Under the pieces are notes generated by a model, which made no database searches, had not been told where the DNA came from, and saw nothing but the letters and a program-made list of their open reading frames with translations. Shown one piece after another: positions 1-64,000 of a stretch of 64,000 nucleotides of DNA. The stretch covers positions 62,001 through 126,000 of the forward strand of contig RDZH01000012.1 in NCBI GenBank assembly GCA_004293935.1, read 5' to 3'. Origin of the DNA: Alphaproteobacteria bacterium (GTDB lineage Bacteria; Pseudomonadota; Alphaproteobacteria; Rickettsiales; UBA998). The translations under genes and the position numbers were made by a program. How positions within the stretch are numbered: position 1 is the first letter of the stretch; each line of letters opens with the position of its first letter.

Positions 1-1
1 C

Positions 2-148
2 GCATCGATACGCCAAACATCTTTAGCGCAAAACATCGCTTATTCCACCACCATGGAAGGGACTCGCGCCCTCATTGAAGCCATTGCGTGCATTAAAAAA
101 GACAAAGGTCTTGACGTGTGTAGTTTGCAGGAGTATCATAGCGCGTAA
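2..148 (+). CDS. C-terminal end of an unidentified protein (cut by window edge)
   Basis: An open frame runs from the first bases of the window to the TAA at 146-148, giving 48 residues that begin ASIRQTSLAQNIAY and end LQEYHSA. The composition looks like a real coding end, and the next gene follows after 17 nt with its own strong ribosome site. The pattern of basic/aliphatic residues followed by an EGT-type turn and a final helix resembles the C-terminus of ParA/MinD-type ATPases, but this is only a weak resemblance. The start lies outside the window. Confidence 0.5.
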   Translation, partial: ASIRQTSLAQNIAYSTTMEGTRALIEAIACIKKDKGLDVCSLQEYHSA

Positions 149-165
149 TCTGGAGGAGGTGCACT

Positions 166-852
166 ATGACACAAGCGCAACAAGAAACATTAGAAACGCC
201 ACCTGCCCTCCCTGCGTCAATTAAGCAGAAGATTAATCGTGACGCTACCTTTAATGGAGTGATGGAAACAGTAATTGATCCATTCGGCGGAATGTTTACC
301 AGCGTTGTAGCGATTGGCTCAGCATTTCAACTAGCAAAAAACGCCCTAGGTGGCACGCTCACCAAACAAAATATCATCGGATCATCTGCGGGTATGCTGA
401 TTGGCGGAGGGATAACAGCGGGGCTTATTTATCTCAATAAAGATGCAGCCCTTGAGAAAGAACAAGGCGTGTACCAAGCCGAACTCCCCAAGATGAATGA
501 ACATGCTTCTGGTTGGAATGATTTGAATGGACTCTACAAGATGATTTCTGTTGTTTCTGGGGTGTGTGTCGGCGGGTGGACAGGCATGAACTACGGAGGC
601 AAAGCAGCCTCCTTAGCAGAAAATTTCAAACAAGGCACAGGCAATTTAGCCATGGCAGGCACTGCAGTATTAGGCGGATGCGCTGCCTTTGGTTTGATTC
701 AAGCCTTCTTGCTACACAACACCAATGCAAAACGCCAAGAACTGCGTGATGCTGTAGCGCAAGAGAGCATGACCCCGTCTTCTGATATAAGCGATGCTCA
801 GCAAAAAGGCATGATCACGATGGAGCGCGAACCGCAACGCGATCTACGCTAA
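166..852 (+). CDS. hypothetical glycine-rich membrane protein
   Basis: This 228-residue protein is not recognised. A strong Shine-Dalgarno (GGAGGAGGT at 152-160) fixes the ATG. It has three small-residue-rich hydrophobic stretches, roughly residues 41-57, 73-90 and 125-185, with GxxxG/GGG motifs of the glycine-zipper kind (for example SSAGMLIGGGITAG and LGGCAAFGLIQAF), separated by polar loops. The N-terminal 25 residues and the C-terminal 35 residues are polar. No signal peptidase site is obvious. Similar glycine-zipper proteins of unknown function recur in the window (2406-2855, 15931-17995, 57283-57618). It may share a transcript with the truncated gene upstream. Function unknown. Confidence 0.7.
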   Translation: MTQAQQETLETPPALPASIKQKINRDATFNGVMETVIDPFGGMFTSVVAIGSAFQLAKNALGGTLTKQNIIGSSAGMLIGGGITAGLIYLNKDAALEKEQGVYQAELPKMNEHASGWNDLNGLYKMISVVSGVCVGGWTGMNYGGKAASLAENFKQGTGNLAMAGTAVLGGCAAFGLIQAFLLHNTNAKRQELRDAVAQESMTPSSDISDAQQKGMITMEREPQRDLR

Positions 853-995
853 GAACCTATCTTCATAAAAAACGCATTGCGCTTTTGCTGATAATTTGCT
901 ATGAATAAAAGGTGTACTTATCGCGCTGTCATCTATTCTTAACATATAGCTGCTATAGTACGCACGTAAAACTATGTACCTTGAGTGAGGATACT

Positions 996-1493
996 ATGAC
1001 GCACCACGAATCTTCTTATAATTATCCTTTGCTTGTTGATGAAGCATTGCGCGCCATGGTACAGCGTATTTTGCGCCAAACCCAACATGAGGGGCTGGAT
1101 GGCAACCATCATTTTTATATTTCCTTTAACACAAACCATTCTGCAGTACGCCTTTCTCCGCAATTACGCGAACGCTATCCTGAAGAAATGACGATTGTTG
1201 TGCAGCATCAATATTGGGATTTAGAAGTTGCTAGCCAACATTTTTCTCTGATGCTGAGTTTCAATAACATCCCAGAAAAATTAGTCATTCCTTTTGAGGC
1301 GGTGACCGCCTTTGCTGATCCGAGTGTGCGTTTTGGGGTACAGTTCCATACCCGCCCTGATAGCCATAGAGAAATCCGTGAATTGATTGAAGATGATGCC
1401 TCTATCGCCTCCTTTGAAGAAGAATATGAACCGCAACCAAAAGTTTCAGATGCGGATAAAGTCATATCCTTGGATGCATTCCGCAAACATTAA
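996..1493 (+). CDS. sspB: SspB, ClpXP protease adaptor (alphaproteobacterial type)
   Basis: SspB tethers ssrA-tagged and other substrates to ClpX for degradation by ClpXP in the cytosol. The 165-residue product has the SspB fold signature: an N-terminal helix (YPLLVDEALRAMVQRILR), a beta-rich core with HFYISFNT and the segment IPFEAVTAFADPSVRFGVQF, and an acidic variable tail that ends with a short conserved-looking peptide (VISLDAFRKH), the expected ClpX-binding tail. I chose the ATG at 996 rather than an upstream in-frame ATG at 912, because GAGTGAGG sits just before 996 and homology begins there. smpB, whose product works in the same ssrA tagging route, lies at 5.9 kb. Confidence 0.9.
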   Translation: MTHHESSYNYPLLVDEALRAMVQRILRQTQHEGLDGNHHFYISFNTNHSAVRLSPQLRERYPEEMTIVVQHQYWDLEVASQHFSLMLSFNNIPEKLVIPFEAVTAFADPSVRFGVQFHTRPDSHREIRELIEDDASIASFEEEYEPQPKVSDADKVISLDAFRKH

Positions 1494-1499
1494 CACTTC

Positions 1500-2330
1500 A
1501 TGTTCACCTATCTCAATGGTGCGTACATAGAAAAAGACTCCGCCTTCATCTGTGTTGATGATCGCGGATTTCGTTTTGGTGATGGTCTGTTTGAAACCGT
1601 CGCAATCCTAGGTGGCACACCCCACCTTCTTGATGCCCATCTTGCACGCCTTCATGAAGGCATGAGTGCGTTGCGCTTCCCTAAACTCGATGCACCCTAT
1701 CATACTATTATTGATGAGCTTATCACACGCAATCATGTGGTGGATGGCGTTGCGCGCATCATCATCACACGTGGCAGCGGAAGTATTGGCTACCTCCCCA
1801 CCAGCACAACTCCCACCTGCTACATCGAAGCGCACCCCCAAGCTATTGCCCTTGCAGCAGCAAACCCACCGCCCCCCATCCATATCCGCCCAAGCATCTA
1901 TGCACGTATCGGGAGCGATTGCCTGCCAAGTTTCGCTAAAATGACCAATGCCATGAATCTTATCCTTGCACGCATGGAAGCCGAAGATTATGGCGTAGCA
2001 GATACCCTATTATGCACATCGGAGGGCATCATTGCCGAAACATCCAGCGGCAACCTCTTATGGCGACAAGGGGATCGCTATTTCACTCCATGTACGAGTA
2101 CGGGCTGCGTAAGCGGCACGATGCGCCAGCATCTGATGCGGCAACTGCCCATCATCCCCATTCGCGCTCCTCTCATACGCCTAGAACACGCGGATGCCGT
2201 GGTGATGACCAACGCCCTTAATGGCGTGATCCCCATCACCCGCTGTGGTGATGCCTATCATTTTCCATACAGCAGCGCATGGGCAAAGGAACTATGGGAA
2301 TACGCACGCACCCAATCGGCAATTATATAA
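1500..2330 (+). CDS. class IV PLP aminotransferase (PabC / D-amino acid transaminase-like)
   Basis: Fold-type IV PLP enzyme of 276 residues, the family of aminodeoxychorismate lyase (PabC), branched-chain aminotransferase and D-alanine aminotransferase. Visible landmarks are the N-terminal FGDGLFETV motif (residues 26-34), Lys147 in the SFAKMTNAMN segment as the expected Schiff-base lysine, and Glu180 in IIAETSSGNLL. The FGDGLFET form and the length favour PabC or a D-amino acid aminotransferase, but substrate cannot be assigned from sequence alone. It starts 6 nt after sspB stops, so the two are probably cotranscribed. folP, a folate gene, is far away at 44.4 kb, so context does not settle a PabC role. 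Confidence 0.82.
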   Translation: MFTYLNGAYIEKDSAFICVDDRGFRFGDGLFETVAILGGTPHLLDAHLARLHEGMSALRFPKLDAPYHTIIDELITRNHVVDGVARIIITRGSGSIGYLPTSTTPTCYIEAHPQAIALAAANPPPPIHIRPSIYARIGSDCLPSFAKMTNAMNLILARMEAEDYGVADTLLCTSEGIIAETSSGNLLWRQGDRYFTPCTSTGCVSGTMRQHLMRQLPIIPIRAPLIRLEHADAVVMTNALNGVIPITRCGDAYHFPYSSAWAKELWEYARTQSAII

Positions 2331-2347
2331 TGGCAGCACTATAATGC

Positions 2348-2376
2348 TTGATATGGGGGTAATTTTGCGATACAAT
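2348..2376 (+). promoter_or_regulatory. sigma70-type promoter of the gene at 2406
   Basis: TTGATA (2348-2353) and TACAAT (2371-2376) are separated by exactly 17 nt. The expected start of transcription is near 2383, which leaves room for the GGGGGTG ribosome site at 2393-2399 before the ATG at 2406. Confidence 0.6.
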
Positions 2377-2385
2377 TATTGTATC
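2369..2385. promoter_or_regulatory. perfect palindrome over the -10 box, candidate operator
   Basis: GATACAAT-T-ATTGTATC is a perfect 17-nt dyad that covers the -10 hexamer and the predicted transcription start of the gene at 2406. Such a placement is typical for a dimeric repressor site. The regulator is not known. Confidence 0.4.
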
Positions 2386-2405
2386 TTAACTAGGGGGTGT
2401 GAGCT

Positions 2406-2855
2406 ATGAAAAATACAGAAAAAACAATTTTATACGGAGCTTTGGCTGGTTTCACATGGTCCATTGGTGGCGCAATATCAGGCTATCTCTATGGAACTGT
2501 TCAGAACCAATTAGATGAGATGAATGGTCGTCCTCCTTCACAAAATCCAATTATGAATGGCATCATAGGTACGGTAACGGGTGCATTTTTTATGGGCGGT
2601 CTTTATTATGGGGTAAAACTCGCGGAGGCAGAAGGCAAGATTGAAGAATTGAACCATGAGAAGCAGGTGCAATCACAACGCCCTGTGCGCAACATCCCCG
2701 CTGCGGCAGAAGAAGTACATACGCCTGCCCCAACTGTCGCAATCGCACCAGAGCAAGCAATAGCACAAGAAGCCAAACCATCAACACAACCATCGACACA
2801 ATGGCAAGATTATATCGATCAGCGTGGCACTGCACTACAGCAGGTGCGCAGATAA
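2406..2855 (+). CDS. hypothetical small membrane protein with proline/alanine-rich tail
   Basis: Unrecognised 149-residue protein. Two hydrophobic glycine-rich segments (about residues 8-30, LYGALAGFTWSIGGAISGYL, and 48-67, GIIGTVTGAFFMGGLYYGV) form a probable hairpin across the inner membrane. They are followed by a short charged helix (LAEAEGKIEELNHEK) and a low-complexity Ala/Pro/Gln/Thr tail. The start has a good ribosome site (GGGGGTG) and its own promoter with a palindrome over the -10 box, so it is likely regulated on its own. It converges with the uracil-DNA glycosylase gene, 11 nt away. No function can be given. Confidence 0.65.
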   Translation: MKNTEKTILYGALAGFTWSIGGAISGYLYGTVQNQLDEMNGRPPSQNPIMNGIIGTVTGAFFMGGLYYGVKLAEAEGKIEELNHEKQVQSQRPVRNIPAAAEEVHTPAPTVAIAPEQAIAQEAKPSTQPSTQWQDYIDQRGTALQQVRR

Positions 2856-2866
2856 TAATGCCCCTA

Positions 2867-3649
2867 TCACTCACTACGCCCAAGCAGCTCTTTTAAGGCA
2901 AGCATATCCTGCCAACTATGGCGTTTTTGTGTGGGTTGCCGCATTAAAAAAGATGGATGCGCCGTGATAAGTACGGGGATAGTCCGCCCCGATCCCGTGC
3001 ATTCATAATGATGCACCGTCCCTCGAAGACGCATCATCCCGTGCGATGTTCCAAGGAGCGATTGCGCGGCATTGCCACCGAGTAGCAGCAATAATTTTGG
3101 TTGCTGCAACGCAATAAAACGCTGCACAAACGGGGCGCACACATCGCGCTCAAGGGGAGTGATAGCGCGATTGCCGGGGGTGCGCCAAAAAATGCTCGTA
3201 ATTGCAAAAATATCACGTTCACGTTCCACCCCAATGGATGCTAACATCGCACCAAGCAACGCCCCACTTGCCCCGCAAAAAGGCAGCCCCTGTTGTTCTT
3301 CTTCCGCGTCAGGGGCTTCCCCAATCACCATAATGCGTGCATCGGGGTTTCCTGTTGCAATCACTGCCCGGGCGGCAGTGCGCTTGAGGGCGCAACCGTC
3401 AAAAGCGCGAATCGCATCATGCAATGCATCCAATGTCGTCACTGATTGTGCGATGGTGCGCGCCAGTTGCACGCCATCATTCTGCACTGTAGGCGGGGGA
3501 GGCAATGCCGCAATAGACGGCGTAGGCGTAGGCATAGGCGGGCGCAGATAATCATGCAGATCATCCGCAACAAAATCATGCACCCCTGCATCGCGTAACC
3601 ACGCGCACCAACCAAGCGCATAATGGCGCAACTGTTCTGCATCTATCAT
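2867..3649 (-). CDS. uracil-DNA glycosylase, family 4/5-like
   Basis: Removes uracil from DNA as the first step of base excision repair. The 260-residue protein has a variable N-terminal region of about 75 residues, then the UDG superfamily core: motif 1 GEAPDAEEEQQGLPF (110-124), the WRTPGNR segment (155-161) and the C-terminal HPSFL motif (231-235) followed by KRHSWQDM. Classical family 4 enzymes bind a [4Fe-4S] cluster through four cysteines. Here only C86 (in FDGCALK) and C171 remain at such positions and the other two are D84-like and W155, a pattern I recall in many alphaproteobacterial members. The canonical GEAPG glycine is Asp113. Its start overlaps the end of the winged-helix gene by 4 nt. 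It is the last gene of a four-gene operon. Confidence 0.85.
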   Translation of the reverse strand: MIDAEQLRHYALGWCAWLRDAGVHDFVADDLHDYLRPPMPTPTPSIAALPPPPTVQNDGVQLARTIAQSVTTLDALHDAIRAFDGCALKRTAARAVIATGNPDARIMVIGEAPDAEEEQQGLPFCGASGALLGAMLASIGVERERDIFAITSIFWRTPGNRAITPLERDVCAPFVQRFIALQQPKLLLLLGGNAAQSLLGTSHGMMRLRGTVHHYECTGSGRTIPVLITAHPSFLMRQPTQKRHSWQDMLALKELLGRSE

Positions 3650-4203
3650 GTTGCCCTCTCCTGCACCGCAAGACGATAGATTCCCTGTTGCACCGCGATC
3701 TCGATCAGTATCGGCATAGGCTGATCGGTAAGTTTTTGTCGCAACCGATACAGATGCGTCTCTAGGGTATGGGTTTCGGTGTCAGGATGATAGCCCCACA
3801 CATGATGCAACAAATCTTCCTTAGTGATGCCATCCTCGCCCGCATGATAGAGCGCGTGCAGCAAATCATATTCTTTTTCCGTTAGCTCCACAAAGTTCGT
3901 GCCGTAATCTACCCTACGGCGCACAGGATCAAGCAACACCCCAACCGCAAGCTGAAGTGCAGTATTCCCCCCGTTATTTTCCGCACAATATTGCCCCAGC
4001 ACCACGCTAAATTCAGGCAGCGATACGGGCAGAGCAGCGCGATGCACCACCCCGCCATTGGGGGCATAAGCAACAAGCTCGTGATGCTCCATGCGTAGTG
4101 CAAGCCGAGCCACATCAGGATAATGCTCCTGCATCCATAACTGCCAGCGTTCTAATGTCGCCATAATTTCGGTATCGAAATAATCGCTCATAGGGCGCAT
4201 CAT
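3646..4203 (-). CDS. winged-helix DNA-binding protein without receiver domain
   Basis: A 185-residue protein whose last ~95 residues match the OmpR/PhoB-type winged helix: ELTEKEYDLLHALYHAGEDG, then KEDLLHHVWGY and a recognition helix region TLETHLYRLRQKL, ending in a beta hairpin (IEIAVQQGIYRL). The N-terminal ~90 residues do not contain the DD...D...K pattern of a receiver, so it is not a normal phosphorylated response regulator. ATG at 4203 follows directly on the stop of the TAXI gene, so translation is probably coupled. It may act as a transcription regulator responding to something other than phosphorylation. The target is unknown. Confidence 0.75.
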   Translation of the reverse strand: MMRPMSDYFDTEIMATLERWQLWMQEHYPDVARLALRMEHHELVAYAPNGGVVHRAALPVSLPEFSVVLGQYCAENNGGNTALQLAVGVLLDPVRRRVDYGTNFVELTEKEYDLLHALYHAGEDGITKEDLLHHVWGYHPDTETHTLETHLYRLRQKLTDQPMPILIEIAVQQGIYRLAVQERAT

Positions 4204-5283
4204 TTAGCGTTGCTTATCATTATGATTCAACACATCAAGAAGATCTTTGGTGAGTTCTTCTTGATATTCTTTTTTACCCGCACCTTGTTGCTTATGAAGG
4301 GCGGGTAAGAATTGTCCTTTCTCCCAGATACATGGCGTTTTCGACCAATGCTGTACATCTTGAAAGAGATTGACCTCCTTCCACTTTGGATGACCCGACA
4401 CACGCAAATGCGCCAACTGTTCATAGACCATTGTCCCTACATCATATAATGCCCGACACGCGGCACTTCCCGTCTGCACCTTCTGAGGATTTTGATGGTA
4501 CGCCACCAACACCGCCGTTACTTTTGCCGTCACAATAGGATTTTTGATAAAAGCATAATCAGCATTGGTAATGCGCGTCGGTGAATATTCTTCATACACA
4601 CGCGGATCATCAATCGGAATAAGATGCACCTGCTCCAATAATTCTGCTTGCGCAGTTTTGCCAGAATCTTTCAGGTTTGCCAGATTTGAGAAAAACGGCA
4701 CAGGCTTGCCACCCACAAAAAACATCGCATCGGCATCCCCTTGCATCACGGCAAGTATGCCTTCCGCAGGATTCATATGCAGCAATTCTCCTGCCTTCAC
4801 CTCAGAAAGCCCCAGAATATTCATCGCGGTGAGCATATTGCCACTGCCTTCTTCTCCGATCACAATACGTTTACCATTCAGATCACGCATCCCTTTAATG
4901 TTTTTAGTCGCCAACACATGCACTTCTTCATCAAAAAACGGGAAAATGAGGAATAAGCGTTCCGTCACATGCTGCGTTGTCGCTTTGGTGGAACGGCGCA
5001 TTAAGCCTAAAATATCAGATTGCACAATACCCAAAGCTACATCATTTTTGCGTTCCACCATCTGACGAATATTATCAATCGATCCAAGCGAAGGCAACAC
5101 CTGCACGGGACGGGTGGCTTTCAATAAGCCCGCAATATCGCGCCCAATATGTTGATATGTTCCTGCCTTAGACCCCGTAACAATGGTAATAGGAGTTTTT
5201 GATGGCAACGCACGCACCATGCACGGTTGGATAAGCACCATGATTGCCCACAAAGCAAGGAAGCGTATTGTGCATGTCATCAT
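4204..5283 (-). CDS. TAXI-family solute-binding protein
   Basis: TAXI proteins are periplasmic binding proteins of TRAP transporters. This 359-residue protein has a hydrophobic signal peptide (FLALWAIMVLIQPCMVRA, cleavage probably just after) and the family core: ITIVTGSKAGTYQHIGRDIA near the mature N-terminus, GSIDNIRQM, VALGIVQSDIL, the central GKRIVIGEEGSGNMLTA and MFFVGGKPVPFF. No TRAP membrane subunits (DctM/DctQ) are encoded beside it. Instead it lies 1 nt after a single-span membrane protein and abuts a winged-helix gene, which hints at a sensory rather than transport role. Ligand unknown. Confidence 0.88.
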   Translation of the reverse strand: MMTCTIRFLALWAIMVLIQPCMVRALPSKTPITIVTGSKAGTYQHIGRDIAGLLKATRPVQVLPSLGSIDNIRQMVERKNDVALGIVQSDILGLMRRSTKATTQHVTERLFLIFPFFDEEVHVLATKNIKGMRDLNGKRIVIGEEGSGNMLTAMNILGLSEVKAGELLHMNPAEGILAVMQGDADAMFFVGGKPVPFFSNLANLKDSGKTAQAELLEQVHLIPIDDPRVYEEYSPTRITNADYAFIKNPIVTAKVTAVLVAYHQNPQKVQTGSAACRALYDVGTMVYEQLAHLRVSGHPKWKEVNLFQDVQHWSKTPCIWEKGQFLPALHKQQGAGKKEYQEELTKDLLDVLNHNDKQR

Positions 5284-5284
5284 C

Positions 5285-5761
5285 TTATTCTCCCTGCAAA
5301 TGGCGTAATAATTCTTTTCGTTCTTCGTGAGTTAGCACGACCTTCGGAACGGCAAGAGGCTCTTCCACCGCCTTGCGATGATAAAATTCCATGGGTGCAG
5401 CATCACTTTGAGGCGCAACAGACGCAATCTTCTCAGATGCCTTCGGCACATCTTCTGATCCCAACCAAAAAAACATCACACCCAGCAGCAACAGCAAGGC
5501 AATCACCAAAGGGGTGCGCACCCACGCAAGAACACGTCGATAAGTTGCGGAACTATAACGCACCTTTTGATGTTTGGCACGAATATAGGTTGCCATCGAT
5601 AGACGCTGTGCATCTTTTTCCAGCGCATCTTCCCACATACCAATTTTAGGAAGCAATGGGGGGGGCGCATCATGCGCGTTCGGCGCACCCAAGGGAACAG
5701 ACGAGGCTGCTTGCGAAGAAGAAGAGCGATGCTCAGATAGTTCAACATATGGTACAGACAT
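5285..5761 (-). CDS. hypothetical single-span membrane protein, first gene of TAXI operon
   Basis: A 158-residue protein with a cytosolic-looking Ser/Pro-rich N-terminus, a basic juxtamembrane region (RAKHQKVRYSSATYRRVLAW), one strong transmembrane helix at about residues 83-100 (PLVIALLLLLGVMFFWLG) and an acidic/charged ~55-residue C-terminal part, probably periplasmic. It is separated by 1 nt from the TAXI binding protein. A membrane anchor or signal-relay partner for that protein is a plausible inference. I do not recognise a named domain. Confidence 0.65.
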   Translation of the reverse strand: MSVPYVELSEHRSSSSQAASSVPLGAPNAHDAPPPLLPKIGMWEDALEKDAQRLSMATYIRAKHQKVRYSSATYRRVLAWVRTPLVIALLLLLGVMFFWLGSEDVPKASEKIASVAPQSDAAPMEFYHRKAVEEPLAVPKVVLTHEERKELLRHLQGE

Positions 5762-5902
5762 AAGCGTTCCAGTAGGAGCAAAAATAAAAAATCAATATAA
5801 TCTAATCTAGCGCAAAAACCCCTCACATGTCTAGGCAAAAGTCACTCAAACTTTGCCTAAGATTAACAACTATTGGGTAATGCGCCATACATGCACTCAG
5901 CC

Positions 5903-6382
5903 TTATACATCATGCTTCATGATCCGCTCTTTCTGACGCTGCCAATCACGATCTTTTTCACTGTCGCGCTTGTCATGGGCTTTTTTCCCCTTACCCAACG
6001 CCATGAGTATCTTCACTCGCCCATCTTCATTAAAATAGATTTTCAGCGGGATAAGCGTTAATCCCTTGGTTTGTAGCAAACCAATCATCTTCTTGATTTC
6101 ACGACGATGCAATAGCAGCTTGCGCGGGCGCAATGGCGCATGATTAAAGCGATTACCTGCTTTATATTCCGAAATATGCAACTGATGCAGCCATAATTCT
6201 TCATTTTTTTCTACCGCAAATGCCTCTTGTATATTGGCTTTCCCCTCACGCAAGGCTTTTACCTCCGTGGACATCAACACAATACCAGCTTCATATTCCT
6301 GCAATAATTCATATTCATACCGTGCGCGACGATTAAGGATCGTGGGGGAATCATTGACGGGGCGTTTTTTCTTAGTGTTCAT
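5903..6382 (-). CDS. smpB: SsrA-binding protein SmpB
   Basis: SmpB binds tmRNA and brings it to stalled ribosomes for trans-translation. The 159-residue protein shows the family landmarks: [18 protein letters not shown] and [20 protein letters not shown] in the N-terminal half, [20 protein letters not shown] in the middle, and the basic C-terminal tail ([17 protein letters not shown]) that enters the mRNA channel. It overlaps the dapA stop by 4 nt, the usual dapA-smpB arrangement in alphaproteobacteria. The tmRNA itself was not found in this window. Confidence 0.96.
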
Positions 6383-7278
6383 GAGAGTTGTTCCAGAAGA
6401 TCAAGTTGCTCCAACGCGGAACGAATCCATTGTTGCGAAGCAAGGGATGGCTGCACTAACGGCAAGCGTAGCGTAGGCTGACACAGCTCCATCAGTGACA
6501 TGGCATATTTCACTGCAATAGGATTCGTTTCACAAAACATCGCCAGATGCAACGGCACAAGCTGATCATGCGCGACTTTTGCTAGTTCATAATCCCCTTC
6601 AAGAGAATAATGCTGCACATCACGGCACAATACAGGGGCAACATTAGAGCTTACCGAAATACATCCCTGCCCCCCCATCGCGTTAAAGCCAAGTGCCGTA
6701 AGGTCTTCTCCTGAGAGCAATGCCAGCCTATCCCCTGCACGATGATGCAATTTTGCCACACGCGCTAAATCTCCTGTAGCATCTTTTACGCCCACAATAT
6801 TCGTGCACGCTTCCGCCAAACGCAGCAACGTATCATCGGCAATATCAATCACCGAGCGACCGGGGATATTATAGACAATAATCGGACTATCGACACGACT
6901 CGCCACATAATGAAAATGCGCAAATTGCCCCTCCGCATTGGGCTTGTTGTAATAAGGCGCGACAAGCAACACACTATCCGCCCCAACATGATGCGCATGG
7001 CGCGTGAGATCCAGCGTCTCCTCCGTAGAGTTCGACCCCGCTCCAGCCATCACATGCACGCGTTTATTTGCCACCTTCACCACCGTCTCCACCACGCGTT
7101 TATGTTCGGCGTGAGTGAGTGTGGGGGATTCCCCTGTCGTACCGCACGGCACAAGCCCATCCACTCCTTGCTGAATCTGCCATTCCACAAGGGCTTCCAG
7201 TGCGGGATAATCAACCCCCTCATTGGTCATGGGCGTAATAAGTGCGGTAAAAATACCGCGAATTGATTGTGATGTCAT
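6379..7278 (-). CDS. dapA: 4-hydroxy-tetrahydrodipicolinate synthase DapA
   Basis: Condenses pyruvate with aspartate semialdehyde in lysine and diaminopimelate synthesis. The 299-residue protein has the aldolase-type TIM barrel motifs: [14 protein letters not shown] (46-59), catalytic Tyr136 and Arg141 in IVYNIPGRS, and the Schiff-base Lys165 in [10 protein letters not shown]. Length is normal for the family. It is followed directly by smpB with a 4-nt overlap. Confidence 0.96.
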
Positions 7279-7340
7279 ACGTAAATTCCTTCAATATCCC
7301 CCTACCATAAAAGAACTAGACGTTTTTATCAATCTTCTAC

Positions 7341-7369
7341 TTGCATTTTGTGCAAAACTTTCTTATAAA
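7341..7369 (+). promoter_or_regulatory. promoter of tRNA-Pro
   Basis: TTGCAT (7341-7346), a 17-nt spacer and TATAAA (7364-7369) precede the tRNA by 32 nt. The predicted transcript start is near 7376, leaving a short 5' leader. Confidence 0.6.
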
Positions 7370-7401
7370 GCCATTTATACGATAAATCTATCGTGAATCG
7401 T

Positions 7402-7478
<77 letters not shown>

Positions 7479-7504
7479 TGTAGTCACGATGTGAGTATTT
7501 TTTA

Positions 7505-8242
7505 TCAAACGACTATAGTCGCTTGATGCTCAGGCGTTGGCACGATTCTCCCTTGATGGATCGGGCGCGCTTCAATCACACAGACAGGATAAGCACTCAT
7601 TGCTTGCCCATCCATAGCAATTCCCACATGCCATTGCTTTTCTTGATGGGCGATAAAATCATCAACGGGCATCACGGCATCATGCATGGCACAGAACTGA
7701 TCATATTCTTCTTGTATGCGCGCATGGATCGGTGATCGATCCTGATTGACGTGCGATACAAAAAAATCTATTTTTTCTTGATCATAGCCAAATAAAACAC
7801 CAAGCGTTCGCCATTTTTCTTCACATGGGGGCAATGCCATCGCACAATCCATAGCTTCTAACGCTTCTTGTGTGCGGGCAAATGCGATCATATACTCATT
7901 TTCTTGTATCAGCATCTGATGCGATTGCATATAATCTTTCAATCGCTCAAGCATCGCACCAGAGAATTCCTCTAATTTCATCACACTCGCGCACATACGC
8001 TCGTCATTGACCAGCAAGTTTAAGGCATCATCCATTTGATTACCCGAAACCAAACTAAAGGATGCCGTATGTTTATCAAGGAATGTGTGTTTTTGCCATG
8101 CAACCCGTTCATCAAAATCCATGGAAGCATAGGTACTCATGGCATCGTTTTTCCTATCCACCATCGCGTCAAAGATGCGATGTATCTCGTCATCTGTTAA
8201 ATTTCGCTGCGTTGTGGGGAATGATGCATCATCTATCGTCAT
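7505..8242 (-). CDS. hypothetical soluble protein
   Basis: Unrecognised 245-residue acidic protein without signal peptide or membrane segments. It is predicted largely helical in its first 170 residues ([55 protein letters not shown]) with a beta-like C-terminal portion ([24 protein letters not shown]). The last codons form part of the recurrent motif TCAAACGACTATAG (7505-7518), which also occurs at 15.9 kb and twice at 52.3 kb. The start is uncertain because no clear ribosome site is visible before the ATG at 8242. Confidence 0.6.
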
Positions 8243-8254
8243 AACCCCATAATA

Positions 8255-9919
8255 CTACAAAATTCGTAATTCTTTCTTTAATATCTTGCCAATAGGGCTT
8301 TTCGGAAGTGCATCTAAGAACACAATATCTTGCGGCACAGAATAGGCGGCCACATGCTCTTTCACAAAAGAGCGCAGCGTTTTTTCATCAATTTGTTGCC
8401 CCTCTTTGAGTACCACAAATGCTTTAGGCACTTGACCGCGCACAGGATGATCCATACCAATCACAGCACATTCATGCACCGCAGGATGGGTATAGAGTAC
8501 TTCTTCAATATGACGCGGATAGATATTATACCCACCCGATAAAATCATTTCCTTTTTCCGATCCACCACAAAGATGTAGCCTTCTTCATCCATATAGCCT
8601 AAATCGCCCGTATGCAACCGCCCATCTTTCAGCACATTAGCGGTTTCTTTCGGTTGATTCCAATAGCCTAACATCACTTGTACGCCACGGATGCATATTT
8701 CTCCGATCTCCCCTTGCGGTAGCAAAGTACGCTCATCATCCTTATCAACTATTTCCAAAATCGTATTGGGAAAAGGAATGCCGATTGAACCCGCTTTATT
8801 TGTCCCATAGAGCGGATTACAACTCACCACGGGGGAGCTTTCACTCAACCCATACCCTTCCACAAGGCTGCACCCTGTGAGTGTTTCAAATTGCTGCTTA
8901 ATTTCCAAAGGCAACCCTGCCCCGCCTGAAATACACATCTTCAACGCGCTCAAATCATAATTCTCACGCTGTTTATAATTCAAAATCGCCGTAAACATGG
9001 TTGGCACACCCGGCATAAGCGCGGGGCGTTTTTGTTCTATATCTTCCAGCAGGGCTTTCATCTCAAAACGCGGATGCAAAATCAGCTTAAAGCCTGAAGC
9101 AAGCGCAAAATTCATCCCCACCGTCATAGCAAACACATGAAACAAGGGCAGCGCAAGCAATACTGATTCCTGCCCTTCCTGTGCGCGATAAAACCAACGG
9201 CGGCACATCTCGGAATTCGCCGTGATATTGGCGTGCGTCAGCATCACCCCTTTGGGCGTTCCCGTTGTTCCGCCCGTATATTGCAACACCGCTACATCCG
9301 AATGCGCATCGATAGGCACGGGCATCACTTCAGGGCTATAGCTCAGCATTTCATTGAAGGTAGAATGATAATCATCCTGCGGCACTTCAATTTGCTCTTT
9401 GCGTTTCAGCATTGCATACAACGCTGCTTTCGTCAGTGGCAATACGCTTGCCAGATTCCCAACAATCACATGACGCAAGGGCTTCCCCTGCCCCACAAAA
9501 TCTTTCAACTTATCGTACAACACGCTCAAATTCAGCGTGACCATGATCTCTGTACCCGAATCATGGATTTGATGTTCCAATTCCGTGCGAGCATAGAGCG
9601 GGTTATAATTCACCACCACCGCACCAATTTTAACAATCGCATAATAGGCAATGACATATTGCGGGCAATTCGGCATAAATAAGCCAACGCGCATCCCCTT
9701 TGTCACTCCCAAAGCCTGCAAGCCATGTGCAAAACAGCGCACCTTATGCGCCAATTCACGGTAGCTATAGATTTTACCTTTGAAATCGATGGCGACATGC
9801 TCTGAAAAGCGCGCTTCAGTGCGATCCAACAATCCATCTAGGCGACTAGTGGCAATATCAGCATACCAATCAATTTCTTTAGGATAATGTGCGAGCCAAG
9901 GATGCGCTTGTGGTGTCAT
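8255..9919 (-). CDS. long-chain fatty acid-CoA ligase (FadD-like)
   Basis: AMP-forming acyl-CoA synthetase of 554 residues that activates fatty acids with ATP and CoA. The ANL-superfamily signatures are clear: P-loop YTGGTTGTPKGVMLTH, the GYGLSESSPVV motif, HTGDLGYMDEEGYIFVVDR and the C-terminal catalytic lysine segment PKSPIGKILKKELR. The N-terminus (SRLDGLLDRTEARFSEHVAI) and length match FadD-type ligases. It follows phoB by 14 nt and probably shares its transcript. Confidence 0.9.
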   Translation of the reverse strand: MTPQAHPWLAHYPKEIDWYADIATSRLDGLLDRTEARFSEHVAIDFKGKIYSYRELAHKVRCFAHGLQALGVTKGMRVGLFMPNCPQYVIAYYAIVKIGAVVVNYNPLYARTELEHQIHDSGTEIMVTLNLSVLYDKLKDFVGQGKPLRHVIVGNLASVLPLTKAALYAMLKRKEQIEVPQDDYHSTFNEMLSYSPEVMPVPIDAHSDVAVLQYTGGTTGTPKGVMLTHANITANSEMCRRWFYRAQEGQESVLLALPLFHVFAMTVGMNFALASGFKLILHPRFEMKALLEDIEQKRPALMPGVPTMFTAILNYKQRENYDLSALKMCISGGAGLPLEIKQQFETLTGCSLVEGYGLSESSPVVSCNPLYGTNKAGSIGIPFPNTILEIVDKDDERTLLPQGEIGEICIRGVQVMLGYWNQPKETANVLKDGRLHTGDLGYMDEEGYIFVVDRKKEMILSGGYNIYPRHIEEVLYTHPAVHECAVIGMDHPVRGQVPKAFVVLKEGQQIDEKTLRSFVKEHVAAYSVPQDIVFLDALPKSPIGKILKKELRIL

Positions 9920-9933
9920 AGGGCAATCACCAT

Positions 9934-10635
9934 TTACAATGACTCACCATCACCATCAATCGCATAGCCTGCGGCACGTACTGTTCGGATAATATCCGGC
10001 TGATTACCATCATAGTTCAATGCTTTACGAAGACGACGAATATGCACATCAACGGTACGCAGCTCAACATAAATATCATGCCCCCATACCGAATCGAGCA
10101 GTTGCTCCCGTGAAAACACCCGCTTAGGATGCTCCACAAGATAGCGCAACAACCCAAACTCCGTTGGGCTAAGATGTACCTCTAAACCATTGCGCAGCAC
10201 CTTATGCGTTGCAAGGTCCATCTTCACGCCCGCATATTCAAGTTTCTGCTCCGTAATTGAAGGGCGCATACGGCGGAACACCGCTTTAATTCGCGCCACA
10301 AGTTCGCTTGGGCTAAATGGCTTCACCATATAATCATCCGCGCCCACATCCAAACCACGGATACGATCACTTTCTTCACCACGCGCTGAAAGCATGATGA
10401 TGGGAATATTTTTGGTATCTTGATGCCAACGAATCTGCTTGCATATCTCTATGCCCGTCATTGAAGGCAACATCCAATCCAGCACCACAATGTCAGGATG
10501 ATATTCCTTCACCATGGTCACGGCTTCTTCGCCATCACCTGTAGAATAGACGCGAAAGCCCTCACGCTCTAGATTATAACGCAGCATTGTCACAATCGCC
10601 ACTTCGTCTTCAACAATCAGTACAGATGTTTCCAT
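9934..10635 (-). CDS. phoB: phosphate regulon response regulator PhoB
   Basis: OmpR-family response regulator of 233 residues. The receiver has the acidic pair E9-D10, the phospho-accepting Asp53 in VVLDWMLPS and Lys105 in YMVKPFSP. The C-terminal winged helix carries the PhoB-like run LSPTEFGLLRYLVEHP, the recognition segment TVDVHIRRLRKAL and the closing IRTVRAAGYAI. The close match across both domains to PhoB supports control of phosphate genes. No PhoR kinase or pst genes lie in this window. fadD follows 14 nt downstream. Confidence 0.88.
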   Translation of the reverse strand: METSVLIVEDEVAIVTMLRYNLEREGFRVYSTGDGEEAVTMVKEYHPDIVVLDWMLPSMTGIEICKQIRWHQDTKNIPIIMLSARGEESDRIRGLDVGADDYMVKPFSPSELVARIKAVFRRMRPSITEQKLEYAGVKMDLATHKVLRNGLEVHLSPTEFGLLRYLVEHPKRVFSREQLLDSVWGHDIYVELRTVDVHIRRLRKALNYDGNQPDIIRTVRAAGYAIDGDGESL

Positions 10636-10759
10636 AAAACCCTTTGGTGCATAATATTATGCACGTTCAATCAAGCATGAGTATGAACTAAATCATATAA
10701 GTTTTTGATTGAAATTTTATAAAAAACCACAAAAAGGCAAGGATTGTGACAAAAAAACA

Positions 10760-11002
10760 CTATTCAGTAGCGGTTTTCTTGGCAGAAAAATTCATGCTGC
10801 CAAATTTATTCGCAAATTTATCCATCTGACCAGTACGTTTCAGGATGACTTTTCCAGCGTTCCATGCGGGATGCGTGGTAATATCCACATCAAGTTGCAA
10901 TGTCGCGCCTTCTTTTCCATAGCATGAGCGTGTTTCAAAGGAAGAACCATCAGGTGCAACCACAGTAATTTTATGATAAGCGGGATGAATGCCTTGTTTC
11001 AT
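10760..11002 (-). CDS. rpmE: 50S ribosomal protein L31
   Basis: L31 bridges the two ribosomal subunits. The 80-residue protein starts MKQGIHPAYHKITVV and contains the family motif TRSCYGKEGATLQLDVD and HPAWNAGKV. The zinc-binding cysteine set of the C+ form is absent, so this is the zinc-free type common in alphaproteobacteria. I chose the ATG at 11002 because it matches the family N-terminus and has a GGAG site upstream. An in-frame ATG at 11017 would add five residues. Transcribed alone. Confidence 0.95.
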   Translation of the reverse strand: MKQGIHPAYHKITVVAPDGSSFETRSCYGKEGATLQLDVDITTHPAWNAGKVILKRTGQMDKFANKFGSMNFSAKKTATE

Positions 11003-11072
11003 AGCGATATACTCCAATCTAAAGAATCCTTTTTACTCATTTTTGCAAAAAATTCAAGGTTTTTCTTTAGCT

Positions 11073-11936
11073 CTAGCGCGCTTTATCCGAAAGGTAGCGC
11101 AAAACATAGCGCGGTGTCGCATGATGCAGGGCGCATAATTGATGCAGTTGCGCCACATCAAGGGCATCGCCCTTAGGGTAAAGCACCTGCCTCCACATGC
11201 CACCTGCAATCAGCAGCGTGTCAATCCCGTAGCGTTGCCCACCCAAAATATCCGTAGCGGGGTTATCACCAATGGCAAGAATACGTGCTGAGGCAATCGC
11301 ATCAGGCAATAGAGAATGCGCACGTTCATAAACGGCTAGGTATGGTTTGCCGACAAAATGCACCTCCCCACCCAATGCTTGATAATGGTATGCAATTTCA
11401 CCCGCACAAGGGAAAACCACGCCTTCTTGCGTGATAATCTCCTTATCAGGATTAGCACAAACCATAGGTAATGTGCGTTGTTGCATCGCGTGCAGCAATG
11501 GCTGCAATTCATGCAATGGCTGCCCATCATAAAAATGCCCAACATTCAGTACATAATCGGCACACGCAACATCCCTCACCCGTGGCAAGTTCGTGCCGTC
11601 AAGCAGATCTTCATCGGAGGCAGAGCCTAAAAAATACATCTTCTTATGGGCATAATGCGCGTGCAGATAATCTAGCGTCATCGCGCCCGATGTCACCATA
11701 TGATGCACGGATCGGGCATTCAGCCCCACATGCGCCAAGCCCTTCATGGCACGCTCAACACGACGTGGCGCATTGGAGAGCAACACCACATATTTGCCTG
11801 CACGCGCCAACTCATCTAAGGTTTCCTGCACAAAGGGATAGGGGCGCGCCCCATCATGCAGCACGCCCCAAATATCCACAAAGAACGCATCATAGCGATC
11901 CCATACCTCATGCAAGGATGAAAGAATCTGCATCAT
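11073..11936 (-). CDS. HAD superfamily class IIA hydrolase (TIGR01459-like)
   Basis: A haloacid-dehalogenase-type phosphatase of the NagD/class IIA group. The nucleophile motif FVDIWGVLHDG lies near the N-terminus, followed by VLLSNAPRR (motif II), the cap domain, FVGKPY (motif III lysine) and AIGDNPATDILGG (motif IV acidic residues). The start at 11936 (Met-Met-Gln) gives about 287 residues. An upstream in-frame ATG at 12014 would overlap the OmpA-like gene and add a non-homologous leader. Substrate unknown. Confidence 0.85.
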   Translation of the reverse strand: MMQILSSLHEVWDRYDAFFVDIWGVLHDGARPYPFVQETLDELARAGKYVVLLSNAPRRVERAMKGLAHVGLNARSVHHMVTSGAMTLDYLHAHYAHKKMYFLGSASDEDLLDGTNLPRVRDVACADYVLNVGHFYDGQPLHELQPLLHAMQQRTLPMVCANPDKEIITQEGVVFPCAGEIAYHYQALGGEVHFVGKPYLAVYERAHSLLPDAIASARILAIGDNPATDILGGQRYGIDTLLIAGGMWRQVLYPKGDALDVAQLHQLCALHHATPRYVLRYLSDKAR

Positions 11937-11940
11937 GCAT

Positions 11941-12570
11941 CTATTGTGCGCGATTGACCTTAATTTCAACGCGACGATCACGCCACAAGCAATCTTTCGC
12001 ATCAGCAACAGCAAGATGCGAGCAATCGCTCACGCTTTGATGCGCCCCGAGTGCCACCACCGCAATATTGCGTGTTTTAAGATAGCCTTGCGATTCAAGA
12101 TATTGACGCACCGCTTCAGCACGACGTTGTGAAAGCGCATCATTATACGCAACATTCCCTAAATGATCAGCGTAGCCAACAATATCAACAGCAACGATGC
12201 CCGCATCATTGCGGAGCAATTCTAAGGTTTTATCCAGTTTTTCTTTCGCAGCGGGGGTAATATCCGCACTATTAAATGCAAAATAGACATTCAACATTTC
12301 TTGATTTAACACCGCAGACGTAGGGGCAACAGGCGCAGGGCTTTGCGCTGCCGCAGCCTTAGGCTCTTCATGGCATGGCGCAATCGCATCTGCCATCGCC
12401 ATGCTTGAAGACCAATGGGTTTCTAGGCAATTATGAAAACTGTTGGTGATCACTTCACCCGCATGGGTACGGATAGCATGACCTTCATCAACGCAATAAA
12501 CAGGCGTGTCAAGATGAGAAGATGAATGGATTAGCCATGCGCTAAGGGTAGTAGCAAGTAGAATGCTCAT
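11941..12570 (-). CDS. OmpA-family protein (peptidoglycan-binding C-terminal domain)
   Basis: From the ATG at 12570 the 209-residue product begins with a short hydrophobic signal-like segment (MSILLATTLSAWLIHSSS), then a Cys-containing linker and an Ala/Pro-rich stretch. The last ~115 residues form an OmpA C-terminal domain: VYFAFNSADITPAAKEKLD, VDIVGYADHLGNVAYN, LSQRRAEAVRQYLESQG and RDRRVEIKV. That domain binds diaminopimelate in the cell wall. No beta-barrel precedes it, so it is more likely a periplasmic or anchored wall-binding protein. AAGG lies 8-10 nt before the chosen start. Confidence 0.85.
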   Translation of the reverse strand: MSILLATTLSAWLIHSSSHLDTPVYCVDEGHAIRTHAGEVITNSFHNCLETHWSSSMAMADAIAPCHEEPKAAAAQSPAPVAPTSAVLNQEMLNVYFAFNSADITPAAKEKLDKTLELLRNDAGIVAVDIVGYADHLGNVAYNDALSQRRAEAVRQYLESQGYLKTRNIAVVALGAHQSVSDCSHLAVADAKDCLWRDRRVEIKVNRAQ

Positions 12571-12694
12571 AGAGTGGAACCTTAATAATAAAAAAATAAT
12601 ACAATGCCGCAGATCGCACCAAACGATCTCAGACTTCACCTCATTGCTTTATCATGCGTTTTTACTTCTATCAAGAGGGAAATGCACTTCATTG

Positions 12695-12723
12695 TTGTCT
12701 TATCCTTGATTTTGTGATATATT
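12695..12723 (+). promoter_or_regulatory. promoter placing the transcript start at the ATG of 12730
   Basis: TTGTCT (12695-12700), a 17-nt spacer and TATATT (12718-12723). Only six nucleotides separate the -10 box from the ATG, and no Shine-Dalgarno is present, so the mRNA would be leaderless. Confidence 0.5.
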
Positions 12724-12729
12724 ATCAAC

Positions 12730-13209
12730 ATGGCTGACTATACACCCGCTAAATCATTCTTTGCTCGCGTACTTGAAGATCTCGCACAACGTGTGGAAGG
12801 TTTTCCATTGCTTAGCAGCGTCATCAATACTGCATCAGGTGCAGTGGATTTAGTCGTTGACGGGGTAGGCAAAGCCGGTGAATCACTTAGCGCAGGGCTG
12901 AATAATTTCGGTTCTAGCCTTGCTCATACCGTATCACTCGGACCATCATCGATGCATAGCGCATCAATGAATATTGAACCCCTTGCCACGCCGCGCATTG
13001 AACCAGCCGTTGCGCCGTCACCTTCTATGGAAGATATGCTTCCTGCACATGTGAAAGCGCAAGTACAGCAGCTTTCTTATTCGTTGCAGAGTTCTCACGT
13101 GAGCCACGCTAATGATGATCATACACTAGGCGTTGCGTCCTTAAACACCCTCATCCCCTCTCCCGTCCCTGATATGCGCGTCCGTGGCGGCATGTCTATG
13201 GGGGTATAA
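12730..13209 (+). CDS. hypothetical protein, probably leaderless transcript
   Basis: A 159-residue protein that I do not recognise. The N-terminal 60 residues are amphipathic (FFARVLEDLAQRVEGFPLL, then GAVDLVVDGVGKAGESLSAG). The rest is low in complexity, rich in Ser, Pro, Ala and Met, with two similar Ile/Glu-Pro segments (NIEPLATPR, RIEPAVAPS). There is no clear signal peptide or membrane helix. It stands divergently from the OmpA-like gene and convergently to the two-GGDEF protein, at the edge of an island of unrecognised genes. Confidence 0.55.
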   Translation: MADYTPAKSFFARVLEDLAQRVEGFPLLSSVINTASGAVDLVVDGVGKAGESLSAGLNNFGSSLAHTVSLGPSSMHSASMNIEPLATPRIEPAVAPSPSMEDMLPAHVKAQVQQLSYSLQSSHVSHANDDHTLGVASLNTLIPSPVPDMRVRGGMSMGV

Positions 13210-13254
13210 AAGCCAGCCAAGATTTTTTTGCATTTCACAACCTATCACCAAACT

Positions 13255-15624
13255 CTAACTCTTGCCTCTGTCCGCAGAAGACCTCAAGATAGCAGATTTC
13301 TGCACTTTTCCGTGAACGACCCCTTGCTGAATTATTGACTGTGGTTGTCCGTCATTGGCTAGGAGTGCATCTTGTTGTTCTTGATCAAGGTTTACCGTTG
13401 CGGGGGTTGCGGAGGTTAATCCGTCTCTTGCTGGATTTTGTTGCCCCACATAAGCGGAAACGGTTGGTCCGATGGTCTGCGTGCTTGTGATTCCAACACG
13501 CTCTGCGGATCCTTGAAGAACTGATCTTCCATCTCCTCCCCCGATTGAAACTCTGGTACTGGCTGCCCCGTTCTCTGGGCTTCCTCCTCCAACATTCTCT
13601 TGAGTTCCTCGTCCCTGTTGCCCATTATTTTTCTCCTGTTGTTGCTTATTATATGCTTCAAGTTTTTCTGCACGGTCTTTTTCTATCGTACGTTCTATAT
13701 CTTTTTTCATTTCCTCCATTTGGTCATAGCCATTCACTCCTTTTTGGAGTTCATTGCTTACCATATTCACATTCACACCCTGTTCGTAGAGGGGGCGTTT
13801 GGAGTGCGGCAGTTTAGATATACGTTGCTTCGTCACTTCTTCTGGTGTAACATCAACTCCAACTTTTTGGAACGCTTGAACGAGCTTTATACGCTCTTGA
13901 TCTGTAATCGGGACGCGCTTATCTTCAAAAAAACTTTCTATGGTTTGACTATTAATCTGTTTTTGTGTTTCCTCTGCTATCTGGTTCTGAATAGTTTTGA
14001 GCTGATCTTCCGTTATAGGTGTTGTTAAGACGTTAAATTTGCCACCACCAAGATCATAGACATCATTAGCAGAGATGTCATTATCTAGTAAGGCTTGTTT
14101 AATAATATTAGCCTGTGTTCGCAACACAGCATCGGCTGCGCCATAGGATATATTATCGTTGAATCCTGCCGTATTTCCAAACTCCACACTCATAATGCGT
14201 GGTTTTTCACCATTTGGTCCTGTGTAGCGTGCGTGCAACTCTAGCCGAGATGGTAAATCACGGGGCAAATCCACACCTGTGACAGGATTGATCGCGCGAT
14301 AATTATCCACTAATAGTTTGAAGGTTGCACGTTCGCTATCCGCAATCTCAATGTCATTATCTTGACAAAACGTATTGATACGCTGTTCCAAAACTTTGTC
14401 GGCGGTGACAGCGCGCTCATCGCCAACATAGGGGATATGTGCTAGCGGAACTTCAACCTGTTCCATCGCAGGACGGTATTTCGCATATTCTGAACTATTC
14501 ATTACTCGCTGCACCGCTTCCTCATCAATCACTTGAGGTCGTACATTTTGCAGCTTTTCTGCAAATGCCGTGACTTCCTGCTGCGCACGCGTATAACGCT
14601 CTTGCGTCATGCGCGTGATTTCGTCTGGATCGGGCGTTTGTCCACCTGCACTTAACTCTGCATGAACATTTGCTCTAACTATTTCTTCATATTCTGGTAT
14701 CAAATTACCATGACGGGCATATCCAATCACTTTCTTGATAAATTTTATTTCTTCATCAGCATCCTTAAATATTTGATAAGAGGACCTCAGCGTATCTTGA
14801 AGATCCCCCACACCCCAAGCCAAAGCAAACCCATTACGGTTTGGATCATCCGCTGCCTTGCTATGTGGATGCTCACCTAAGCCAGCTTTTGCAAGGAATA
14901 ATTCCATTTTAGGACGCACCACATCATTCAATGTAGCGCGCATCTGCTCGCAGTCAATGCCAAAACCAAAAATACGAAATTCATCACCACCACTACGTAC
15001 AGCAGTAAACTGCACTTCAGGATGCGCTTCACGTAGCTCTATTAGTGCCATATTGCCGACAATTTGGGCTGCTCCGTCCGTGAGGGTGAAACCTGACGTT
15101 GGGTCATCCCAATTACCACTAAGCATTCTTCCTAAATTATTTGTTCCCCCCATATTGCCGTAATCAGCTTCAACAACACAAGCAGCTTTTCCTAGTTTTT
15201 TGACTACGGTATTGGCACAAAGATCCGCCAATCCTGTAACAAGAGCGGTATTTTCCCGAGAATGAAAATTGTTTGTAAGTAAATCTTTTGGAAACGAAGC
15301 CGCAACCACTTGATCAATCAGAGCGCGCTTTTTTTGCAGTTGTTCATGGGGCTGATGGGGATCTAACTGACGATACATTAACTCACGTGTCAATATATCT
15401 GGTTCTACCCACCCATTATTCTTTGTCCAGATCTCCTGAGCTGCTTCGTACACGCCTTGGGGATTCTGTGGGTTAATGGCAGTGAAGTATTTTATGAGAG
15501 CTTGACGCGAATGAATGTCGCCGTTACGTGGGAAACCAAGAGGGTTCGGGCGCGCACCTCCGCGACGATCAACTATTGTAGTTTCTTTTGGCGCAGAATG
15601 ATCATTGACTAGTATAGTGTTCAT
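13255..15624 (-). CDS. large protein with two GGDEF-like domains
   Basis: A 789-residue soluble protein without signal peptide. Residues about 148-230 resemble a GGDEF (diguanylate cyclase) domain, with VVEADYGNMGG at the position of the metal-binding Asp strand, an insertion, then AVRSGGDEFRIFG with an intact GGDEF signature at 212-216. A second copy at about 448-535 starts with NPVTGVDLPRDLPSR, reminiscent of the DxLTGLxNR entry motif, continues VEFGNTAGFNDNISYGAADAVL and ends YDLGGGKFNVL, where the signature is degraded to GGGKF. Helical linkers separate them, and the last 180 residues are charged and low in complexity. The first domain might still be active and the second is probably not. 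GAGGGTGA precedes the ATG. Neighbours are unknown proteins. Confidence 0.7.
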   Translation of the reverse strand: MNTILVNDHSAPKETTIVDRRGGARPNPLGFPRNGDIHSRQALIKYFTAINPQNPQGVYEAAQEIWTKNNGWVEPDILTRELMYRQLDPHQPHEQLQKKRALIDQVVAASFPKDLLTNNFHSRENTALVTGLADLCANTVVKKLGKAACVVEADYGNMGGTNNLGRMLSGNWDDPTSGFTLTDGAAQIVGNMALIELREAHPEVQFTAVRSGGDEFRIFGFGIDCEQMRATLNDVVRPKMELFLAKAGLGEHPHSKAADDPNRNGFALAWGVGDLQDTLRSSYQIFKDADEEIKFIKKVIGYARHGNLIPEYEEIVRANVHAELSAGGQTPDPDEITRMTQERYTRAQQEVTAFAEKLQNVRPQVIDEEAVQRVMNSSEYAKYRPAMEQVEVPLAHIPYVGDERAVTADKVLEQRINTFCQDNDIEIADSERATFKLLVDNYRAINPVTGVDLPRDLPSRLELHARYTGPNGEKPRIMSVEFGNTAGFNDNISYGAADAVLRTQANIIKQALLDNDISANDVYDLGGGKFNVLTTPITEDQLKTIQNQIAEETQKQINSQTIESFFEDKRVPITDQERIKLVQAFQKVGVDVTPEEVTKQRISKLPHSKRPLYEQGVNVNMVSNELQKGVNGYDQMEEMKKDIERTIEKDRAEKLEAYNKQQQEKNNGQQGRGTQENVGGGSPENGAASTRVSIGGGDGRSVLQGSAERVGITSTQTIGPTVSAYVGQQNPARDGLTSATPATVNLDQEQQDALLANDGQPQSIIQQGVVHGKVQKSAILRSSADRGKS

Positions 15625-15739
15625 TCACCCTCACTTGCCATCAGTTAAAAATTACAATCATCGCATATAATTTACACCGCTGTATTTACACCAACACTAC
15701 TTAAATACTACCTCACAGACATTAAAATACAAATAATAA

Positions 15740-15904
15740 TTTTCATTATTTATCGCCCAGCAAAGCCTTCGTGATAAATTAACAAGAGGACGGGAACGCA
15801 TCACGGATGACACGGATGACGATGCGGATTTTTGTGATGAAATGAAAACAAATATTGCCCATGCACACGGAGAGCATCAGATTGATAGTCGTTTGACGAA
15901 ATAG
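15740..15904 (+). pseudogene. possible gene remnant in the gap 15625-15930
   Basis: In this 306-nt gap an open frame without a start runs from just after a TAA to TAG at 15902-15904. It reads like the C-terminus of a charged protein (SLRDKLTRGRERITDDTDDD, then AHAHGEHQIDSRLTK). The end contains the recurrent motif ATAGTCGTTTGAC (15885-15897). It may be a decayed gene or chance. The rest of the gap is AT-rich with nothing else supported. Confidence 0.2.
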
Positions 15905-15930
15905 TAGCACTATTCCACGGATCACGCTAA

Positions 15931-16800
15931 TTAATAAGCGCGCCCCATATAGGGGTTCATCGCCAGCCCCTGTTCGTAGGTGATATTATTCACCAATGAG
16001 GTTGGGATAGCGGGAGCATTCTTATACGGCGTTTGTGGTGCCGATTGCGTTGCTGCTTTTTCATCATCTTTTGTGAGGAGCGTTGCTATTCCCGCACCTG
16101 CCGCACCGCCCACAATGGCATTGCCTGCCAGTGGACCAAAATCATGCTCAGGTTTCACTGCTGCAGCAAATTGGTTCAAAATCAGTTCTTTTTGCGCTTG
16201 TGGCAAGGCAAGAAAATCTGATTTATCAAAATAAATGATATTGCCTTCGCGGGGAAAGAAAAGAAAATCCTCTCCAAATTTCACATAGTTCTGAGAACCT
16301 TCCATCAATGCTGTGAGCTTTTGCGGATCGGATAACAAAGCGCGCACTTCAGGATTATCTATCTGTGCCAGCGTATTCGCGATATTTTGCGGATCAACCA
16401 TCACGGTACACGGATCAAGCGCGGCAAGTATATCAGGTGGCGTGCCACCAACCACAAAATCTGCTACACCATTAAATGCGTTTCCAATCCCTCGAAAGAA
16501 TCCCTCTATGAGCGATCCAAGTTTTTCGATGGGGTTCGTCACATCATCGATTCTGTCTTGACTATAACCACGCACAGCAGATTCCAGCCCACTACGCCCC
16601 AAAAGACTATTGTTCAGACCATCAATCGCGCCTTGTGGCACGTCAGGAACATCATTGCCAAAAATATCACCCGCACCAATAAGCGCGCCAACCACTGCCA
16701 AACTCGCAGCAGCCGATGCAATAATCGCCTGTCGTGGAAAACGTATGGCCCCTGGAGGAACTGTTCCTTGATAAGTTTGCGCATCAGTGGTAGCAGCCAT
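15931..16800 (-). CDS. hypothetical membrane-associated protein
   Basis: A 289-residue protein with no recognised domain. A hydrophobic alanine-rich segment at about 24-44 (AIIASAAASLAVVGALIGAG) and a glycine-rich one near residues 224-240 (AIVGGAAGAGIATLL) could both insert into a membrane. Between them lies a mixed region with FLFFPREGNIIYFDKSDF. The ribosome site GGAGGGTGAGG lies just before the ATG and overlaps the end of the upstream gene (4-nt gap), so both are one transcript. The C-terminus ends MNPYMGRAY. Together with 16805-17995 it looks like a two-gene unit of unknown, possibly secreted or membrane-acting, proteins. Confidence 0.65.
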   Translation of the reverse strand: MAATTDAQTYQGTVPPGAIRFPRQAIIASAAASLAVVGALIGAGDIFGNDVPDVPQGAIDGLNNSLLGRSGLESAVRGYSQDRIDDVTNPIEKLGSLIEGFFRGIGNAFNGVADFVVGGTPPDILAALDPCTVMVDPQNIANTLAQIDNPEVRALLSDPQKLTALMEGSQNYVKFGEDFLFFPREGNIIYFDKSDFLALPQAQKELILNQFAAAVKPEHDFGPLAGNAIVGGAAGAGIATLLTKDDEKAATQSAPQTPYKNAPAIPTSLVNNITYEQGLAMNPYMGRAY

Positions 16801-16804
16801 AGCC

Positions 16805-17995
16805 TCACCCTCCTATCGTTACAGCAGACGGCATAGCACTACGTGCAGCTTCGCGCTCCACAATACTCATCGTAGGATCATGCGCCAATATCAGACCTGC
16901 ACGATTCTCTTGAGACGGCGCACCCATAGTTTTCTCACGAGCAATCATCGGCGCAACTTCTGCCCCTTGCATGACCGTTGTCTTTGGCTTACTAACCTCA
17001 TCCACCAATTTCGCAACTTCAGGATAGGCTTGATGAAGTGCCTTGTCTTTTTCTGACATAGGCTCTTTAACTCCAGAAGGAGCTTTCGCAACTGCATCAA
17101 TCACCTTATCTTTTTCGGCATATTGTGGCACGACATGCGTCACGTGATTGGTTAACGCGTCAAGTTTAGCTTGCGCACTTTCAAGCACGACCTCATTGGC
17201 AATACCTCGGACATATTGCCCCTCAAAATCTTGACGAAGCCCCGCAGCCGTTGCCCGCAATGCCTCATGTTCCTCACGCGATTGACGCACATTCTCAGCA
17301 GCTTTCATTGCAGCCACCCCTCCTGCCACAATAGCGACCGCTGCAATCGCAACGCCCGTCCATTTTGCAGATTCAACCGACGCATTGCCTCCAGCAACGA
17401 GAGCTGTTTTTAGAGCGCCCACGCTCTTTTCAGCTTCCTGAAATTTTTCAAGTTCCGCTGTAGATAGCTTCCCTGAAGCATGCAAAGTTTTTATGTGTTT
17501 CGCTATATCGTCACTAAATTCAGCTACACCGCTAAGCATCGTATCAATATCAGGCTTGTTCCAACAAAACATGTTAAGCCACCCGCCATTCACTTCTCTT
17601 ATGGCGTGATGAATAGTATTAGTCACATCCTTAGCTGACCCATGATATGCTTTTGCTACCGCATCAACAAGTTCTTGCTTTTGAATATTTTCGACCGTTT
17701 TAAACGCTTCCGTCACAGTCGTAAGCGTATTATGTTCCACATGGCATGAAATACGTGCAGCTTGCGCCACTACCCAGCCACCTAGAGCCGCCAAAAATCC
17801 GTTCTGCACCCCTGCACCAATAGCCGCTTCTGATTCCGTAGGACCAGCATAGGGTTGACCAATCACGCGCATCACACCGGGATTCGCAAAATTAGGCAAC
17901 TCACTCGCAGGGAGCGTTTGCAACTTTTGCTGCGCAAGAATATAATCGCGCTCTTGCATCATAGCTTGTGTGGTTAGTGGAGGAGTGAGTGCCAT
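16805..17995 (-). CDS. hypothetical helical membrane protein
   Basis: A 396-residue protein from the ATG at 17995, chosen because AGGA sits 8 nt upstream (an ATG 6 nt earlier would be too close). A hydrophobic patch lies at about 70-85 (GFLAALGGWVVAQAA) and a strong alanine/valine transmembrane-like helix near 210-230 (WTGVAIAAVAIVAGGVAAMK). Long charged helices follow (REEHEALRATAAGLRQDFEG). No signal peptide or known domain is seen. It is the first gene of the pair with 15931-16800. Confidence 0.65.
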   Translation of the reverse strand: MALTPPLTTQAMMQERDYILAQQKLQTLPASELPNFANPGVMRVIGQPYAGPTESEAAIGAGVQNGFLAALGGWVVAQAARISCHVEHNTLTTVTEAFKTVENIQKQELVDAVAKAYHGSAKDVTNTIHHAIREVNGGWLNMFCWNKPDIDTMLSGVAEFSDDIAKHIKTLHASGKLSTAELEKFQEAEKSVGALKTALVAGGNASVESAKWTGVAIAAVAIVAGGVAAMKAAENVRQSREEHEALRATAAGLRQDFEGQYVRGIANEVVLESAQAKLDALTNHVTHVVPQYAEKDKVIDAVAKAPSGVKEPMSEKDKALHQAYPEVAKLVDEVSKPKTTVMQGAEVAPMIAREKTMGAPSQENRAGLILAHDPTMSIVEREAARSAMPSAVTIGG

Positions 17996-18060
17996 AGACA
18001 TATTCCTAGTTCATGTACATTCATCATACCCATTTGATATGACAATATCATGACAAATGT

Positions 18061-19614
18061 CTATTTTTTTGGATTTTTTTGCAGCCATCGTTGCAGATCA
18101 GAACGCTTCACTACGCCCGTCCCCACGATTCCGACCCCATACGTCACCGTTCCTGCAACAATCAACAGACTCAAAGAAGATACTTGCCACGCCAACTGTG
18201 TGCTATGCAGCCATGGGGATAAACCAGATTCGCATAATTCCAATAGCACTGCCATCCCCAAAACCGCCACAACGATTTTCATACTCCATTGTATCAACTC
18301 CCGCGAAGGGCTAAACACGCCCTTTTTCTTCAGCAGATAGCCCAACAAACAGGCATTCAACCATCCAGAAATAGAAGTCGATGCTGCAAGCCCCACATGC
18401 TGATAATATTGGCTAAGAATCAAATTTCCCACCAAATTAACGCACATGCAGATAAGGGCAATTTTTACAGGCGTTTTCGTATCTTGCGCCGCAAAGAAAC
18501 TACTGGAAAACACTTTAATCATCAGAAAAGAAGGCAGTCCCCATGCATAGGCAATCAAGGCGGGGATCACTGCATTACTATCGGAGGCATCAAATTGCCC
18601 ATGTTCATACATGATACGGATGATCGGATCAGCAATAGCAATCAACGCCACGGTTGCGGGAAGCCCAACCAGCAGGCAAAAGCGTAACGCTTCATCAATA
18701 GCGCGCCGTGCTTCCTCATGTTCATTAGCGCGAATATGGCGCGAAAGCATCGGCAACAACGCGGTAGCAATGGCAATACCAATCACGCCCAACGGCAACT
18801 CATAGAGGCGATCCGCATAATAAAGATAGGATACTGCAGAATCCATATAACTTGCAAGCACCATATCGATCAACTGATTCACCTGCACAATGCCCGCACT
18901 AAAAGCAACAGGGACAAATTTATGCATCATGGTGCGTACATCATCATCCCATACGGGCTTCTGCACACGAGGCAAAACACGAAACCGCATCGTTGCATGG
19001 ATCATCCATGCTAATTGCAAAATACCCGCCAACAACACACCATACGCAAGCGCATGTGCATCAGTTTTGGTGATGCCCGTGACGCATGTCGCGGTAAAAA
19101 TCATCGCAATATTCAACAATACGGGGTTAAGCGTACTCGCTACAAATTTATCATAGCTATTCAATATGCCACTAAGCAAACTCACCAGCGAGATAAATAT
19201 CAGATAGGGGAAGGTGATGCGACTCAACTCAATGGTGAGTGCGCGAATTTCTGGCGAAGCATGAAAGCCTGGAGCGATCAGCGCGAGTATTTCACCCATG
19301 AAATACATACTCACGGCACTGACAAGAATCAACACCACAATAAGTGCAGACATGATGCTGGATGCAAAGTGCATCGCCACTTCTTTGCCTTTCACCTTCA
19401 ACATTCCTGCAAACATTGGAAGGAAGGCAGCATTAAACGCGCCTTCAGCAAATAATTTTCTAAAAAAATTGGGGATTTTGAATGCGACTAAAAAGGCATC
19501 ACTCAAGGGGCCCGCCCCCATAATGTCTGCTACAAGCACATCGCGTATAAATCCAAAGACACGCGAAAGCAAGGTAAGCAAACCAACAGTAGCGGAAGAG
19601 CGCAACAACGACAT
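18061..19614 (-). CDS. murJ: lipid II flippase MurJ
   Basis: Flips the peptidoglycan precursor lipid II across the inner membrane. The 517-residue protein has the MviN/MurJ signature from the first residues (TVGLLTLLSRVFGFIRDVLVA), the FFRKLFAEGAFNAAFLPMF motif, and about 14 hydrophobic helices along its length. It follows rpsR by 33 nt on the same strand, so it may be partly cotranscribed with the ribosomal genes. Length is normal for the family. Confidence 0.95.
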   Translation of the reverse strand: MSLLRSSATVGLLTLLSRVFGFIRDVLVADIMGAGPLSDAFLVAFKIPNFFRKLFAEGAFNAAFLPMFAGMLKVKGKEVAMHFASSIMSALIVVLILVSAVSMYFMGEILALIAPGFHASPEIRALTIELSRITFPYLIFISLVSLLSGILNSYDKFVASTLNPVLLNIAMIFTATCVTGITKTDAHALAYGVLLAGILQLAWMIHATMRFRVLPRVQKPVWDDDVRTMMHKFVPVAFSAGIVQVNQLIDMVLASYMDSAVSYLYYADRLYELPLGVIGIAIATALLPMLSRHIRANEHEEARRAIDEALRFCLLVGLPATVALIAIADPIIRIMYEHGQFDASDSNAVIPALIAYAWGLPSFLMIKVFSSSFFAAQDTKTPVKIALICMCVNLVGNLILSQYYQHVGLAASTSISGWLNACLLGYLLKKKGVFSPSRELIQWSMKIVVAVLGMAVLLELCESGLSPWLHSTQLAWQVSSLSLLIVAGTVTYGVGIVGTGVVKRSDLQRWLQKNPKK

Positions 19615-19647
19615 AGATTAAATGTTGCACTCCCTCCGCATCACGCC

Positions 19648-19998
19648 TTATTGGCTAACATAAGGCATCAAAGCAAGATTACGCGCTTGTTTGATAGCAC
19701 GCGCCATTTTGCGTTGTTTTTTCGCACTTACCGCCGTGATACGCGCAGGCAAGATTTTGCCACGCTCAGAAACAAAACGGCTCAGTAATTTCACGTCTTT
19801 ATAATCCACCACAGGCGCACCCTCACCACTAAGAGGGCATGTACGGCGTTTGCGCACAAAAGGCTTGCGTTGCGTTTGGTTATATCCACCTGATGATGCG
19901 CCATTTTGCCCAGCACCATTGCCACGTCCGCCTTCATAGCGATCACCACCGCCACCATAAGGACGATCTGAATTTTGTTGTTTACGTTCATATACCAT
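19648..19998 (-). CDS. rpsR: 30S ribosomal protein S18
   Basis: 116 residues. The last ~70 residues are canonical S18 ([20 protein letters not shown], then [20 protein letters not shown]). The first ~42 residues are an unusual Gly/Asn/Gln-rich low-complexity extension ([19 protein letters not shown]). It follows rpsF by 29 nt, the normal S6-S18 gene order. Confidence 0.95.
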
Positions 19999-20027
19999 GA
20001 GATTGATTCCTTATTTTCTTCTGAGAA

Positions 20028-20381
20028 TTATATCGCTAAATCGAACTCACGCTCATCATCCTGACGGATAGGAGCAGATGGCTCTGGTGAAATAGCATCG
20101 ACTTTGATGGTGAGTTGACGCATCACTGCCTCATCAAGCCCCAAAAGACGCTCCACTTCTGCCAAAGAACCCGCGTTCCCAGAAAACCCAAAAAAGACAT
20201 AATGCCCTTTTTGCGCTTTATTAATTGGATAAGCCAACTTACGCAGCCCCCAATTTTCTTGTTTGACCAACGTCACACCTTGCTGTTTTGCTACATCCAC
20301 CGTGCGGCTTGCCAAAGCATCCACCTCTTGTGCCGTCAAATCAGGGCGCAACACAATTGTTAATTCGTAATGATTGATCAT
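20028..20381 (-). CDS. rpsF: 30S ribosomal protein S6
   Basis: 117 residues from the ATG at 20381, which is preceded by GGTGAG and matches the family N-terminus (MINHYELTIVLRPDL). The S6 fold is visible in WGLRKLAYPINKAQKGHYVF and MRQLTIKVD. S6 pairs with S18 on the small-subunit platform, and its gene is followed by rpsR. It is divergent from the CinA-like gene. Confidence 0.95.
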   Translation of the reverse strand: MINHYELTIVLRPDLTAQEVDALASRTVDVAKQQGVTLVKQENWGLRKLAYPINKAQKGHYVFFGFSGNAGSLAEVERLLGLDEAVMRQLTIKVDAISPEPSAPIRQDDEREFDLAI

Positions 20382-20467
20382 GTTTCTCACCAAATTGAAA
20401 AGATTAAGACTCGTCACTATACAGAAAAAGCCATGCGATGCAACAAAATTCTTCAACCATTTTTGCT

Positions 20468-20496
20468 TTGCACACACCCATCAGATCAATTATACT
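20468..20496 (+). promoter_or_regulatory. promoter placing the transcript start at the ATG of 20504
   Basis: TTGCAC (20468-20473), a 17-nt spacer and TATACT (20491-20496). Seven nucleotides separate the -10 box from the ATG, and no Shine-Dalgarno is present. This is one of the clearest leaderless arrangements in the window. Confidence 0.6.
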
Positions 20497-20503
20497 GCCA
20501 GCC

Positions 20504-21250
20504 ATGAAACAAATGCGCGCATGTGTGATTATTATTGGCAATGAGATTTTATCGGGGCGCACCCAAGATACGAATCTGCAATGGCTCGCTCGATCACTCG
20601 GTGAATTGGGCATTGCACTGGTGCGTGCGCACATCATCCGCGATGATGCCAATGAAGTGGTTGCCACCATCAATCACGCCCGCAGCCATTATGATTATGT
20701 GTTCACCACGGGGGGTATAGGGCCAACCCATGATGATATTACCACGGCATGTGTAGCGCAGGCATTTAACGTCCCCGTCGTGCGTGATGCCGAAGCACAG
20801 CGTAGGCTTCATGCCTATTATCCGCCTGAAAAACGTAATGATGCCCGTATGAAAATGGCAGATATACCCCAAGGGGCAACACTCATTGATAATCCCGTGA
20901 GTGCCGCCCCCGGATTTCACATAGACAATGTCTTTGTCATGGCGGGCGTTCCTACGATTATGCAAGCAATGTTCTTTGATATTAAAGCACGATTACGGCA
21001 CGCCCCGCCAATGCATACACGCACCATCCACACCCTTACCCCTGAAGGCGATCTAGCGGCTGTGTTATGCGCCGTCCAAACCGCCTATCCGCAGATAGAA
21101 CTTGGCTGCTATCCGCATATGCGCGGCGGCAAATTCAGTACATCCTTAGTGATGCGTGGCATGGAAGCCGCAGATGTTGACGAAGTCGCTCTCCAGATTC
21201 AAGAACGCCTCCGTCCTTTAGGGGTGAATTTCACCGAGGCGGAACTTTGA
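20504..21250 (+). CDS. CinA/MoaB-like molybdopterin-binding-fold protein
   Basis: 248-residue member of the COG1058 family (CinA N-terminal domain). The MoaB/Mog-type fold shows in ACVIIIGNEILSGRTQDTN at the N-terminus and VFTTGGIGPTHDDITTACVA in the middle, followed by the PGF and FVMAGVP segments. It lacks the C-terminal nicotinamide-nucleotide amidase (PncC-like) domain of full-length CinA. Members of this family are reported to act on ADP-ribose or NMN by-products, but function here is not certain. Its 3' end overlaps the convergent pseudopilin-RCC1 gene by 20 nt. Confidence 0.85.
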   Translation: MKQMRACVIIIGNEILSGRTQDTNLQWLARSLGELGIALVRAHIIRDDANEVVATINHARSHYDYVFTTGGIGPTHDDITTACVAQAFNVPVVRDAEAQRRLHAYYPPEKRNDARMKMADIPQGATLIDNPVSAAPGFHIDNVFVMAGVPTIMQAMFFDIKARLRHAPPMHTRTIHTLTPEGDLAAVLCAVQTAYPQIELGCYPHMRGGKFSTSLVMRGMEAADVDEVALQIQERLRPLGVNFTEAEL

Positions 21251-23390
21251 CATAAAAGCGTTCAGCGCGATTGCTTGGGTTACGTATTTCAATCTCAGTG
21301 ACAGGGTGAATGGTTGCCCCAACGGCAGGAATCACAGTACCCGCAACATTAGTCCCACCAAACTCACCATGTTGATTGATGCCCCAGCAATAATATTGCC
21401 CCGTACTCCGAACTGCACAGCCATAACGCTCATGATTCATGCCGTCCGAAAGGTTGGTGGCAACATAACGCCAATCCGTGATATGTTGCGCTATTTGCAC
21501 GGGCGTAAATACAGCATCATTGGCAGGGGCAGGGTTTGGTGCGGTTGCCAGACTCATAAAATTATTACGATTTTGTCCCCAGCAATAGAGCAATCCTGAA
21601 CCGCGTATCCCGCATGTGACGTGCGTACCTGTGGCAACAAACGTCCAATCATCAAAGGTTGCCCCTGCAATACGTACCTCTTTCGGAATGTTCACATCAG
21701 CATGTGAAGGGGCGAATACCGTAGTTGTACCATCCGAATTACCATCCCCCACTTGTCCACTGCCATTGCGTCCCCAACAAAAGAGCCTTCCCGTGCCACG
21801 AATACCACATACTGCCGTTCCTGAGGTGCGTATATAACGCCAATCACTCTCACTTCCCACTTGCACAGGCACTGTGCTATTGCTCCATGTGCCATTGCCT
21901 AATTGCCCTGAAGAACCTGATCCCCAGCAATAAGCGCGACCTTTCTTAATCCCGCAACTTACAGGACGCACATGCACAGTGTCTGGCGTGCTGCAATTCG
22001 TGCAGCCACCGCCCGTAGTGATCATTTCCCAACCAAGCTGATCATTATCAAGGCTTGGTGGATTGGTTGGCACGCTCACGGAAGAATTCTCATGCATATT
22101 TCTCCCTAATGCCCCAACATTGGCTTCAAATGCTTCATTATGCCCCGGTGTAGAGCTGGACATATCCCCGCCCATGCCCCAACATACCGCACCATCGGAG
22201 CGCAAACCACATCCCGTGTACATGCCCACTGCAATATTGCGCCAATTATTATCATGCGGGGCAATAGAGTTCACATCCGCTGTATAGCTTGCGCCCGTAC
22301 CATTATACGCATTGCCAATGATCGAATAAAGTTTATCAAATCCATCCCTTTTCACTTCTCCCCAGCAACGCGCTCCGCCTGCTTGGGTGATAGCGCACAT
22401 CGAGCTATAGCCAGATGGTGCAAGAGTACGCCATGAACCATTGGTGCGTTCGCGCACAAAGGAAGGTGACGATATAGGAATGCCACATTGGCAACGCCCT
22501 AATTGCCCGAGATTATTCATACCAGAGCAGTAAATATGATGTTCCCGCGTCATAAGGCAGTTAAAGTTCAGACCAACCGAGATCGGATGCTGATCGGGAT
22601 TGGTGATGGCAGTACGCGCCACAGGCTGCACTTGTTCCTGCCCTCTCCACAACATATAATCATCATAATAAAGTGCATTCGTCACATCCGCAGTTAAATT
22701 ACGCGCACTGAGGATCGGGATAAAATCCAACGATGCCGTAGCAGGCAAGGTACAATTTCGACTTTCCAATGTTCCAGTGGAACACGGGGCATGGAGTGCG
22801 CCCATACGATTATACGCACCAATCCCTTTTTCCCCATGGCTTACCAACACAAAAATGGCACTCCCCGCATTTTGCGAATTCGTCACAAAACGGCTATTAG
22901 CAACATCTGCTGCTACTTGCACTGAACCAAGACCAAATGTTGAAGAAGCCACATGCCCTTTATCAATCACATACATCACACGGCGATCCCAGCCATCATA
23001 GGCAACATGCTCCTCAATCCCTAAAGTGCGAAACGGCACAAAGCCAATATAGGCATTATTGCTTGCGTGCGCGCCATGACATGCGGATGGTGTCATGCCA
23101 CGTTCCATTCCATAGGATGCAGTCGTGCTTGCATCTGTCATGAGTGCCGGGCATGGATAGCGACCTTGGGTGCGTTGAAATTGCTGCAATGCACGCGCAA
23201 TCACTTCTAAATTACGATCCGTTGCCTGCGACACCGCAACGGTGCGTTGCAAATCCGCCGTTGACACCCCCATAAAGACCAATGTTGCGAGTACAACCAA
23301 TACAACGCTCATTTCAATAAGCGTAAAACCACTTTTTTTGTTCACAGCGGTAGAAATATCAGATTGATGGGGTGCGGGATGTGCGTTCAT
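21231..23390 (-). CDS. pseudopilin fused to a seven-repeat RCC1-like propeller
   Basis: A 719-residue protein. Residues 1-20 are a polar prepilin leader followed by GFTLIEMSVVLVVLA, the type IV prepilin / type II pseudopilin processing site (cleavage after Gly, N-methyl Phe, Glu at +5) and helix. Residues about 50-250 resemble the globular region of secretion-type pseudopilins (LQQFQRTQGRYPCPAL). From about 265 to 700 come seven RCC1-like repeats, each with paired cysteines and a CWG turn: IYCSGMNNLGQLG, ARCWGEVK, AVCWGMGG, AYCWGSGSSGQLG, LFCWGRNGSGQVG, LYCWGQNRNN, YYCWGINQHGEFG. Seven repeats would close one beta-propeller. No pilus assembly genes are adjacent. The start has no obvious ribosome site. 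Confidence 0.85.
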   Translation of the reverse strand: MNAHPAPHQSDISTAVNKKSGFTLIEMSVVLVVLATLVFMGVSTADLQRTVAVSQATDRNLEVIARALQQFQRTQGRYPCPALMTDASTTASYGMERGMTPSACHGAHASNNAYIGFVPFRTLGIEEHVAYDGWDRRVMYVIDKGHVASSTFGLGSVQVAADVANSRFVTNSQNAGSAIFVLVSHGEKGIGAYNRMGALHAPCSTGTLESRNCTLPATASLDFIPILSARNLTADVTNALYYDDYMLWRGQEQVQPVARTAITNPDQHPISVGLNFNCLMTREHHIYCSGMNNLGQLGRCQCGIPISSPSFVRERTNGSWRTLAPSGYSSMCAITQAGGARCWGEVKRDGFDKLYSIIGNAYNGTGASYTADVNSIAPHDNNWRNIAVGMYTGCGLRSDGAVCWGMGGDMSSSTPGHNEAFEANVGALGRNMHENSSVSVPTNPPSLDNDQLGWEMITTGGGCTNCSTPDTVHVRPVSCGIKKGRAYCWGSGSSGQLGNGTWSNSTVPVQVGSESDWRYIRTSGTAVCGIRGTGRLFCWGRNGSGQVGDGNSDGTTTVFAPSHADVNIPKEVRIAGATFDDWTFVATGTHVTCGIRGSGLLYCWGQNRNNFMSLATAPNPAPANDAVFTPVQIAQHITDWRYVATNLSDGMNHERYGCAVRSTGQYYCWGINQHGEFGGTNVAGTVIPAVGATIHPVTEIEIRNPSNRAERFYVKVPPR

Positions 23391-23624
23391 AGAGACTACA
23401 TTAACGATAAGTTGAGATTAATACTCTTATCATTATATGTAAATATCAGTTAATAAAATTATAATAGACGCGCACTATGTGGCAAAATAGCTGCTTTTTT
23501 ATCCAAAGTCGGTGCGATTTTTGTACGTTCATGGAATCAGACTCACAGGATAGGGCGCGAGGATAGTAATGCTAGGCTCTATTTTTAAGAACAAACCCAT
23601 CCAACCATGTGACAGAACAAAAAA

Positions 23625-23646
23625 AATGCCTCACTAAGGAGGCATT
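23625..23646. terminator. bidirectional terminator downstream of 16S rRNA
   Basis: AATGCCTC-ACTAAG-GAGGCATT is an 8-bp perfect stem with T-runs on both sides (GTTTTTCTT on the plus strand, TTTTTT on the minus strand). It ends the 16S transcript about 120 nt after the mature 3' end. Between it and the start of the pseudopilin gene (23391-23624) I see only AT-rich sequence and no supported gene. Confidence 0.75.
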
Positions 23647-23671
23647 GTTTTTCTTCATGTTGAAGTTAAGA

Positions 23672-23696
23672 TAAAATGCTTGGGAACGGATGGTAG
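23672..23696 (-). other. 3' arm of the pre-16S processing stem
   Basis: These 25 nt are complementary to 25453-25477 with one mismatch, so the precursor can fold back across the whole 16S gene. This is the expected substrate for RNase III cleavage. A second inverted repeat (TATGATATG at 23712-23720 with CATATCATA at 23753-23761) lies between this arm and the mature 3' end. Confidence 0.7.
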
Positions 23697-23768
23697 TGCT
23701 GTTTCTTTAAGTATGATATGGGAAAGAAGGGAGGGAAAAATTATCTTTCTCTCATATCATATCCTTAG

Positions 23769-25262
<1,494 letters not shown>

Positions 25263-25452
25263 TATAAGAATCGAATCCTGCTTTGTTGTTCAAAGCAATT
25301 TTTCAGAAATCACGCACATATCATCTTAGGTTCAAAGCCACAATGTGGACTTACATACATCCCTAATTTGACACGCGTTCAAAAATTAACGTGTGTTTTA
25401 TTTGGTACGATGATATGCACGCTTATGTGACCAAGTCACTTTTTTGATGCAT

Positions 25453-25477
25453 CTACCATCCGTACCCAAGCATTTTA
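25453..25477 (-). other. 5' arm of the pre-16S processing stem
   Basis: Complementary over 25 nt (24 matches) to 23672-23696 on the other side of the 16S gene. It lies in the ~285-nt transcribed leader (25263-25547), which also has a smaller hairpin (ACACGCGTT / AACGTGTGT around 25371-25396). No gene is seen in the gap 25263-25688. Confidence 0.7.
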
Positions 25478-25553
25478 CTATCTCTATCAACATCGGTTAT
25501 TCACCGAACCGCTTTGCGTTTTTTCGTTTTGCGTTTCATCGCTGCGGGATGTC

Positions 25554-25582
25554 TGTATAACCAATATCACCACCCACGTCAA
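25554..25582 (-). promoter_or_regulatory. 16S rRNA promoter
   Basis: On the minus strand TTGACG (25577-25582), a 17-nt spacer and TATACA (25554-25559). The ~80 nt upstream are very AT-rich, like an UP element. Predicted start near 25547. Confidence 0.7.
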
Positions 25583-25688
25583 CAACAAAAATCATGTTTT
25601 TTGCATTTTTTTGTTAAGTCATTGTTTTTTATAGTTACAAAATCATGCGTTTTTCTGCTCTTATGACAATTCTGATGCGTGACATATC

Positions 25689-26102
25689 ATGTTCCTTGAC
25701 TTAGTTGTGAGAACAACCTATCCTCTAATGCATACTTTACTACTTCGCGAACCTATGACGCACTCATTTGTTTTTGAATTTCTTCATGACATTTGTCCAA
25801 CGGATGAAAAAATTGAGGAAATTCTTACTAGCCTTTGCTCGCAACCAGACTATAAACCGCTAGCAAAGTTTGAAATGCTTATGTCCATGTCCTTTGAGCT
25901 TAAAGAAGCTATGTCGGACGGGGGCATCATCAACATTGCTGATGGCAAACTTTTCTTGTGTTCACGGAATGGCAATCGCCTTTTCACAGTTTCACCAGAT
26001 TTGGCGAAACTCGCACTTTGGAAAAAGATGCACAAAACGAGTCGGGAGTACGTTAAAAACTTCCTAGGGGACAATCTCTCCTTAGAAGATTTCCAACTCT
26101 AG
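25689..26102 (+). CDS. hypothetical protein
   Basis: Unrecognised protein of up to 137 residues, soluble, helix-rich in the first half (EFLHDICPTDEKIEEILTSL, KFEMLMSMSFELKEAM) with a beta hairpin (GIINIADGKLFLCSRNGN). The start is uncertain. A -35/-10 pair TTGACT (25696-25701) and TATCCT (25719-25724) with 17-nt spacing lies inside the longest frame, so translation more likely starts at the ATG at 25728 (leaderless-like) or 25755, giving 124 or 115 residues. It is divergent from the 16S gene and followed by a strong terminator. Confidence 0.6.
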   Translation: MFLDLVVRTTYPLMHTLLLREPMTHSFVFEFLHDICPTDEKIEEILTSLCSQPDYKPLAKFEMLMSMSFELKEAMSDGGIINIADGKLFLCSRNGNRLFTVSPDLAKLALWKKMHKTSREYVKNFLGDNLSLEDFQL

Positions 26103-26113
26103 GCTCTAATGAC

Positions 26114-26154
26114 ACGTAAAAAAAGCCTCTGCATATGCGGGGGCTTTTTTACGT
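26114..26154. terminator. bidirectional terminator
   Basis: A long hairpin, ACGTAAAAAAAGCCTCTGC and GCGGGGGCTTTTTTACGT around an ATAT loop, with an A-run on the 5' side and T-run on the 3' side. It ends the gene at 25689-26102. Confidence 0.8.
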
Positions 26155-26180
26155 CCGCACGCTCCCCCTCAAAAATATGA

Positions 26181-26210
26181 TTGCGTTTCTCCTATGAAGT
26201 ACTGTATCTT
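26181..26210 (+). promoter_or_regulatory. promoter placing the transcript start at the ATG of 26218
   Basis: TTGCGT (26181-26186), an 18-nt spacer and TATCTT (26205-26210). The -10 box ends 7 nt before the ATG at 26218. No Shine-Dalgarno is visible. Confidence 0.45.
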
Positions 26211-26217
26211 GATGCGC

Positions 26218-26733
26218 ATGATGAAACCTATTTCTTTTTATAGTCTTATTAGTGCAACCTTTATGCTTGTTTCTCTCACGGCATGTGATGATGAGCGAGC
26301 AACAAGCTATCCACAAGCGATGGAGCTCAAACGCGCCAAAAGCCGTGGCAAAATTACGGGGGATGGTCTGACGATCTCGGGCGCGCCTGAAGATGAATCA
26401 GGGGGCGCATCGCCTATTGGTGTCAATAGCTTTTTATGGCGTGCTACGCTGGATTCTATTGCCTTTTTGCCAATCCTTTCTGCCGATCCTTTTGGGGGCG
26501 TGGTATTGACTGATTGGTACGAAGATCCGAATCATGCAGGGGAACGCTATAAGCTCAACATTTTGATCCTTGATAAAGCATTACGTGCGGATGCGCTAAA
26601 AGTGAACTTATTCCGTCAAGTACGTTCTGCAACGGGATGGAGCGACACTGCCCCCAATCCAGATGCAGCACGGGCTATTGAAGATGCCATCCTCACACGG
26701 GCGCGGGAACTTAAGCTAAAAAGTGGCGGGTAA
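26218..26733 (+). CDS. DUF3576 lipoprotein
   Basis: Alphaproteobacterial DUF3576 protein of about 171 residues. A signal peptide (FYSLISATFMLVSLTAC) ends in a lipobox whose Cys becomes the lipidated N-terminus. The family core follows: SPIGVNSFLWRATLDSIAFL, LSADPFGGVVLTDWYEDP and ERYKLNILILDKALRADALK. The role is unknown, and it is predicted to sit on the periplasmic face of a membrane. I prefer the ATG at 26218 over 26194 and 26212 because of the promoter position. A palindromic repeat follows 25 nt downstream. Confidence 0.88.
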   Translation: MMKPISFYSLISATFMLVSLTACDDERATSYPQAMELKRAKSRGKITGDGLTISGAPEDESGGASPIGVNSFLWRATLDSIAFLPILSADPFGGVVLTDWYEDPNHAGERYKLNILILDKALRADALKVNLFRQVRSATGWSDTAPNPDAARAIEDAILTRARELKLKSGG

Positions 26734-26757
26734 AGAGCGTACTCTATATTTATCCTT

Positions 26758-26812
26758 GTCACTCCTGCGAGGGCAGGAGTCCAGCTCTGGAGCCTGCCTT
26801 CGCAGGCATGAC
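26758..26812. repeat. dispersed palindromic repeat, copy 1
   Basis: Two hairpin halves, GTCACTCCTGCG...GGCAGGAGTCCAG and CTGGAGCCTGCC...GCAGGCATGAC. It is one of about nine intergenic copies of the same family in this window. Confidence 0.7.
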
Positions 26813-26874
26813 GCTCCGTGAGGCTTATTCATATAAAACAAAAGCATATATCGCTTCATTATGCACAACTCAGC

Positions 26875-28218
26875 TTAAAAACGCACACTCATCATTGCCG
26901 TCACTCGATGATTATCAAACTCAAAGTTGGTGATATTAGAAGTCACGTCACGATATTCATAGCCCATCGTTGCGGTGATATTATCAAAACTTTTGCCCAC
27001 GGTAAGCGATCCAGATCGTTCATGATCCTCACGGCTTTTTAAGCTGATACTCGGATCAGAAGCATGAAAATTCATGGCACTATATTCCACACCAGTGCGC
27101 GCAAACCAATCATCATCAAATTGTCGCGTATAGCCTACTGACACAATAGTGCGCGTGCTATCCAAAAAATTGCGTTTGGTATCTTCATTGATCACACGCA
27201 GATCGGCATCCACCATATCTTTTTGCGTCAATGCATGGGTTGCGCCAATCGCCACACTCTGCATATGTCCATCGCGTATATCAAGGATGCCTGTTTCATC
27301 CGTATTGGAGAAGGTGCGCCGTTGTTGTTCGATAAATCCTCGAATTTGTGTCGTATCACTAAGCAGATATTGCGCGGCTATATTGCCCTGCAGGCTTTTT
27401 TGAAAGGTGGTATTATCCAACAAAATATGCGTATAGCCCATCCCTAGCTGGACGTTCAACTTATTATCAAGCCCCGTAAAGGTTGGGCCCGTTTGCATAT
27501 TGACGATACTAAGATTGAGCGGATCATTATGATTATATTCGCTCTTATAAAGGCTTCCCGTGGTACGCCACCCTAGTTCTGCATCATCCAACGGTTGCGT
27601 GAGCGGACGATAATCATGGGTTGCCGCCAAGCTACTAAAAATCTGCACATCGGAACGACGGCGGGCATTATTATCCAGCGTAAAATTCAAATCTTGCCCC
27701 GCAAAACGTATGGCAATTTGTCCCGAGGTAGGCGCGCTCGCAGGGTTGGTGTCACTATGCATTCCCACAGCAAAACTACCTTGCAAACGATGCGTCTTAA
27801 GTTCTTCCTCGCATTTATCCAGCATTGGTTGAATATTTTTGCGCACCGTAGGGGGAACATCCCCTTTAAGGACTTCCTGCAAAAGACGCTGTGCTTCCGA
27901 AAAGCGATTCAGATAGATATAAGAGAGCGCGAGATCGAGTTTAATCCTCGGCAGATTCGGATTTTCCTCAAGGATGTCCTCATAGGCTTCTGCTGCTTTA
28001 GCGTGGTCTTTGATTGAGGCTGCCAAGGTTGCGTAGAGAAACTGATTATCCAAATTACGCGGGTCTTGACGGCGCAAGGCATCCAATGCCATTAATTGCG
28101 CCTGCGGATTATCCGTATGCGGAAATTGCTGCTGAGCATAGCCTACTCCTCCGCTCCCAAAAAGAAGCGAAGTCGCAAGTATCATCCTAGCTTTTACATA
28201 TGGTTTTCTCATCTTCAT
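26875..28218 (-). CDS. Slam/DUF560-like outer-membrane protein (TPR + beta-barrel), candidate type XI translocon
   Basis: A 447-residue protein with a signal peptide (SLLFGSGGVGYAQ), two to three TPR-like repeats at about 37-125 (DHAKAAEAYEDILEENPNLP, FSEAQRLLQEVLKGDVPPTV), then about 300 residues of alternating amphipathic strands ending in a terminal Phe (VTAMMSVRF), as in outer-membrane barrels. TPR followed by a barrel, with the segment PRIKLDLALSYIYLNR and the SFAVGMHSDTNPAS start of the barrel, matches the Slam (DUF560) family, which moves TbpB-type proteins across the outer membrane. The ATG overlaps the cheZ stop (TAATG). A FecR protein with a TbpB-like C-terminal barrel is encoded at 31987-35097. 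A simple TPR-porin is the alternative. Confidence 0.7.
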   Translation of the reverse strand: MKMRKPYVKARMILATSLLFGSGGVGYAQQQFPHTDNPQAQLMALDALRRQDPRNLDNQFLYATLAASIKDHAKAAEAYEDILEENPNLPRIKLDLALSYIYLNRFSEAQRLLQEVLKGDVPPTVRKNIQPMLDKCEEELKTHRLQGSFAVGMHSDTNPASAPTSGQIAIRFAGQDLNFTLDNNARRRSDVQIFSSLAATHDYRPLTQPLDDAELGWRTTGSLYKSEYNHNDPLNLSIVNMQTGPTFTGLDNKLNVQLGMGYTHILLDNTTFQKSLQGNIAAQYLLSDTTQIRGFIEQQRRTFSNTDETGILDIRDGHMQSVAIGATHALTQKDMVDADLRVINEDTKRNFLDSTRTIVSVGYTRQFDDDWFARTGVEYSAMNFHASDPSISLKSREDHERSGSLTVGKSFDNITATMGYEYRDVTSNITNFEFDNHRVTAMMSVRF

Positions 28219-28874
28219 TAACCAAACAATGCATCAATGTCCGCTTGGCTCACCCCATGCCCTTTTAATTGCGGTCCTTCCATAAGATGGGCATCAGCAC
28301 GCTTATCACGCAATGCATCTTCTGATGTCAGTGCCGTACTCGCAACAAGTTCATTATTCGTCCCAAACAAGACGGCAAGACGCGCAATTTTTGTCTCGAC
28401 TTGTTCAAGAGTTTTCAGCACCTTATTAACGCGCTGTCCTGTAATATCTTGGAACGAACATGCATCATAGATGATATTGGCATGTTGAAACAAGCGTTGT
28501 CGAATCAGCTCATTATCCACCTTGCGTGCCGTCGTGATGATGGTATCGGTAGAATCCAAGATGGTATTGGTAGCATTTTCGGTTGCTTCCACCACTGCAC
28601 TCAATTCATCCCCTGCGGCATTAAAAAATTTCTCATCTTGTTCTTGCGGAACGATGGCAAGAATTTCCTTTTTAGCTTCCGCAATATAGAGTGCCATCTT
28701 GCTAATTTCGGTACGCACAAATTCATCAATACGCGGATCGCCCGCATTGACGGAATCAGCGACCTCAAGAAAAATATCCGCTATATCATGAATACTAATC
28801 GCCCCCTTTTCTTGAAGCGAACGCACCATACCACGCAACAATGTCTTACCGATATAATCTTGTTTCAAGACCAT
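28218..28874 (-). CDS. cheZ: chemotaxis protein phosphatase CheZ
   Basis: CheZ dephosphorylates CheY-P to end a chemotactic signal. The 218-residue protein is almost all helical and carries the catalytic motif ACSFQDITGQRVNKVL (the Gln supplies the water), plus a separate C-terminal peptide ending QADIDALFG, the expected CheY-binding helix. The ATG at 28874 is chosen because GGAGG lies just before it. It lies 74 nt after cheY, so one transcript is likely. No other che or flagellar genes are in the window. Confidence 0.9.
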   Translation of the reverse strand: MVLKQDYIGKTLLRGMVRSLQEKGAISIHDIADIFLEVADSVNAGDPRIDEFVRTEISKMALYIAEAKKEILAIVPQEQDEKFFNAAGDELSAVVEATENATNTILDSTDTIITTARKVDNELIRQRLFQHANIIYDACSFQDITGQRVNKVLKTLEQVETKIARLAVLFGTNNELVASTALTSEDALRDKRADAHLMEGPQLKGHGVSQADIDALFG

Positions 28875-28948
28875 ATTAACCTCCCTATCTCCACAGATTG
28901 CGTTACGAGGCACATAGCTCTATCATGCACCACCCATCACAGAGTAGA

Positions 28949-29326
28949 TTACATGACGCTTTCAATTTTTTGCTTCAACGTTTCTGCATTGAACGGCTTC
29001 ACAATATAATTGCTAACGCCCGCTTGCTTGGCTGCAACCACGTTTTCAGTCTTGCTTTCTGCTGTCACCATAATGAAGGGAATGTTTTTCAGATTATCTT
29101 CAGCGCGCACTTTTTGCAAAAGCTCATAGCCCGACATTGGCTCCATGTTCCAATCAGAAATGACAAGCCCATAGGACTTTTCTTTCAGTTTGGTGAACGC
29201 CATGCCGCCATCGGTTGCTTCATCGACATTATTAAAACCGATTTGGTTCAACAGATTCTTGATAATACGCAACATTGTTTTGTAATCATCGACAATCAGT
29301 ACGTTTATATTTTTATCCATTGGCAT
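28949..29326 (-). CDS. cheY: chemotaxis response regulator CheY
   Basis: A 125-residue single receiver domain. The acidic pair in LIVDDYKTM, the phospho-Asp in LVISDWNMEPMSG (typical CheY DWNMP-like turn), the Thr in IMVTAES and Lys in YIVKPFNAETL are present. It carries the signal to the flagellar motor. GGAGA precedes the ATG. cheZ follows on the same strand. Confidence 0.93.
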   Translation of the reverse strand: MPMDKNINVLIVDDYKTMLRIIKNLLNQIGFNNVDEATDGGMAFTKLKEKSYGLVISDWNMEPMSGYELLQKVRAEDNLKNIPFIMVTAESKTENVVAAKQAGVSNYIVKPFNAETLKQKIESVM

Positions 29327-29413
29327 AGTCTCCTTGAATCTTTTTTTATTTGCTGCATAATGTAATGAAGCACTGAACGTACCTTATGAAATATATTTTA
29401 ATAGTAAGTTAAT

Positions 29414-29881
29414 ATGACGCATAAAAATTCTTTTTCTTCTATAGTTTCTCAAGCGGATCTGGAACGATGTGCGTGGCGGCTCGCACAGCACGCGCAAGCA
29501 GGGGATGTCTTTGCCCTAAGTGGTGAGGTTGGGGCGGGGAAGACCACCTTTTCGCAAGCCTTCATTCGCGCATTATGCGGTGAAGCAACGATCGTCACAA
29601 GCCCAACTTTTACCCTAGTTCACACCTATATGTCACTAAACGGCAACAGTGTGTGGCATTATGATTTATACCGCATTGAGCATCCGCAGCATATAGTAGA
29701 GCTTGCCTTAGAAGATGCTCTATGTGATGGAATCACCCTGATTGAATGGCCGGAAATTATTCTTGATACGCTCCCTGCCCATACGGTGCATATAACATTT
29801 GCATTTGATGAAAACTCGGAGTACCGTACCATTCGTTTTGACGGAGATAAGCCATGGACTACAATATTACCCCACCTCTAA
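29414..29881 (+). CDS. tsaE: tRNA threonylcarbamoyladenosine synthesis ATPase TsaE
   Basis: TsaE is the ATPase that drives the TsaB/TsaD t6A tRNA modification. The 155-residue protein has a Walker A motif GEVGAGKTT (37-45), the family segment TSPTFTLVHTY and WHYDLYRIEHP, and LIEWPEII. It overlaps the amgK gene by 28 nt, as in many alphaproteobacteria where tsaE-amgK-murU form one operon. Confidence 0.94.
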   Translation: MTHKNSFSSIVSQADLERCAWRLAQHAQAGDVFALSGEVGAGKTTFSQAFIRALCGEATIVTSPTFTLVHTYMSLNGNSVWHYDLYRIEHPQHIVELALEDALCDGITLIEWPEIILDTLPAHTVHITFAFDENSEYRTIRFDGDKPWTTILPHL

Positions 29882-30960
29882 ATAACACCGATGATGAAGC
29901 GTGCAACGCACTACGCAACCGCCAACGTGCCATCAAAGACTTTTTGGATGATGCAGGGCTGGAATCATGCCGCAAAATCCGCATTAGCGGGGATGCCTCC
30001 CATCGTCGTTATCAACGCATTTTTGACGATACCCAACGCTTCATGCTGATGGATTCCCCTGTTGATAAAGAACCTGTCCTGCCGTTCATTTCGGTATGCA
30101 GTATGCTTCGTGAGCGTGGTTTTTCCGCACCAGAGATTGTCCGTGCCGATATGGAACAAGGCTTCCTCTTGCTTGAAGATTTTGGCAATACGCTTTTTTC
30201 TAAATTCTTTCATGAAGCGCCGATTGAAAATGTGGAATTGGTGCAACGTCAGCTCTATTTTGAAGCGGTGAATATTCTCATTGCCCTTGCCAAACAAGGG
30301 TTAGAACCACCGTTCGATAGCGAAGAATTACCCCTTTATGATGATGAGATTTTAGAGCGCGAAGTCAATGCTTTTGCTGATTGGTTTTTGCCCGAAATAC
30401 TCACGGGATCAATCTTAAAAGAAGCGCAACATAGCTGGAAACTTCTGTGGCAGTTCCTCATTGAAACGGCAGATTTAACCCCGCAAGTATTAGTGCATCG
30501 TGATTTTCATGTTGATAATTTATGCTGGTTGGATGATCGTCAGGGCTTGAAGCGCGTAGGTTTGTTGGATTTCCAAGATGCAGTGCGCGGGCGTTTTGCC
30601 TATGATCTCGTATCACTCCTCAAGGATGCGCGCCGTGATGTGCCAACCAACCTTCAGGCGCAACTCAAGCAACATTATGTGCAGACCTTAGGGCTTGATG
30701 GCAGTGCCTTTGCACGTGATTATGCGTTTTATGGCGCACAGCGTAATGCCAAAATCTTGGGCTATTTTGTTCGCCTTTATCGTCGTGATGGCAAACCGCG
30801 TTATCTTGCGATGATTGATCGCGTCTGGAACTATTTCCTACAAGATATTCAGCATCCTGCTTTGGATGATGTGCAGCAATGGCTCAACAAATATTTTGAT
30901 CATGATGCCCGCAGACGTGTGGGTGCAATGGTGAAGTTGGCAATGGAAGAATTATCGTGA
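29854..30960 (+). CDS. amgK: cell-wall sugar kinase AmgK (anomeric MurNAc/GlcNAc kinase)
   Basis: Phosphorylates MurNAc at C1 in peptidoglycan recycling. The 368-residue protein is an aminoglycoside-phosphotransferase-fold kinase with GDASHRRYQRIF near the N-terminus, the catalytic loop LVHRDFHVDNLCWL and the metal site VGLLDFQDAVRG. It sits between tsaE and murU with overlaps on both sides. AmgK and MurU together make UDP-MurNAc without MurA, the salvage route that gives intrinsic fosfomycin tolerance in pseudomonads. Confidence 0.9.
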   Translation: MDYNITPPLNNTDDEACNALRNRQRAIKDFLDDAGLESCRKIRISGDASHRRYQRIFDDTQRFMLMDSPVDKEPVLPFISVCSMLRERGFSAPEIVRADMEQGFLLLEDFGNTLFSKFFHEAPIENVELVQRQLYFEAVNILIALAKQGLEPPFDSEELPLYDDEILEREVNAFADWFLPEILTGSILKEAQHSWKLLWQFLIETADLTPQVLVHRDFHVDNLCWLDDRQGLKRVGLLDFQDAVRGRFAYDLVSLLKDARRDVPTNLQAQLKQHYVQTLGLDGSAFARDYAFYGAQRNAKILGYFVRLYRRDGKPRYLAMIDRVWNYFLQDIQHPALDDVQQWLNKYFDHDARRRVGAMVKLAMEELS

Positions 30961-31718
30961 TCATGGTGGATCAGGCTATTATTCTGGCAGCAGGGCGGGG
31001 GCAACGCTTTCGTCCTGTGACGGATACTATCCCCAAGCCGCTTGTCGCTGTTGCGGGCAAACCGCTCATCGATTGGCAAATAGAGATGCTCATTGCGCAA
31101 GGCATGAAGCGGATTATCATCAATGGTTGCTATTTGCGCGATCTGTTGTTTGATCATGTACGATCACGCAACTATACGGATGTGGAGATCATTTTTTCAG
31201 AAGAAGAAACCGCGTTAGAAACAGGCGGAGGCATCAAACATGCCCTGCCTCTTATGGGTGACGCGCCTTTTTTTTCGATTAATTCCGATGTCATCATGTT
31301 CCCAACAGATCATCCACGGCTTTTGCATCAACTCGCTAATGCCTTAGAAAAACAACCCAACGCCGACATCATCTTATTGCTGCATCCCTGCCTCGCATCT
31401 AAGGGTATTCACGGCACGGGGGATTTTTTCTGCAATGAACATGGGCATCTTTGGCGCAAAGGCACGCATATGAACGCGCCTTATTGGTTTACGGGTGTGC
31501 AGCTCGTCCGCCCAAGCGCGTTTGATGGGATTGAAGAATCCGTCTTTTCCATGAATCTTATCTATGATCGCGTGCTTGCTCCTACTCGTTCACCTCAAAC
31601 GGCGGAGCGATTATTGGGTATCATCAATCAAACAGGCGGAATCATGCTGCATGTTGGCGATGTTGAGGGTCATGCAGCGGTGGAAGCGTGGCTTCACCAG
31701 CAAAGCAACCTAACCTGA
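30957..31718 (+). CDS. murU: N-acetylmuramate-1-phosphate uridylyltransferase MurU
   Basis: Converts MurNAc-1-phosphate and UTP to UDP-MurNAc. The nucleotidyltransferase signature ILAAGRGQRFRPVTDTIPKP and the following VAGKPLIDWQIEML are at the N-terminus, and FFSINSDVI provides the metal-binding Asp. 253 residues. The GTG at 30957 overlaps the amgK stop by 4 nt and has GGAAG seven nt upstream. An ATG at 30963 is the alternative start. Confidence 0.9.
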   Translation: MIMVDQAIILAAGRGQRFRPVTDTIPKPLVAVAGKPLIDWQIEMLIAQGMKRIIINGCYLRDLLFDHVRSRNYTDVEIIFSEEETALETGGGIKHALPLMGDAPFFSINSDVIMFPTDHPRLLHQLANALEKQPNADIILLLHPCLASKGIHGTGDFFCNEHGHLWRKGTHMNAPYWFTGVQLVRPSAFDGIEESVFSMNLIYDRVLAPTRSPQTAERLLGIINQTGGIMLHVGDVEGHAAVEAWLHQQSNLT

Positions 31719-31772
31719 GCTTTGGATAAGAATCGATGTATCCTTTTGTTTTTATTTGCTTATTACTTTTGT

Positions 31773-31844
31773 TCGTCACTCCTGCGTAGGCAGGAGTCCA
31801 GTCAAAAGCGTTGCTCTGGATGCCTGCCTTCGCAGGCATGACGA
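31773..31844. repeat. dispersed palindromic repeat, copy 2 (complete)
   Basis: 72 nt with inverted ends TCGTCAC / ATGACGA. The two hairpin halves are CTCCTGCGTAGGCAGGAGTCCAG-like and CTGGATGCCTGCC...GCAGGCATGAC. It lies in the 268-nt gap after murU, which otherwise shows only AT-rich sequence. A small minus-strand ORF (MPAKAGIQ...) across it is an artefact. Confidence 0.75.
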
Positions 31845-31986
31845 GTTTCTGGCTTTATTTATATAAAACAACTATTTATAATTCTTCTTATCCAAAACTG
31901 AGGTCAACCTACATACATAGTCTTTTAATGCATTTTTAAGGCTAATAGGTGATACTCGCGTCTGTGATTATTGTGGAGCAGCTTTT

Positions 31987-34900
31987 ATGTCGCGTAGATC
32001 TTCCGTGTATTGTTCCCTATTGTCCGTTAGTACCATCCTAGCAAGCGCATCACTATCCTATGCCAGTGCTACAAAAATTGGTATTATTGCCGCAGCGGAT
32101 AGCACCGTGAACATTGTCAGCGCGTCAGGAGAACAACGCGTTGTAAAGATCGGCGATCCTATCTTTGCACAAGATCGCATCATCACCGATGCCTCAGGGA
32201 AAGCCCAACTTGTCTTTGCAGATCGCACCACCATCACGGTGAATGAAGGGGCAGAATTGCTCATTGATAAATTTGTCTATGATCCACAGGCGCACAAAGG
32301 CGTGATGAATGTTTCCGCAGTCAAAGGGGCATTTCGCTTTATTGGTGGCGCGCTCTCGAAACAAAATCCCATCGAATTACGCACACCCGTATCAACCATA
32401 GGCATCCGTGGCGGGATAGGGGATGCGATTATCCAGCCTAATGGCGAAACACGCGCCCTATTTCATTTTGGTGAACAAATGACCATGACGAATCAACAAG
32501 GGGATGCGCTACAAATCACCACAAGCGGGACAGGAGCAAGCCTTGCCACAGGCGATGCACAACCACAAATGCTCACGCCCGCACAAGTGCAGCAGACCAT
32601 GCAAATAGCTTCCCCCTCATGGAACGGTGGCGGAGTTGCAACAACTCCCACCGAGCAGAGCATTACACCTGCACTCAACGCGATCGAATCCGAGCAACAA
32701 ACCCCTATACCTAGCGACTCATCTCCCTCCCCCGCTCCCACCAGTAGTGCAGCCCCCTCTTTTACCGAGGCATCCACCTTTGAGGGATGGGAAAGCCAAG
32801 AATCCGCCCCTATAGTCATGATCGATGATGCGAATGCATCCGTCATCGGCATAGATACCCCCATGGATGCCTCTATTGCAGGGATGGATCGTCCGATAGG
32901 AGCGCAAGAACAGCAAATTGCAGTGCAGCAAGCGGCAACTGAAAATCCCGAACTATTGCAAGCGATTGTCACCCAAGAAGCATTTGACCGAGCGCGCCCA
33001 TTCATAGAGCCACCTATTGTGGAAAATGACCCGCCACCACCGCCCATTGCTGAAGCTGAAAATGACCCGCCGCCACCAGCACCACCGCCTCCCCCCATTG
33101 CTGAAAATGTTCCACCGCCACCACCACCACCCGCGCCAATTATAGCACAAGCAGAGCCTTCCATTTCTGGTTGGTATGCCTCGCAACGAGCTTTTTCTAC
33201 GGGCGGAACGTTCTTCACTCTTGATCAAGGCATTGTGGCAGATGTCACTTCAACACCCACAAGCTACCGCGTCATGTTGGATAGCAACGCAACCATTCCA
33301 AACCGCGAAATACGCGTACCAAAACTTACCCAAACAGGCTCTAATGCCCCCGTCAGTCGTACCGTGACCGCAGATGGAATAGAGGAAACACGCACCATAC
33401 GTGGTTTTAAGTCACGTGGCGGGGCTTTTTCCTATTATGACATCACCAGAAGCGGGGATGATACAGTTGATGATAAAAAACTGCATCTTACCATGGGAAC
33501 GGATATTTTTAGCCATGGTGTGAGTGGTACTACAGCCTACAGCCAAGCAGCCATCGCTTCCAGAACCGCAACAACAGCAACGAATCCGCTTCATGGCGCA
33601 CATACCAACGGCATTGTGATGTATGATTTCCTAAACGCACTGGATATGAGTTCCGTAACTGGAGGCATGGCAACCTATGGGATGCATGAAGGGCTTCATA
33701 GCCCCTATGCTGCCCCCTTTGGTATGGCAGTGGATTGGAGCGAAGGCAAAATAGTCACAGGTGCGATGCAATGGCATACGGGCGGTTCTACTGCCTATGC
33801 GATTGGAGGACATGCACAAGCAGCCAATGCGCCCCATTCATATCTCATGGCAGGGCGACAAATGCATTATGCTCAACCAACAAATGTAACATCAGGCGGG
33901 TTTAATTCCCTTGCCGTCTTTGGGGTGGATAATATGTATAACACCCCAAACGGCATGGTAGAAGCCTTAACAATGGAGAGCAGATCGCCTAACTTTATGC
34001 ACAATTTCACTGGAGAAACTCCTTTGTCAAATGCGCTCGATCCTGTCACGAGCTTTGCATCACTGCGCACAACCGCCGCCTCTGTCAAAATAGGCAGCAT
34101 CGCAACTAATGTCGCGCTCACCCGTCAGATGCAAGCACCGCGCCCCGCTGGATTACAAGAAGGTTTTGCTGCAGGGGTGATAATGCGTCACGATGGCACA
34201 AATTATGTTCCCAAAATCGTTGCCAGCGATCCCACATTTGGTGTTAGCGATGTCAGTATGTCTGATGTTAGTGACCATAAAGAGGCATTCATCAGGGTCT
34301 ATGATACCATCTATGATCCAACCGCAACAAACATCCTAGACTATGATCAGAACAATTTTTCCTACTCTTATTTCGAAGAAGCAAATGGCATGGGGGCTTA
34401 TATCAATGATCAGCTCTATATGCTACAAAACAGAGATGCATTCAATTTTCATCATACCTCAGGCACGATATTTACCAATGTAGCCAATGGCATGATCATG
34501 AGTGCGGCATTTGATCCGCAAAGGCGCGCCACCATTCCTACCGATTATCAATGTACGGATTGCGAATTTGTGCATTGGGGTGTTTGGGCAGGTGAAGCAG
34601 GGCGTAGCAGCAATCCCACCACAATGCCACAAGATCATGCGGCGATGATTCCTTTTATGATGGGGCAGCGCATCACCAGCGCGTCCGCCTTACCCCTCAA
34701 TGTCACCGCAACCTATAAAGGCGAAGCCTATGCCACGATTATTCCCGCCTCACAACTCCCCCGCAACATCTCAGGAACAATACTCGTAACCGCTAACTTA
34801 AATGGTGCAGACACCGCCATTACATCACTGAATCTCAATTTCGGCACGGTAGAAAACGCCCCCCTAAATATGGAAAAAGAGTCTCCTTCAGGACTCTCGA

Positions 34901-35097
34901 TTGCACCTTTTAATTCACAATATACCACTACCCTTGCAAAAACTGGTGGCAATACCACAACTTCAGATGATATAGCAGGACACATTAGCGGCGCATTTTA
35001 TGGTTCGCAAGGGCAAGAAATTGGTGGCAATTATTTCTTTAGACGTGGCGATGGACTCACGGGAGCGGGCATCTATCTTGGTAAACAACGTCCTTAG
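31987..35097 (+). CDS. secreted FecR-domain protein with TbpB-like C-terminal barrel
   Basis: A 1036-residue exported protein. Signal peptide (LLSVSTILASASLSYASA, no lipobox Cys), then a FecR domain at about 50-180 (VKIGDPIFAQDRIITDASGK, TITVNEGAELLIDKFVYD, PVSTIGIRGG), a Ser/Thr/Pro linker, a Pro-rich stretch near 345-385 (PPPPPIAENVPPPPPPP), a long unrecognised region, and a C-terminal ~100 residues that look like a TbpB-type handle barrel: LNVTATYKGEAYATI, ILVTANLNGADTAI, and HISGAFYGSQGQEIGGNYFF...GAGIYLGKQ. That last pattern (GxFyG...E.GG.f...GxfxG) marks Slam/type XI substrates. GGAG precedes the ATG. A Slam-like gene lies at 26875-28218. Confidence 0.75.
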   Translation: MSRRSSVYCSLLSVSTILASASLSYASATKIGIIAAADSTVNIVSASGEQRVVKIGDPIFAQDRIITDASGKAQLVFADRTTITVNEGAELLIDKFVYDPQAHKGVMNVSAVKGAFRFIGGALSKQNPIELRTPVSTIGIRGGIGDAIIQPNGETRALFHFGEQMTMTNQQGDALQITTSGTGASLATGDAQPQMLTPAQVQQTMQIASPSWNGGGVATTPTEQSITPALNAIESEQQTPIPSDSSPSPAPTSSAAPSFTEASTFEGWESQESAPIVMIDDANASVIGIDTPMDASIAGMDRPIGAQEQQIAVQQAATENPELLQAIVTQEAFDRARPFIEPPIVENDPPPPPIAEAENDPPPPAPPPPPIAENVPPPPPPPAPIIAQAEPSISGWYASQRAFSTGGTFFTLDQGIVADVTSTPTSYRVMLDSNATIPNREIRVPKLTQTGSNAPVSRTVTADGIEETRTIRGFKSRGGAFSYYDITRSGDDTVDDKKLHLTMGTDIFSHGVSGTTAYSQAAIASRTATTATNPLHGAHTNGIVMYDFLNALDMSSVTGGMATYGMHEGLHSPYAAPFGMAVDWSEGKIVTGAMQWHTGGSTAYAIGGHAQAANAPHSYLMAGRQMHYAQPTNVTSGGFNSLAVFGVDNMYNTPNGMVEALTMESRSPNFMHNFTGETPLSNALDPVTSFASLRTTAASVKIGSIATNVALTRQMQAPRPAGLQEGFAAGVIMRHDGTNYVPKIVASDPTFGVSDVSMSDVSDHKEAFIRVYDTIYDPTATNILDYDQNNFSYSYFEEANGMGAYINDQLYMLQNRDAFNFHHTSGTIFTNVANGMIMSAAFDPQRRATIPTDYQCTDCEFVHWGVWAGEAGRSSNPTTMPQDHAAMIPFMMGQRITSASALPLNVTATYKGEAYATIIPASQLPRNISGTILVTANLNGADTAITSLNLNFGTVENAPLNMEKESPSGLSIAPFNSQYTTTLAKTGGNTTTSDDIAGHISGAFYGSQGQEIGGNYFFRRGDGLTGAGIYLGKQRP

Positions 35098-35113
35098 GAC
35101 ACCCACACAATGT

Positions 35114-35185
35114 GTCATGCCTGCGTAGGCAGGCATCCAGAGCAACGCGTTTGACTGGACTCCTACCTTACGCCAAGAGTGACGA
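35114..35185. repeat. dispersed palindromic repeat, copy 3
   Basis: Complete copy beginning GTCATGCCTGCGTAGGCAGG and ending CGCCAAGAGTGACGA. It fills most of the gap between the FecR protein gene and tyrA, and could serve as a hairpin between the two convergent genes. Confidence 0.75.
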
Positions 35186-35227
35186 AACGCCATTTGCAGA
35201 CCATAAGAAGGAGATTCGTGGTAGATT

Positions 35228-36361
35228 CTAATGCACGGTATGCGTGCTATGCAACATACTAGCGCGATAATGTTGTTGCGCGTCATGCATCATGCGCCCC
35301 ATCACTTCATGTTCTTGTTGGATCAATGCAATCAATAATTCCCGCAGCGCGTTATCGACGGCTTGCAAATGCGCGATCACCGCATGAGAATGACGCGAGA
35401 TACGCTCTAAATCCCCTTCCGGTTCGCTCATGGCAGGAGCAGACATATCCGCAAAGCCTGCGCCTGCATAACGAATCATTTTTTGATTGGTTCGATGTTC
35501 TTCCACCGTCACCGCACTGATCAGGCACGCGGCAAGAATACGCGGGCAGAGCGATGCTGCCTCCTGCATATCGGTGATTGCACCATCTTCAGGTGCGCCC
35601 CCACTCAGTTCGGCAATCATATGCCCAAGAATACGCAAGAACATTTCCCCTGCTTCCTGCAGATGTGGATTATGCATCATGATGCCACTCCATAAATCAG
35701 GCGATGACCCCGCAAGACGTAGAAATTGCATAAAGGCTGCATCGGGATGCACCTTATCCAGCATCGCATTCGCCACGGCATACGCGACCAACTGCGGTAA
35801 ATGCGAAACAAAAGCATAAACCCGATCATGTTCTTCTGCACTCATGCTATGCACTTCTGCCACTCCCATTGCTTCCCACAGATAATGGGCAAGCGCAAGG
35901 GCGCGTGCATCGGTTGCTTGCGTTGGCGTGAGAATCACGCGCTTATGGTGAAATAATCCAGCATCACTATGGCGCGCACCTGCAAGATGACTTCCTGCAA
36001 TCGGGTGTGCTGGCACATAGTTCGTGAATGACCCAAAGCAACTTTGCGCATAGCATTTGATCGATCCCACATCCATAATAAGCTGCACTGGATCAAGATT
36101 CATCGCGTGCATGTGCTGTGCAAGTTGCTGCCAATGGGCGGGCGGTGTGGCAATCATGAGAATATCAGGATGATGCATCAACAACGCATCAAGATCGCTG
36201 CATATTGCATCCGCGATTTCCTCATGCTGCAACCATTCCAACGTCTCAGGATCAGCATCATAGGCGATGATATACATTGCCTCATCACTTGCTTTCAAGG
36301 CACGCGCACAGGATGCGCCGATCAACCCCGCCCCAATAATCCCTATGCGTAACGCTGTCAT
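35228..36361 (-). CDS. tyrA: prephenate dehydrogenase
   Basis: Oxidative decarboxylation of prephenate in tyrosine synthesis (arogenate dehydrogenase is possible). From the ATG at 36361 the 377-residue protein has a Rossmann motif RIGIIGAGLIGASCARAL, the catalytic-domain segment VGSIKCYAQ, PAHPIAGSHLAGARHSDAGLF (the family HPxxG motif) and FVSHLPQLVAYAVA. An unusually long C-terminal helical part (about 90 residues) follows the normal dimer domain. It overlaps the hisC stop by 4 nt. Confidence 0.88.
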   Translation of the reverse strand: MTALRIGIIGAGLIGASCARALKASDEAMYIIAYDADPETLEWLQHEEIADAICSDLDALLMHHPDILMIATPPAHWQQLAQHMHAMNLDPVQLIMDVGSIKCYAQSCFGSFTNYVPAHPIAGSHLAGARHSDAGLFHHKRVILTPTQATDARALALAHYLWEAMGVAEVHSMSAEEHDRVYAFVSHLPQLVAYAVANAMLDKVHPDAAFMQFLRLAGSSPDLWSGIMMHNPHLQEAGEMFLRILGHMIAELSGGAPEDGAITDMQEAASLCPRILAACLISAVTVEEHRTNQKMIRYAGAGFADMSAPAMSEPEGDLERISRHSHAVIAHLQAVDNALRELLIALIQQEHEVMGRMMHDAQQHYRASMLHSTHTVH

Positions 36362-37446
36362 GCCTGCAACTCCTTCCATACTGCAAGAACGCGCTGATTT
36401 TCTTCTTCCGTTCCCATCGTGATACGTATGCAGGTTGGCAGATAATAGGCTTCCACATCCCGCACATAAATATGGTGTTGTTCTAACCCTGCCATCAGGC
36501 GCACCGCTTCTTCACGCGTTCCCACATCAGCCAAAACAAAATTGCCTTGTGAATCTTCCACATGCACCCCAAGCGCACGTAGCTCTTTTGTCATGAAAGC
36601 ACGTTGGTGCAGCATAAGCCCGCGTTGTTGGTGCAGATATTCTTGATCGCGCAACGCTGCCAAACCAACAATTTGCGCTACGCCATTCACATTGAACGGG
36701 CTACGCACACGATGAATCGCCTCAATAATAGACGCATCTGCACACATCCAGCCAAGGCGCAAAGCCGGCAATCCATATAATTTTGAAAAGGTTCGCAACA
36801 CCACCACATTCGGCATTGAAAGAGCTTGCGCCATACCATCTTCATAATCCGCAGCATCCACACATTCCGTATACGCGCCATCAAGTGCCAAGATAATATG
36901 CTGAGGCAGATGCGCCCGCAACCTTTTAACTTCTGTAGCGGGAAGATATGTTCCCGTTGGATTATTCGGATTAGCAAGAAACACAATCTTCGTGCGCTCA
37001 TTCACCGCAGCAAGCAAGGCATCAACATCGGCACGGCGATTCACTTCCTTTGCGGTCACGGGCGTTGCCCCTGCTGCAAGCGTATAGATGCGATACATCA
37101 AAAACGCATGTTCAGGGAACAATATCTCATCCCCTGCCCCCGCATAGGCATGAATCAGCAAACCTATCAATTCATCCGATCCTGCCCCGCACACATAATG
37201 ATCAGGCGTACCGCCATGCATCTGTACCAGTTCTTCACGCAACGCAACACAACTACTTTCGGCATAACGATGCAATGATCCCGCAGCCGTGCGAAACGCC
37301 TCTAATGCTTTAGGGCTAGGGCCATACGCATTCTCATTGGAGGAGAGCTTGATAGGCGCAACATCAGGGTGACGCGCCGTCTTGCCCGCTTTATACGGCT
37401 TAATCGCGGCAAGATAAGGTTTTGCTGTGGGGAGGGAATTCGTCAT
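36358..37446 (-). CDS. hisC: histidinol-phosphate aminotransferase (or aromatic aminotransferase)
   Basis: Fold-type I PLP aminotransferase of 362 residues. The substrate segment KLSSNENAYGPSPKALEA, the PNNPTGTYLP motif, the Schiff-base lysine in TFSKLYGLPALRLGW and the C-terminal FVLADVGTREEAV are all HisC-like. It stands between a chorismate mutase gene and tyrA, so it may transaminate aromatic keto acids or prephenate rather than, or besides, histidinol phosphate. Confidence 0.9.
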   Translation of the reverse strand: MTNSLPTAKPYLAAIKPYKAGKTARHPDVAPIKLSSNENAYGPSPKALEAFRTAAGSLHRYAESSCVALREELVQMHGGTPDHYVCGAGSDELIGLLIHAYAGAGDEILFPEHAFLMYRIYTLAAGATPVTAKEVNRRADVDALLAAVNERTKIVFLANPNNPTGTYLPATEVKRLRAHLPQHIILALDGAYTECVDAADYEDGMAQALSMPNVVVLRTFSKLYGLPALRLGWMCADASIIEAIHRVRSPFNVNGVAQIVGLAALRDQEYLHQQRGLMLHQRAFMTKELRALGVHVEDSQGNFVLADVGTREEAVRLMAGLEQHHIYVRDVEAYYLPTCIRITMGTEEENQRVLAVWKELQA

Positions 37447-37464
37447 ACTATCATCACCAAAAAG

Positions 37465-38166
37465 TTAAAGGGCGCACGGTAGGGCATATGCGCCAATAAA
37501 AAGCGCGTGCTTCTGGGGGGGGATTAAAGGTTGTTCCACACAATGAAACCCCCTTTGTTCAAACACAGTGCGCGTTTCATAATCATAGAATAAGGACATA
37601 TCCTCTCCTGTTGGCTCTGCCTCAATATGCCCAAGTGCCAAATGCGATGGGCGCGCACCTACAAAAGGCAAGCACGCAAACACGCGCATAGGGTCAGGCA
37701 TTAATTGCCACCATGAGGCATCCAGCACATACGGCACAATCGCAATACAATGCGGGTTTTTCTCAAGTTGCTGAAAAAATTCTTGTTCACTGGGCGCGGA
37801 TTGATGCGGCACTTCAGGGCCAAAATATTGCGCTGCCACATGATTACCTTCGGCATCATCGGCAAAAGTGAGGGTAGAAAGCGGCGATTCAATCGCAGTG
37901 GAGCTGCCAATAATAATCCGCCATATCGCAGCAATAGACGCACGCGGAAACGCCCCTTGGCTTTTATCCAGCAAGGCGCGCACCATCATTGCTTCTCGGG
38001 CAGGGCGAATATAGCTCCCCTGCAGTTGATACTTGGATTTCAACCGCCCCACTTGCGCCACATACTCGCAACGCTCATTCAGCAAGGCAATCAGCTTGTC
38101 ATCAATCGCATCAATCGCACGGCGATGTTGGGTAAGTTCAGTGTAAAAATCATGCTCTATCGTCAT
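37465..38166 (-). CDS. chorismate mutase-domain protein
   Basis: From the ATG at 38166 the product is 233 residues. The N-terminal ~90 residues are an AroQ-type chorismate mutase (RRAIDAIDDKLIALLNERCE, then VGRLKSKYQLQGSYIRPARE). The C-terminal ~140 residues look like a reduced prephenate dehydratase-type half (IAIVPYVLDASWW, MRVFACLPFVG), without clear catalytic motifs. It opens the chorismate mutase - hisC - tyrA operon. Confidence 0.82.
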   Translation of the reverse strand: MTIEHDFYTELTQHRRAIDAIDDKLIALLNERCEYVAQVGRLKSKYQLQGSYIRPAREAMMVRALLDKSQGAFPRASIAAIWRIIIGSSTAIESPLSTLTFADDAEGNHVAAQYFGPEVPHQSAPSEQEFFQQLEKNPHCIAIVPYVLDASWWQLMPDPMRVFACLPFVGARPSHLALGHIEAEPTGEDMSLFYDYETRTVFEQRGFHCVEQPLIPPQKHALFIGAYALPCAL

Positions 38167-38219
38167 GCAATGAACATATACCAGCAACGCTCGATATGCC
38201 ACAACAAAAAAGCACTCTA

Positions 38220-38345
38220 TTACCCTTGACGCGCCTTAAAACGCGGATTCACTTTATTGATCACATAAATGCGACCTTTACGACGAACCACACGGCAATT
38301 TTTATCGCGTGCCTTCGCACATTTCAATGAGCTTAATACTTTCAT
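38220..38345 (-). CDS. rpmJ: 50S ribosomal protein L36 (zinc-free form)
   Basis: A 41-residue protein, [20 protein letters not shown] then [20 protein letters not shown] and a final Gly. It matches the alphaproteobacterial/YkgO-type L36 that lacks the CxxC...CxxxxH zinc ligands. It lies 53 nt upstream of the chorismate mutase gene on the same strand. Confidence 0.95.
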
Positions 38346-38460
38346 GTCACTTCTCGTACACTATTAATGAATAATAAACAAACACCATAGATTCACACCA
38401 ACCACTTTGTCAAGAAAAAACTGCAAATCCTTTGCGCTTCGCTATCACGCACTATAAATT

Positions 38461-38518
38461 TCGTCACTCTTGGCGCAAGGCAGGAGTCCAGAATAACCCT
38501 TGATCGCTGGATACCCAC
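38461..38518. repeat. dispersed palindromic repeat, copy 4 (right half decayed)
   Basis: Begins TCGTCACTCTTGGCGCAAGG and CAGGAGTCCAG, but the second half (CTGGATACCCACTGTAAC) no longer forms a hairpin. The remaining gap up to 38574 shows nothing else. Confidence 0.6.
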
Positions 38519-38574
38519 TGTAACATAAGCAGCAATCCCAACGTGTTCACGCAATCTAATCGTGAATCTTTTGA

Positions 38575-38603
38575 TTGCACTCATAGAGTGATGCGCCTAT
38601 AAA
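38575..38603 (+). promoter_or_regulatory. promoter placing the transcript start at the ATG of 38611
   Basis: TTGCAC (38575-38580), a 17-nt spacer and TATAAA (38598-38603). Seven nt separate the -10 box from the ATG. AGGG is only 1 nt from the ATG and too close to act as a ribosome site. Confidence 0.55.
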
Positions 38604-38610
38604 CTAGGGC

Positions 38611-39300
38611 ATGTCTGACCCTATCCCCACTGACGATCTTATTGCCCTATGTCGCGCCCATGATTATGAGCGTTATGTATGCAGCCTTTTTGCACCAAAG
38701 GCGCATCGCATTGCCTTATGGTCTATCCTTGCGCTTGGCTATGAATGGTCGCGCATTCCTGCCACGGTGCAGGAAGAAATGATCGCACTGGTGAAACTCA
38801 AATGGTGGCAAGAACAATGCCATAATGTTGCGGATGGATCAGCAAGCCATGCATCACTCCCGCCTTTGCTCGTTCGCCTTGTGCCATCTCTGCAACGATC
38901 GCCCCAACTCATCCATGCGATGGATGCGATGCTTGATGCCCTTGCCACCCACAGCAGCGACGGCGCAACCCTAGAGACGGTATGCGATACCATGCGCGCT
39001 TTATACTGCATGTGCGCCCATACGCTGGAGCAATCGCCATCGGAAGAAGCCTACAGCACCCTTGGTTATGCCTATGGTATCATTGCCTATATACGTAGCA
39101 CACGCAATCACGAAAGCATAGCGACGATGCTCCCCATCTTAGATACCGCCTGCACTGCCATGATACGCCCCTATGATCCCTTCGGCAAACGCCTCTACCG
39201 TTTGAACCATTTGTGGCAAAGGCGCATTCATCGCGCTGCAAGGCGTTCATCTTATGAGTCAATGCATCTGATTCCCTTGCTTGCCTTGAGATTATTATAG
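38611..39300 (+). CDS. squalene/phytoene synthase-family protein (NDUFAF6-like)
   Basis: 229 residues. The N-terminal half has the family pattern DYERYVCSLFAPKAHRIALW, then YEWSRIPATVQEEMI and LKWWQEQ, as in the bacterial relatives of complex I assembly factor NDUFAF6. The aspartate-rich metal sites of true squalene or phytoene synthases are not evident, so terpene synthesis is unlikely. A probable role in respiratory complex I assembly comes only from homology to NDUFAF6. The transcript appears leaderless. Confidence 0.75.
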   Translation: MSDPIPTDDLIALCRAHDYERYVCSLFAPKAHRIALWSILALGYEWSRIPATVQEEMIALVKLKWWQEQCHNVADGSASHASLPPLLVRLVPSLQRSPQLIHAMDAMLDALATHSSDGATLETVCDTMRALYCMCAHTLEQSPSEEAYSTLGYAYGIIAYIRSTRNHESIATMLPILDTACTAMIRPYDPFGKRLYRLNHLWQRRIHRAARRSSYESMHLIPLLALRLL

Positions 39301-39350
39301 TAGAGTAGCGTGTGTTATTTTTATCATTTTTTTTACAAGGCTAGACGATC

Positions 39351-40676
39351 ATGCCCTATTTTGAAGTACAGTGCGATGGCTTAATTGGTCCTACCCACAA
39401 TTATGCAGGGCTGAGTTTTGGCAATGTTGCCTCCGCGAAAAACGCCCAAGGCATTGCCTATCCACGCCAAGCGGCATTGCAGGGTATTGCCAAAATGCGT
39501 TTTGTCGCAGGTTTAGGAATCAAACAACTCATTGCGCCCCCGCCACTGCGCCCCAATCTTGCGATGCTTGCTGATTTTGGCTTATCCTATGATACTGATA
39601 TTGCTGCAACATTGGATCATCCTTTGCATCGTGGTGTGGTGCGCGCTGCGGCTTCTGCCTCAACCATGTGGACAGCGAATGCCGCCATGGTAAGCCCCGC
39701 CCCTGATTGCACAGATGGCGCACTACATATCACTATTGCTAACCTCGCCAGTGCCTTGCACCGTTCGCAAGAGGCGCAGGAGCGATTAGCGTTGTTCCGC
39801 ATCATGTTTGGTGATGTGGCAAACATACACGTCCCCCTTCCCTCCTGCACACCCTTTACGGATGAAGGAGCGGCTAATCATATGCGCTTATGCTCTGCCC
39901 ACCATCATGCAGGCGTTGAAATCTTCGTCTATGGCAGGGATGATGGCGGTGTTGCGCCCGCACGTTACCCCGCACGTCAAACCCGCAAAGCGTGTGAGGC
40001 GATTATCGCACTGCATCATCTCCCTGAAGAACGCACCCTACTTGTGCAGCAACACCCTGATGCCATTGATGCAGGCGTTTTCCATAATGATGTCATTGCC
40101 ATGAGCAATGAAACTGTGCTGATCTATCATGAGCAAAGTTTTTTGCACGAAGATGCCTTTTTAAGTGAATTGCACCAAAAAGCAGAATTCCCCCTTTGCC
40201 TCATTCGCATCAGCGAGGATGAGATGCCCATCCGTGATGCCGTCGAAAGCTATTTTTATAATTCCCAATTACTCAGTGTTGGGGCGGGGCGCATGGTGAT
40301 TGTTGCGCCAACAGAAACGCGGGATAACCACGCAGCAAACGCAGCTATGCAGCGTATCATTGCAGATAAGAGCAACCCCATCGATGCCGTCCATTATCTG
40401 GATGTTCGGGAAAGTATGCGCAATGGTGGCGGGCCTGCCTGTTTACGCCTACGCCTTGTCATGGAAGAATCAGCATGGCGGAATGTTCCCGCATGTTTTC
40501 ATGCTATGCCTGAGCAACTAGCGCGCTTAGAGGATATGATCGCACGCCATTACCCCGAAGAATTACCTCCCGAAGCAGTGCATCGTGCGCATTTTGCCAC
40601 AGATATGCACGCTATCTATCAAAAGATAGTCGAGCTATTCCCGCCATTGGCAAAAATATCACATAGTTATTTATAA
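39351..40676 (+). CDS. astB: N-succinylarginine dihydrolase AstB
   Basis: Second enzyme of the arginine succinyltransferase pathway, releasing ammonia and CO2 from succinylarginine. The 441-residue protein has the AstB N-terminus (EVQCDGLIGPTHNYAGLSFG), TMWTANAAMVSPAPD, the FTDEGAANHMRLC segment, HNDVIAMSNE with an active-site His, and the C-terminal catalytic Cys in NGGGPACLRLRLVM. Length is normal. The other ast genes (astA, C, D, E) are not in the window, so the gene is an orphan here. Confidence 0.93.
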   Translation: MPYFEVQCDGLIGPTHNYAGLSFGNVASAKNAQGIAYPRQAALQGIAKMRFVAGLGIKQLIAPPPLRPNLAMLADFGLSYDTDIAATLDHPLHRGVVRAAASASTMWTANAAMVSPAPDCTDGALHITIANLASALHRSQEAQERLALFRIMFGDVANIHVPLPSCTPFTDEGAANHMRLCSAHHHAGVEIFVYGRDDGGVAPARYPARQTRKACEAIIALHHLPEERTLLVQQHPDAIDAGVFHNDVIAMSNETVLIYHEQSFLHEDAFLSELHQKAEFPLCLIRISEDEMPIRDAVESYFYNSQLLSVGAGRMVIVAPTETRDNHAANAAMQRIIADKSNPIDAVHYLDVRESMRNGGGPACLRLRLVMEESAWRNVPACFHAMPEQLARLEDMIARHYPEELPPEAVHRAHFATDMHAIYQKIVELFPPLAKISHSYL

Positions 40677-40703
40677 AATATAGGGAACATTTTGCGTTTT
40701 TTC

Positions 40704-40733
40704 TTTACCTTCTTCTGTAAATTATGATATACT
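40704..40733 (+). promoter_or_regulatory. promoter with palindrome over -10, Tad-like cluster
   Basis: TTTACC (40704-40709), an 18-nt spacer and TATACT (40728-40733). The perfect 12-nt palindrome ATACTATAGTAT (40729-40740) covers the -10 box and probable start point, so repressor binding is possible. Confidence 0.4.
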
Positions 40734-40744
40734 ATAGTATCAAT

Positions 40745-40770
40745 ACTTGTGTTTGCAACTTGTGTTTGCA
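40745..40770 (+). repeat. 13-nt tandem repeat in the 5' leader of the Tad-like cluster
   Basis: ACTTGTGTTTGCA occurs twice head to tail, between the predicted promoter and the ribosome site (GGGGTG at 40774-40779) of the first TadE-like gene. Confidence 0.7.
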
Positions 40771-40785
40771 CTGTGGGGTGCGCGT

Positions 40786-41385
40786 ATGATATTCTCCTTA
40801 AGATATTTGTCCAAGATCAGAAAAAATGAACATGGTGTCACTGCCATAGAATTTGCATTGATTGCACCTGTTCTCTTTCTTATTACTATGGGCGTGATAG
40901 AATTCGGGATCATCCTTTTTGTTTCAACAACCCTTGAAGCTGCGGTGAACGATGCCGCACGTCAGGGAACGACGGGGAATGCCTATGAGGATCGTCAAAG
41001 CGCACGTAACGGTGCTACAGCCCCCAAAATGTCTCGGGAGGACTATATTCGAGCAGAGATCCTACGCATAGGAGGCACCGCCGTTAATCCAAGCAAGATC
41101 AATATTAGCTGCACTAATTTAGGCGACAGCTTTGGTAATGTGACGCAACGAACCTCGGGAAATTTCCAATGTGGCGATGCCCCAACCGACAATCGAGTAT
41201 CATGCGCCGACAGCCAACTAGGGCAAGCAGGAACGCAAACGGCTATTCTCTATACGGCAACCGTATGTTGGGAACTATTCACGCCTCTTATTGGTAATTT
41301 CTTTCCTAATAACACCTACCCCATTCGCGCAACGATGCTTGTACAAAATGAAGGCACACGTAACATACCGGGTAACGGTCGATAG
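40786..41385 (+). CDS. TadE-like pseudopilin/pilus assembly protein
   Basis: From the ATG at 40786 a 199-residue TadE-family protein. The N-terminal TadE motif is clear (NEHGVTAIEFALIAPVLFLI, followed by MGVIEFGIILFVSTTLEAAV), with a single transmembrane helix; the rest is exported and has several cysteines. TadE proteins are minor, pilin-like parts of Flp/Tad pili. GGGGTG lies before the start. Two more Tad-type genes follow on the same strand. Confidence 0.85.
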   Translation: MIFSLRYLSKIRKNEHGVTAIEFALIAPVLFLITMGVIEFGIILFVSTTLEAAVNDAARQGTTGNAYEDRQSARNGATAPKMSREDYIRAEILRIGGTAVNPSKINISCTNLGDSFGNVTQRTSGNFQCGDAPTDNRVSCADSQLGQAGTQTAILYTATVCWELFTPLIGNFFPNNTYPIRATMLVQNEGTRNIPGNGR

Positions 41386-41442
41386 CTTTAGAAACCGCCC
41401 TACTACTCAATACATGCATAATTTTTTTCAGGACGAAAATTT

Positions 41443-42891
41443 ATGACCTACACAACTAAAAAAACTTCATCACGGCGTTTCTTACGCGATAATTCAGCAG
41501 TCGCGGCCGTTGAGTTTGCAATCATTGCCCCGTTTTTATTGCTTCTTTTAGTAGGGCTAATAGAATTGGGAAATTTTATCATGTTCAATCAAAAACTTGA
41601 TAAAGCAACGTCGCAAATAGGTAACTTCGTTTCTATGGCGAAGACTCCGAAGGAGTTTGATCAACAGCAAGTACAGCAGTTGATGAACACGTTCGCTACT
41701 CTGATGTCACCTTATAATGTGGATACCACGGGGAGCGGGGGCAATGGCGGGATGATTGTCAGTATTGTTGGGCAGAATCCTAACCGTGATGCGATGATCA
41801 TCCAACGACAATATCGCGCAGGTGGCGCAGCCAATTCCGAGATAGGAACAGAAGGCAGCACCGTCAGCGCAGCGCAATTAGGGAGCATTGTCATGCGTCC
41901 TAATGATGTGATCATCGTCACGGAAACAATGATGTCGCACAGCAATCTCACAGGACCATTACTGCCAAATCTCTCAGGACTTTTTGGTGGGACTTCTGGT
42001 GCTACCGCTACCATGGATAATAGCTTCAACCGCAGAACGGCATTCCACCGCTTCCGTTTTGATGGCGAATTTGAAAAAATCGAAGTGATACCATCGCAAC
42101 CCGGAACTGAGCCTCCCGTGTGTGGCTATTATCGTGACATAGAGGATAGCAAAGGTCCTACTGCACAAGGCACGAGTATGGATGCCCGCGATTATGACAA
42201 AGGCAGTCAATTTGCTGATCCTGCTACAGAGGGATTCAACCCTAATGAGGATTGGGAACCTTCACGTGTACTCACACGGGATATTCCCTCAGTCAATAAT
42301 GATCGCGATGAGCCTAGCCCATGCGTATGCTATACCGCCGAATTAGGTCGTCATCCTGCTTTGGAGCAAAAACTATGGACGTGCAACACGCGATTAATTG
42401 CTGAAGGATGCCCGAAACATCCAACCATTTGTTGCCCGCAAGCAAACGGCACATATATTCGTCAAAATTGTAACGCCTGTGTTGATGAAACGGACACATG
42501 GAGACGTCCACATCGTTTCCCTGCACGACCGTCCGACACGTTCCACCGCGATAATATGGAATGGCTGCTGAACTGCACGAACCGTCCGATTCCACCGCCG
42601 CCACGGCCAACACCTCCAGCACCACCGCCGCAGCCGGCACCTCCGCCGATGCCAGTACCGCAGCCGGAACCCGTTCCATGGCCATGGCCAGCACCACAGC
42701 CGGAACCCGTTCCATGGCCATGGTCACCACCATTTGAAGGGCCAAGGCCAGCACCGTCGCCGGTATTTGAACAACCGCCGCAGCCACAGCCAATGCCGAT
42801 ACCGGACTTTACGCCACCACCGATACCGCAGCCGGCACCAATTCCGCAGCCAGCACCAATACCGGTGCCGCGGAATCCAACAGGAGGCTGA
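41443..42891 (+). CDS. TadE-like protein with cysteine-rich middle and Pro-rich repeat tail
   Basis: 482 residues. A second TadE motif (NSAVAAVEFAIIAPFLLLLL, VGLIELGNFIMFNQ) is followed by an exported domain of ~200 residues, a cysteine-rich region near 285-350 (CVCYTAELGRHP, CPKHPTICCP, NCNACVDE) and a ~110-residue tail made of Pro, Gln, Ala, Trp and Val (PVPQPEPVPWPWPAPQ). The tail suggests an extended, surface-exposed arm. AGGA lies upstream of the ATG. Confidence 0.8.
   Translation: MTYTTKKTSSRRFLRDNSAVAAVEFAIIAPFLLLLLVGLIELGNFIMFNQKLDKATSQIGNFVSMAKTPKEFDQQQVQQLMNTFATLMSPYNVDTTGSGGNGGMIVSIVGQNPNRDAMIIQRQYRAGGAANSEIGTEGSTVSAAQLGSIVMRPNDVIIVTETMMSHSNLTGPLLPNLSGLFGGTSGATATMDNSFNRRTAFHRFRFDGEFEKIEVIPSQPGTEPPVCGYYRDIEDSKGPTAQGTSMDARDYDKGSQFADPATEGFNPNEDWEPSRVLTRDIPSVNNDRDEPSPCVCYTAELGRHPALEQKLWTCNTRLIAEGCPKHPTICCPQANGTYIRQNCNACVDETDTWRRPHRFPARPSDTFHRDNMEWLLNCTNRPIPPPPRPTPPAPPPQPAPPPMPVPQPEPVPWPWPAPQPEPVPWPWSPPFEGPRPAPSPVFEQPPQPQPMPIPDFTPPPIPQPAPIPQPAPIPVPRNPTGG
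42661..42732 (+). repeat. 36-nt tandem repeat coding the Pro/Trp tail
   Basis: Two nearly identical 36-nt units (42661-42696 and 42697-42732) code the 12-residue unit QPEPVPWPWPAP. Shorter CCGCAGCCGGCACC-like units flank it. Slippage could change the tail length. Confidence 0.7.
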
Positions 42892-42988
42892 TGGTGTACT
42901 CAACTCTAGGCGTGACGATCATTCGCTCACGCCTAGACCTTCCTACCCTACTAACTATGCACTCACTCTTTAGTATGAGCACCTCATT

Positions 42989-44353
42989 ATGAAGTTCATC
43001 CCCACTACCTTACGCACACACACACTCGGCAAACATACCCTATCTTCTTTTCTACGGGCAGATGAGGGAGCGATATTGCCTTTCATTGGCATTACGCTTG
43101 TCACCATGCTTATTATTGCAGGCCTCGCTATTGATATGGGGCGCGTCTATTTGGTACGCTATAAAACCCTTGCGGCACTGGATGCAGCATTGCTCGGAGC
43201 AGCGGATGTCGCAACACCCAAAAAATGGCGGGACAATCCTGAAGAAATAAGAACAAGAGCGCGCCAATTTTTTCGGGCAAATTTTCCTGATAATTATCTC
43301 AACACCACCGTCAGAGATGAAGACATCAACATTAATTATGACCAAGTAACAGGGCAAACTACAGGCACTATCACCCTCAATATTCCGCTTATCTTTTCAG
43401 GAATCTATCGGTTGGGTGGCATGAACACAGGCACAACGATTGAAGCTCCCTTAGAATCGCAAGTGCAACGTAGCGCAGGTGCGGCTTTAGAGATGGCGAT
43501 TGCCTTGGATTATTCCTTCTCTATGTGTTTTAAGGAAAATACAGGGCGCGCATGGGGCAATAAATTTGTTGTTGACGAATCATGCCCAAAATTTCGTAAT
43601 GTCGATAGATCGGTACGCAAATTAGTTGAAACGATCCAAAATTCTGTGGGTTCTGCTACTGTAAATAATGCACTCCAAGCCCGTTTTTCTATCATCCCCT
43701 TTACGCATACGGTGAATATTAATGGCAACAATGCAAACCAACTTTATTGTTATCCTGACAATATCGGCAAATTACCCATTGCACGCGGTCTTACCGCCAA
43801 TGAAGATCTCATAGCACAATATCTCAATGCCGCATTCCCTACTGGATCTCGCGTACTTCCTGATGAGGGTGGCACCAATTCCGCCATGGGCTTTTGGTGG
43901 GCATGGTCGGCGTTGCGCCCTGATAGCGTCAACAGATTTGTGGGGGCATCCGCACATGAGGGGGGCTATGTTCCCGGAGATGAGGAGGATGTTGAAGAAG
44001 TTAGGGTTCAAAAAGCCATCCTCTTACTTACCGATGGCTTAAACGAATATCCCAATTTCCGCTGCCCTGAAAATGGTAACACTGATGATATAGCATTGAC
44101 AACATCCAATGATGCGTTTCACCCTGATATACGCGCCAATGCACGGCTTGCGCAAATGGCGCAGCAAGCAAAGGGCGAGGGCATACGCGTCATTCTTGTG
44201 GCATTCAATGTTCCACCTCAATCAGAAATTAGTCAGATATTACGATCAGCCGCTAGCCCTAATTCATACTTTCTCGCGGAAGATGCCGATCAGTTAGAAG
44301 CAGCCTTTGAGGAAATTGCACGCCAATTAGTTGATTTGAGTATCACAAAATAA
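42989..44353 (+). CDS. TadG-like protein with von Willebrand factor A-type domain
   Basis: 454 residues. An N-terminal TadE/G-type hydrophobic helix (DEGAILPFIGITLVTMLII, AGLAIDMGRVYLVRYKTLAA) is followed by a VWA-type domain starting LEMAIALDYSFSMCF, where D-x-S-x-S is a metal-ion-dependent adhesion site, and ending with ILLLTDGLNEYP and VILVAFN. TadG proteins are parts of, or adaptors for, Tad pili and adhesion. It follows the TadE-like genes. No cpaB/cpaF/tadB motor genes lie in the window. Confidence 0.82.
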   Translation: MKFIPTTLRTHTLGKHTLSSFLRADEGAILPFIGITLVTMLIIAGLAIDMGRVYLVRYKTLAALDAALLGAADVATPKKWRDNPEEIRTRARQFFRANFPDNYLNTTVRDEDININYDQVTGQTTGTITLNIPLIFSGIYRLGGMNTGTTIEAPLESQVQRSAGAALEMAIALDYSFSMCFKENTGRAWGNKFVVDESCPKFRNVDRSVRKLVETIQNSVGSATVNNALQARFSIIPFTHTVNINGNNANQLYCYPDNIGKLPIARGLTANEDLIAQYLNAAFPTGSRVLPDEGGTNSAMGFWWAWSALRPDSVNRFVGASAHEGGYVPGDEEDVEEVRVQKAILLLTDGLNEYPNFRCPENGNTDDIALTTSNDAFHPDIRANARLAQMAQQAKGEGIRVILVAFNVPPQSEISQILRSAASPNSYFLAEDADQLEAAFEEIARQLVDLSITK

Positions 44354-44371
44354 CAGTGATCTGGCATTAAT

Positions 44372-45178
44372 GTGACGCAATGGGTTGGCATCCTCAACAT
44401 TACCCCTGATTCCTTTTCTGATGGCGGGGTCTATGTGAATGCATCAAGCATCTTCTCCCACCTCGAGCAGATGCTGATCGATGGGGCTACAATCTGTGAC
44501 ATTGGGGCGGAATCAACCCGCCCTCATGCCACCCCCATCACAGCCGAAGAAGAATGGCAACGTCTATCTCCCTATCTTGCCACAATTATCGCTACCGTAC
44601 ATGCGGCGGGGGGGCAGGTAAGCCTTGATACACGTCATGGCGCAACCGCCAAACGCGCCATTGATTTAGGGGTGGATTGGATCAATGATGTATCGGGCGC
44701 AACCTGCCCTGAACTAATCCGCGCAGTTGCCAATGCATTACATATTCGTTATATATTGATGCACAGCCTTGGCATTCCCGCGAGTCCAACGCAGCTTCTT
44801 CCTGATGATACGAACCTACGCAACGCCCTTGATGTTTTTTTCATCCAACGCCTCCGTTGGTTAGAATCGCAAGGAATTGGGCGTGATCGGGTCATCCTCG
44901 ATGTTGGCTTAGGCTTTGGCAAAAGTAAAAAGCAGTCGCTAGAACTTTTGTGGGATATGCCCTATTTCAAGCATTTTGGGCTTCCGCTTTTGGTAGGGCA
45001 TTCGCGCAAATCCATGTTCTCCCTATGCACCCCAGAACGCTCAGAGCATGATGCGCTAACATTACTAGGGTCTAGCTATTTAATTCATCATCATATTGAT
45101 TATTTACGCGTGCATAATATTGCAAGACATGCTACATTATCCACGGAATTATCCACACGGGCTGTGCATAAAAGGTAA
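44372..45178 (+). CDS. folP: dihydropteroate synthase
   Basis: Joins p-aminobenzoate to dihydropterin pyrophosphate in folate synthesis, the target of sulfonamides. The 268-residue protein has the two family signatures GILNITPDSFSDGG and DIGAESTRPHA, then DWINDVSGA, LDVGLGFGKSKKQSLELL and VGHSRKSMF. It starts at a GTG, since the ATG at 44370 is out of frame. It follows the TadG-like gene by 18 nt. Confidence 0.93.
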   Translation: MTQWVGILNITPDSFSDGGVYVNASSIFSHLEQMLIDGATICDIGAESTRPHATPITAEEEWQRLSPYLATIIATVHAAGGQVSLDTRHGATAKRAIDLGVDWINDVSGATCPELIRAVANALHIRYILMHSLGIPASPTQLLPDDTNLRNALDVFFIQRLRWLESQGIGRDRVILDVGLGFGKSKKQSLELLWDMPYFKHFGLPLLVGHSRKSMFSLCTPERSEHDALTLLGSSYLIHHHIDYLRVHNIARHATLSTELSTRAVHKR

Positions 45179-45214
45179 ACTATTTTACTCTATAGTGCTT
45201 TTAGCACCAGCCCT

Positions 45215-46516
45215 ATGGACAAGCACTTCGGAGGCACTGTGATTTATCGATTTTCTTCAAAGAAGAAACACCCCACCCCTAAGACAGAAGTGAAGCCTGC
45301 TGTCTCGTGGATTCGCACAAAAAATCCTGTGCATCCAACACAATCGATCGCATCACACGCCTATACTCCTGAGGATCTGATTGGGGTCTTGCTGCAAGGA
45401 CGCTACGTATTGGTGGTAGATCATCGCTATATCATCCAGCATTTATGCAGTGCGTCACTAGAATGCCTGCCGATTGATCCTCAAGAAATTGGTTTATTAT
45501 GTTTTTCTGATTTGTTACATATAAGCCACAAGGATTATTTCTCCTTGCATGAATCGGATAAGGTGCAACAAAAGCAACTATTAGTCCGCCATCGCAACGG
45601 CACGTACCACTGGTACAGCATCCGCCATCACCCCTGTGATCGTGGCACTATGCTGATTCTTGAACCTGCGGATGAACGTGTAGCGCGTGAACGTTCCACC
45701 CACAAAGCACAGATTGAAGCAGAGCATAGCAAGCGTGAACGCGGTGAATTTTTGCGTCATATGAGCCATGAAATCAGAACACCCCTCAATGCGATGATGG
45801 GCTTTACGACCATGATGCAGGATGGCATCTTCGGATCATTAAACCATCCTATGTATGAAGAATATGTGCGCCTCATCATGAAAAGTGGCAATCAATTACT
45901 TGATAAAATCAATGACTTAATGGATCTTTCTGCCATTGGTATGGAACCCGTATCCCTGCATTATGATCGCATCGTCGCGCATGAATGGACGCAGTCGTGC
46001 CTTGAAGATGTGCAGAAAGTGGCTATTGTGCGTGGCATTGCCTTGCACCTGCACCATGCTCGCCCTGCCGTTGGTCTGCATATTGATACACGCTTATTAC
46101 GCAAAGCACTGTGCTATATTGTCCATAATGCCCTAGAATATAATCATCAAGGGGGTGTAGTAGAACTCCATGCGGGGCTTGATCTTGCGGGATGTTATGT
46201 CATCACGGTGCGCGATCATGGCTTTGGGATTTCACAAACACAACTAAGTGCCATCAACCACGCGCTCGCGGATAGCATTCATCTCTATGGCAATGTCGAA
46301 TCTTACCGCCCTATTGGTCTTGGCTTGACGCTCGCCAAGGAATATATCCATGCGCATGGGGGTGACATCACGATTGAAAGCACCCTTGGGGAAGGCACAT
46401 GCGTTACCATCAAATTACCGCATGAACGCGTTGTTTTGCTCACCCCTGCGATGCACTCCCCGCCCATTCGCAAAAATCGACTTTATGAACCTATGCCCAG
46501 TGCTAATGATGCGTAA
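45215..46516 (+). CDS. sensor histidine kinase
   Basis: 433 residues. A short, weak PAS-like region (about 55-150: QGRYVLVVDHRYIIQ, RNGTYHWYSIRH) precedes a HisKA domain with FLRHMSHEIRTPLNAMMGF, where His is the phosphorylation site, then a HATPase domain with the N-box IVHNALEYN, VRDHGFGIS (G1) and IGLGLTLAKEYIHAHGG (G2). No transmembrane helices, so it is soluble. No response regulator is adjacent. The start may be the GTG at 45239, which has GGAGG 4 nt upstream; the ATG at 45215 has no ribosome site. Confidence 0.85.
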   Translation: MDKHFGGTVIYRFSSKKKHPTPKTEVKPAVSWIRTKNPVHPTQSIASHAYTPEDLIGVLLQGRYVLVVDHRYIIQHLCSASLECLPIDPQEIGLLCFSDLLHISHKDYFSLHESDKVQQKQLLVRHRNGTYHWYSIRHHPCDRGTMLILEPADERVARERSTHKAQIEAEHSKRERGEFLRHMSHEIRTPLNAMMGFTTMMQDGIFGSLNHPMYEEYVRLIMKSGNQLLDKINDLMDLSAIGMEPVSLHYDRIVAHEWTQSCLEDVQKVAIVRGIALHLHHARPAVGLHIDTRLLRKALCYIVHNALEYNHQGGVVELHAGLDLAGCYVITVRDHGFGISQTQLSAINHALADSIHLYGNVESYRPIGLGLTLAKEYIHAHGGDITIESTLGEGTCVTIKLPHERVVLLTPAMHSPPIRKNRLYEPMPSANDA

Positions 46517-46536
46517 TCCACGAAGGAGCAGCTTTT

Positions 46537-47910
46537 ATGTCTATCCCCATTTATTTATTAGAACGCAATGATTGGCACACCCATGTTGAAGCTATCGGAG
46601 GCGCACCGTTGTTGCAATGGGCTTCGATGTGCGGTCTTGGTGAAAAACATCGTTCATCTACGCTCATCTATCCTGATGCAGAAGGCAATATCGCGCTGGT
46701 GATTCTCTTGTGCGATACACCGCTCAATCTTTGGTCATGCGCCAACTTGGCAACTGATTTACCTCAAGGAACGTACCGCTTGGTGTGCAAATATCTTTCT
46801 GAAATCATTGAAGAAGATGTGAAATGCGAATTAGCATTAGGCTGGAAGTTACAGCAATATCATTTTGGACGCTACAAAGCACGCACTTACGCCCTACCCG
46901 AATTAGAGATGAGTGATTGCATCAAACAGCATATCACCCCCTTTGTTCAAGCTATCACCACGGCGCGTGATTTGATCAACACCCCGCCAGCGGATATGGG
47001 GCCAGAAGAACTTGCGGATGCAGCGCATACCATCGCCAAAACCTACCATGCGAAATATCATTGCATTGAGGGCAAAAAAATAGCAAGCGACTATCCCGCG
47101 ATTCATGCCGTAGGCAAAGGATCGCCTCGCGCACCACGGTTAATCGAGCTACGTTGGGGGCAGAAAACCGCTCCTTTAGTAACGCTCATTGGTAAAGGCG
47201 TATGTTTTGATACGGGCGGCTTAGATATTAAATCCGCAAGTGGCATGTTGCTCATGAAAAAAGATATGGGGGGCGCGGCGGTTGTCTTGGGGCTTGCCAA
47301 ATTGATTATGGCACACGGAATGCCGATTCAATTACGCGTCCTGATCCCCGCTGTAGAAAATTCAGTAGATGGCGAGTCTTTCCGTCCGTCTGACATCATC
47401 CGTATGCGCAAAGGTATCAGTATCGAAATTGGCAATACTGATGCTGAAGGTCGTTTGATTCTTGCGGATGCTATCACGGATGCATGTGAAGAACATCCCG
47501 AATTAATCATTGATTGCGCCACCCTCACAGGGGCAGCGCGTGTTGCATTGGGTACGGATATTCCTGCCCTATTCACCAATAATGATACTATCGCGCAGGA
47601 ACTCATGCGCATAGGCAAAGAACATCATGATATGGTCTGGCATCTTCCCTTATATGAGGGCTACGCCGATCAGATTTCCAGCCCGATTGCTGATGGGAAT
47701 AATGTTAGCACCAGTGCCTTTGGTGGAGCGATTACCGCTGCCTTATTCTTGAAACAGTTTGTCACCCCCACGATTGATTGGGTGCATCTGGATATGATGG
47801 CATGGAACGTCAAAGCCCGTGCGGGTCGTCCGCTAGGTGGGGAGGCGATGGGGCTACGCACGCTCTTTTATTGGTTGCAACAACGTTATCCGCACCGTCC
47901 GATTGCATGA
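46537..47910 (+). CDS. leucyl aminopeptidase (M17 family)
   Basis: 457-residue M17 metallo-aminopeptidase. The two-metal site motifs are present: LIGKGVCFDTGGLDIKSASG, MLLMKKDMGGAA, VENSVDGESFRPSDI, and the diagnostic NTDAEGRLILADA, then ATLTGAARVALG. The N-terminal ~150-residue domain is divergent. GGAGCAGCTTTT lies before the ATG, the same 12-nt text as before the FecR gene. The MarR gene starts within its stop (ATGA). Confidence 0.93.
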   Translation: MSIPIYLLERNDWHTHVEAIGGAPLLQWASMCGLGEKHRSSTLIYPDAEGNIALVILLCDTPLNLWSCANLATDLPQGTYRLVCKYLSEIIEEDVKCELALGWKLQQYHFGRYKARTYALPELEMSDCIKQHITPFVQAITTARDLINTPPADMGPEELADAAHTIAKTYHAKYHCIEGKKIASDYPAIHAVGKGSPRAPRLIELRWGQKTAPLVTLIGKGVCFDTGGLDIKSASGMLLMKKDMGGAAVVLGLAKLIMAHGMPIQLRVLIPAVENSVDGESFRPSDIIRMRKGISIEIGNTDAEGRLILADAITDACEEHPELIIDCATLTGAARVALGTDIPALFTNNDTIAQELMRIGKEHHDMVWHLPLYEGYADQISSPIADGNNVSTSAFGGAITAALFLKQFVTPTIDWVHLDMMAWNVKARAGRPLGGEAMGLRTLFYWLQQRYPHRPIA

Positions 47911-48257
47911 TCGAGGATAAAAAACCACTTTGTACATGGCTGCATTACTGCACCGAACTCGTGCGTCACATTCCGCACGAATTTACCTTGCGACAATGGT
48001 GCATTCTCCTTTATATCTATCTTGAACGAGAAACGCATACGGTACGCTCACTCGCAGCGACGTTTGGGATTCCCAAACCAGCAGTAACACGATCTCTTGA
48101 TGCCTTAGCGCGACGCGGCTTAGTCAAACGTGTCCGCGATGAAAAGGATAAAAGAATAATTTTTGTTATGCGAACCATGGCAGGTATAGCGTTTCTAAAC
48201 CAATGTCATGATATAATGGATGTTGACGAGAAACAAAAGAAGGAACTATGTCTATGA
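47907..48257 (+). CDS. MarR-family transcriptional regulator
   Basis: A short 116-residue winged-helix protein from the ATG at 47907, overlapping the aminopeptidase stop (ATGA). The core FTLRQWCILLYIYLERE, VRSLAATFGIPKPAVTRSLD, ALARRGLVKRVRDEKDKR is a MarR-type helix-turn-helix plus wing. It overlaps the next gene by 10 nt. It probably controls its own operon, but no ligand is evident. Confidence 0.85.
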   Translation: MIEDKKPLCTWLHYCTELVRHIPHEFTLRQWCILLYIYLERETHTVRSLAATFGIPKPAVTRSLDALARRGLVKRVRDEKDKRIIFVMRTMAGIAFLNQCHDIMDVDEKQKKELCL

Positions 48258-49123
48258 TACCTAAGGAACTTTATTACATTCACTATGAGCATGGCTTTTT
48301 AGGTCCGCTTGATTTCTTAGGAATCATTCGCAAAGTCCGCAATGGCACATTAGAAAAAAATCATATGCTACGGCGTGAAGAGGAGGAAAACCCTCGTCCC
48401 GCCTACCAACATCCAGAACTTTATGACGTGCTGATGGAGCAAGAGCGCGCCCAATTTGATCAATCCAATGCCCAATCTGAGGATGATGACATTGCATTCA
48501 TTCCCCTGCTAAAATCAGGATTTGCGATGGTCAAAGAAGATCAAACAGGGATGATGGTTGCAGGACTCTTCTTACTTTCCAGCATATTGGGTGCTGGTGC
48601 TATTTCTTTTGCCTTGCCCGATATTTTATCCGCCATTGTTGCCCCAACTTTTGCCGTCTTTTGTTTTTTGGTCTGTATGGCAACTATGCTGCGCATCTCA
48701 CGCGTGCAATTATTATCTTTAAGTTTTTTCCGCGATATTTTTCGCCGTCACGGGGTCGCATTGCTTGGCATCTCCGCCCCCATTGGCTTATTAGTAGGAA
48801 CGCTCCCATGGGCGCTCAGCCAATTTATTGGGCAAGGCGCGTGGGTTTTCAGCCTATTTCTTAGCGTGGTTATCTTATCCTACAGCGTGTTCCTTTGCTT
48901 ATTTATCACGGATCGGGAATTACCGCTAAAACTCGCATTCAAACATAATCATCAAGCCATGGCATCTTTGGGTATGAGTACTTACGCACTCATTTTAGGC
49001 ATGTTTGTGATGGTTGTTTTGTCCTTGCCCATGATTGTGATACCGCTGCTTGCCTTGCCTGTTGTGCTGCAATCACTGTGCATTGTTTATGATCAATCAT
49101 TTGCTTTTTATGAAAAATCCTAA
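48248..49123 (+). CDS. hypothetical polytopic membrane protein with GYF-2-like N-terminus
   Basis: 291 residues. The first ~60 residues (YYIHYEHGFLGPLDFLGIIR, then a Trp-less W/AYQHPELYDVL end) resemble the GYF_2 domain found at the front of bacterial membrane proteins. An acidic linker (NAQSEDDD) is followed by about six transmembrane helices from residue 97 on. GAAGGA precedes the ATG. It overlaps the MarR gene at the front and the dipeptidase gene by 1 nt at the end. Confidence 0.7.
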   Translation: MSMIPKELYYIHYEHGFLGPLDFLGIIRKVRNGTLEKNHMLRREEEENPRPAYQHPELYDVLMEQERAQFDQSNAQSEDDDIAFIPLLKSGFAMVKEDQTGMMVAGLFLLSSILGAGAISFALPDILSAIVAPTFAVFCFLVCMATMLRISRVQLLSLSFFRDIFRRHGVALLGISAPIGLLVGTLPWALSQFIGQGAWVFSLFLSVVILSYSVFLCLFITDRELPLKLAFKHNHQAMASLGMSTYALILGMFVMVVLSLPMIVIPLLALPVVLQSLCIVYDQSFAFYEKS

Positions 49124-49692
49124 TGTTGGCACATACTCCTCTCATTGAAATCACCCCACCTGATTATGATGTGGTTGTAGATATACGCTACGCCACCGCA
49201 CATAATTTCACCAACAAAGCGGTCTATGCGCGCCCTGCATGTTTTCTGCATCCCGATGCCGCAACATGTGTGCGCCGTGCCATTGCTTATGCTGCGGATT
49301 TCGGTATGCGCCTCAAGATATTCGATGCCTACCGCCCTCCAGAAGCGCAATGGGTGCTATGGAATCATACGCCCGATCCTAATTTTCTTGCTGATCCTGC
49401 CAAGGGTTCGCCCCATTCACGCGGGGTTGCCGTTGATCTCACGCTGCTTGATGCGCAGGGGCATGAAGTGGATATGGGGACGGCGTTTGATGAATTCTCT
49501 CCACGTTCACATCATGGTGCAGAGGATATTACCACCGATGCCAAGCGCAATCGCTTATTATTGCTTGGTATCATGACTTCTGCTGGTTTTGATTTTTATC
49601 GCAATGAATGGTGGCATTATCAATTATTCAACAGCCGAACCTACGATCTCATCCCCGATGCGCACTCAGGCGCACATATGATGCCTACTTAG
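49123..49692 (+). CDS. ddpX: D-alanyl-D-alanine dipeptidase (VanX/DdpX type, M15D)
   Basis: Cleaves D-Ala-D-Ala dipeptide, here most likely released in cell-wall turnover. The 189-residue protein contains the family zinc site SPHSRGVAVDLTLLD (SxHxxGxAxD) and EWWHYQ with the catalytic Glu and third ligand, plus VVDIRYATAHNFTNKAVY at the front. It begins at the last base of the preceding stop (TAATG). No vanHA genes accompany it, so vancomycin resistance is not implied. Confidence 0.92.
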   Translation: MLAHTPLIEITPPDYDVVVDIRYATAHNFTNKAVYARPACFLHPDAATCVRRAIAYAADFGMRLKIFDAYRPPEAQWVLWNHTPDPNFLADPAKGSPHSRGVAVDLTLLDAQGHEVDMGTAFDEFSPRSHHGAEDITTDAKRNRLLLLGIMTSAGFDFYRNEWWHYQLFNSRTYDLIPDAHSGAHMMPT

Positions 49693-49713
49693 AATCTCAC
49701 TTAGAATCTCACA

Positions 49714-49742
49714 TTGCATCATGATCAATTATATGCTACGAT
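49714..49742 (+). promoter_or_regulatory. promoter placing the transcript start at the ATG of 49750
   Basis: TTGCAT (49714-49719), a 17-nt spacer and TACGAT (49737-49742). The -10 box ends 7 nt before the ATG. Upstream is a 10-nt tandem duplication (AGAATCTCACTT-like, 49691-49711). Confidence 0.5.
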
Positions 49743-49749
49743 TTGGCTT

Positions 49750-49935
49750 ATGAATAGTATCAAAAGTTTGTTTTTTACGTTTGTGTTCATGACCTTTATT
49801 TTAGTCTTTATGTCACAATCGCCACAACTTCAGGGATTACCCCTTGAGGCAAAGCTCGCCCATGTCGCGGGAACAACGATGATGTATATCAATGAATTCA
49901 TTGCTCCGGTGCGCCATCTATTTTATAACTATTAA
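49750..49935 (+). CDS. small hypothetical membrane protein
   Basis: 61 residues from the ATG at 49750. One N-terminal hydrophobic helix (LFFTFVFMTFILVFMS) could be a signal anchor, and the exported rest (LQGLPLEAKLAHVAG...NEFIAPVRHLFYNY) is amphipathic. No family recognised. The transcript looks leaderless. Confidence 0.5.
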   Translation: MNSIKSLFFTFVFMTFILVFMSQSPQLQGLPLEAKLAHVAGTTMMYINEFIAPVRHLFYNY

Positions 49936-50039
49936 AGCCCGCACGCATCCATCGAGAAAAATACCCAAACTTTACTAAATGTTCACAATAATTCTGTATG
50001 ATTCTTTAGGTTAAATCAATAAACTAAAGGAGCTAACCC

Positions 50040-52145
50040 GTGCTTTTACCATTTGACCCAGCTTTTTATTTACGAATGAACCCCGATGTGGCCGCTGCAG
50101 GCGTTGATGCAGAACGCCACTTTAATGAAATAGGCTTTCGTGAAGGGCGCGACCCAACAGCCTTTTTTGATATGTCCTACTATTTAGCGGAAAATGGCGA
50201 TATTGCCGCTGCAGGGGTGAATCCCTTCACCCATTTCAATGCTTTTGGCGTGCAAGAACAACGCACTTTTTCACCCTTCTTTGATGCTGATTTTTACACA
50301 AGCAGCAATGCGGATGTCGCATCAGCGGGTGCTAATCCCATTGCACATTTCCTCCAATTCGGCATGAAAGAAATGCGTAATTTCAGCCCGTTTTTTGATG
50401 CTGATTTTTACCGACAAGAAAATCCAGACGTGACCGCAGCGGGCGTGAATCCCATTGAGCATTTCCTTAAATTTGGTGTGGCAGAACAACGCGAGGTGAA
50501 TCCATTTTTTGATATGGCGTTCTATGCACAGCAAAACCCCGATGTGATTGCTGCAGGACTCAATCCATTGCAACATTTTCTTGAATATGGCATCAAAGAA
50601 TTGCGCAATCCGAATGTAGAAGTGAATATGGCGCAGCTTGCATCAAGCAACGCCAATTTTCAACAGGCATTAACCACGGGCGATGTGGATATTATGCGCA
50701 CTATCATTGGCAATGCCGTTGAGGTGGTGAATAAAGGTGGCAGCTTCACACAAGCGATTGCTTTGGCTGCACGCGATGATGGGGACGGTATGATTGTGAT
50801 CCCCGAGGGAGATGTGGCGGAGTTTTTTGCAGAAAACAACATCCCGTCTATTCCACCCTTTCCTTTTGCGGGCGTGATTCCTCCTTCAGCAAATGTCCCT
50901 CTTTCATTCACACCACCGTTCACGCCACCCTTTACACCACCATCAACCATTGTAATACCTGTCACCCCTCCCGTCACTACTCCCCTTACCGATGGCCAGC
51001 TCCTCGCTGCATCCGTCACCCAATTAGGCACAACCAGTATCGACACCCTCATAGGGACACCAAATACGGATGTATTTGCGCCGCAAGCAGGTACTGATGT
51101 CCTCACAGGCAATGGGGGCAGGGATGTGTTTAAGAATAATGGCACTACGGACGAGATCGATGTCTTGATGGATTTTGATGTTGATGATCTTCTAGTGCTT
51201 GGCGGGTTGGCACGTGAATATTTCGTCACTGCCTCCAATGGTTCAGGAAATGCTAAATTGCAACTTAGCGGTGTGAACGGGACAGACAAAACCAATGGCG
51301 GCTTTACTTTTGACAATGGCAATTATGCCGACATGGCGATAGAAGTCGATGAAGAATTCGCAGATACCGTATTTTTCATAGGTACGGGATCATCGCCTAG
51401 CTTCATCGATGTACATACCGCGAGCTTTACCGTTGACAATAGCGATAATCTCAACATCCTCAGTGGCGCAGCAGCAGCACAAATCATGACAGGGCTTTCC
51501 ACTAATGATATGATGCAAATCACCGCGAGTGGTGCGCATAATGTTCTTCGTGGTAATGGTGGCAATGATACCTTAGTCGGTGCAGGCAATGCGGATTACC
51601 TCAATGGCGGTATCGGCGCGGACTATATCATTACAGGCGCAGGAATCGATGTTATTCAATATGAGATTGCGGAAGTCCATGCCGATCGCGCTATGGCTGA
51701 TACCATCAATGATTTCACCTTAGGAAATGGTGGCGATAAAATTGCGTTCACCAACATCGGCAACCCACGCGCCCTTCGCGGTACGGGGCTAGATTTCGAT
51801 CGAGGCGATGCATCGGATGTAGCTACCACACTTGGTGCGAATGTTGGCTTTTTTGTTGCAACTAATAATATCACCAATGTGGTGAACAACAATACGGACT
51901 TCAGCACAGCCAATATCTTTGCGGCACTCAGTGGCATCGCAGCAGAGGTGACAACAGGCAACATCTTCTATGCAATGCTAAGCAATGGTACGGATGCAGT
52001 GTTGACGCGTATCACTGCCGATGCTGTTTCAGGGCTGGTGAATGATACATTAGAGTTTGTTGCTACCTTCACAGGCGTTACGCATGTCGAACTTGAGGGC
52101 TTTATGGCATCCAATACCGTGGATTTTGTACCCATTAGCTCTTAA
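50040..52145 (+). CDS. RTX-type secreted protein with five DPxxYLxxNPDV repeats
   Basis: 701 residues starting at a GTG preceded by AAAGGAG. Residues 1-190 hold five ~33-residue repeats of the type FDPAFYLRMNPDVAAAG, AHFLQFGMKEMRN, each ending in a H-F/FG-x-x-E-x-R turn; such repeats occur in many RTX proteins and glycosyltransferases. A Pro/Thr linker follows at about 280-325. The C-terminal half holds RTX-like turns (DVLTGNGGRDVFKNNG, LRGNGGNDTLVGAGNADYLN, GGIGADYIITGAG) that would bind calcium. No N-terminal signal peptide, in line with type I secretion through a C-terminal signal. No type I transporter gene lies in the window. Confidence 0.85.
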   Translation: MLLPFDPAFYLRMNPDVAAAGVDAERHFNEIGFREGRDPTAFFDMSYYLAENGDIAAAGVNPFTHFNAFGVQEQRTFSPFFDADFYTSSNADVASAGANPIAHFLQFGMKEMRNFSPFFDADFYRQENPDVTAAGVNPIEHFLKFGVAEQREVNPFFDMAFYAQQNPDVIAAGLNPLQHFLEYGIKELRNPNVEVNMAQLASSNANFQQALTTGDVDIMRTIIGNAVEVVNKGGSFTQAIALAARDDGDGMIVIPEGDVAEFFAENNIPSIPPFPFAGVIPPSANVPLSFTPPFTPPFTPPSTIVIPVTPPVTTPLTDGQLLAASVTQLGTTSIDTLIGTPNTDVFAPQAGTDVLTGNGGRDVFKNNGTTDEIDVLMDFDVDDLLVLGGLAREYFVTASNGSGNAKLQLSGVNGTDKTNGGFTFDNGNYADMAIEVDEEFADTVFFIGTGSSPSFIDVHTASFTVDNSDNLNILSGAAAAQIMTGLSTNDMMQITASGAHNVLRGNGGNDTLVGAGNADYLNGGIGADYIITGAGIDVIQYEIAEVHADRAMADTINDFTLGNGGDKIAFTNIGNPRALRGTGLDFDRGDASDVATTLGANVGFFVATNNITNVVNNNTDFSTANIFAALSGIAAEVTTGNIFYAMLSNGTDAVLTRITADAVSGLVNDTLEFVATFTGVTHVELEGFMASNTVDFVPISS

Positions 52146-52305
52146 ATTGGGTGATACACATAGCGTTTCCATTATATATCATATATTTATCTCACCACCC
52201 CTCATGATATAGAATGGTTTACTCTCCCGCCTGCGGGGGAGTCCAAGAATCAAGGTTTTTCAACGAAAAACCGCAGATGATTGGGTGGGGGGTGGCAAGT
52301 ATGTT

Positions 52306-52353
52306 TATAGTCGTTTGACATAAAAAACAAAGCAGTTTTGTCAAACGACTATA
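52306..52353. repeat. 15-bp perfect inverted repeat (TATAGTCGTTTGACA / TGTCAAACGACTATA)
   Basis: The arms (52306-52320 and 52339-52353) are separated by 18 nt. Half-copies of the same text end the gene at 7505 and lie at 15885-15897. The 494-nt gap 52146-52639 also holds a short hairpin (CTCCCGCCTGCGGGGGAG, ~52222-52240) and a partial copy of the palindromic repeat family at 52364-52390. No gene is supported there. Confidence 0.7.
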
Positions 52354-52363
52354 GCAAACCTGT

Positions 52364-52390
52364 TATGCTTGGCGTAAGGCAGGCATCCAG
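52364..52390. repeat. dispersed palindromic repeat, half copy 5
   Basis: TATGCTTGGCGTAAGGCAGG followed by CATCCAG matches one half of the repeat family. The other half is absent. Confidence 0.55.
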
Positions 52391-52639
52391 CGCATGTCGT
52401 TTTTCCTTGTGTTTTTTTCTAACTCCCGCTATCCTCCAAAGCATGATAGTCGCAGTTGGCTATCTGGGGCATCGAAACCTCATAATCAGCGGTATTAGTA
52501 TGACCGTTATTCATACTCCTCGGCTTTGGGTCGGGGAGCTACTGTCGTATGTTCAAAGCATTTGCTGAAAGGACAGTGGGAATCTCTGATTAGATTTTTC
52601 GAACTCCCCGATCACCACCTATTGTTGAACGAGGAAGTT

Positions 52640-53095
52640 ATGAAATCAACTAAACCATTATCATTAATGAGTGCTGCACTCATCAGCTTTACCGCAGGAT
52701 GTGCAAAAGACACATCAGAAATAGGGACATCTTATGTTAGCCCCGTTGCTTATCAAGATTATTCCTGTACACAGCTATCTTCTGAAATCACGCGTTTAAC
52801 ACGGCGCGTAAATGAACTAAGCCATAGCATCAACGAAACCGCACAAGATGATGCTGTTGCGATGGGGATTGGTCTTATTCTTTTTTGGCCTGCGCTATTT
52901 TTTCTCGAAGGCGATACTCCTGAAGCGCAAGAATATGCGCGTTTGAAAGGGGAATATGAAGCAGTCGAACAAATCATAGTGAAGAAAAATTGCGGAAATC
53001 TGCCTGACAAAAACCCTTTTAAGGAACTAGAACAAACACAGAAAAAACAAGAGCAGTCCGCAAAACCTGCCTATCCAAGCGATAGGAGGCGTTAA
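52640..53095 (+). CDS. hypothetical lipoprotein
   Basis: From the ATG at 52640 (GAGGAAG upstream) a 151-residue lipoprotein with lipobox SFTAGC. The mature part has the recognisable but unnamed family pattern SYVSPVAYQDYSCTQLSSEI, a coiled-coil stretch (TRLTRRVNELSHSINETAQD), a hydrophobic GIGLILFWPALFFLEGD segment and LKGEYEAVEQIIVKKNC. The two Cys may form a disulfide. I recall similar short lipoproteins in many proteobacteria, function unknown. Followed by a compact palindromic repeat. Confidence 0.75.
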   Translation: MKSTKPLSLMSAALISFTAGCAKDTSEIGTSYVSPVAYQDYSCTQLSSEITRLTRRVNELSHSINETAQDDAVAMGIGLILFWPALFFLEGDTPEAQEYARLKGEYEAVEQIIVKKNCGNLPDKNPFKELEQTQKKQEQSAKPAYPSDRRR

Positions 53096-53113
53096 ACTGT
53101 TAGGTTAACGAAG

Positions 53114-53145
53114 CCGTCATTCTTGGCGTAAGGCAGGCATGACGG
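53114..53145. repeat. dispersed palindromic repeat, compact copy 6
   Basis: CCGTCATTCTTGGCG...AGGCAGGCATGACGG is a single short hairpin made of the outer ends of the family. It lies between the convergent lipoprotein gene and lolD. Confidence 0.6.
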
Positions 53146-53166
53146 TTTTGCAAAGGTTGCTCTCAC

Positions 53167-53835
53167 TCACCCACCCACCATCTGCACTACCCGATCCATC
53201 CGTGCCGCAAGTTCCAAATTATGCGTCACGATAAGGGCAGAAGCACCACGGGCGCGTAATTGTTCCAACATCACCGCTTCCACCTGTGCAGCGGAAGTAG
53301 GGTCAAGGTTACCAGTTGGCTCATCAGCAAGCAAAAGTGCTGGTTGATGCACCAACGCACGCGCAATGGCAACACGCTGTTGTTCGCCGCCAGAAAGCTC
53401 AGAAGGCATATGTTCACGGCGGTGCGATAGCCCCACGGCATCCAGCATCGCACGCGCTTTTGCACTACGCTCACTCGCAGGGATGCGTTGCAGCATCATC
53501 GGAATCATCACATTTTCATGTGCCGAAAGCTCAGGCAGCAAATGATGAAACTGATAGACAAACCCTAAATGATGACGGCGCATCATCGTCGCTTCACGCT
53601 CACTTAAGCGGTGACATGGTTTCCCATCAAGCCAGACTTCCCCAGCATCGGGGCGGAGCAATAACCCCGCGCAGTGCAGTAATGTCGATTTTCCAGAGCC
53701 ACTTGCCCCCACCAACGCCACAATCTCCCCGCGCTCAATAGTCATACTATGCGGGGCAAGTGCAACCACTGCACCATTGCCTTGTTGGTAGGTTTTCGAT
53801 ACGCTTTTAAGTGCGCATATAGGCTGATTATCCAT
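53167..53835 (-). CDS. lolD: lipoprotein-releasing system ATP-binding protein LolD
   Basis: ATPase of the LolCDE machine that lifts lipoproteins from the inner membrane. From the ATG at 53835 the 222-residue protein has Walker A LVGASGSGKSTLLHCAGLL, the Q-loop FVYQFHHLLPELSAHENV (Lol-type), the ABC signature ELSGGEQQRVAIARAL and Walker B ALLLADEPTGNLD. It overlaps lolC by 8 nt. Confidence 0.93.
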   Translation of the reverse strand: MDNQPICALKSVSKTYQQGNGAVVALAPHSMTIERGEIVALVGASGSGKSTLLHCAGLLLRPDAGEVWLDGKPCHRLSEREATMMRRHHLGFVYQFHHLLPELSAHENVMIPMMLQRIPASERSAKARAMLDAVGLSHRREHMPSELSGGEQQRVAIARALVHQPALLLADEPTGNLDPTSAAQVEAVMLEQLRARGASALIVTHNLELAARMDRVVQMVGG

Positions 53836-55099
53836 GACGCAACGCCTCCGCAGGATCAGTAGATGCAGCGCGATAGGCGGGATAGAGCGTCGCAAGCAGC
53901 GCGAGCAACAATGCGATAACAGCAATCACCAGCACTTCCAACGGATCAGTTTTTGTCGGCAGTGTCGAGAGAAAAAAGACATTCGCGATTAAAATTTCCT
54001 GCCCCATCCATGCCTCAAGTGCTTGCTTGATGCTTTCTAGGTTGCGTGCAGCAAACACGCCAAGCCCCACCCCCAGAATGATCCCGATAATCCCAATACG
54101 CAGCCCAGTCCAGATAAACATCTGCATCACCTCCGCACGGCTCATGCCCATGGTGCGCAAAATCGCCACATCTGATCGCTTATCGTTCACCATCATCACC
54201 AAGGATGATACAATATTAAACACAGCCACCACAATAATCAGTGCCAGAATCATCACCATCACATTGCGTTGCACTTCCAACGCCGTAAACACTGAATGAT
54301 GCACTTGTTGCCATGCAAGCACGCGATATTCTTCCCCCAAAGCACGTTGCAGATTGATCGCCACGTGATACGCATCATCACCATCAGCAAGGGTCATTTC
54401 CACCACCGTAGCGGGAGCAGCCCCTTTGTCCAACAATGCAAAATAAGGAATCGCCTTGTCATACGGCATCAGCACTAAGCTGGAATCAAGGGCGTGCATC
54501 CCCGTGGCAAACGTCCCCGCCACGGGATAAGTCTTTATGCGTGGCATCGTGCCAAAAGCGGTTGCGCGCCCCTGCGGAGAAATCAGCGTAAGGCTACTGC
54601 CCACACTCACACCTAATTGTTGCGCTAATCGTGATCCCAGCACTAGCCCTGCACCTTCTGCAAATGCCATGCGCGTTGGTTCATCCATCGATTGCATTAG
54701 TTTGGGCTTGGATGCGAGATCCTCTGCACGTAACGCGCTCACCTGCACTCCTGCGGATCGCCCGCGTCCACTCGCCATCACCTGCCCATCAATACGTGGC
54801 GCAATGGATAAGGGGGCAGGATTCAAAGAAAGGCTCATAATACGTTGCTTCAGCGCATCCGCATTATCAATGCTTCCGCGTGTCGAATATATGCTCACAT
54901 GCCCATCCACCCCCACAAAATTTGCGAGCATTTCATCACGTATGCCATTCATCAGTGAGGTCACTAAAATCAGCGTTGCGACACCAAGCATCATCCCCAG
55001 CATCGAACATAAGGCAATAAAGCGCACAAATCCTTCTTTGCGCCGTGATGCGGTATAACGGCGGGCAAGTAGCCAAGGAACGGAGGAAGAAAGGATCAT
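53828..55099 (-). CDS. lolC: lipoprotein-releasing system permease LolC/LolE
   Basis: 423-residue MacB/FtsX-fold permease. An N-terminal helix preceded by the family motif WLLARRYTASRRKEGFVRFIA, a ~200-residue periplasmic domain (HVSIYSTRGSIDNADAL...GVQVSALRAEDLASKP), and three C-terminal helices (MILALIIVVAVFNIVSSLVM, LRIGIIGIILGVGLGVFAAR, VIAVIALLLALLATLYPAYR) are present. A single LolC/E-like subunit with LolD is usual in alphaproteobacteria (LolF type). Confidence 0.9.
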   Translation of the reverse strand: MILSSSVPWLLARRYTASRRKEGFVRFIALCSMLGMMLGVATLILVTSLMNGIRDEMLANFVGVDGHVSIYSTRGSIDNADALKQRIMSLSLNPAPLSIAPRIDGQVMASGRGRSAGVQVSALRAEDLASKPKLMQSMDEPTRMAFAEGAGLVLGSRLAQQLGVSVGSSLTLISPQGRATAFGTMPRIKTYPVAGTFATGMHALDSSLVLMPYDKAIPYFALLDKGAAPATVVEMTLADGDDAYHVAINLQRALGEEYRVLAWQQVHHSVFTALEVQRNVMVMILALIIVVAVFNIVSSLVMMVNDKRSDVAILRTMGMSRAEVMQMFIWTGLRIGIIGIILGVGLGVFAARNLESIKQALEAWMGQEILIANVFFLSTLPTKTDPLEVLVIAVIALLLALLATLYPAYRAASTDPAEALRHG

Positions 55100-55125
55100 A
55101 GGGGTTAGGGTGCAGGGTTTAGAGA

Positions 55126-56418
55126 CTAAAGACTAGAGACTAAAAAACGCTCCACCACTGCATCCAACGACATCATCTCCACCGCCCCCGTGCGACGACA
55201 TTTCACTTCAATCATTTTATCCGCTGCGTGCGTCGGTGATATAATCAACTGCCACGGCACGCCGATCAATTCCATCGTCGCAAACTTCGCTCCCGCACGT
55301 TCATCCGTATCATGATAGAGTACGTCGATATTGGCGCGATTGAGGCGCGCATAAATCTCATCACACCACGCATCGCAACTCGCATCCCCCTGACGGATAT
55401 TCACCAAACCAAGCGTAAAGGGTGCAACCGACACTGGCCACACGATCCCCTTCTCATCATGATGCGCTTCAACAATCGCGCCAAGCAAGCGCGATACACC
55501 AATACCATGCGCCCCCATCTTCACGGGCATATCCACCCCATCACGATTTTTGATCAGAGCCTTCATTGGTGCTGAATATTTATCATCAAAATAGAAAATA
55601 TGCCCCACTTCAATCCCACGCGCTTGCACTAAATCTTCGTGTACCACAGGACAAATAGCAGGGTCATGCTTTTCATCCGCAGCAGAATATCGCGCTCGAA
55701 TCGCGGCAACATCAATCTCATCTGCACTTGTGAGTGCCTCCAGTGCGCGATCATAGAAAATCGCACTTTCACCCGTTTCTGCTACCACTTGGAACTCATG
55801 GCTTTGATCACCCCCGATCAAGCCCGTATCTGCCTTAAACGGAATCACTTTCAGCCCCATAGCGCGAAAAATACGGAAATAGGTGGCATACATCCTATCA
55901 TACTGCACCTGATGCTGCTCCTCGCTTTCGGCAAAGGTGTAGGCATCTTTCATCAAGAACTCGCGCCCGCGCATTAAACCGAACCTTGGGCGAATCTCAT
56001 CACGAAACTTCCATTGAATCTGATAAAGATTCAACGGCAGGGACTTATAGCTTTTAATATGACGGCGGAATAAATCCGTAATCACTTCTTCATGCGTTGG
56101 GCCATAAATCATGGTGCGCTCATGACGATCCACCGCTTTCAGCGTTTCTGTGCCGTAACCACCGCGCCCAGATTCTTCCCATAATTCAATAGGTTGCATG
56201 GTTGGCATCAGCAATTCACACGCGCCCGCAGCGTTCATCTCACGGCGTATAATATCAGCAACTTTATTCAACACACGCAATCCCAGTGGCAGCATACTAT
56301 AGATACCAGCGGAATGTTGACGAATCATGCCAGCGCGCAACATAAGACGGTGCGACACAATGCTTGCTTCGGCAGGGTTTTCTTTAATGATAGGGATAAG
56401 ACTTTGAGATACTCGCAT
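55126..56418 (-). CDS. proS: prolyl-tRNA synthetase (short alphaproteobacterial form)
   Basis: Class II aminoacyl-tRNA synthetase charging tRNA-Pro. The product from the ATG at 56418 is 430 residues: ENPAEASIVSHRLMLRAGMI at the start, motif 2 region TIYGPTHEEVITDLFRRHIK, RPRFGLMRGREFLMKDAYTF, then motif 3 KMGAHGIGVSRLLGAIVE and an anticodon-binding domain. The large editing insertion of the E. coli form is missing, as is normal for alphaproteobacteria. In-frame ATGs at 56451/56448 would add 11 residues outside the family N-terminus. Confidence 0.94.
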   Translation of the reverse strand: MRVSQSLIPIIKENPAEASIVSHRLMLRAGMIRQHSAGIYSMLPLGLRVLNKVADIIRREMNAAGACELLMPTMQPIELWEESGRGGYGTETLKAVDRHERTMIYGPTHEEVITDLFRRHIKSYKSLPLNLYQIQWKFRDEIRPRFGLMRGREFLMKDAYTFAESEEQHQVQYDRMYATYFRIFRAMGLKVIPFKADTGLIGGDQSHEFQVVAETGESAIFYDRALEALTSADEIDVAAIRARYSAADEKHDPAICPVVHEDLVQARGIEVGHIFYFDDKYSAPMKALIKNRDGVDMPVKMGAHGIGVSRLLGAIVEAHHDEKGIVWPVSVAPFTLGLVNIRQGDASCDAWCDEIYARLNRANIDVLYHDTDERAGAKFATMELIGVPWQLIISPTHAADKMIEVKCRRTGAVEMMSLDAVVERFLVSSL

Positions 56419-56481
56419 AGCTTCAAGATGTACCCTTGTTCGTGGCATCATGCAAGCAAATTATTGCATCATGCGCGTGAC

Positions 56482-56748
56482 TTATCGCACATGTTCCGCC
56501 AGCTCTTGCTTTTGGGCAGTCATGATGCCTTGTTGTTGCGGATCAGTTATTTGTGTGGTAGGTACAAGCTGCGAGAGCATTTTTTCTATGCGTTCGAGGC
56601 GTTCATCAAACTGATTTAGTTGTTGTTGTGCATCATATTGTTGTTGCTTAACATCCTGCAAGGATTGATGATTCAAATATCCTGATATTTCTGGGGATGC
56701 CAATGTCGCGCCTTCCATAAATCTGCTTACAAAAGATGATGAACTCAT
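56482..56748 (-). CDS. hypothetical coiled-coil protein
   Basis: 88 residues from the ATG at 56748 (GGAG five nt upstream). A Ser-rich start is followed by a Gln-rich coiled-coil helix (SLQDVKQQQYDAQQQLNQFD, ERLERIEKMLSQLVP) and a polar end. No family recognised. Its promoter region lies just downstream of a bidirectional terminator at 56852-56885. Confidence 0.6.
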   Translation of the reverse strand: MSSSSFVSRFMEGATLASPEISGYLNHQSLQDVKQQQYDAQQQLNQFDERLERIEKMLSQLVPTTQITDPQQQGIMTAQKQELAEHVR

Positions 56749-56851
56749 AAAAAACTCCATAATAATCTTACGTAATTATGCTACCACACATCACCCATGC
56801 GCACAAGAAAAAAACACATAAAAATCACTTATTTCATTGAATTGTCATAAT

Positions 56852-56885
56852 AAAAAAGCACTCCCTGTTAGAGGAGTGCTTTTTT
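56852..56885. terminator. bidirectional terminator
   Basis: AAAAAAGCACTCC and GGAGTGCTTTTTT form a 13-bp stem with an 8-nt loop. It ends the minus-strand gene at 56906-57193. Confidence 0.8.
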
Positions 56886-56905
56886 ATGGCTAGGGAAACC
56901 AAAGG

Positions 56906-57193
56906 CTAGTTAGCGGCTTTTTGGGCTGCTCTTTTGGCATTCCATATTTTAAACCAGTGACTCCAGAACACAGAATCAGAAGCTGTGATTAAAGACAGCA
57001 ACTCTTCTTTGCGTTCCGGTGCCCAACGTGCCTTGCAGCGATTTTCTATCTTTGTTCGCCACGGCTTAATCGCACGAGGGAATTCAGATGGACGGAACAC
57101 CGCAGTGTTTACAAGTCGTCGTAAGGTCGGAACAGGACGTTTTTCTTGCTCTGCTAATTCGAGCAAATAGCCAAAGTGCTGCAGTGAAGCCAT
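56906..57193 (-). CDS. hypothetical basic protein
   Basis: 95 residues, strongly basic, no signal peptide, with a Trp-rich C-terminal half (SVFWSHWFKIWNAKRAAQKA). The PVPTLRRLVNTAVFRPSEFP segment may be a small structured helix pair. Could bind nucleic acid, but no domain is recognised. It has no clear ribosome site at the ATG at 57193. A strong terminator follows the gene. Confidence 0.55.
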   Translation of the reverse strand: MASLQHFGYLLELAEQEKRPVPTLRRLVNTAVFRPSEFPRAIKPWRTKIENRCKARWAPERKEELLSLITASDSVFWSHWFKIWNAKRAAQKAAN

Positions 57194-57231
57194 ACCATGC
57201 GTTTGTTAAACGATGGTGATCTAAATAAATC

Positions 57232-57260
57232 GTGACATAGGCGTGCGTTGCTGGTATAAT
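57232..57260 (+). promoter_or_regulatory. promoter of the gene at 57283
   Basis: GTGACA (57232-57237), a 17-nt spacer and a consensus TATAAT (57255-57260). Predicted start near 57267, followed by AAAGG as ribosome site. Confidence 0.65.
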
Positions 57261-57282
57261 GAAGTACAGAAAGGTTAGAGTC

Positions 57283-57618
57283 ATGCAGGAAAACCAAGCC
57301 GACATAGAAACGCCATCATATAATAAGACTGCACGCATTATTGGTAGTGTGGTGGGAGCTGTTGCCCTGACGGTATTGAGTTATCCCATTGCCATGGCAG
57401 CAGAAAAATCATCGAATGCATGGCTAAGTCACGCGGGTACTATGTATTTATTCACCCAAGGACTTGGAACATGGTGTTTACCTGTTCTTGCAGGGGGGGG
57501 GATTGGGGGTGCATTGGCTGATCGTCTTACCTCAGGTGGTGAGCCATCCTTTCAGGATCGCATCCAAAAAGAAAGGGAACATCTTGTGGATGTTCCCTCA
57601 GTTTCCATCAATCATTAG
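57283..57618 (+). CDS. small hypothetical membrane protein
   Basis: 111 residues from the ATG at 57283; an ATG at 57259 overlaps the -10 box and is unlikely. Two hydrophobic segments, IIGSVVGAVALTVLSYPIAM and GLGTWCLPVLAGGGIGGALAD, make a likely hairpin in the membrane, with a short charged C-terminus (RIQKEREHLVDVP). It resembles the other glycine-zipper proteins of this window in style. It converges with the next gene, overlapping by 4 nt. Confidence 0.65.
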   Translation: MQENQADIETPSYNKTARIIGSVVGAVALTVLSYPIAMAAEKSSNAWLSHAGTMYLFTQGLGTWCLPVLAGGGIGGALADRLTSGGEPSFQDRIQKEREHLVDVPSVSINH

Positions 57619-58490
57619 GACTGATTTTCAGTCGCTTCGGCAGCTTTCATGCGACGGAATTTGTCGTCATAATAAGCCTCCGATGCATCAAGCAACTGCC
57701 CCATGAACCAACGGTTGATCGCTGCATTAAGCAGACATCCGCCGAAATGAGCGATGCCCGGTGCGGTTGATGCAGCCTTACCAGAGGCTTTGGTAGCCAT
57801 TTTAGCATTGAATTTGCTAATAAACTTGACTACTGCCTTAGTTACAGCTTTATCAGAAGCCTTAACCCCAAGTTTGACACTTCCTTTGATGCCCCCCTTT
57901 AAGCTAAGTTTGAGTTCCGCTTTTTGGCGGATCTTAAACGCCGCATCATCACCAAGAATTGCTTTATAGAAAGCATCAACGGCATCTGGGTCATCAAAGA
58001 GGTCTTTTTCCTCAACCCAATAAGCGACAACACCTAAGAAATCTTCAGTGTTGAGCACTTCAGGACCGTAGCCGTAGCGTTTGGCATAAACCCCACCGAT
58101 TGCTAAGGAAGTGCGAGCCATGCCATCAATCAAAGCAATGATGTCGAAAGCTAAAGCAGCCCAAGAGCCTAATGCCAAAAACCCGCCCGCAACAGAAGTT
58201 ACAGTATTGGCAGTATCACGGAGATTTTTAAGTCCCAGTTCATTGCCAAGCTTATAAGATTCGTTCGGATCAAAATATGCCTCACGATTCTCATTCACCT
58301 TACGGATAATGTCATTCATGCTAATTTTGAAATCCCCGAAAGGAAAATCAGCATCAGATACATACCATGCAATCGTCTTGAGAATCAATGTAGAAACATC
58401 TTGTGCGAATTTCGTGTCATTGAATCCAGTAGATTGAATGAATGCATTGATTTTCTGCTCCAACCGATCAGCCCAATTTTTATCTGCCAT
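57615..58490 (-). CDS. EcsC-like protein
   Basis: 291 residues. The central part GGFLALGSWAALAFDIIALI followed by ARTSLAIGGVYAKRYGYGPE and FLGVVAYWV resembles the EcsC family (aligned Asp in a hydrophobic helix, then a YGY motif). The N-terminal 80 residues are soluble and helical; the C-terminal third is Lys/Ala-rich with GGCLLNAAINRWFMGQLLD. EcsC proteins have no well-defined biochemical function. The 355-nt gap upstream (58491-58845) holds a long direct repeat and a palindromic repeat. Confidence 0.6.
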   Translation of the reverse strand: MADKNWADRLEQKINAFIQSTGFNDTKFAQDVSTLILKTIAWYVSDADFPFGDFKISMNDIIRKVNENREAYFDPNESYKLGNELGLKNLRDTANTVTSVAGGFLALGSWAALAFDIIALIDGMARTSLAIGGVYAKRYGYGPEVLNTEDFLGVVAYWVEEKDLFDDPDAVDAFYKAILGDDAAFKIRQKAELKLSLKGGIKGSVKLGVKASDKAVTKAVVKFISKFNAKMATKASGKAASTAPGIAHFGGCLLNAAINRWFMGQLLDASEAYYDDKFRRMKAAEATENQS

Positions 58491-58590
58491 AATGGTTTAG
58501 CGTGTGTAAAGAATGGGTAGTGTACCGAAGTTTCACTATAACGCACAGAGTTGTGAATTTAAGCGTATTTTTAAGCTCAATTCAACAAAC

Positions 58591-58739
58591 AAAAAGGTAC
58601 GAAATCGTGTAAACTAGGGTAAGCCGCACTTACACCGTTTTTTTTGCATCAGTCAAGAGAAAAATATATATGGGCGCAATGTTTTTTATTATGCATCTGA
58701 AATTAAATGACATTGTAGCGTTCTATTCGCTATCGTCAT
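58591..58739 (+). repeat. long direct repeat, left copy (DR-A)
   Basis: About 149 nt beginning AAAAAGGTACGAAATCGTGT and ending GCTATCGTCAT. A second copy in the same orientation lies at 61311-61463. In the first 46 nt the two copies differ at one position. It ends in a palindromic repeat (58733-58798), as does the other copy. Confidence 0.85.
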
Positions 58740-58798
58740 TCCTGCGTATGCAGGAATCGATTGCTCTGGACTCCTGCTCTTTAAGCCAAGAGTGACGA
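58733..58798. repeat. dispersed palindromic repeat, copy 7
   Basis: TCGTCATTCCTGCGTATGCA to CCAAGAGTGACGA, appended to the left long direct repeat. Confidence 0.7.
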
Positions 58799-58845
58799 AT
58801 TTGCTGGTTTTGTGGGTTATGCAGAGGTCTCATTTAATCAATCCC

Positions 58846-59283
58846 CTACACAGCAAAAAGTTGCGATGGGTCTTTGAATGATTTAAATTCCAGCGCGTTA
58901 CCCGATGGATCAAGAAAAAACATCGTGGCTTGCTCCCCTACTTGTCCTTCAAAGCGGATATAGGGTTCAATAATAAATGTTAGATTATAGGCTTCTTTAT
59001 GTGCATACAGCCTGTCTTTCAAGGCGTGCCACTGTCCCCATGGCAATACGATCCCAAAATGACGGCACGGCACTTGTTTTCCGTCAACCGTTGCTGCGCT
59101 AATTTCTGTTGTTTCTTGAGGGCGAAGATGAGTAGAAAGTTGATGCCCAAAAAAGTTCCAATCAATCCATGCGTCTGTGCTACGCCCTTCAGCACACTCA
59201 AGCAATGTTCCGTAAAATCTGCGTGTTGCGTCCATATCAACAATAGGCACGGCAAGATGAAAAGGTGAGATGATGTGCTGCAT
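58846..59283 (-). CDS. VOC-family protein (glyoxalase/dioxygenase fold)
   Basis: 145 residues with two beta-alpha-beta-beta-beta modules: FHLAVPIVDMDATRRFYGTL at the start and MFFLDPSGNALEFKSFKDP at the end. His9, His75 and Glu132 sit where VOC enzymes carry metal ligands, so it may be a metalloenzyme such as a lyase, isomerase or extradiol dioxygenase. It lies 58 nt downstream of the racemase gene on the same strand, last in a three-gene cassette between direct repeats. Substrate unknown. Confidence 0.82.
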   Translation of the reverse strand: MQHIISPFHLAVPIVDMDATRRFYGTLLECAEGRSTDAWIDWNFFGHQLSTHLRPQETTEISAATVDGKQVPCRHFGIVLPWGQWHALKDRLYAHKEAYNLTFIIEPYIRFEGQVGEQATMFFLDPSGNALEFKSFKDPSQLFAV

Positions 59284-59341
59284 AAGTACGTCTATTCCTT
59301 AAAAATTGATGGGTGATTTTGGTATCATTTTTGCGTTGGTG

Positions 59342-60037
59342 TCAAGGGGAAATTTCATAGGTTTTGAGCGCTGCATCACACTGAAGGCGCGCCGGATCAA
59401 GAATCGGTCGATGCGCCTTATCAAGAATCAAAGGTAATTCTGTGCAGGCTAAAATGACAGCATCCACATCACCATAATGCTGCACGATGCGTAACAGCGC
59501 ATCACGATACAGGATAGGATCAGCACCACACGCAACCTGAGCTTGCATTTGCCCAATCTGTTCTCTATCCTGCACATTCGGGATACAAACATCTACGCCC
59601 CTTTGCGTTAAATAATGCGCAAAAAACCCATCTTCCATGGTAAAACATGTTCCCAATAGCAATACACGTTGATAGCCTAGATGTATTGCTGCATCAGCCG
59701 TCACATGCCCCGCATGATGTATTTTAATGGAGAGCGAGCGACGCGCCATGATTGTATCAAGCGCACGGTGCAGTGTATTATTGCACAAAATGAGGCAATC
59801 AGGTTGTTTTTCTAAGAAAAAATCTATCTCCTGCTCCAATAGTGCAGGAATATGATTCCATCCCGCATGATATAAGCTTTTAATCGGTGCATAATCCATA
59901 CTATAAAGCATAATACGTGCAGAATGTACCATGCCAAAGCGTTGTTGAATCTGCTGATTCAAGTAACGATAATAGCTGATGGTGGATGGCCAGCTTGTGC
60001 CTCCTAATAAACCTATAAGCGGTTGGTTCTGATGCAT
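59342..60037 (-). CDS. aspartate/glutamate racemase-family protein
   Basis: 231 residues from the ATG at 60037, one nt after the stop of the upstream dioxygenase gene. The family signature LIGLLGGTSWPSTISYYRYL is followed by the two catalytic cysteines, Cys85 in ILCNNTLHRA and Cys198 in VILACTELPLIL. Both are present, so a racemase (Asp, Glu or another acidic or hydroxylated amino acid) is likely active. It is coupled to an Fe(II)/2-oxoglutarate dioxygenase gene. Confidence 0.88.
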   Translation of the reverse strand: MHQNQPLIGLLGGTSWPSTISYYRYLNQQIQQRFGMVHSARIMLYSMDYAPIKSLYHAGWNHIPALLEQEIDFFLEKQPDCLILCNNTLHRALDTIMARRSLSIKIHHAGHVTADAAIHLGYQRVLLLGTCFTMEDGFFAHYLTQRGVDVCIPNVQDREQIGQMQAQVACGADPILYRDALLRIVQHYGDVDAVILACTELPLILDKAHRPILDPARLQCDAALKTYEISP

Positions 60038-60038
60038 A

Positions 60039-61157
60039 TTATCCGATTCCATAAGATTCATGACGTGATTCTTGCGCAATGCGTTCCGCATAACTAATTT
60101 TGGGATGAGACGGATCAAACACACGCTCACCAGACTGTTCAAACTGTGCCAATGCCTGCAAACTATTCTTTACAAACACTCTTTGTATCCAACGCTCCGC
60201 TTTGCCTTGCGCATCAAAATGCGCCTCAAAACGATCTCGTGAGTGTAGGGTCATGCGATTATTCACCATAACACCCGTACCAGGTGCTATGTCTACCCAA
60301 CATGATACGGCATCTACAGCTTGTTTCAAATGTTCAAATGCTTCCTGCGCACGCTCATTGACAGACAGCACCATATCAGGATAAAAAGCTACCCGTATAT
60401 CAGGATTTTCATCGGTTCCTGTCAAAATAGGCACTCTATCCGTCATTTCACGCGCACCTGCAGCCCTCCATCGCATAGGCACTTTGATACGAAAATCCGC
60501 TTTTCTTAGTGTCTCTTTGTCTTCATCAGAAAGTAACGCAAGCGCATCACGACCATCTGCAATTCTTGTTTTGGGGCAGGATTCATCATGACGAACCCCC
60601 ACTAAAACCAATGCTCCAGGGCTGGTATCTTTATCAAGATTGCCATCTTTCTGTGCAGCATTTTCAATATGAAAACTCAGCTCAACATCATATCCATTGC
60701 CCGTATAGGTTTGTTTCATGTGCGATGACGGGACAAGATTGTTAACAATTTCCTTTCCTTCAAAAATAATGCTATATGGTTCACCACTCAACGCACCCAA
60801 AGCCACAGTAATATTTTCTGACAAGGGTGTACATTTATAATCTAACCCTGTTTCACCCTTACTTTCTTCAGGACTTCCTTCAACATCCTCATAGGGAAGA
60901 TTTTCAAAATATAAATATGAGTGAGGGTGCAGCCCAGCTTTTTGTTCCTCCAACGCTGTGATTAAGCGTTCTGGGAAACACATATATGCTGCTCTCCTAA
61001 TTTCCATGATATATTCTTTCCCGCCCTCAGGATCATAATGAATTGCTCCAAGAGTTTCTCTTATTAGTTCTTTTTCTTCATTTGTCAATGTAATTATATT
61101 CTCACGCTTTAGAGGAGAATGCAATGCATTTTCTTCATAGTTTTCAGTATTGTTCAT
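60039..61157 (-). CDS. Fe(II)/2-oxoglutarate dioxygenase, VioC/AsnO (clavaminate synthase)-like
   Basis: 372 residues. The jelly-roll core shows ELSFHIENA with His163-x-Glu165 (the HxE variant typical of VioC, OrfP and AsnO), GALVLVGVRHDESCPKTRIA, ALALLSDEDKETLRKADFRI, and the distal APGTGVMVNNRMTLHSRDRF with His305, then RWIQRVFVKN where Arg326 should bind 2-oxoglutarate. Relatives hydroxylate the beta carbon of free arginine, asparagine and similar amino acids. It is the first gene of the cassette with the racemase and VOC genes. A ~21-bp hairpin lies 58 nt upstream. Substrate is unknown. Confidence 0.82.
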   Translation of the reverse strand: MNNTENYEENALHSPLKRENIITLTNEEKELIRETLGAIHYDPEGGKEYIMEIRRAAYMCFPERLITALEEQKAGLHPHSYLYFENLPYEDVEGSPEESKGETGLDYKCTPLSENITVALGALSGEPYSIIFEGKEIVNNLVPSSHMKQTYTGNGYDVELSFHIENAAQKDGNLDKDTSPGALVLVGVRHDESCPKTRIADGRDALALLSDEDKETLRKADFRIKVPMRWRAAGAREMTDRVPILTGTDENPDIRVAFYPDMVLSVNERAQEAFEHLKQAVDAVSCWVDIAPGTGVMVNNRMTLHSRDRFEAHFDAQGKAERWIQRVFVKNSLQALAQFEQSGERVFDPSHPKISYAERIAQESRHESYGIG

Positions 61158-61214
61158 CGTTATATTCTTTTAATAATTTCATTTTTTCACTTACTGTGCC
61201 TCCGTGGGCATAGA

Positions 61215-61267
61215 TATACCCATTTCACTTCAAGGAGCTGTGTCCTTGAAGTGAAATTAAGGGTATA
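61215..61267. promoter_or_regulatory. long perfect hairpin upstream of the dioxygenase gene
   Basis: ATTTCACTTCAAGGA and TCCTTGAAGTGAAAT pair over 15 bp around a 6-nt loop (61237-61242); TATACCC and GGGTATA extend the stem after a 3-nt bulge. No T-run follows in either direction, so it is not a standard terminator. Operator or leader structure is possible. The rest of the 444-nt gap 61158-61601 contains the right long direct repeat and a palindromic repeat, and no gene. Confidence 0.55.
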
Positions 61268-61310
61268 CCTTATTAAAATGATACTACGCATCATCATGTG
61301 CGATGAGCAT

Positions 61311-61463
61311 AAAAAGGTACGAAATCGTGTAAACTAGGGTAAGCCGCACTTATACCGTTTTTTTTTTTGCATCAGTCAAGAGAAAAAATGATATAATCGC
61401 AATGTTTTTTTAGTATACGCTTGAAATTAAATGACATTGTAGCGTTATATTCGCTATCGTCAT
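61311..61463 (+). repeat. long direct repeat, right copy (DR-B)
   Basis: Same orientation and text as 58591-58739, with small differences in T-runs and a few substitutions. Together they bracket 2.7 kb holding exactly the VOC, racemase and dioxygenase genes. Confidence 0.85.
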
Positions 61464-61530
61464 GCTTCGCATAAGGCAGGCATCCAGAACAACAGTTCTA
61501 ACTAGACTCCTGCCTTACGCCAAGAGTGAC
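61457..61530. repeat. dispersed palindromic repeat, copy 8
   Basis: TCGTCATGCTTCGCATAAGG to CGCCAAGAGTGAC, appended to the right long direct repeat. Confidence 0.7.
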
Positions 61531-61601
61531 AAGCAGTAAGAAAAAACAATATATAACAAATAGATAATAAAAATATCATCTAAGACTCAGATAACCTAAC
61601 A

Positions 61602-62810
61602 CTACACACCCTGATGCTGCAAAATACCGCGCTTTGCGGTTGCCTCCTGCACAGAGATCATTTCAAATGCTTCAGCAACATAAGTGATAGCTTGGTCAAT
61701 TTCTTCTTCTGTGGTGAAGCGTCCAATCCCAAAACGGATGGTGGTATGGGTCTGATCTTCCGCAGCCCCCAAGGCTTGCAACGTATAGGATGGTTCCATG
61801 GTTGCAGAACTGCACGCCGAACCCGAAGAGATCGCCAAATCTTTGAGGGCAAGCATGAGGGATGCCCCCTCTTTAATAGGAAAACGTATGCTAATATTCC
61901 CCACCCAACGCTTAGTGGGATGCCCATTCAGTGTCGCTTGCGGCACATGAGACAACACGCCTGCAAAAAAGCGATGTGATAAACGTGCAATACGGTCATG
62001 CTCTTCACGCATATCATGCATGGCTATTTCTGCACTTTTTCCAAGCGCGACAACAAGGGGAACGGGCAGCGTACCTGAACGCATCCCGCGCTCTTGCCCG
62101 CCGCCATGCAGTAATGGTTCAAGGCGCACACGTGGACGACGGCGCACATATAACGCCCCAATACCTTTAGGGGCATAGATTTTATGCCCAGAAATGCTCA
62201 TAATATCAATGTTCATTTCATCGACATGAATGGGGATTTTCCCAAAGGCTTGTGCGGCATCCGTATGGAAGAACACGCCACGATCACGGCACAAAGCTCC
62301 TATCTTTTCAATAGGCTGAATAACGCCAATTTCATTATGCACCATCATCACGCTCACCAATGCGGTACGGTCTGTTATGGCGTGTTTAATGCGATCCACA
62401 TCCACCAATCCATCACGTTCGACAGGCACATAGGTGACACGAAAGCCCTCACGTTCCAGCGCACGGCATGATTCTAATACGCAACGATGCTCTGTGTTCA
62501 GCGTCACAATATGATCTTTCTTTTCACGAAAAAAATGCGCAATGCCTTTAATGGCGATATTATTAGATTCTGTTGCGCCCGAGGTAAAAATAATTTCCTT
62601 ATCCGATGCCCCAATGAGGCGCGCCACATCTTGACGTGCTTGCTCCACCCCTGCTTCTGCATCCCAGCCATAAAGATGATTGCGTGAATGAGGATTTCCG
62701 AATTTGGTAGCAAAATAGGGCATCATTGCATTCATAACGCGAGGATCAACAGGGGTCGTAGACTGATAATCCATATAGATCGGATAATGCGCAGGCGAGT
62801 TCAACATCAT
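61602..62810 (-). CDS. iscS: cysteine desulfurase IscS
   Basis: PLP enzyme that takes sulfur from cysteine for Fe-S clusters and tRNA thiolation. 402 residues. [47 protein letters not shown], the Schiff-base lysine in [28 protein letters not shown] and the mobile loop Cys in [13 protein letters not shown] identify group I (IscS). AGGAGATCACTT precedes the ATG. No iscR, iscU or iscA is seen inside the window downstream. Confidence 0.95.
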
Positions 62811-62831
62811 AAGTGATCTCCTAATATCGAC

Positions 62832-62847
62832 AATATATTAATATATT
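62832..62847. promoter_or_regulatory. 16-nt AT palindrome upstream of iscS
   Basis: AATATATTAATATATT is a perfect palindrome 22 nt before the iscS start. It may be an operator, but it does not match the IscR or RirA consensus that I know, and AT-only palindromes arise easily by chance. Confidence 0.25.
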
Positions 62848-62933
62848 CTTATCTCCAAAGCTAGATCTTTTTCTCTGATGCGCACAACATACTTCATCTT
62901 ATAAGGCACAAGCTCACGGAGTGCGCCATGTTT

Positions 62934-63737
62934 TCATCTACGAAAAATAAGGGTACATATTTTTTCACTCCGCGTTACATCATAGGTATGGGGAGTCGTG
63001 TGATATGTTCTGCACGCATCATTATAATGTAGCTCCATCACCACATTTCCTTGTATTCCTATACCATCATCCATCTTGCTATCGATATTCCATGCTTCTT
63101 CGGGCATCAATAAAGGTTCATAGAGTTCATGTGAAGATCGTTGCCCGCCAAAAATCATAGGATATTTATGATTCGTGCTGTAGGCATCCGAATTACTATC
63201 CGAATGATGCCCCGGAATCATATCATCTAGGATACTCCATCCGCCACCAGAAAATTTCGATGCAGGAACATTGACGCCAATCGTTGCATCATCAAAAAAA
63301 ATTTGCCCAGATCGCCCCGTGAACGTACCATGAATCATCCCTGCATTTGCTAAATGTTGCCAGAACATAAACATTTCAACATACGCATTTTGAACACTCC
63401 CATGATGCGAACCATAAGTGACATAACCATTACCATCACCATTGCACGTTTGCGTTCCTGTGCCATTACCTGATGCCTGATTATTCTGACAGGATGCACC
63501 CACGGCACTTCCCCAAAAAGCGGTGGCATTGGATAAATCTCCGGGAATCGCACCATATTTGCCACGGAATGTTTGCAATGCCGTTTCAAATTGTTGATAT
63601 TCTGAGGTGATCGCACGCAATTCTGCCGCACGAATGAGGCTTTGACCAGACAATATCCCGCCAGTCAACAATCCCAATACCACCAACACAATAGAAAGCT
63701 CTATTAATGAAAATCCTTGCTTGTATATCATAATCAT
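62934..63737 (-). CDS. prepilin-type pseudopilin
   Basis: 267 residues. The N-terminal MIMIYKQGFSLIELSIVLVV has a short basic leader, the Gly before the Phe, and Glu at +5, typical for type II pseudopilins or type IV pilins. The helix continues into SGQSLIRAAELRAITSEYQQ and the globular region contains FRGKYGAIPGDLSNATAFWG, a common motif in such proteins, and an unusual repeat of Gly/Asn. It has two Cys pairs. The -10 box TAGAAT (63744-63749 on the minus strand) ends 6 nt before the ATG. No secretion genes are adjacent. Confidence 0.82.
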   Translation of the reverse strand: MIMIYKQGFSLIELSIVLVVLGLLTGGILSGQSLIRAAELRAITSEYQQFETALQTFRGKYGAIPGDLSNATAFWGSAVGASCQNNQASGNGTGTQTCNGDGNGYVTYGSHHGSVQNAYVEMFMFWQHLANAGMIHGTFTGRSGQIFFDDATIGVNVPASKFSGGGWSILDDMIPGHHSDSNSDAYSTNHKYPMIFGGQRSSHELYEPLLMPEEAWNIDSKMDDGIGIQGNVVMELHYNDACRTYHTTPHTYDVTRSEKICTLIFRR

Positions 63738-63810
63738 AGCGTGATTCTAGCGGAATTTGTTTAAGAAATTATAAAACGTTCACTTTTTATCAGCCTTATA
63801 AAGACCAAAT

Positions 63811-63845
63811 AAAAAGCGAAAGCACTAGAGAGCTGTGTCTTTCGC
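63811..63845 (-). terminator. terminator of a minus-strand gene beyond the window
   Basis: On the minus strand GCGAAAG ... CTTTCGC forms a stem, extended by CAC/GTG, and is followed by TTTTTATTT. It would end a transcript arriving from beyond 64000. The stretch 63846-64000 shows no supported gene. Confidence 0.5.
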
Positions 63846-64000
63846 GCATCGGTTGCTGCAATTTACGCTCTACCCATTTAATTTTTTCTACCACTCAACC
63901 TAAGGAAATCTCTATAATTTAGCATAAATACACGTTTTCATAAGAAATAATTTGAGATACATTAACGTGTTTGTAACCTGCAATCCGTATAATCAAGATT

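Follow-up and report, generated by a model that had tools for sequence, protein, structure and literature searches.

A putative acidic amino acid hydroxylase encoded next to an Asp/Glu racemase family gene in a Rickettsiales bacterium

Introduction

Bastard et al. (2018) split the clavaminate-synthase-like family of dioxygenases according to their active sites (PMC6224419). One of the resulting groups, G6, has PYRA or PYRV at pocket positions P12-P15, a conserved tyrosine at P16 and a positively charged sub-pocket, and is predicted, by modelling only, to accept negatively charged side chains, e. g. those of Glu or Asp (PMC6224419). In the literature we found no paper that deals with what G6 enzymes do or with the pairing of a dioxygenase gene with a racemase gene. 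The paper on the PNP-1 cluster of Pantoea concerns another system and does not mention an oxygenase.

Organization of the locus

The window, i. e. the whole stretch of 64,000 nucleotides that was analysed, contains three adjacent genes on the minus strand (58846-61157). The first encodes a Fe(II)/2-oxoglutarate dioxygenase of the clavaminate-synthase-like family (60039..61157, minus strand; 372 aa), assigned to active-site group G6 by its pocket residues. It is followed by the gene for an Asp/Glu racemase family protein (59342..60037, minus strand), whose 231 aa are counted from an ATG that is separated from the dioxygenase stop codon by 1 nt (GGATAATATG), and, after a gap of 58 nt, by the gene for a VOC-superfamily metalloprotein (58846..59283, minus strand; 145 aa). 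Upstream of the dioxygenase lies iscS (61602-62810), by sequence an Aminotran_5 cysteine desulfurase, and downstream of the VOC gene a gene for a 291-aa protein with no Pfam match (57615-58490). Judged by its remaining genes, the window seems to come from a small proteobacterium, either free-living or associated with a host.

An earlier note on this DNA had reported three same-strand genes with intact catalytic residues, and the open reading frames bear this out. It had also joined the three genes and the surrounding repeats into one cassette and proposed to look for the same linkage elsewhere. This part does not hold. In the 59 loci with relatives of the dioxygenase described below, a racemase relative is missing near the dioxygenase in 56 and a VOC gene in all; VOC homologues are common in the order and have unrelated neighbours there, and the repeats belong to dispersed elements. 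A conserved three-gene cassette is thus rejected.

The dioxygenase and its pocket residues

The dioxygenase matches Pfam TauD (5.5e-11). Its best solved match, by single sequence as well as by profile, is AsnO (2og5, E 5.6e-19), followed by L-lysine 3-hydroxylase, VioC and clavaminate synthases. The placement of the 372-aa protein with the VioC/AsnO-like amino acid hydroxylases, and with it the class of chemistry given in the earlier note, is thus supported by sequence, AsnO being the closest solved structure.

In an alignment of 25 sequences (the window protein and 24 relatives) the Fe ligands H163, E165 and H305 are unchanged, and R322 and R326 near the C-terminus, which align with the C-terminal arginines of AsnO, are invariant. 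The same is true of E133, which occupies the alpha-amino position, and of L160, P227, R229, W230 and Y259. P227-M228-R229 together with A257 give the window enzyme three of the four G6 residues at P12-P15; the other 24 proteins have the full PYR and Ala or Val at position 257, so that position 228 is Met in the window protein and Tyr in all others. P16 presumably lies two residues after P15, as in the VioC numbering, and would then be the invariant Y259. At P6 the window enzyme has Asn, its relatives mostly Leu. These pocket positions were mapped by sequence alignment to AsnO and not by structure; on this basis the residues of the window dioxygenase and of the subgroup formed by its relatives match the G6 description. 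Given the Met in place of Tyr228 and the Asn at P6, the substrate of the window enzyme itself may have drifted.

Arg and Asn, which the earlier note had listed among the candidate substrates, now appear to be poor guesses, because the acidic residues that hold these side chains in VioC and AsnO are replaced: D241 of AsnO aligns with A257, and the DXXD motif is absent.

Distribution and origin of the dioxygenase gene

A search with an alignment that included the plasmid relatives yielded a set of 59 loci with 37-50% identity. They come from Burkholderia, Paraburkholderia, Variovorax, Pantoea/Erwinia, Pseudomonas, Massilia, Serratia, Photorhabdus, Legionella, Bartonella and others, including one Thermolongibacillus; close relatives (48-49%) reside on plasmids of Burkholderia, Rahnella and Pantoea. 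A single-sequence search of genome contigs gave no matches, and viral contigs contained no relatives. Within the order of the host, four distant homologues were present among 263 genomes, and neither the genus mate nor any family member searched had one.

The distribution is sporadic. Among its relatives the window dioxygenase forms a long isolated branch with no supported sister, and its GC3 of 0.31 compares with 0.45-0.53 in the neighbouring housekeeping genes iscS, proS and lolC. This fits horizontal acquisition of the gene.

Fourteen Bartonella loci (L073-L074, L088, L091-L092, L095, L097-L103 and L105) carry the dioxygenase paired with an MFS gene, and in only two of them is the dioxygenase full length. 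Such repeated loss suggests that the function has recently been dispensable in Bartonella.

The racemase and its pairing with the dioxygenase

The racemase matches PF01177 (7.7e-23) and TIGR00035 (115.7 bits, cut-off 93.1). Both catalytic cysteines (in CNNT and ACTEL) are present and align with those of its relatives, in agreement with the earlier reading as an Asp/Glu racemase. The closest solved relatives are 3ojc (E 5e-34) and 5hqt (E 1.6e-31).

Three Legionella loci (L079, L084, L096) contain a PF01177 racemase within the dioxygenase cluster. Past the racemase these clusters encode a 453-aa protein of unknown kind, an ATP-grasp ligase with an LAL_C2 domain and an MFS protein. The Legionella racemases share only about 23% local identity with the racemase of the window, and for this reason the two pairings probably arose separately. 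In L096 the reading frame of the dioxygenase is interrupted. In Legionella bozemanae (L079:4279-14136; also in L084 and in part in L096) a TP_methylase, two MFS genes, a flavin reductase, the racemase, the 453-aa protein without Pfam match and the ATP-grasp ligase lie together; this looks like an undescribed small-peptide pathway.

The proposal that the racemase is coupled to the dioxygenase thus stands in part. It agrees with the pocket signature for acidic substrates, and Legionella shows a second such pairing with a very different enzyme, but most of the dioxygenase relatives lack such a neighbour. Possibly, the two genes are independent neighbours, the dioxygenase alone making a hydroxylated amino acid while the racemase serves the ordinary supply or recycling of D-amino acids for the cell wall. 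Consistent with this, racemase homologues of the order (the nearest, 48% identical, in one family, and about 30% in the host's own family) have unrelated gene neighbourhoods, and a racemase is lacking near most dioxygenases of the G6 type. The 1-nt spacing, which suggests translational coupling, and the presence of a very different Asp/Glu-family racemase in the Legionella clusters argue against it, and we regard independence of the two genes as a possible but rather doubtful explanation.

Gene neighbourhoods of the dioxygenase relatives

In 52 of the 59 loci an exporter gene is located within 700 nt of the dioxygenase gene, and in five more at about 1.3-3.5 kb. The exporters belong to unrelated families, i. 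e. MFS, AEC (Mem_trans) and SBF-like proteins. Since the relatives are linked to several unrelated exporter families, the product likely leaves the cell. ATP-grasp ligases occur in 26 of the 59 loci. Where enzyme and exporter stand alone, as in Serratia, Photorhabdus and Bartonella, this layout suggests secretion of the hydroxylated amino acid as such; in loci with ligases, the context suggests that it is probably incorporated into a small peptide. The statement of the earlier note that no NRPS or antibiotic genes are near is true within the window, but the relatives sit in clusters with exporters and ATP-grasp ligases, a context that speaks for a secreted product and not for breakdown.

Two plasmid loci from Rahnella and Pantoea (L043:9977-18916, L044:7977-16917) combine the dioxygenase, an MFS gene, three ATP-grasp ligases, an aminotransferase and a luciferase-like monooxygenase within a single run of genes; each is probably a cluster for a small-peptide natural product.

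Beyond the 59 loci, three more distant relatives from the phylum (L137-L139) retain the PxR...Y signature; the one in L137 adjoins a TSUP-type exporter gene, and a still more distant one (L141) overlaps a LysE gene. Another distant dioxygenase, without the G6 pocket motif, adjoins an amino acid kinase (aspartokinase-like) and the methylaspartate mutase E chain MutE (L140:4213-7874), which suggests that its product derives from 3-methylaspartate. Two further distant relatives (L142:4679-6930, seen by eye, and L046:4715-6966, annotated on a plasmid) adjoin an argininosuccinate-synthase-like gene.

Near the window dioxygenase there is neither an exporter nor an ATP-grasp ligase. In the genome, whose assembly is about 88% complete, no ATP-grasp_4 protein was found, an absence that is provisional, and only three MFS proteins, none of them within the window. 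Hence the lone dioxygenase could be a decaying remnant of a larger exporter and ligase cluster whose dedicated pathway is gone. Besides the missing partner genes, the exchange of Tyr228 for Met in the pocket motif would agree with this, as would the broken state of most Bartonella copies, which indicates that the family is readily lost. However, the window dioxygenase has an unbroken open reading frame and retains every catalytic residue, and we consider decay improbable.

The VOC gene and the repeats

The VOC protein scores just under the cut-off of Pfam Glyoxalase. Its best solved relative is 3rri (E 9.6e-15), with which the H/H/E set is aligned; the earlier description as a metalloprotein with this set intact is therefore upheld. 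Relatives, the best of them 51-68% identical, are present in about a fifth of the genomes of the order that were searched, in varied contexts. The VOC gene is thus probably a co-resident and not part of a conserved cassette.

In two relatives of the order a RidA-like gene precedes the VOC gene (L150:4663-5564 and L152:4322-6234), and in one a threonine-dehydratase/serine-racemase-like gene follows it, all noted by eye; these neighbours hint at a place of the VOC protein in amino acid metabolism.

They also bear on a catabolic role of the locus, in which hydroxylation and racemization would feed the degradation of an unusual acidic amino acid, the VOC protein catalysing a third step. The RidA-like and PLP dehydratase-like neighbours that accompany the order-wide VOC family in some genomes would suit such a pathway, and so would the lack of biosynthetic partner genes nearby and of ATP-grasp_4 in the incomplete assembly. 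Yet the genes linked to the dioxygenase relatives are those of exporters and ligases and not catabolic ones, and the VOC gene is never linked to such a dioxygenase, which makes a catabolic role highly unlikely.

As reported earlier, two same-orientation repeats of about 150 nt enclose the three genes. Copy A (58591..58739, plus strand) continues into a dispersed palindromic element to about 58797, and copy B (61311..61463, plus strand) is followed by such an element to about 61570. The copies are 88.9% identical over 153 columns, and distances of about 105 and 154 nt separate them from the open reading frames; with E about 5e-52 their similarity is not due to chance. Nevertheless they do not appear to be ends specific to a cassette. 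Another contig carries a partial third copy (86 nt, 87%), flanked by a paralogue of the 57615-58490 gene and by purE (so named from its sequence), and a further contig a weak fourth copy. The imperfect palindrome that follows each repeat has many copies across the genome, as does a second palindromic family represented upstream of the dioxygenase (61213..61275, no strand assigned). Because of these copies we take the repeats to be intergenic elements of a dispersed kind, and their interpretation as ends of a mobile unit is not supported. They may have served recombination. The sole genus mate in the comparison has an assembly without either flanking gene of the locus.

The 57615-58490 gene and its paralogue (L123:1457-2410) are 25% identical, neither with a Pfam match, and the repeat core sits just upstream of both starts in a shared divergent intergenic region. 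Copy B contains a promoter-like pair, TTGCAT-N18-TATAAT, read by eye on the plus strand and facing away from the three genes. There was no convincing match of the repeat to a tRNA or known RNA; a single snoRNA match was far under the gathering score.

Proposed role of the dioxygenase and the racemase

The explanation that we prefer, and hold with moderate confidence, is that Asp, Glu or a closely similar acidic amino acid is hydroxylated in a reaction dependent on Fe(II) and 2-oxoglutarate, and that the racemase sets or scrambles the configuration at the alpha-carbon. The dioxygenase would hydroxylate the side chain, the racemase would work either on the substrate of this step or on its product, and the final compound would be secreted and bioactive. 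Neither the VOC gene nor the repeats are needed for this mechanism. It is supported by the AsnO family match, the catalytic set, the G6 pocket signature, the 1-nt gap and the racemase pairing in Legionella, and also by the exporter and ligase linkage of the relatives, the sporadic distribution and the low GC3. Against it count the occurrence of the racemase pairing in only two lineages, the Legionella one being a single event; the Met at the position of Tyr228, the Asn at P6 and the long isolated branch; and the missing ATP-grasp_4 in the genome, the missing exporter beside the dioxygenase and the status of the G6 substrate as a modelling prediction.

A more far-reaching version, which is unlikely in full and put forward tentatively, is a dedicated route of two enzymes, a G6 dioxygenase and a racemase of the Asp/Glu type, which together would produce free D-configured or alpha-epimerized hydroxy-aspartate or hydroxy-glutamate. 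This route would have originated separately here and in Legionella, and the wider G6 family would export amino acids of this kind to serve as antimetabolites or signals.

The G6 group of dioxygenases is broad, its members occurring among others in bacteria associated with plants, insects, amoebae and blood. The racemase pairing and the pocket residues appear to restrict the substrate to the acidic amino acids, and the exporter linkage implies a product that probably leaves the cell. Thus the group can now be tested with a handful of amino acids, and its enzymes could give new biocatalysts for hydroxy-Asp or hydroxy-Glu.

Comparison with known systems

With the G6 group the window enzyme shares the PxR...A motif, the Tyr at P16, the Glu at P2, the His/Glu/His triad and the two arginines; it differs in having Met for Tyr at P13, Asn at P6 and a racemase partner instead of an exporter. 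AsnO, the L-asparagine 3-hydroxylase (2og5), has the same Fe and 2-oxoglutarate residues and the alpha-amino Glu. In contrast to AsnO, the window enzyme has Ala for D241, a 3-residue insertion before the RWxQR motif, and PMR in place of the lid residues PPS. The L-arginine hydroxylases VioC and OrfP have the family and the catalytic set in common with it by sequence, whereas the DXXD guanidinium pocket is missing in the window enzyme, which has PMR...A at those positions.

The window racemase is a clear full-length match to the Asp/Glu racemases 3ojc and 5hqt, with both catalytic Cys and within the TIGR00035 family; unlike these, its gene is in operon position with a dioxygenase. In the Legionella clusters, too, a PF01177 racemase accompanies a dioxygenase from the subgroup of the window enzyme, but these clusters contain in addition a ligase, a reductase and exporters, and have no VOC gene.
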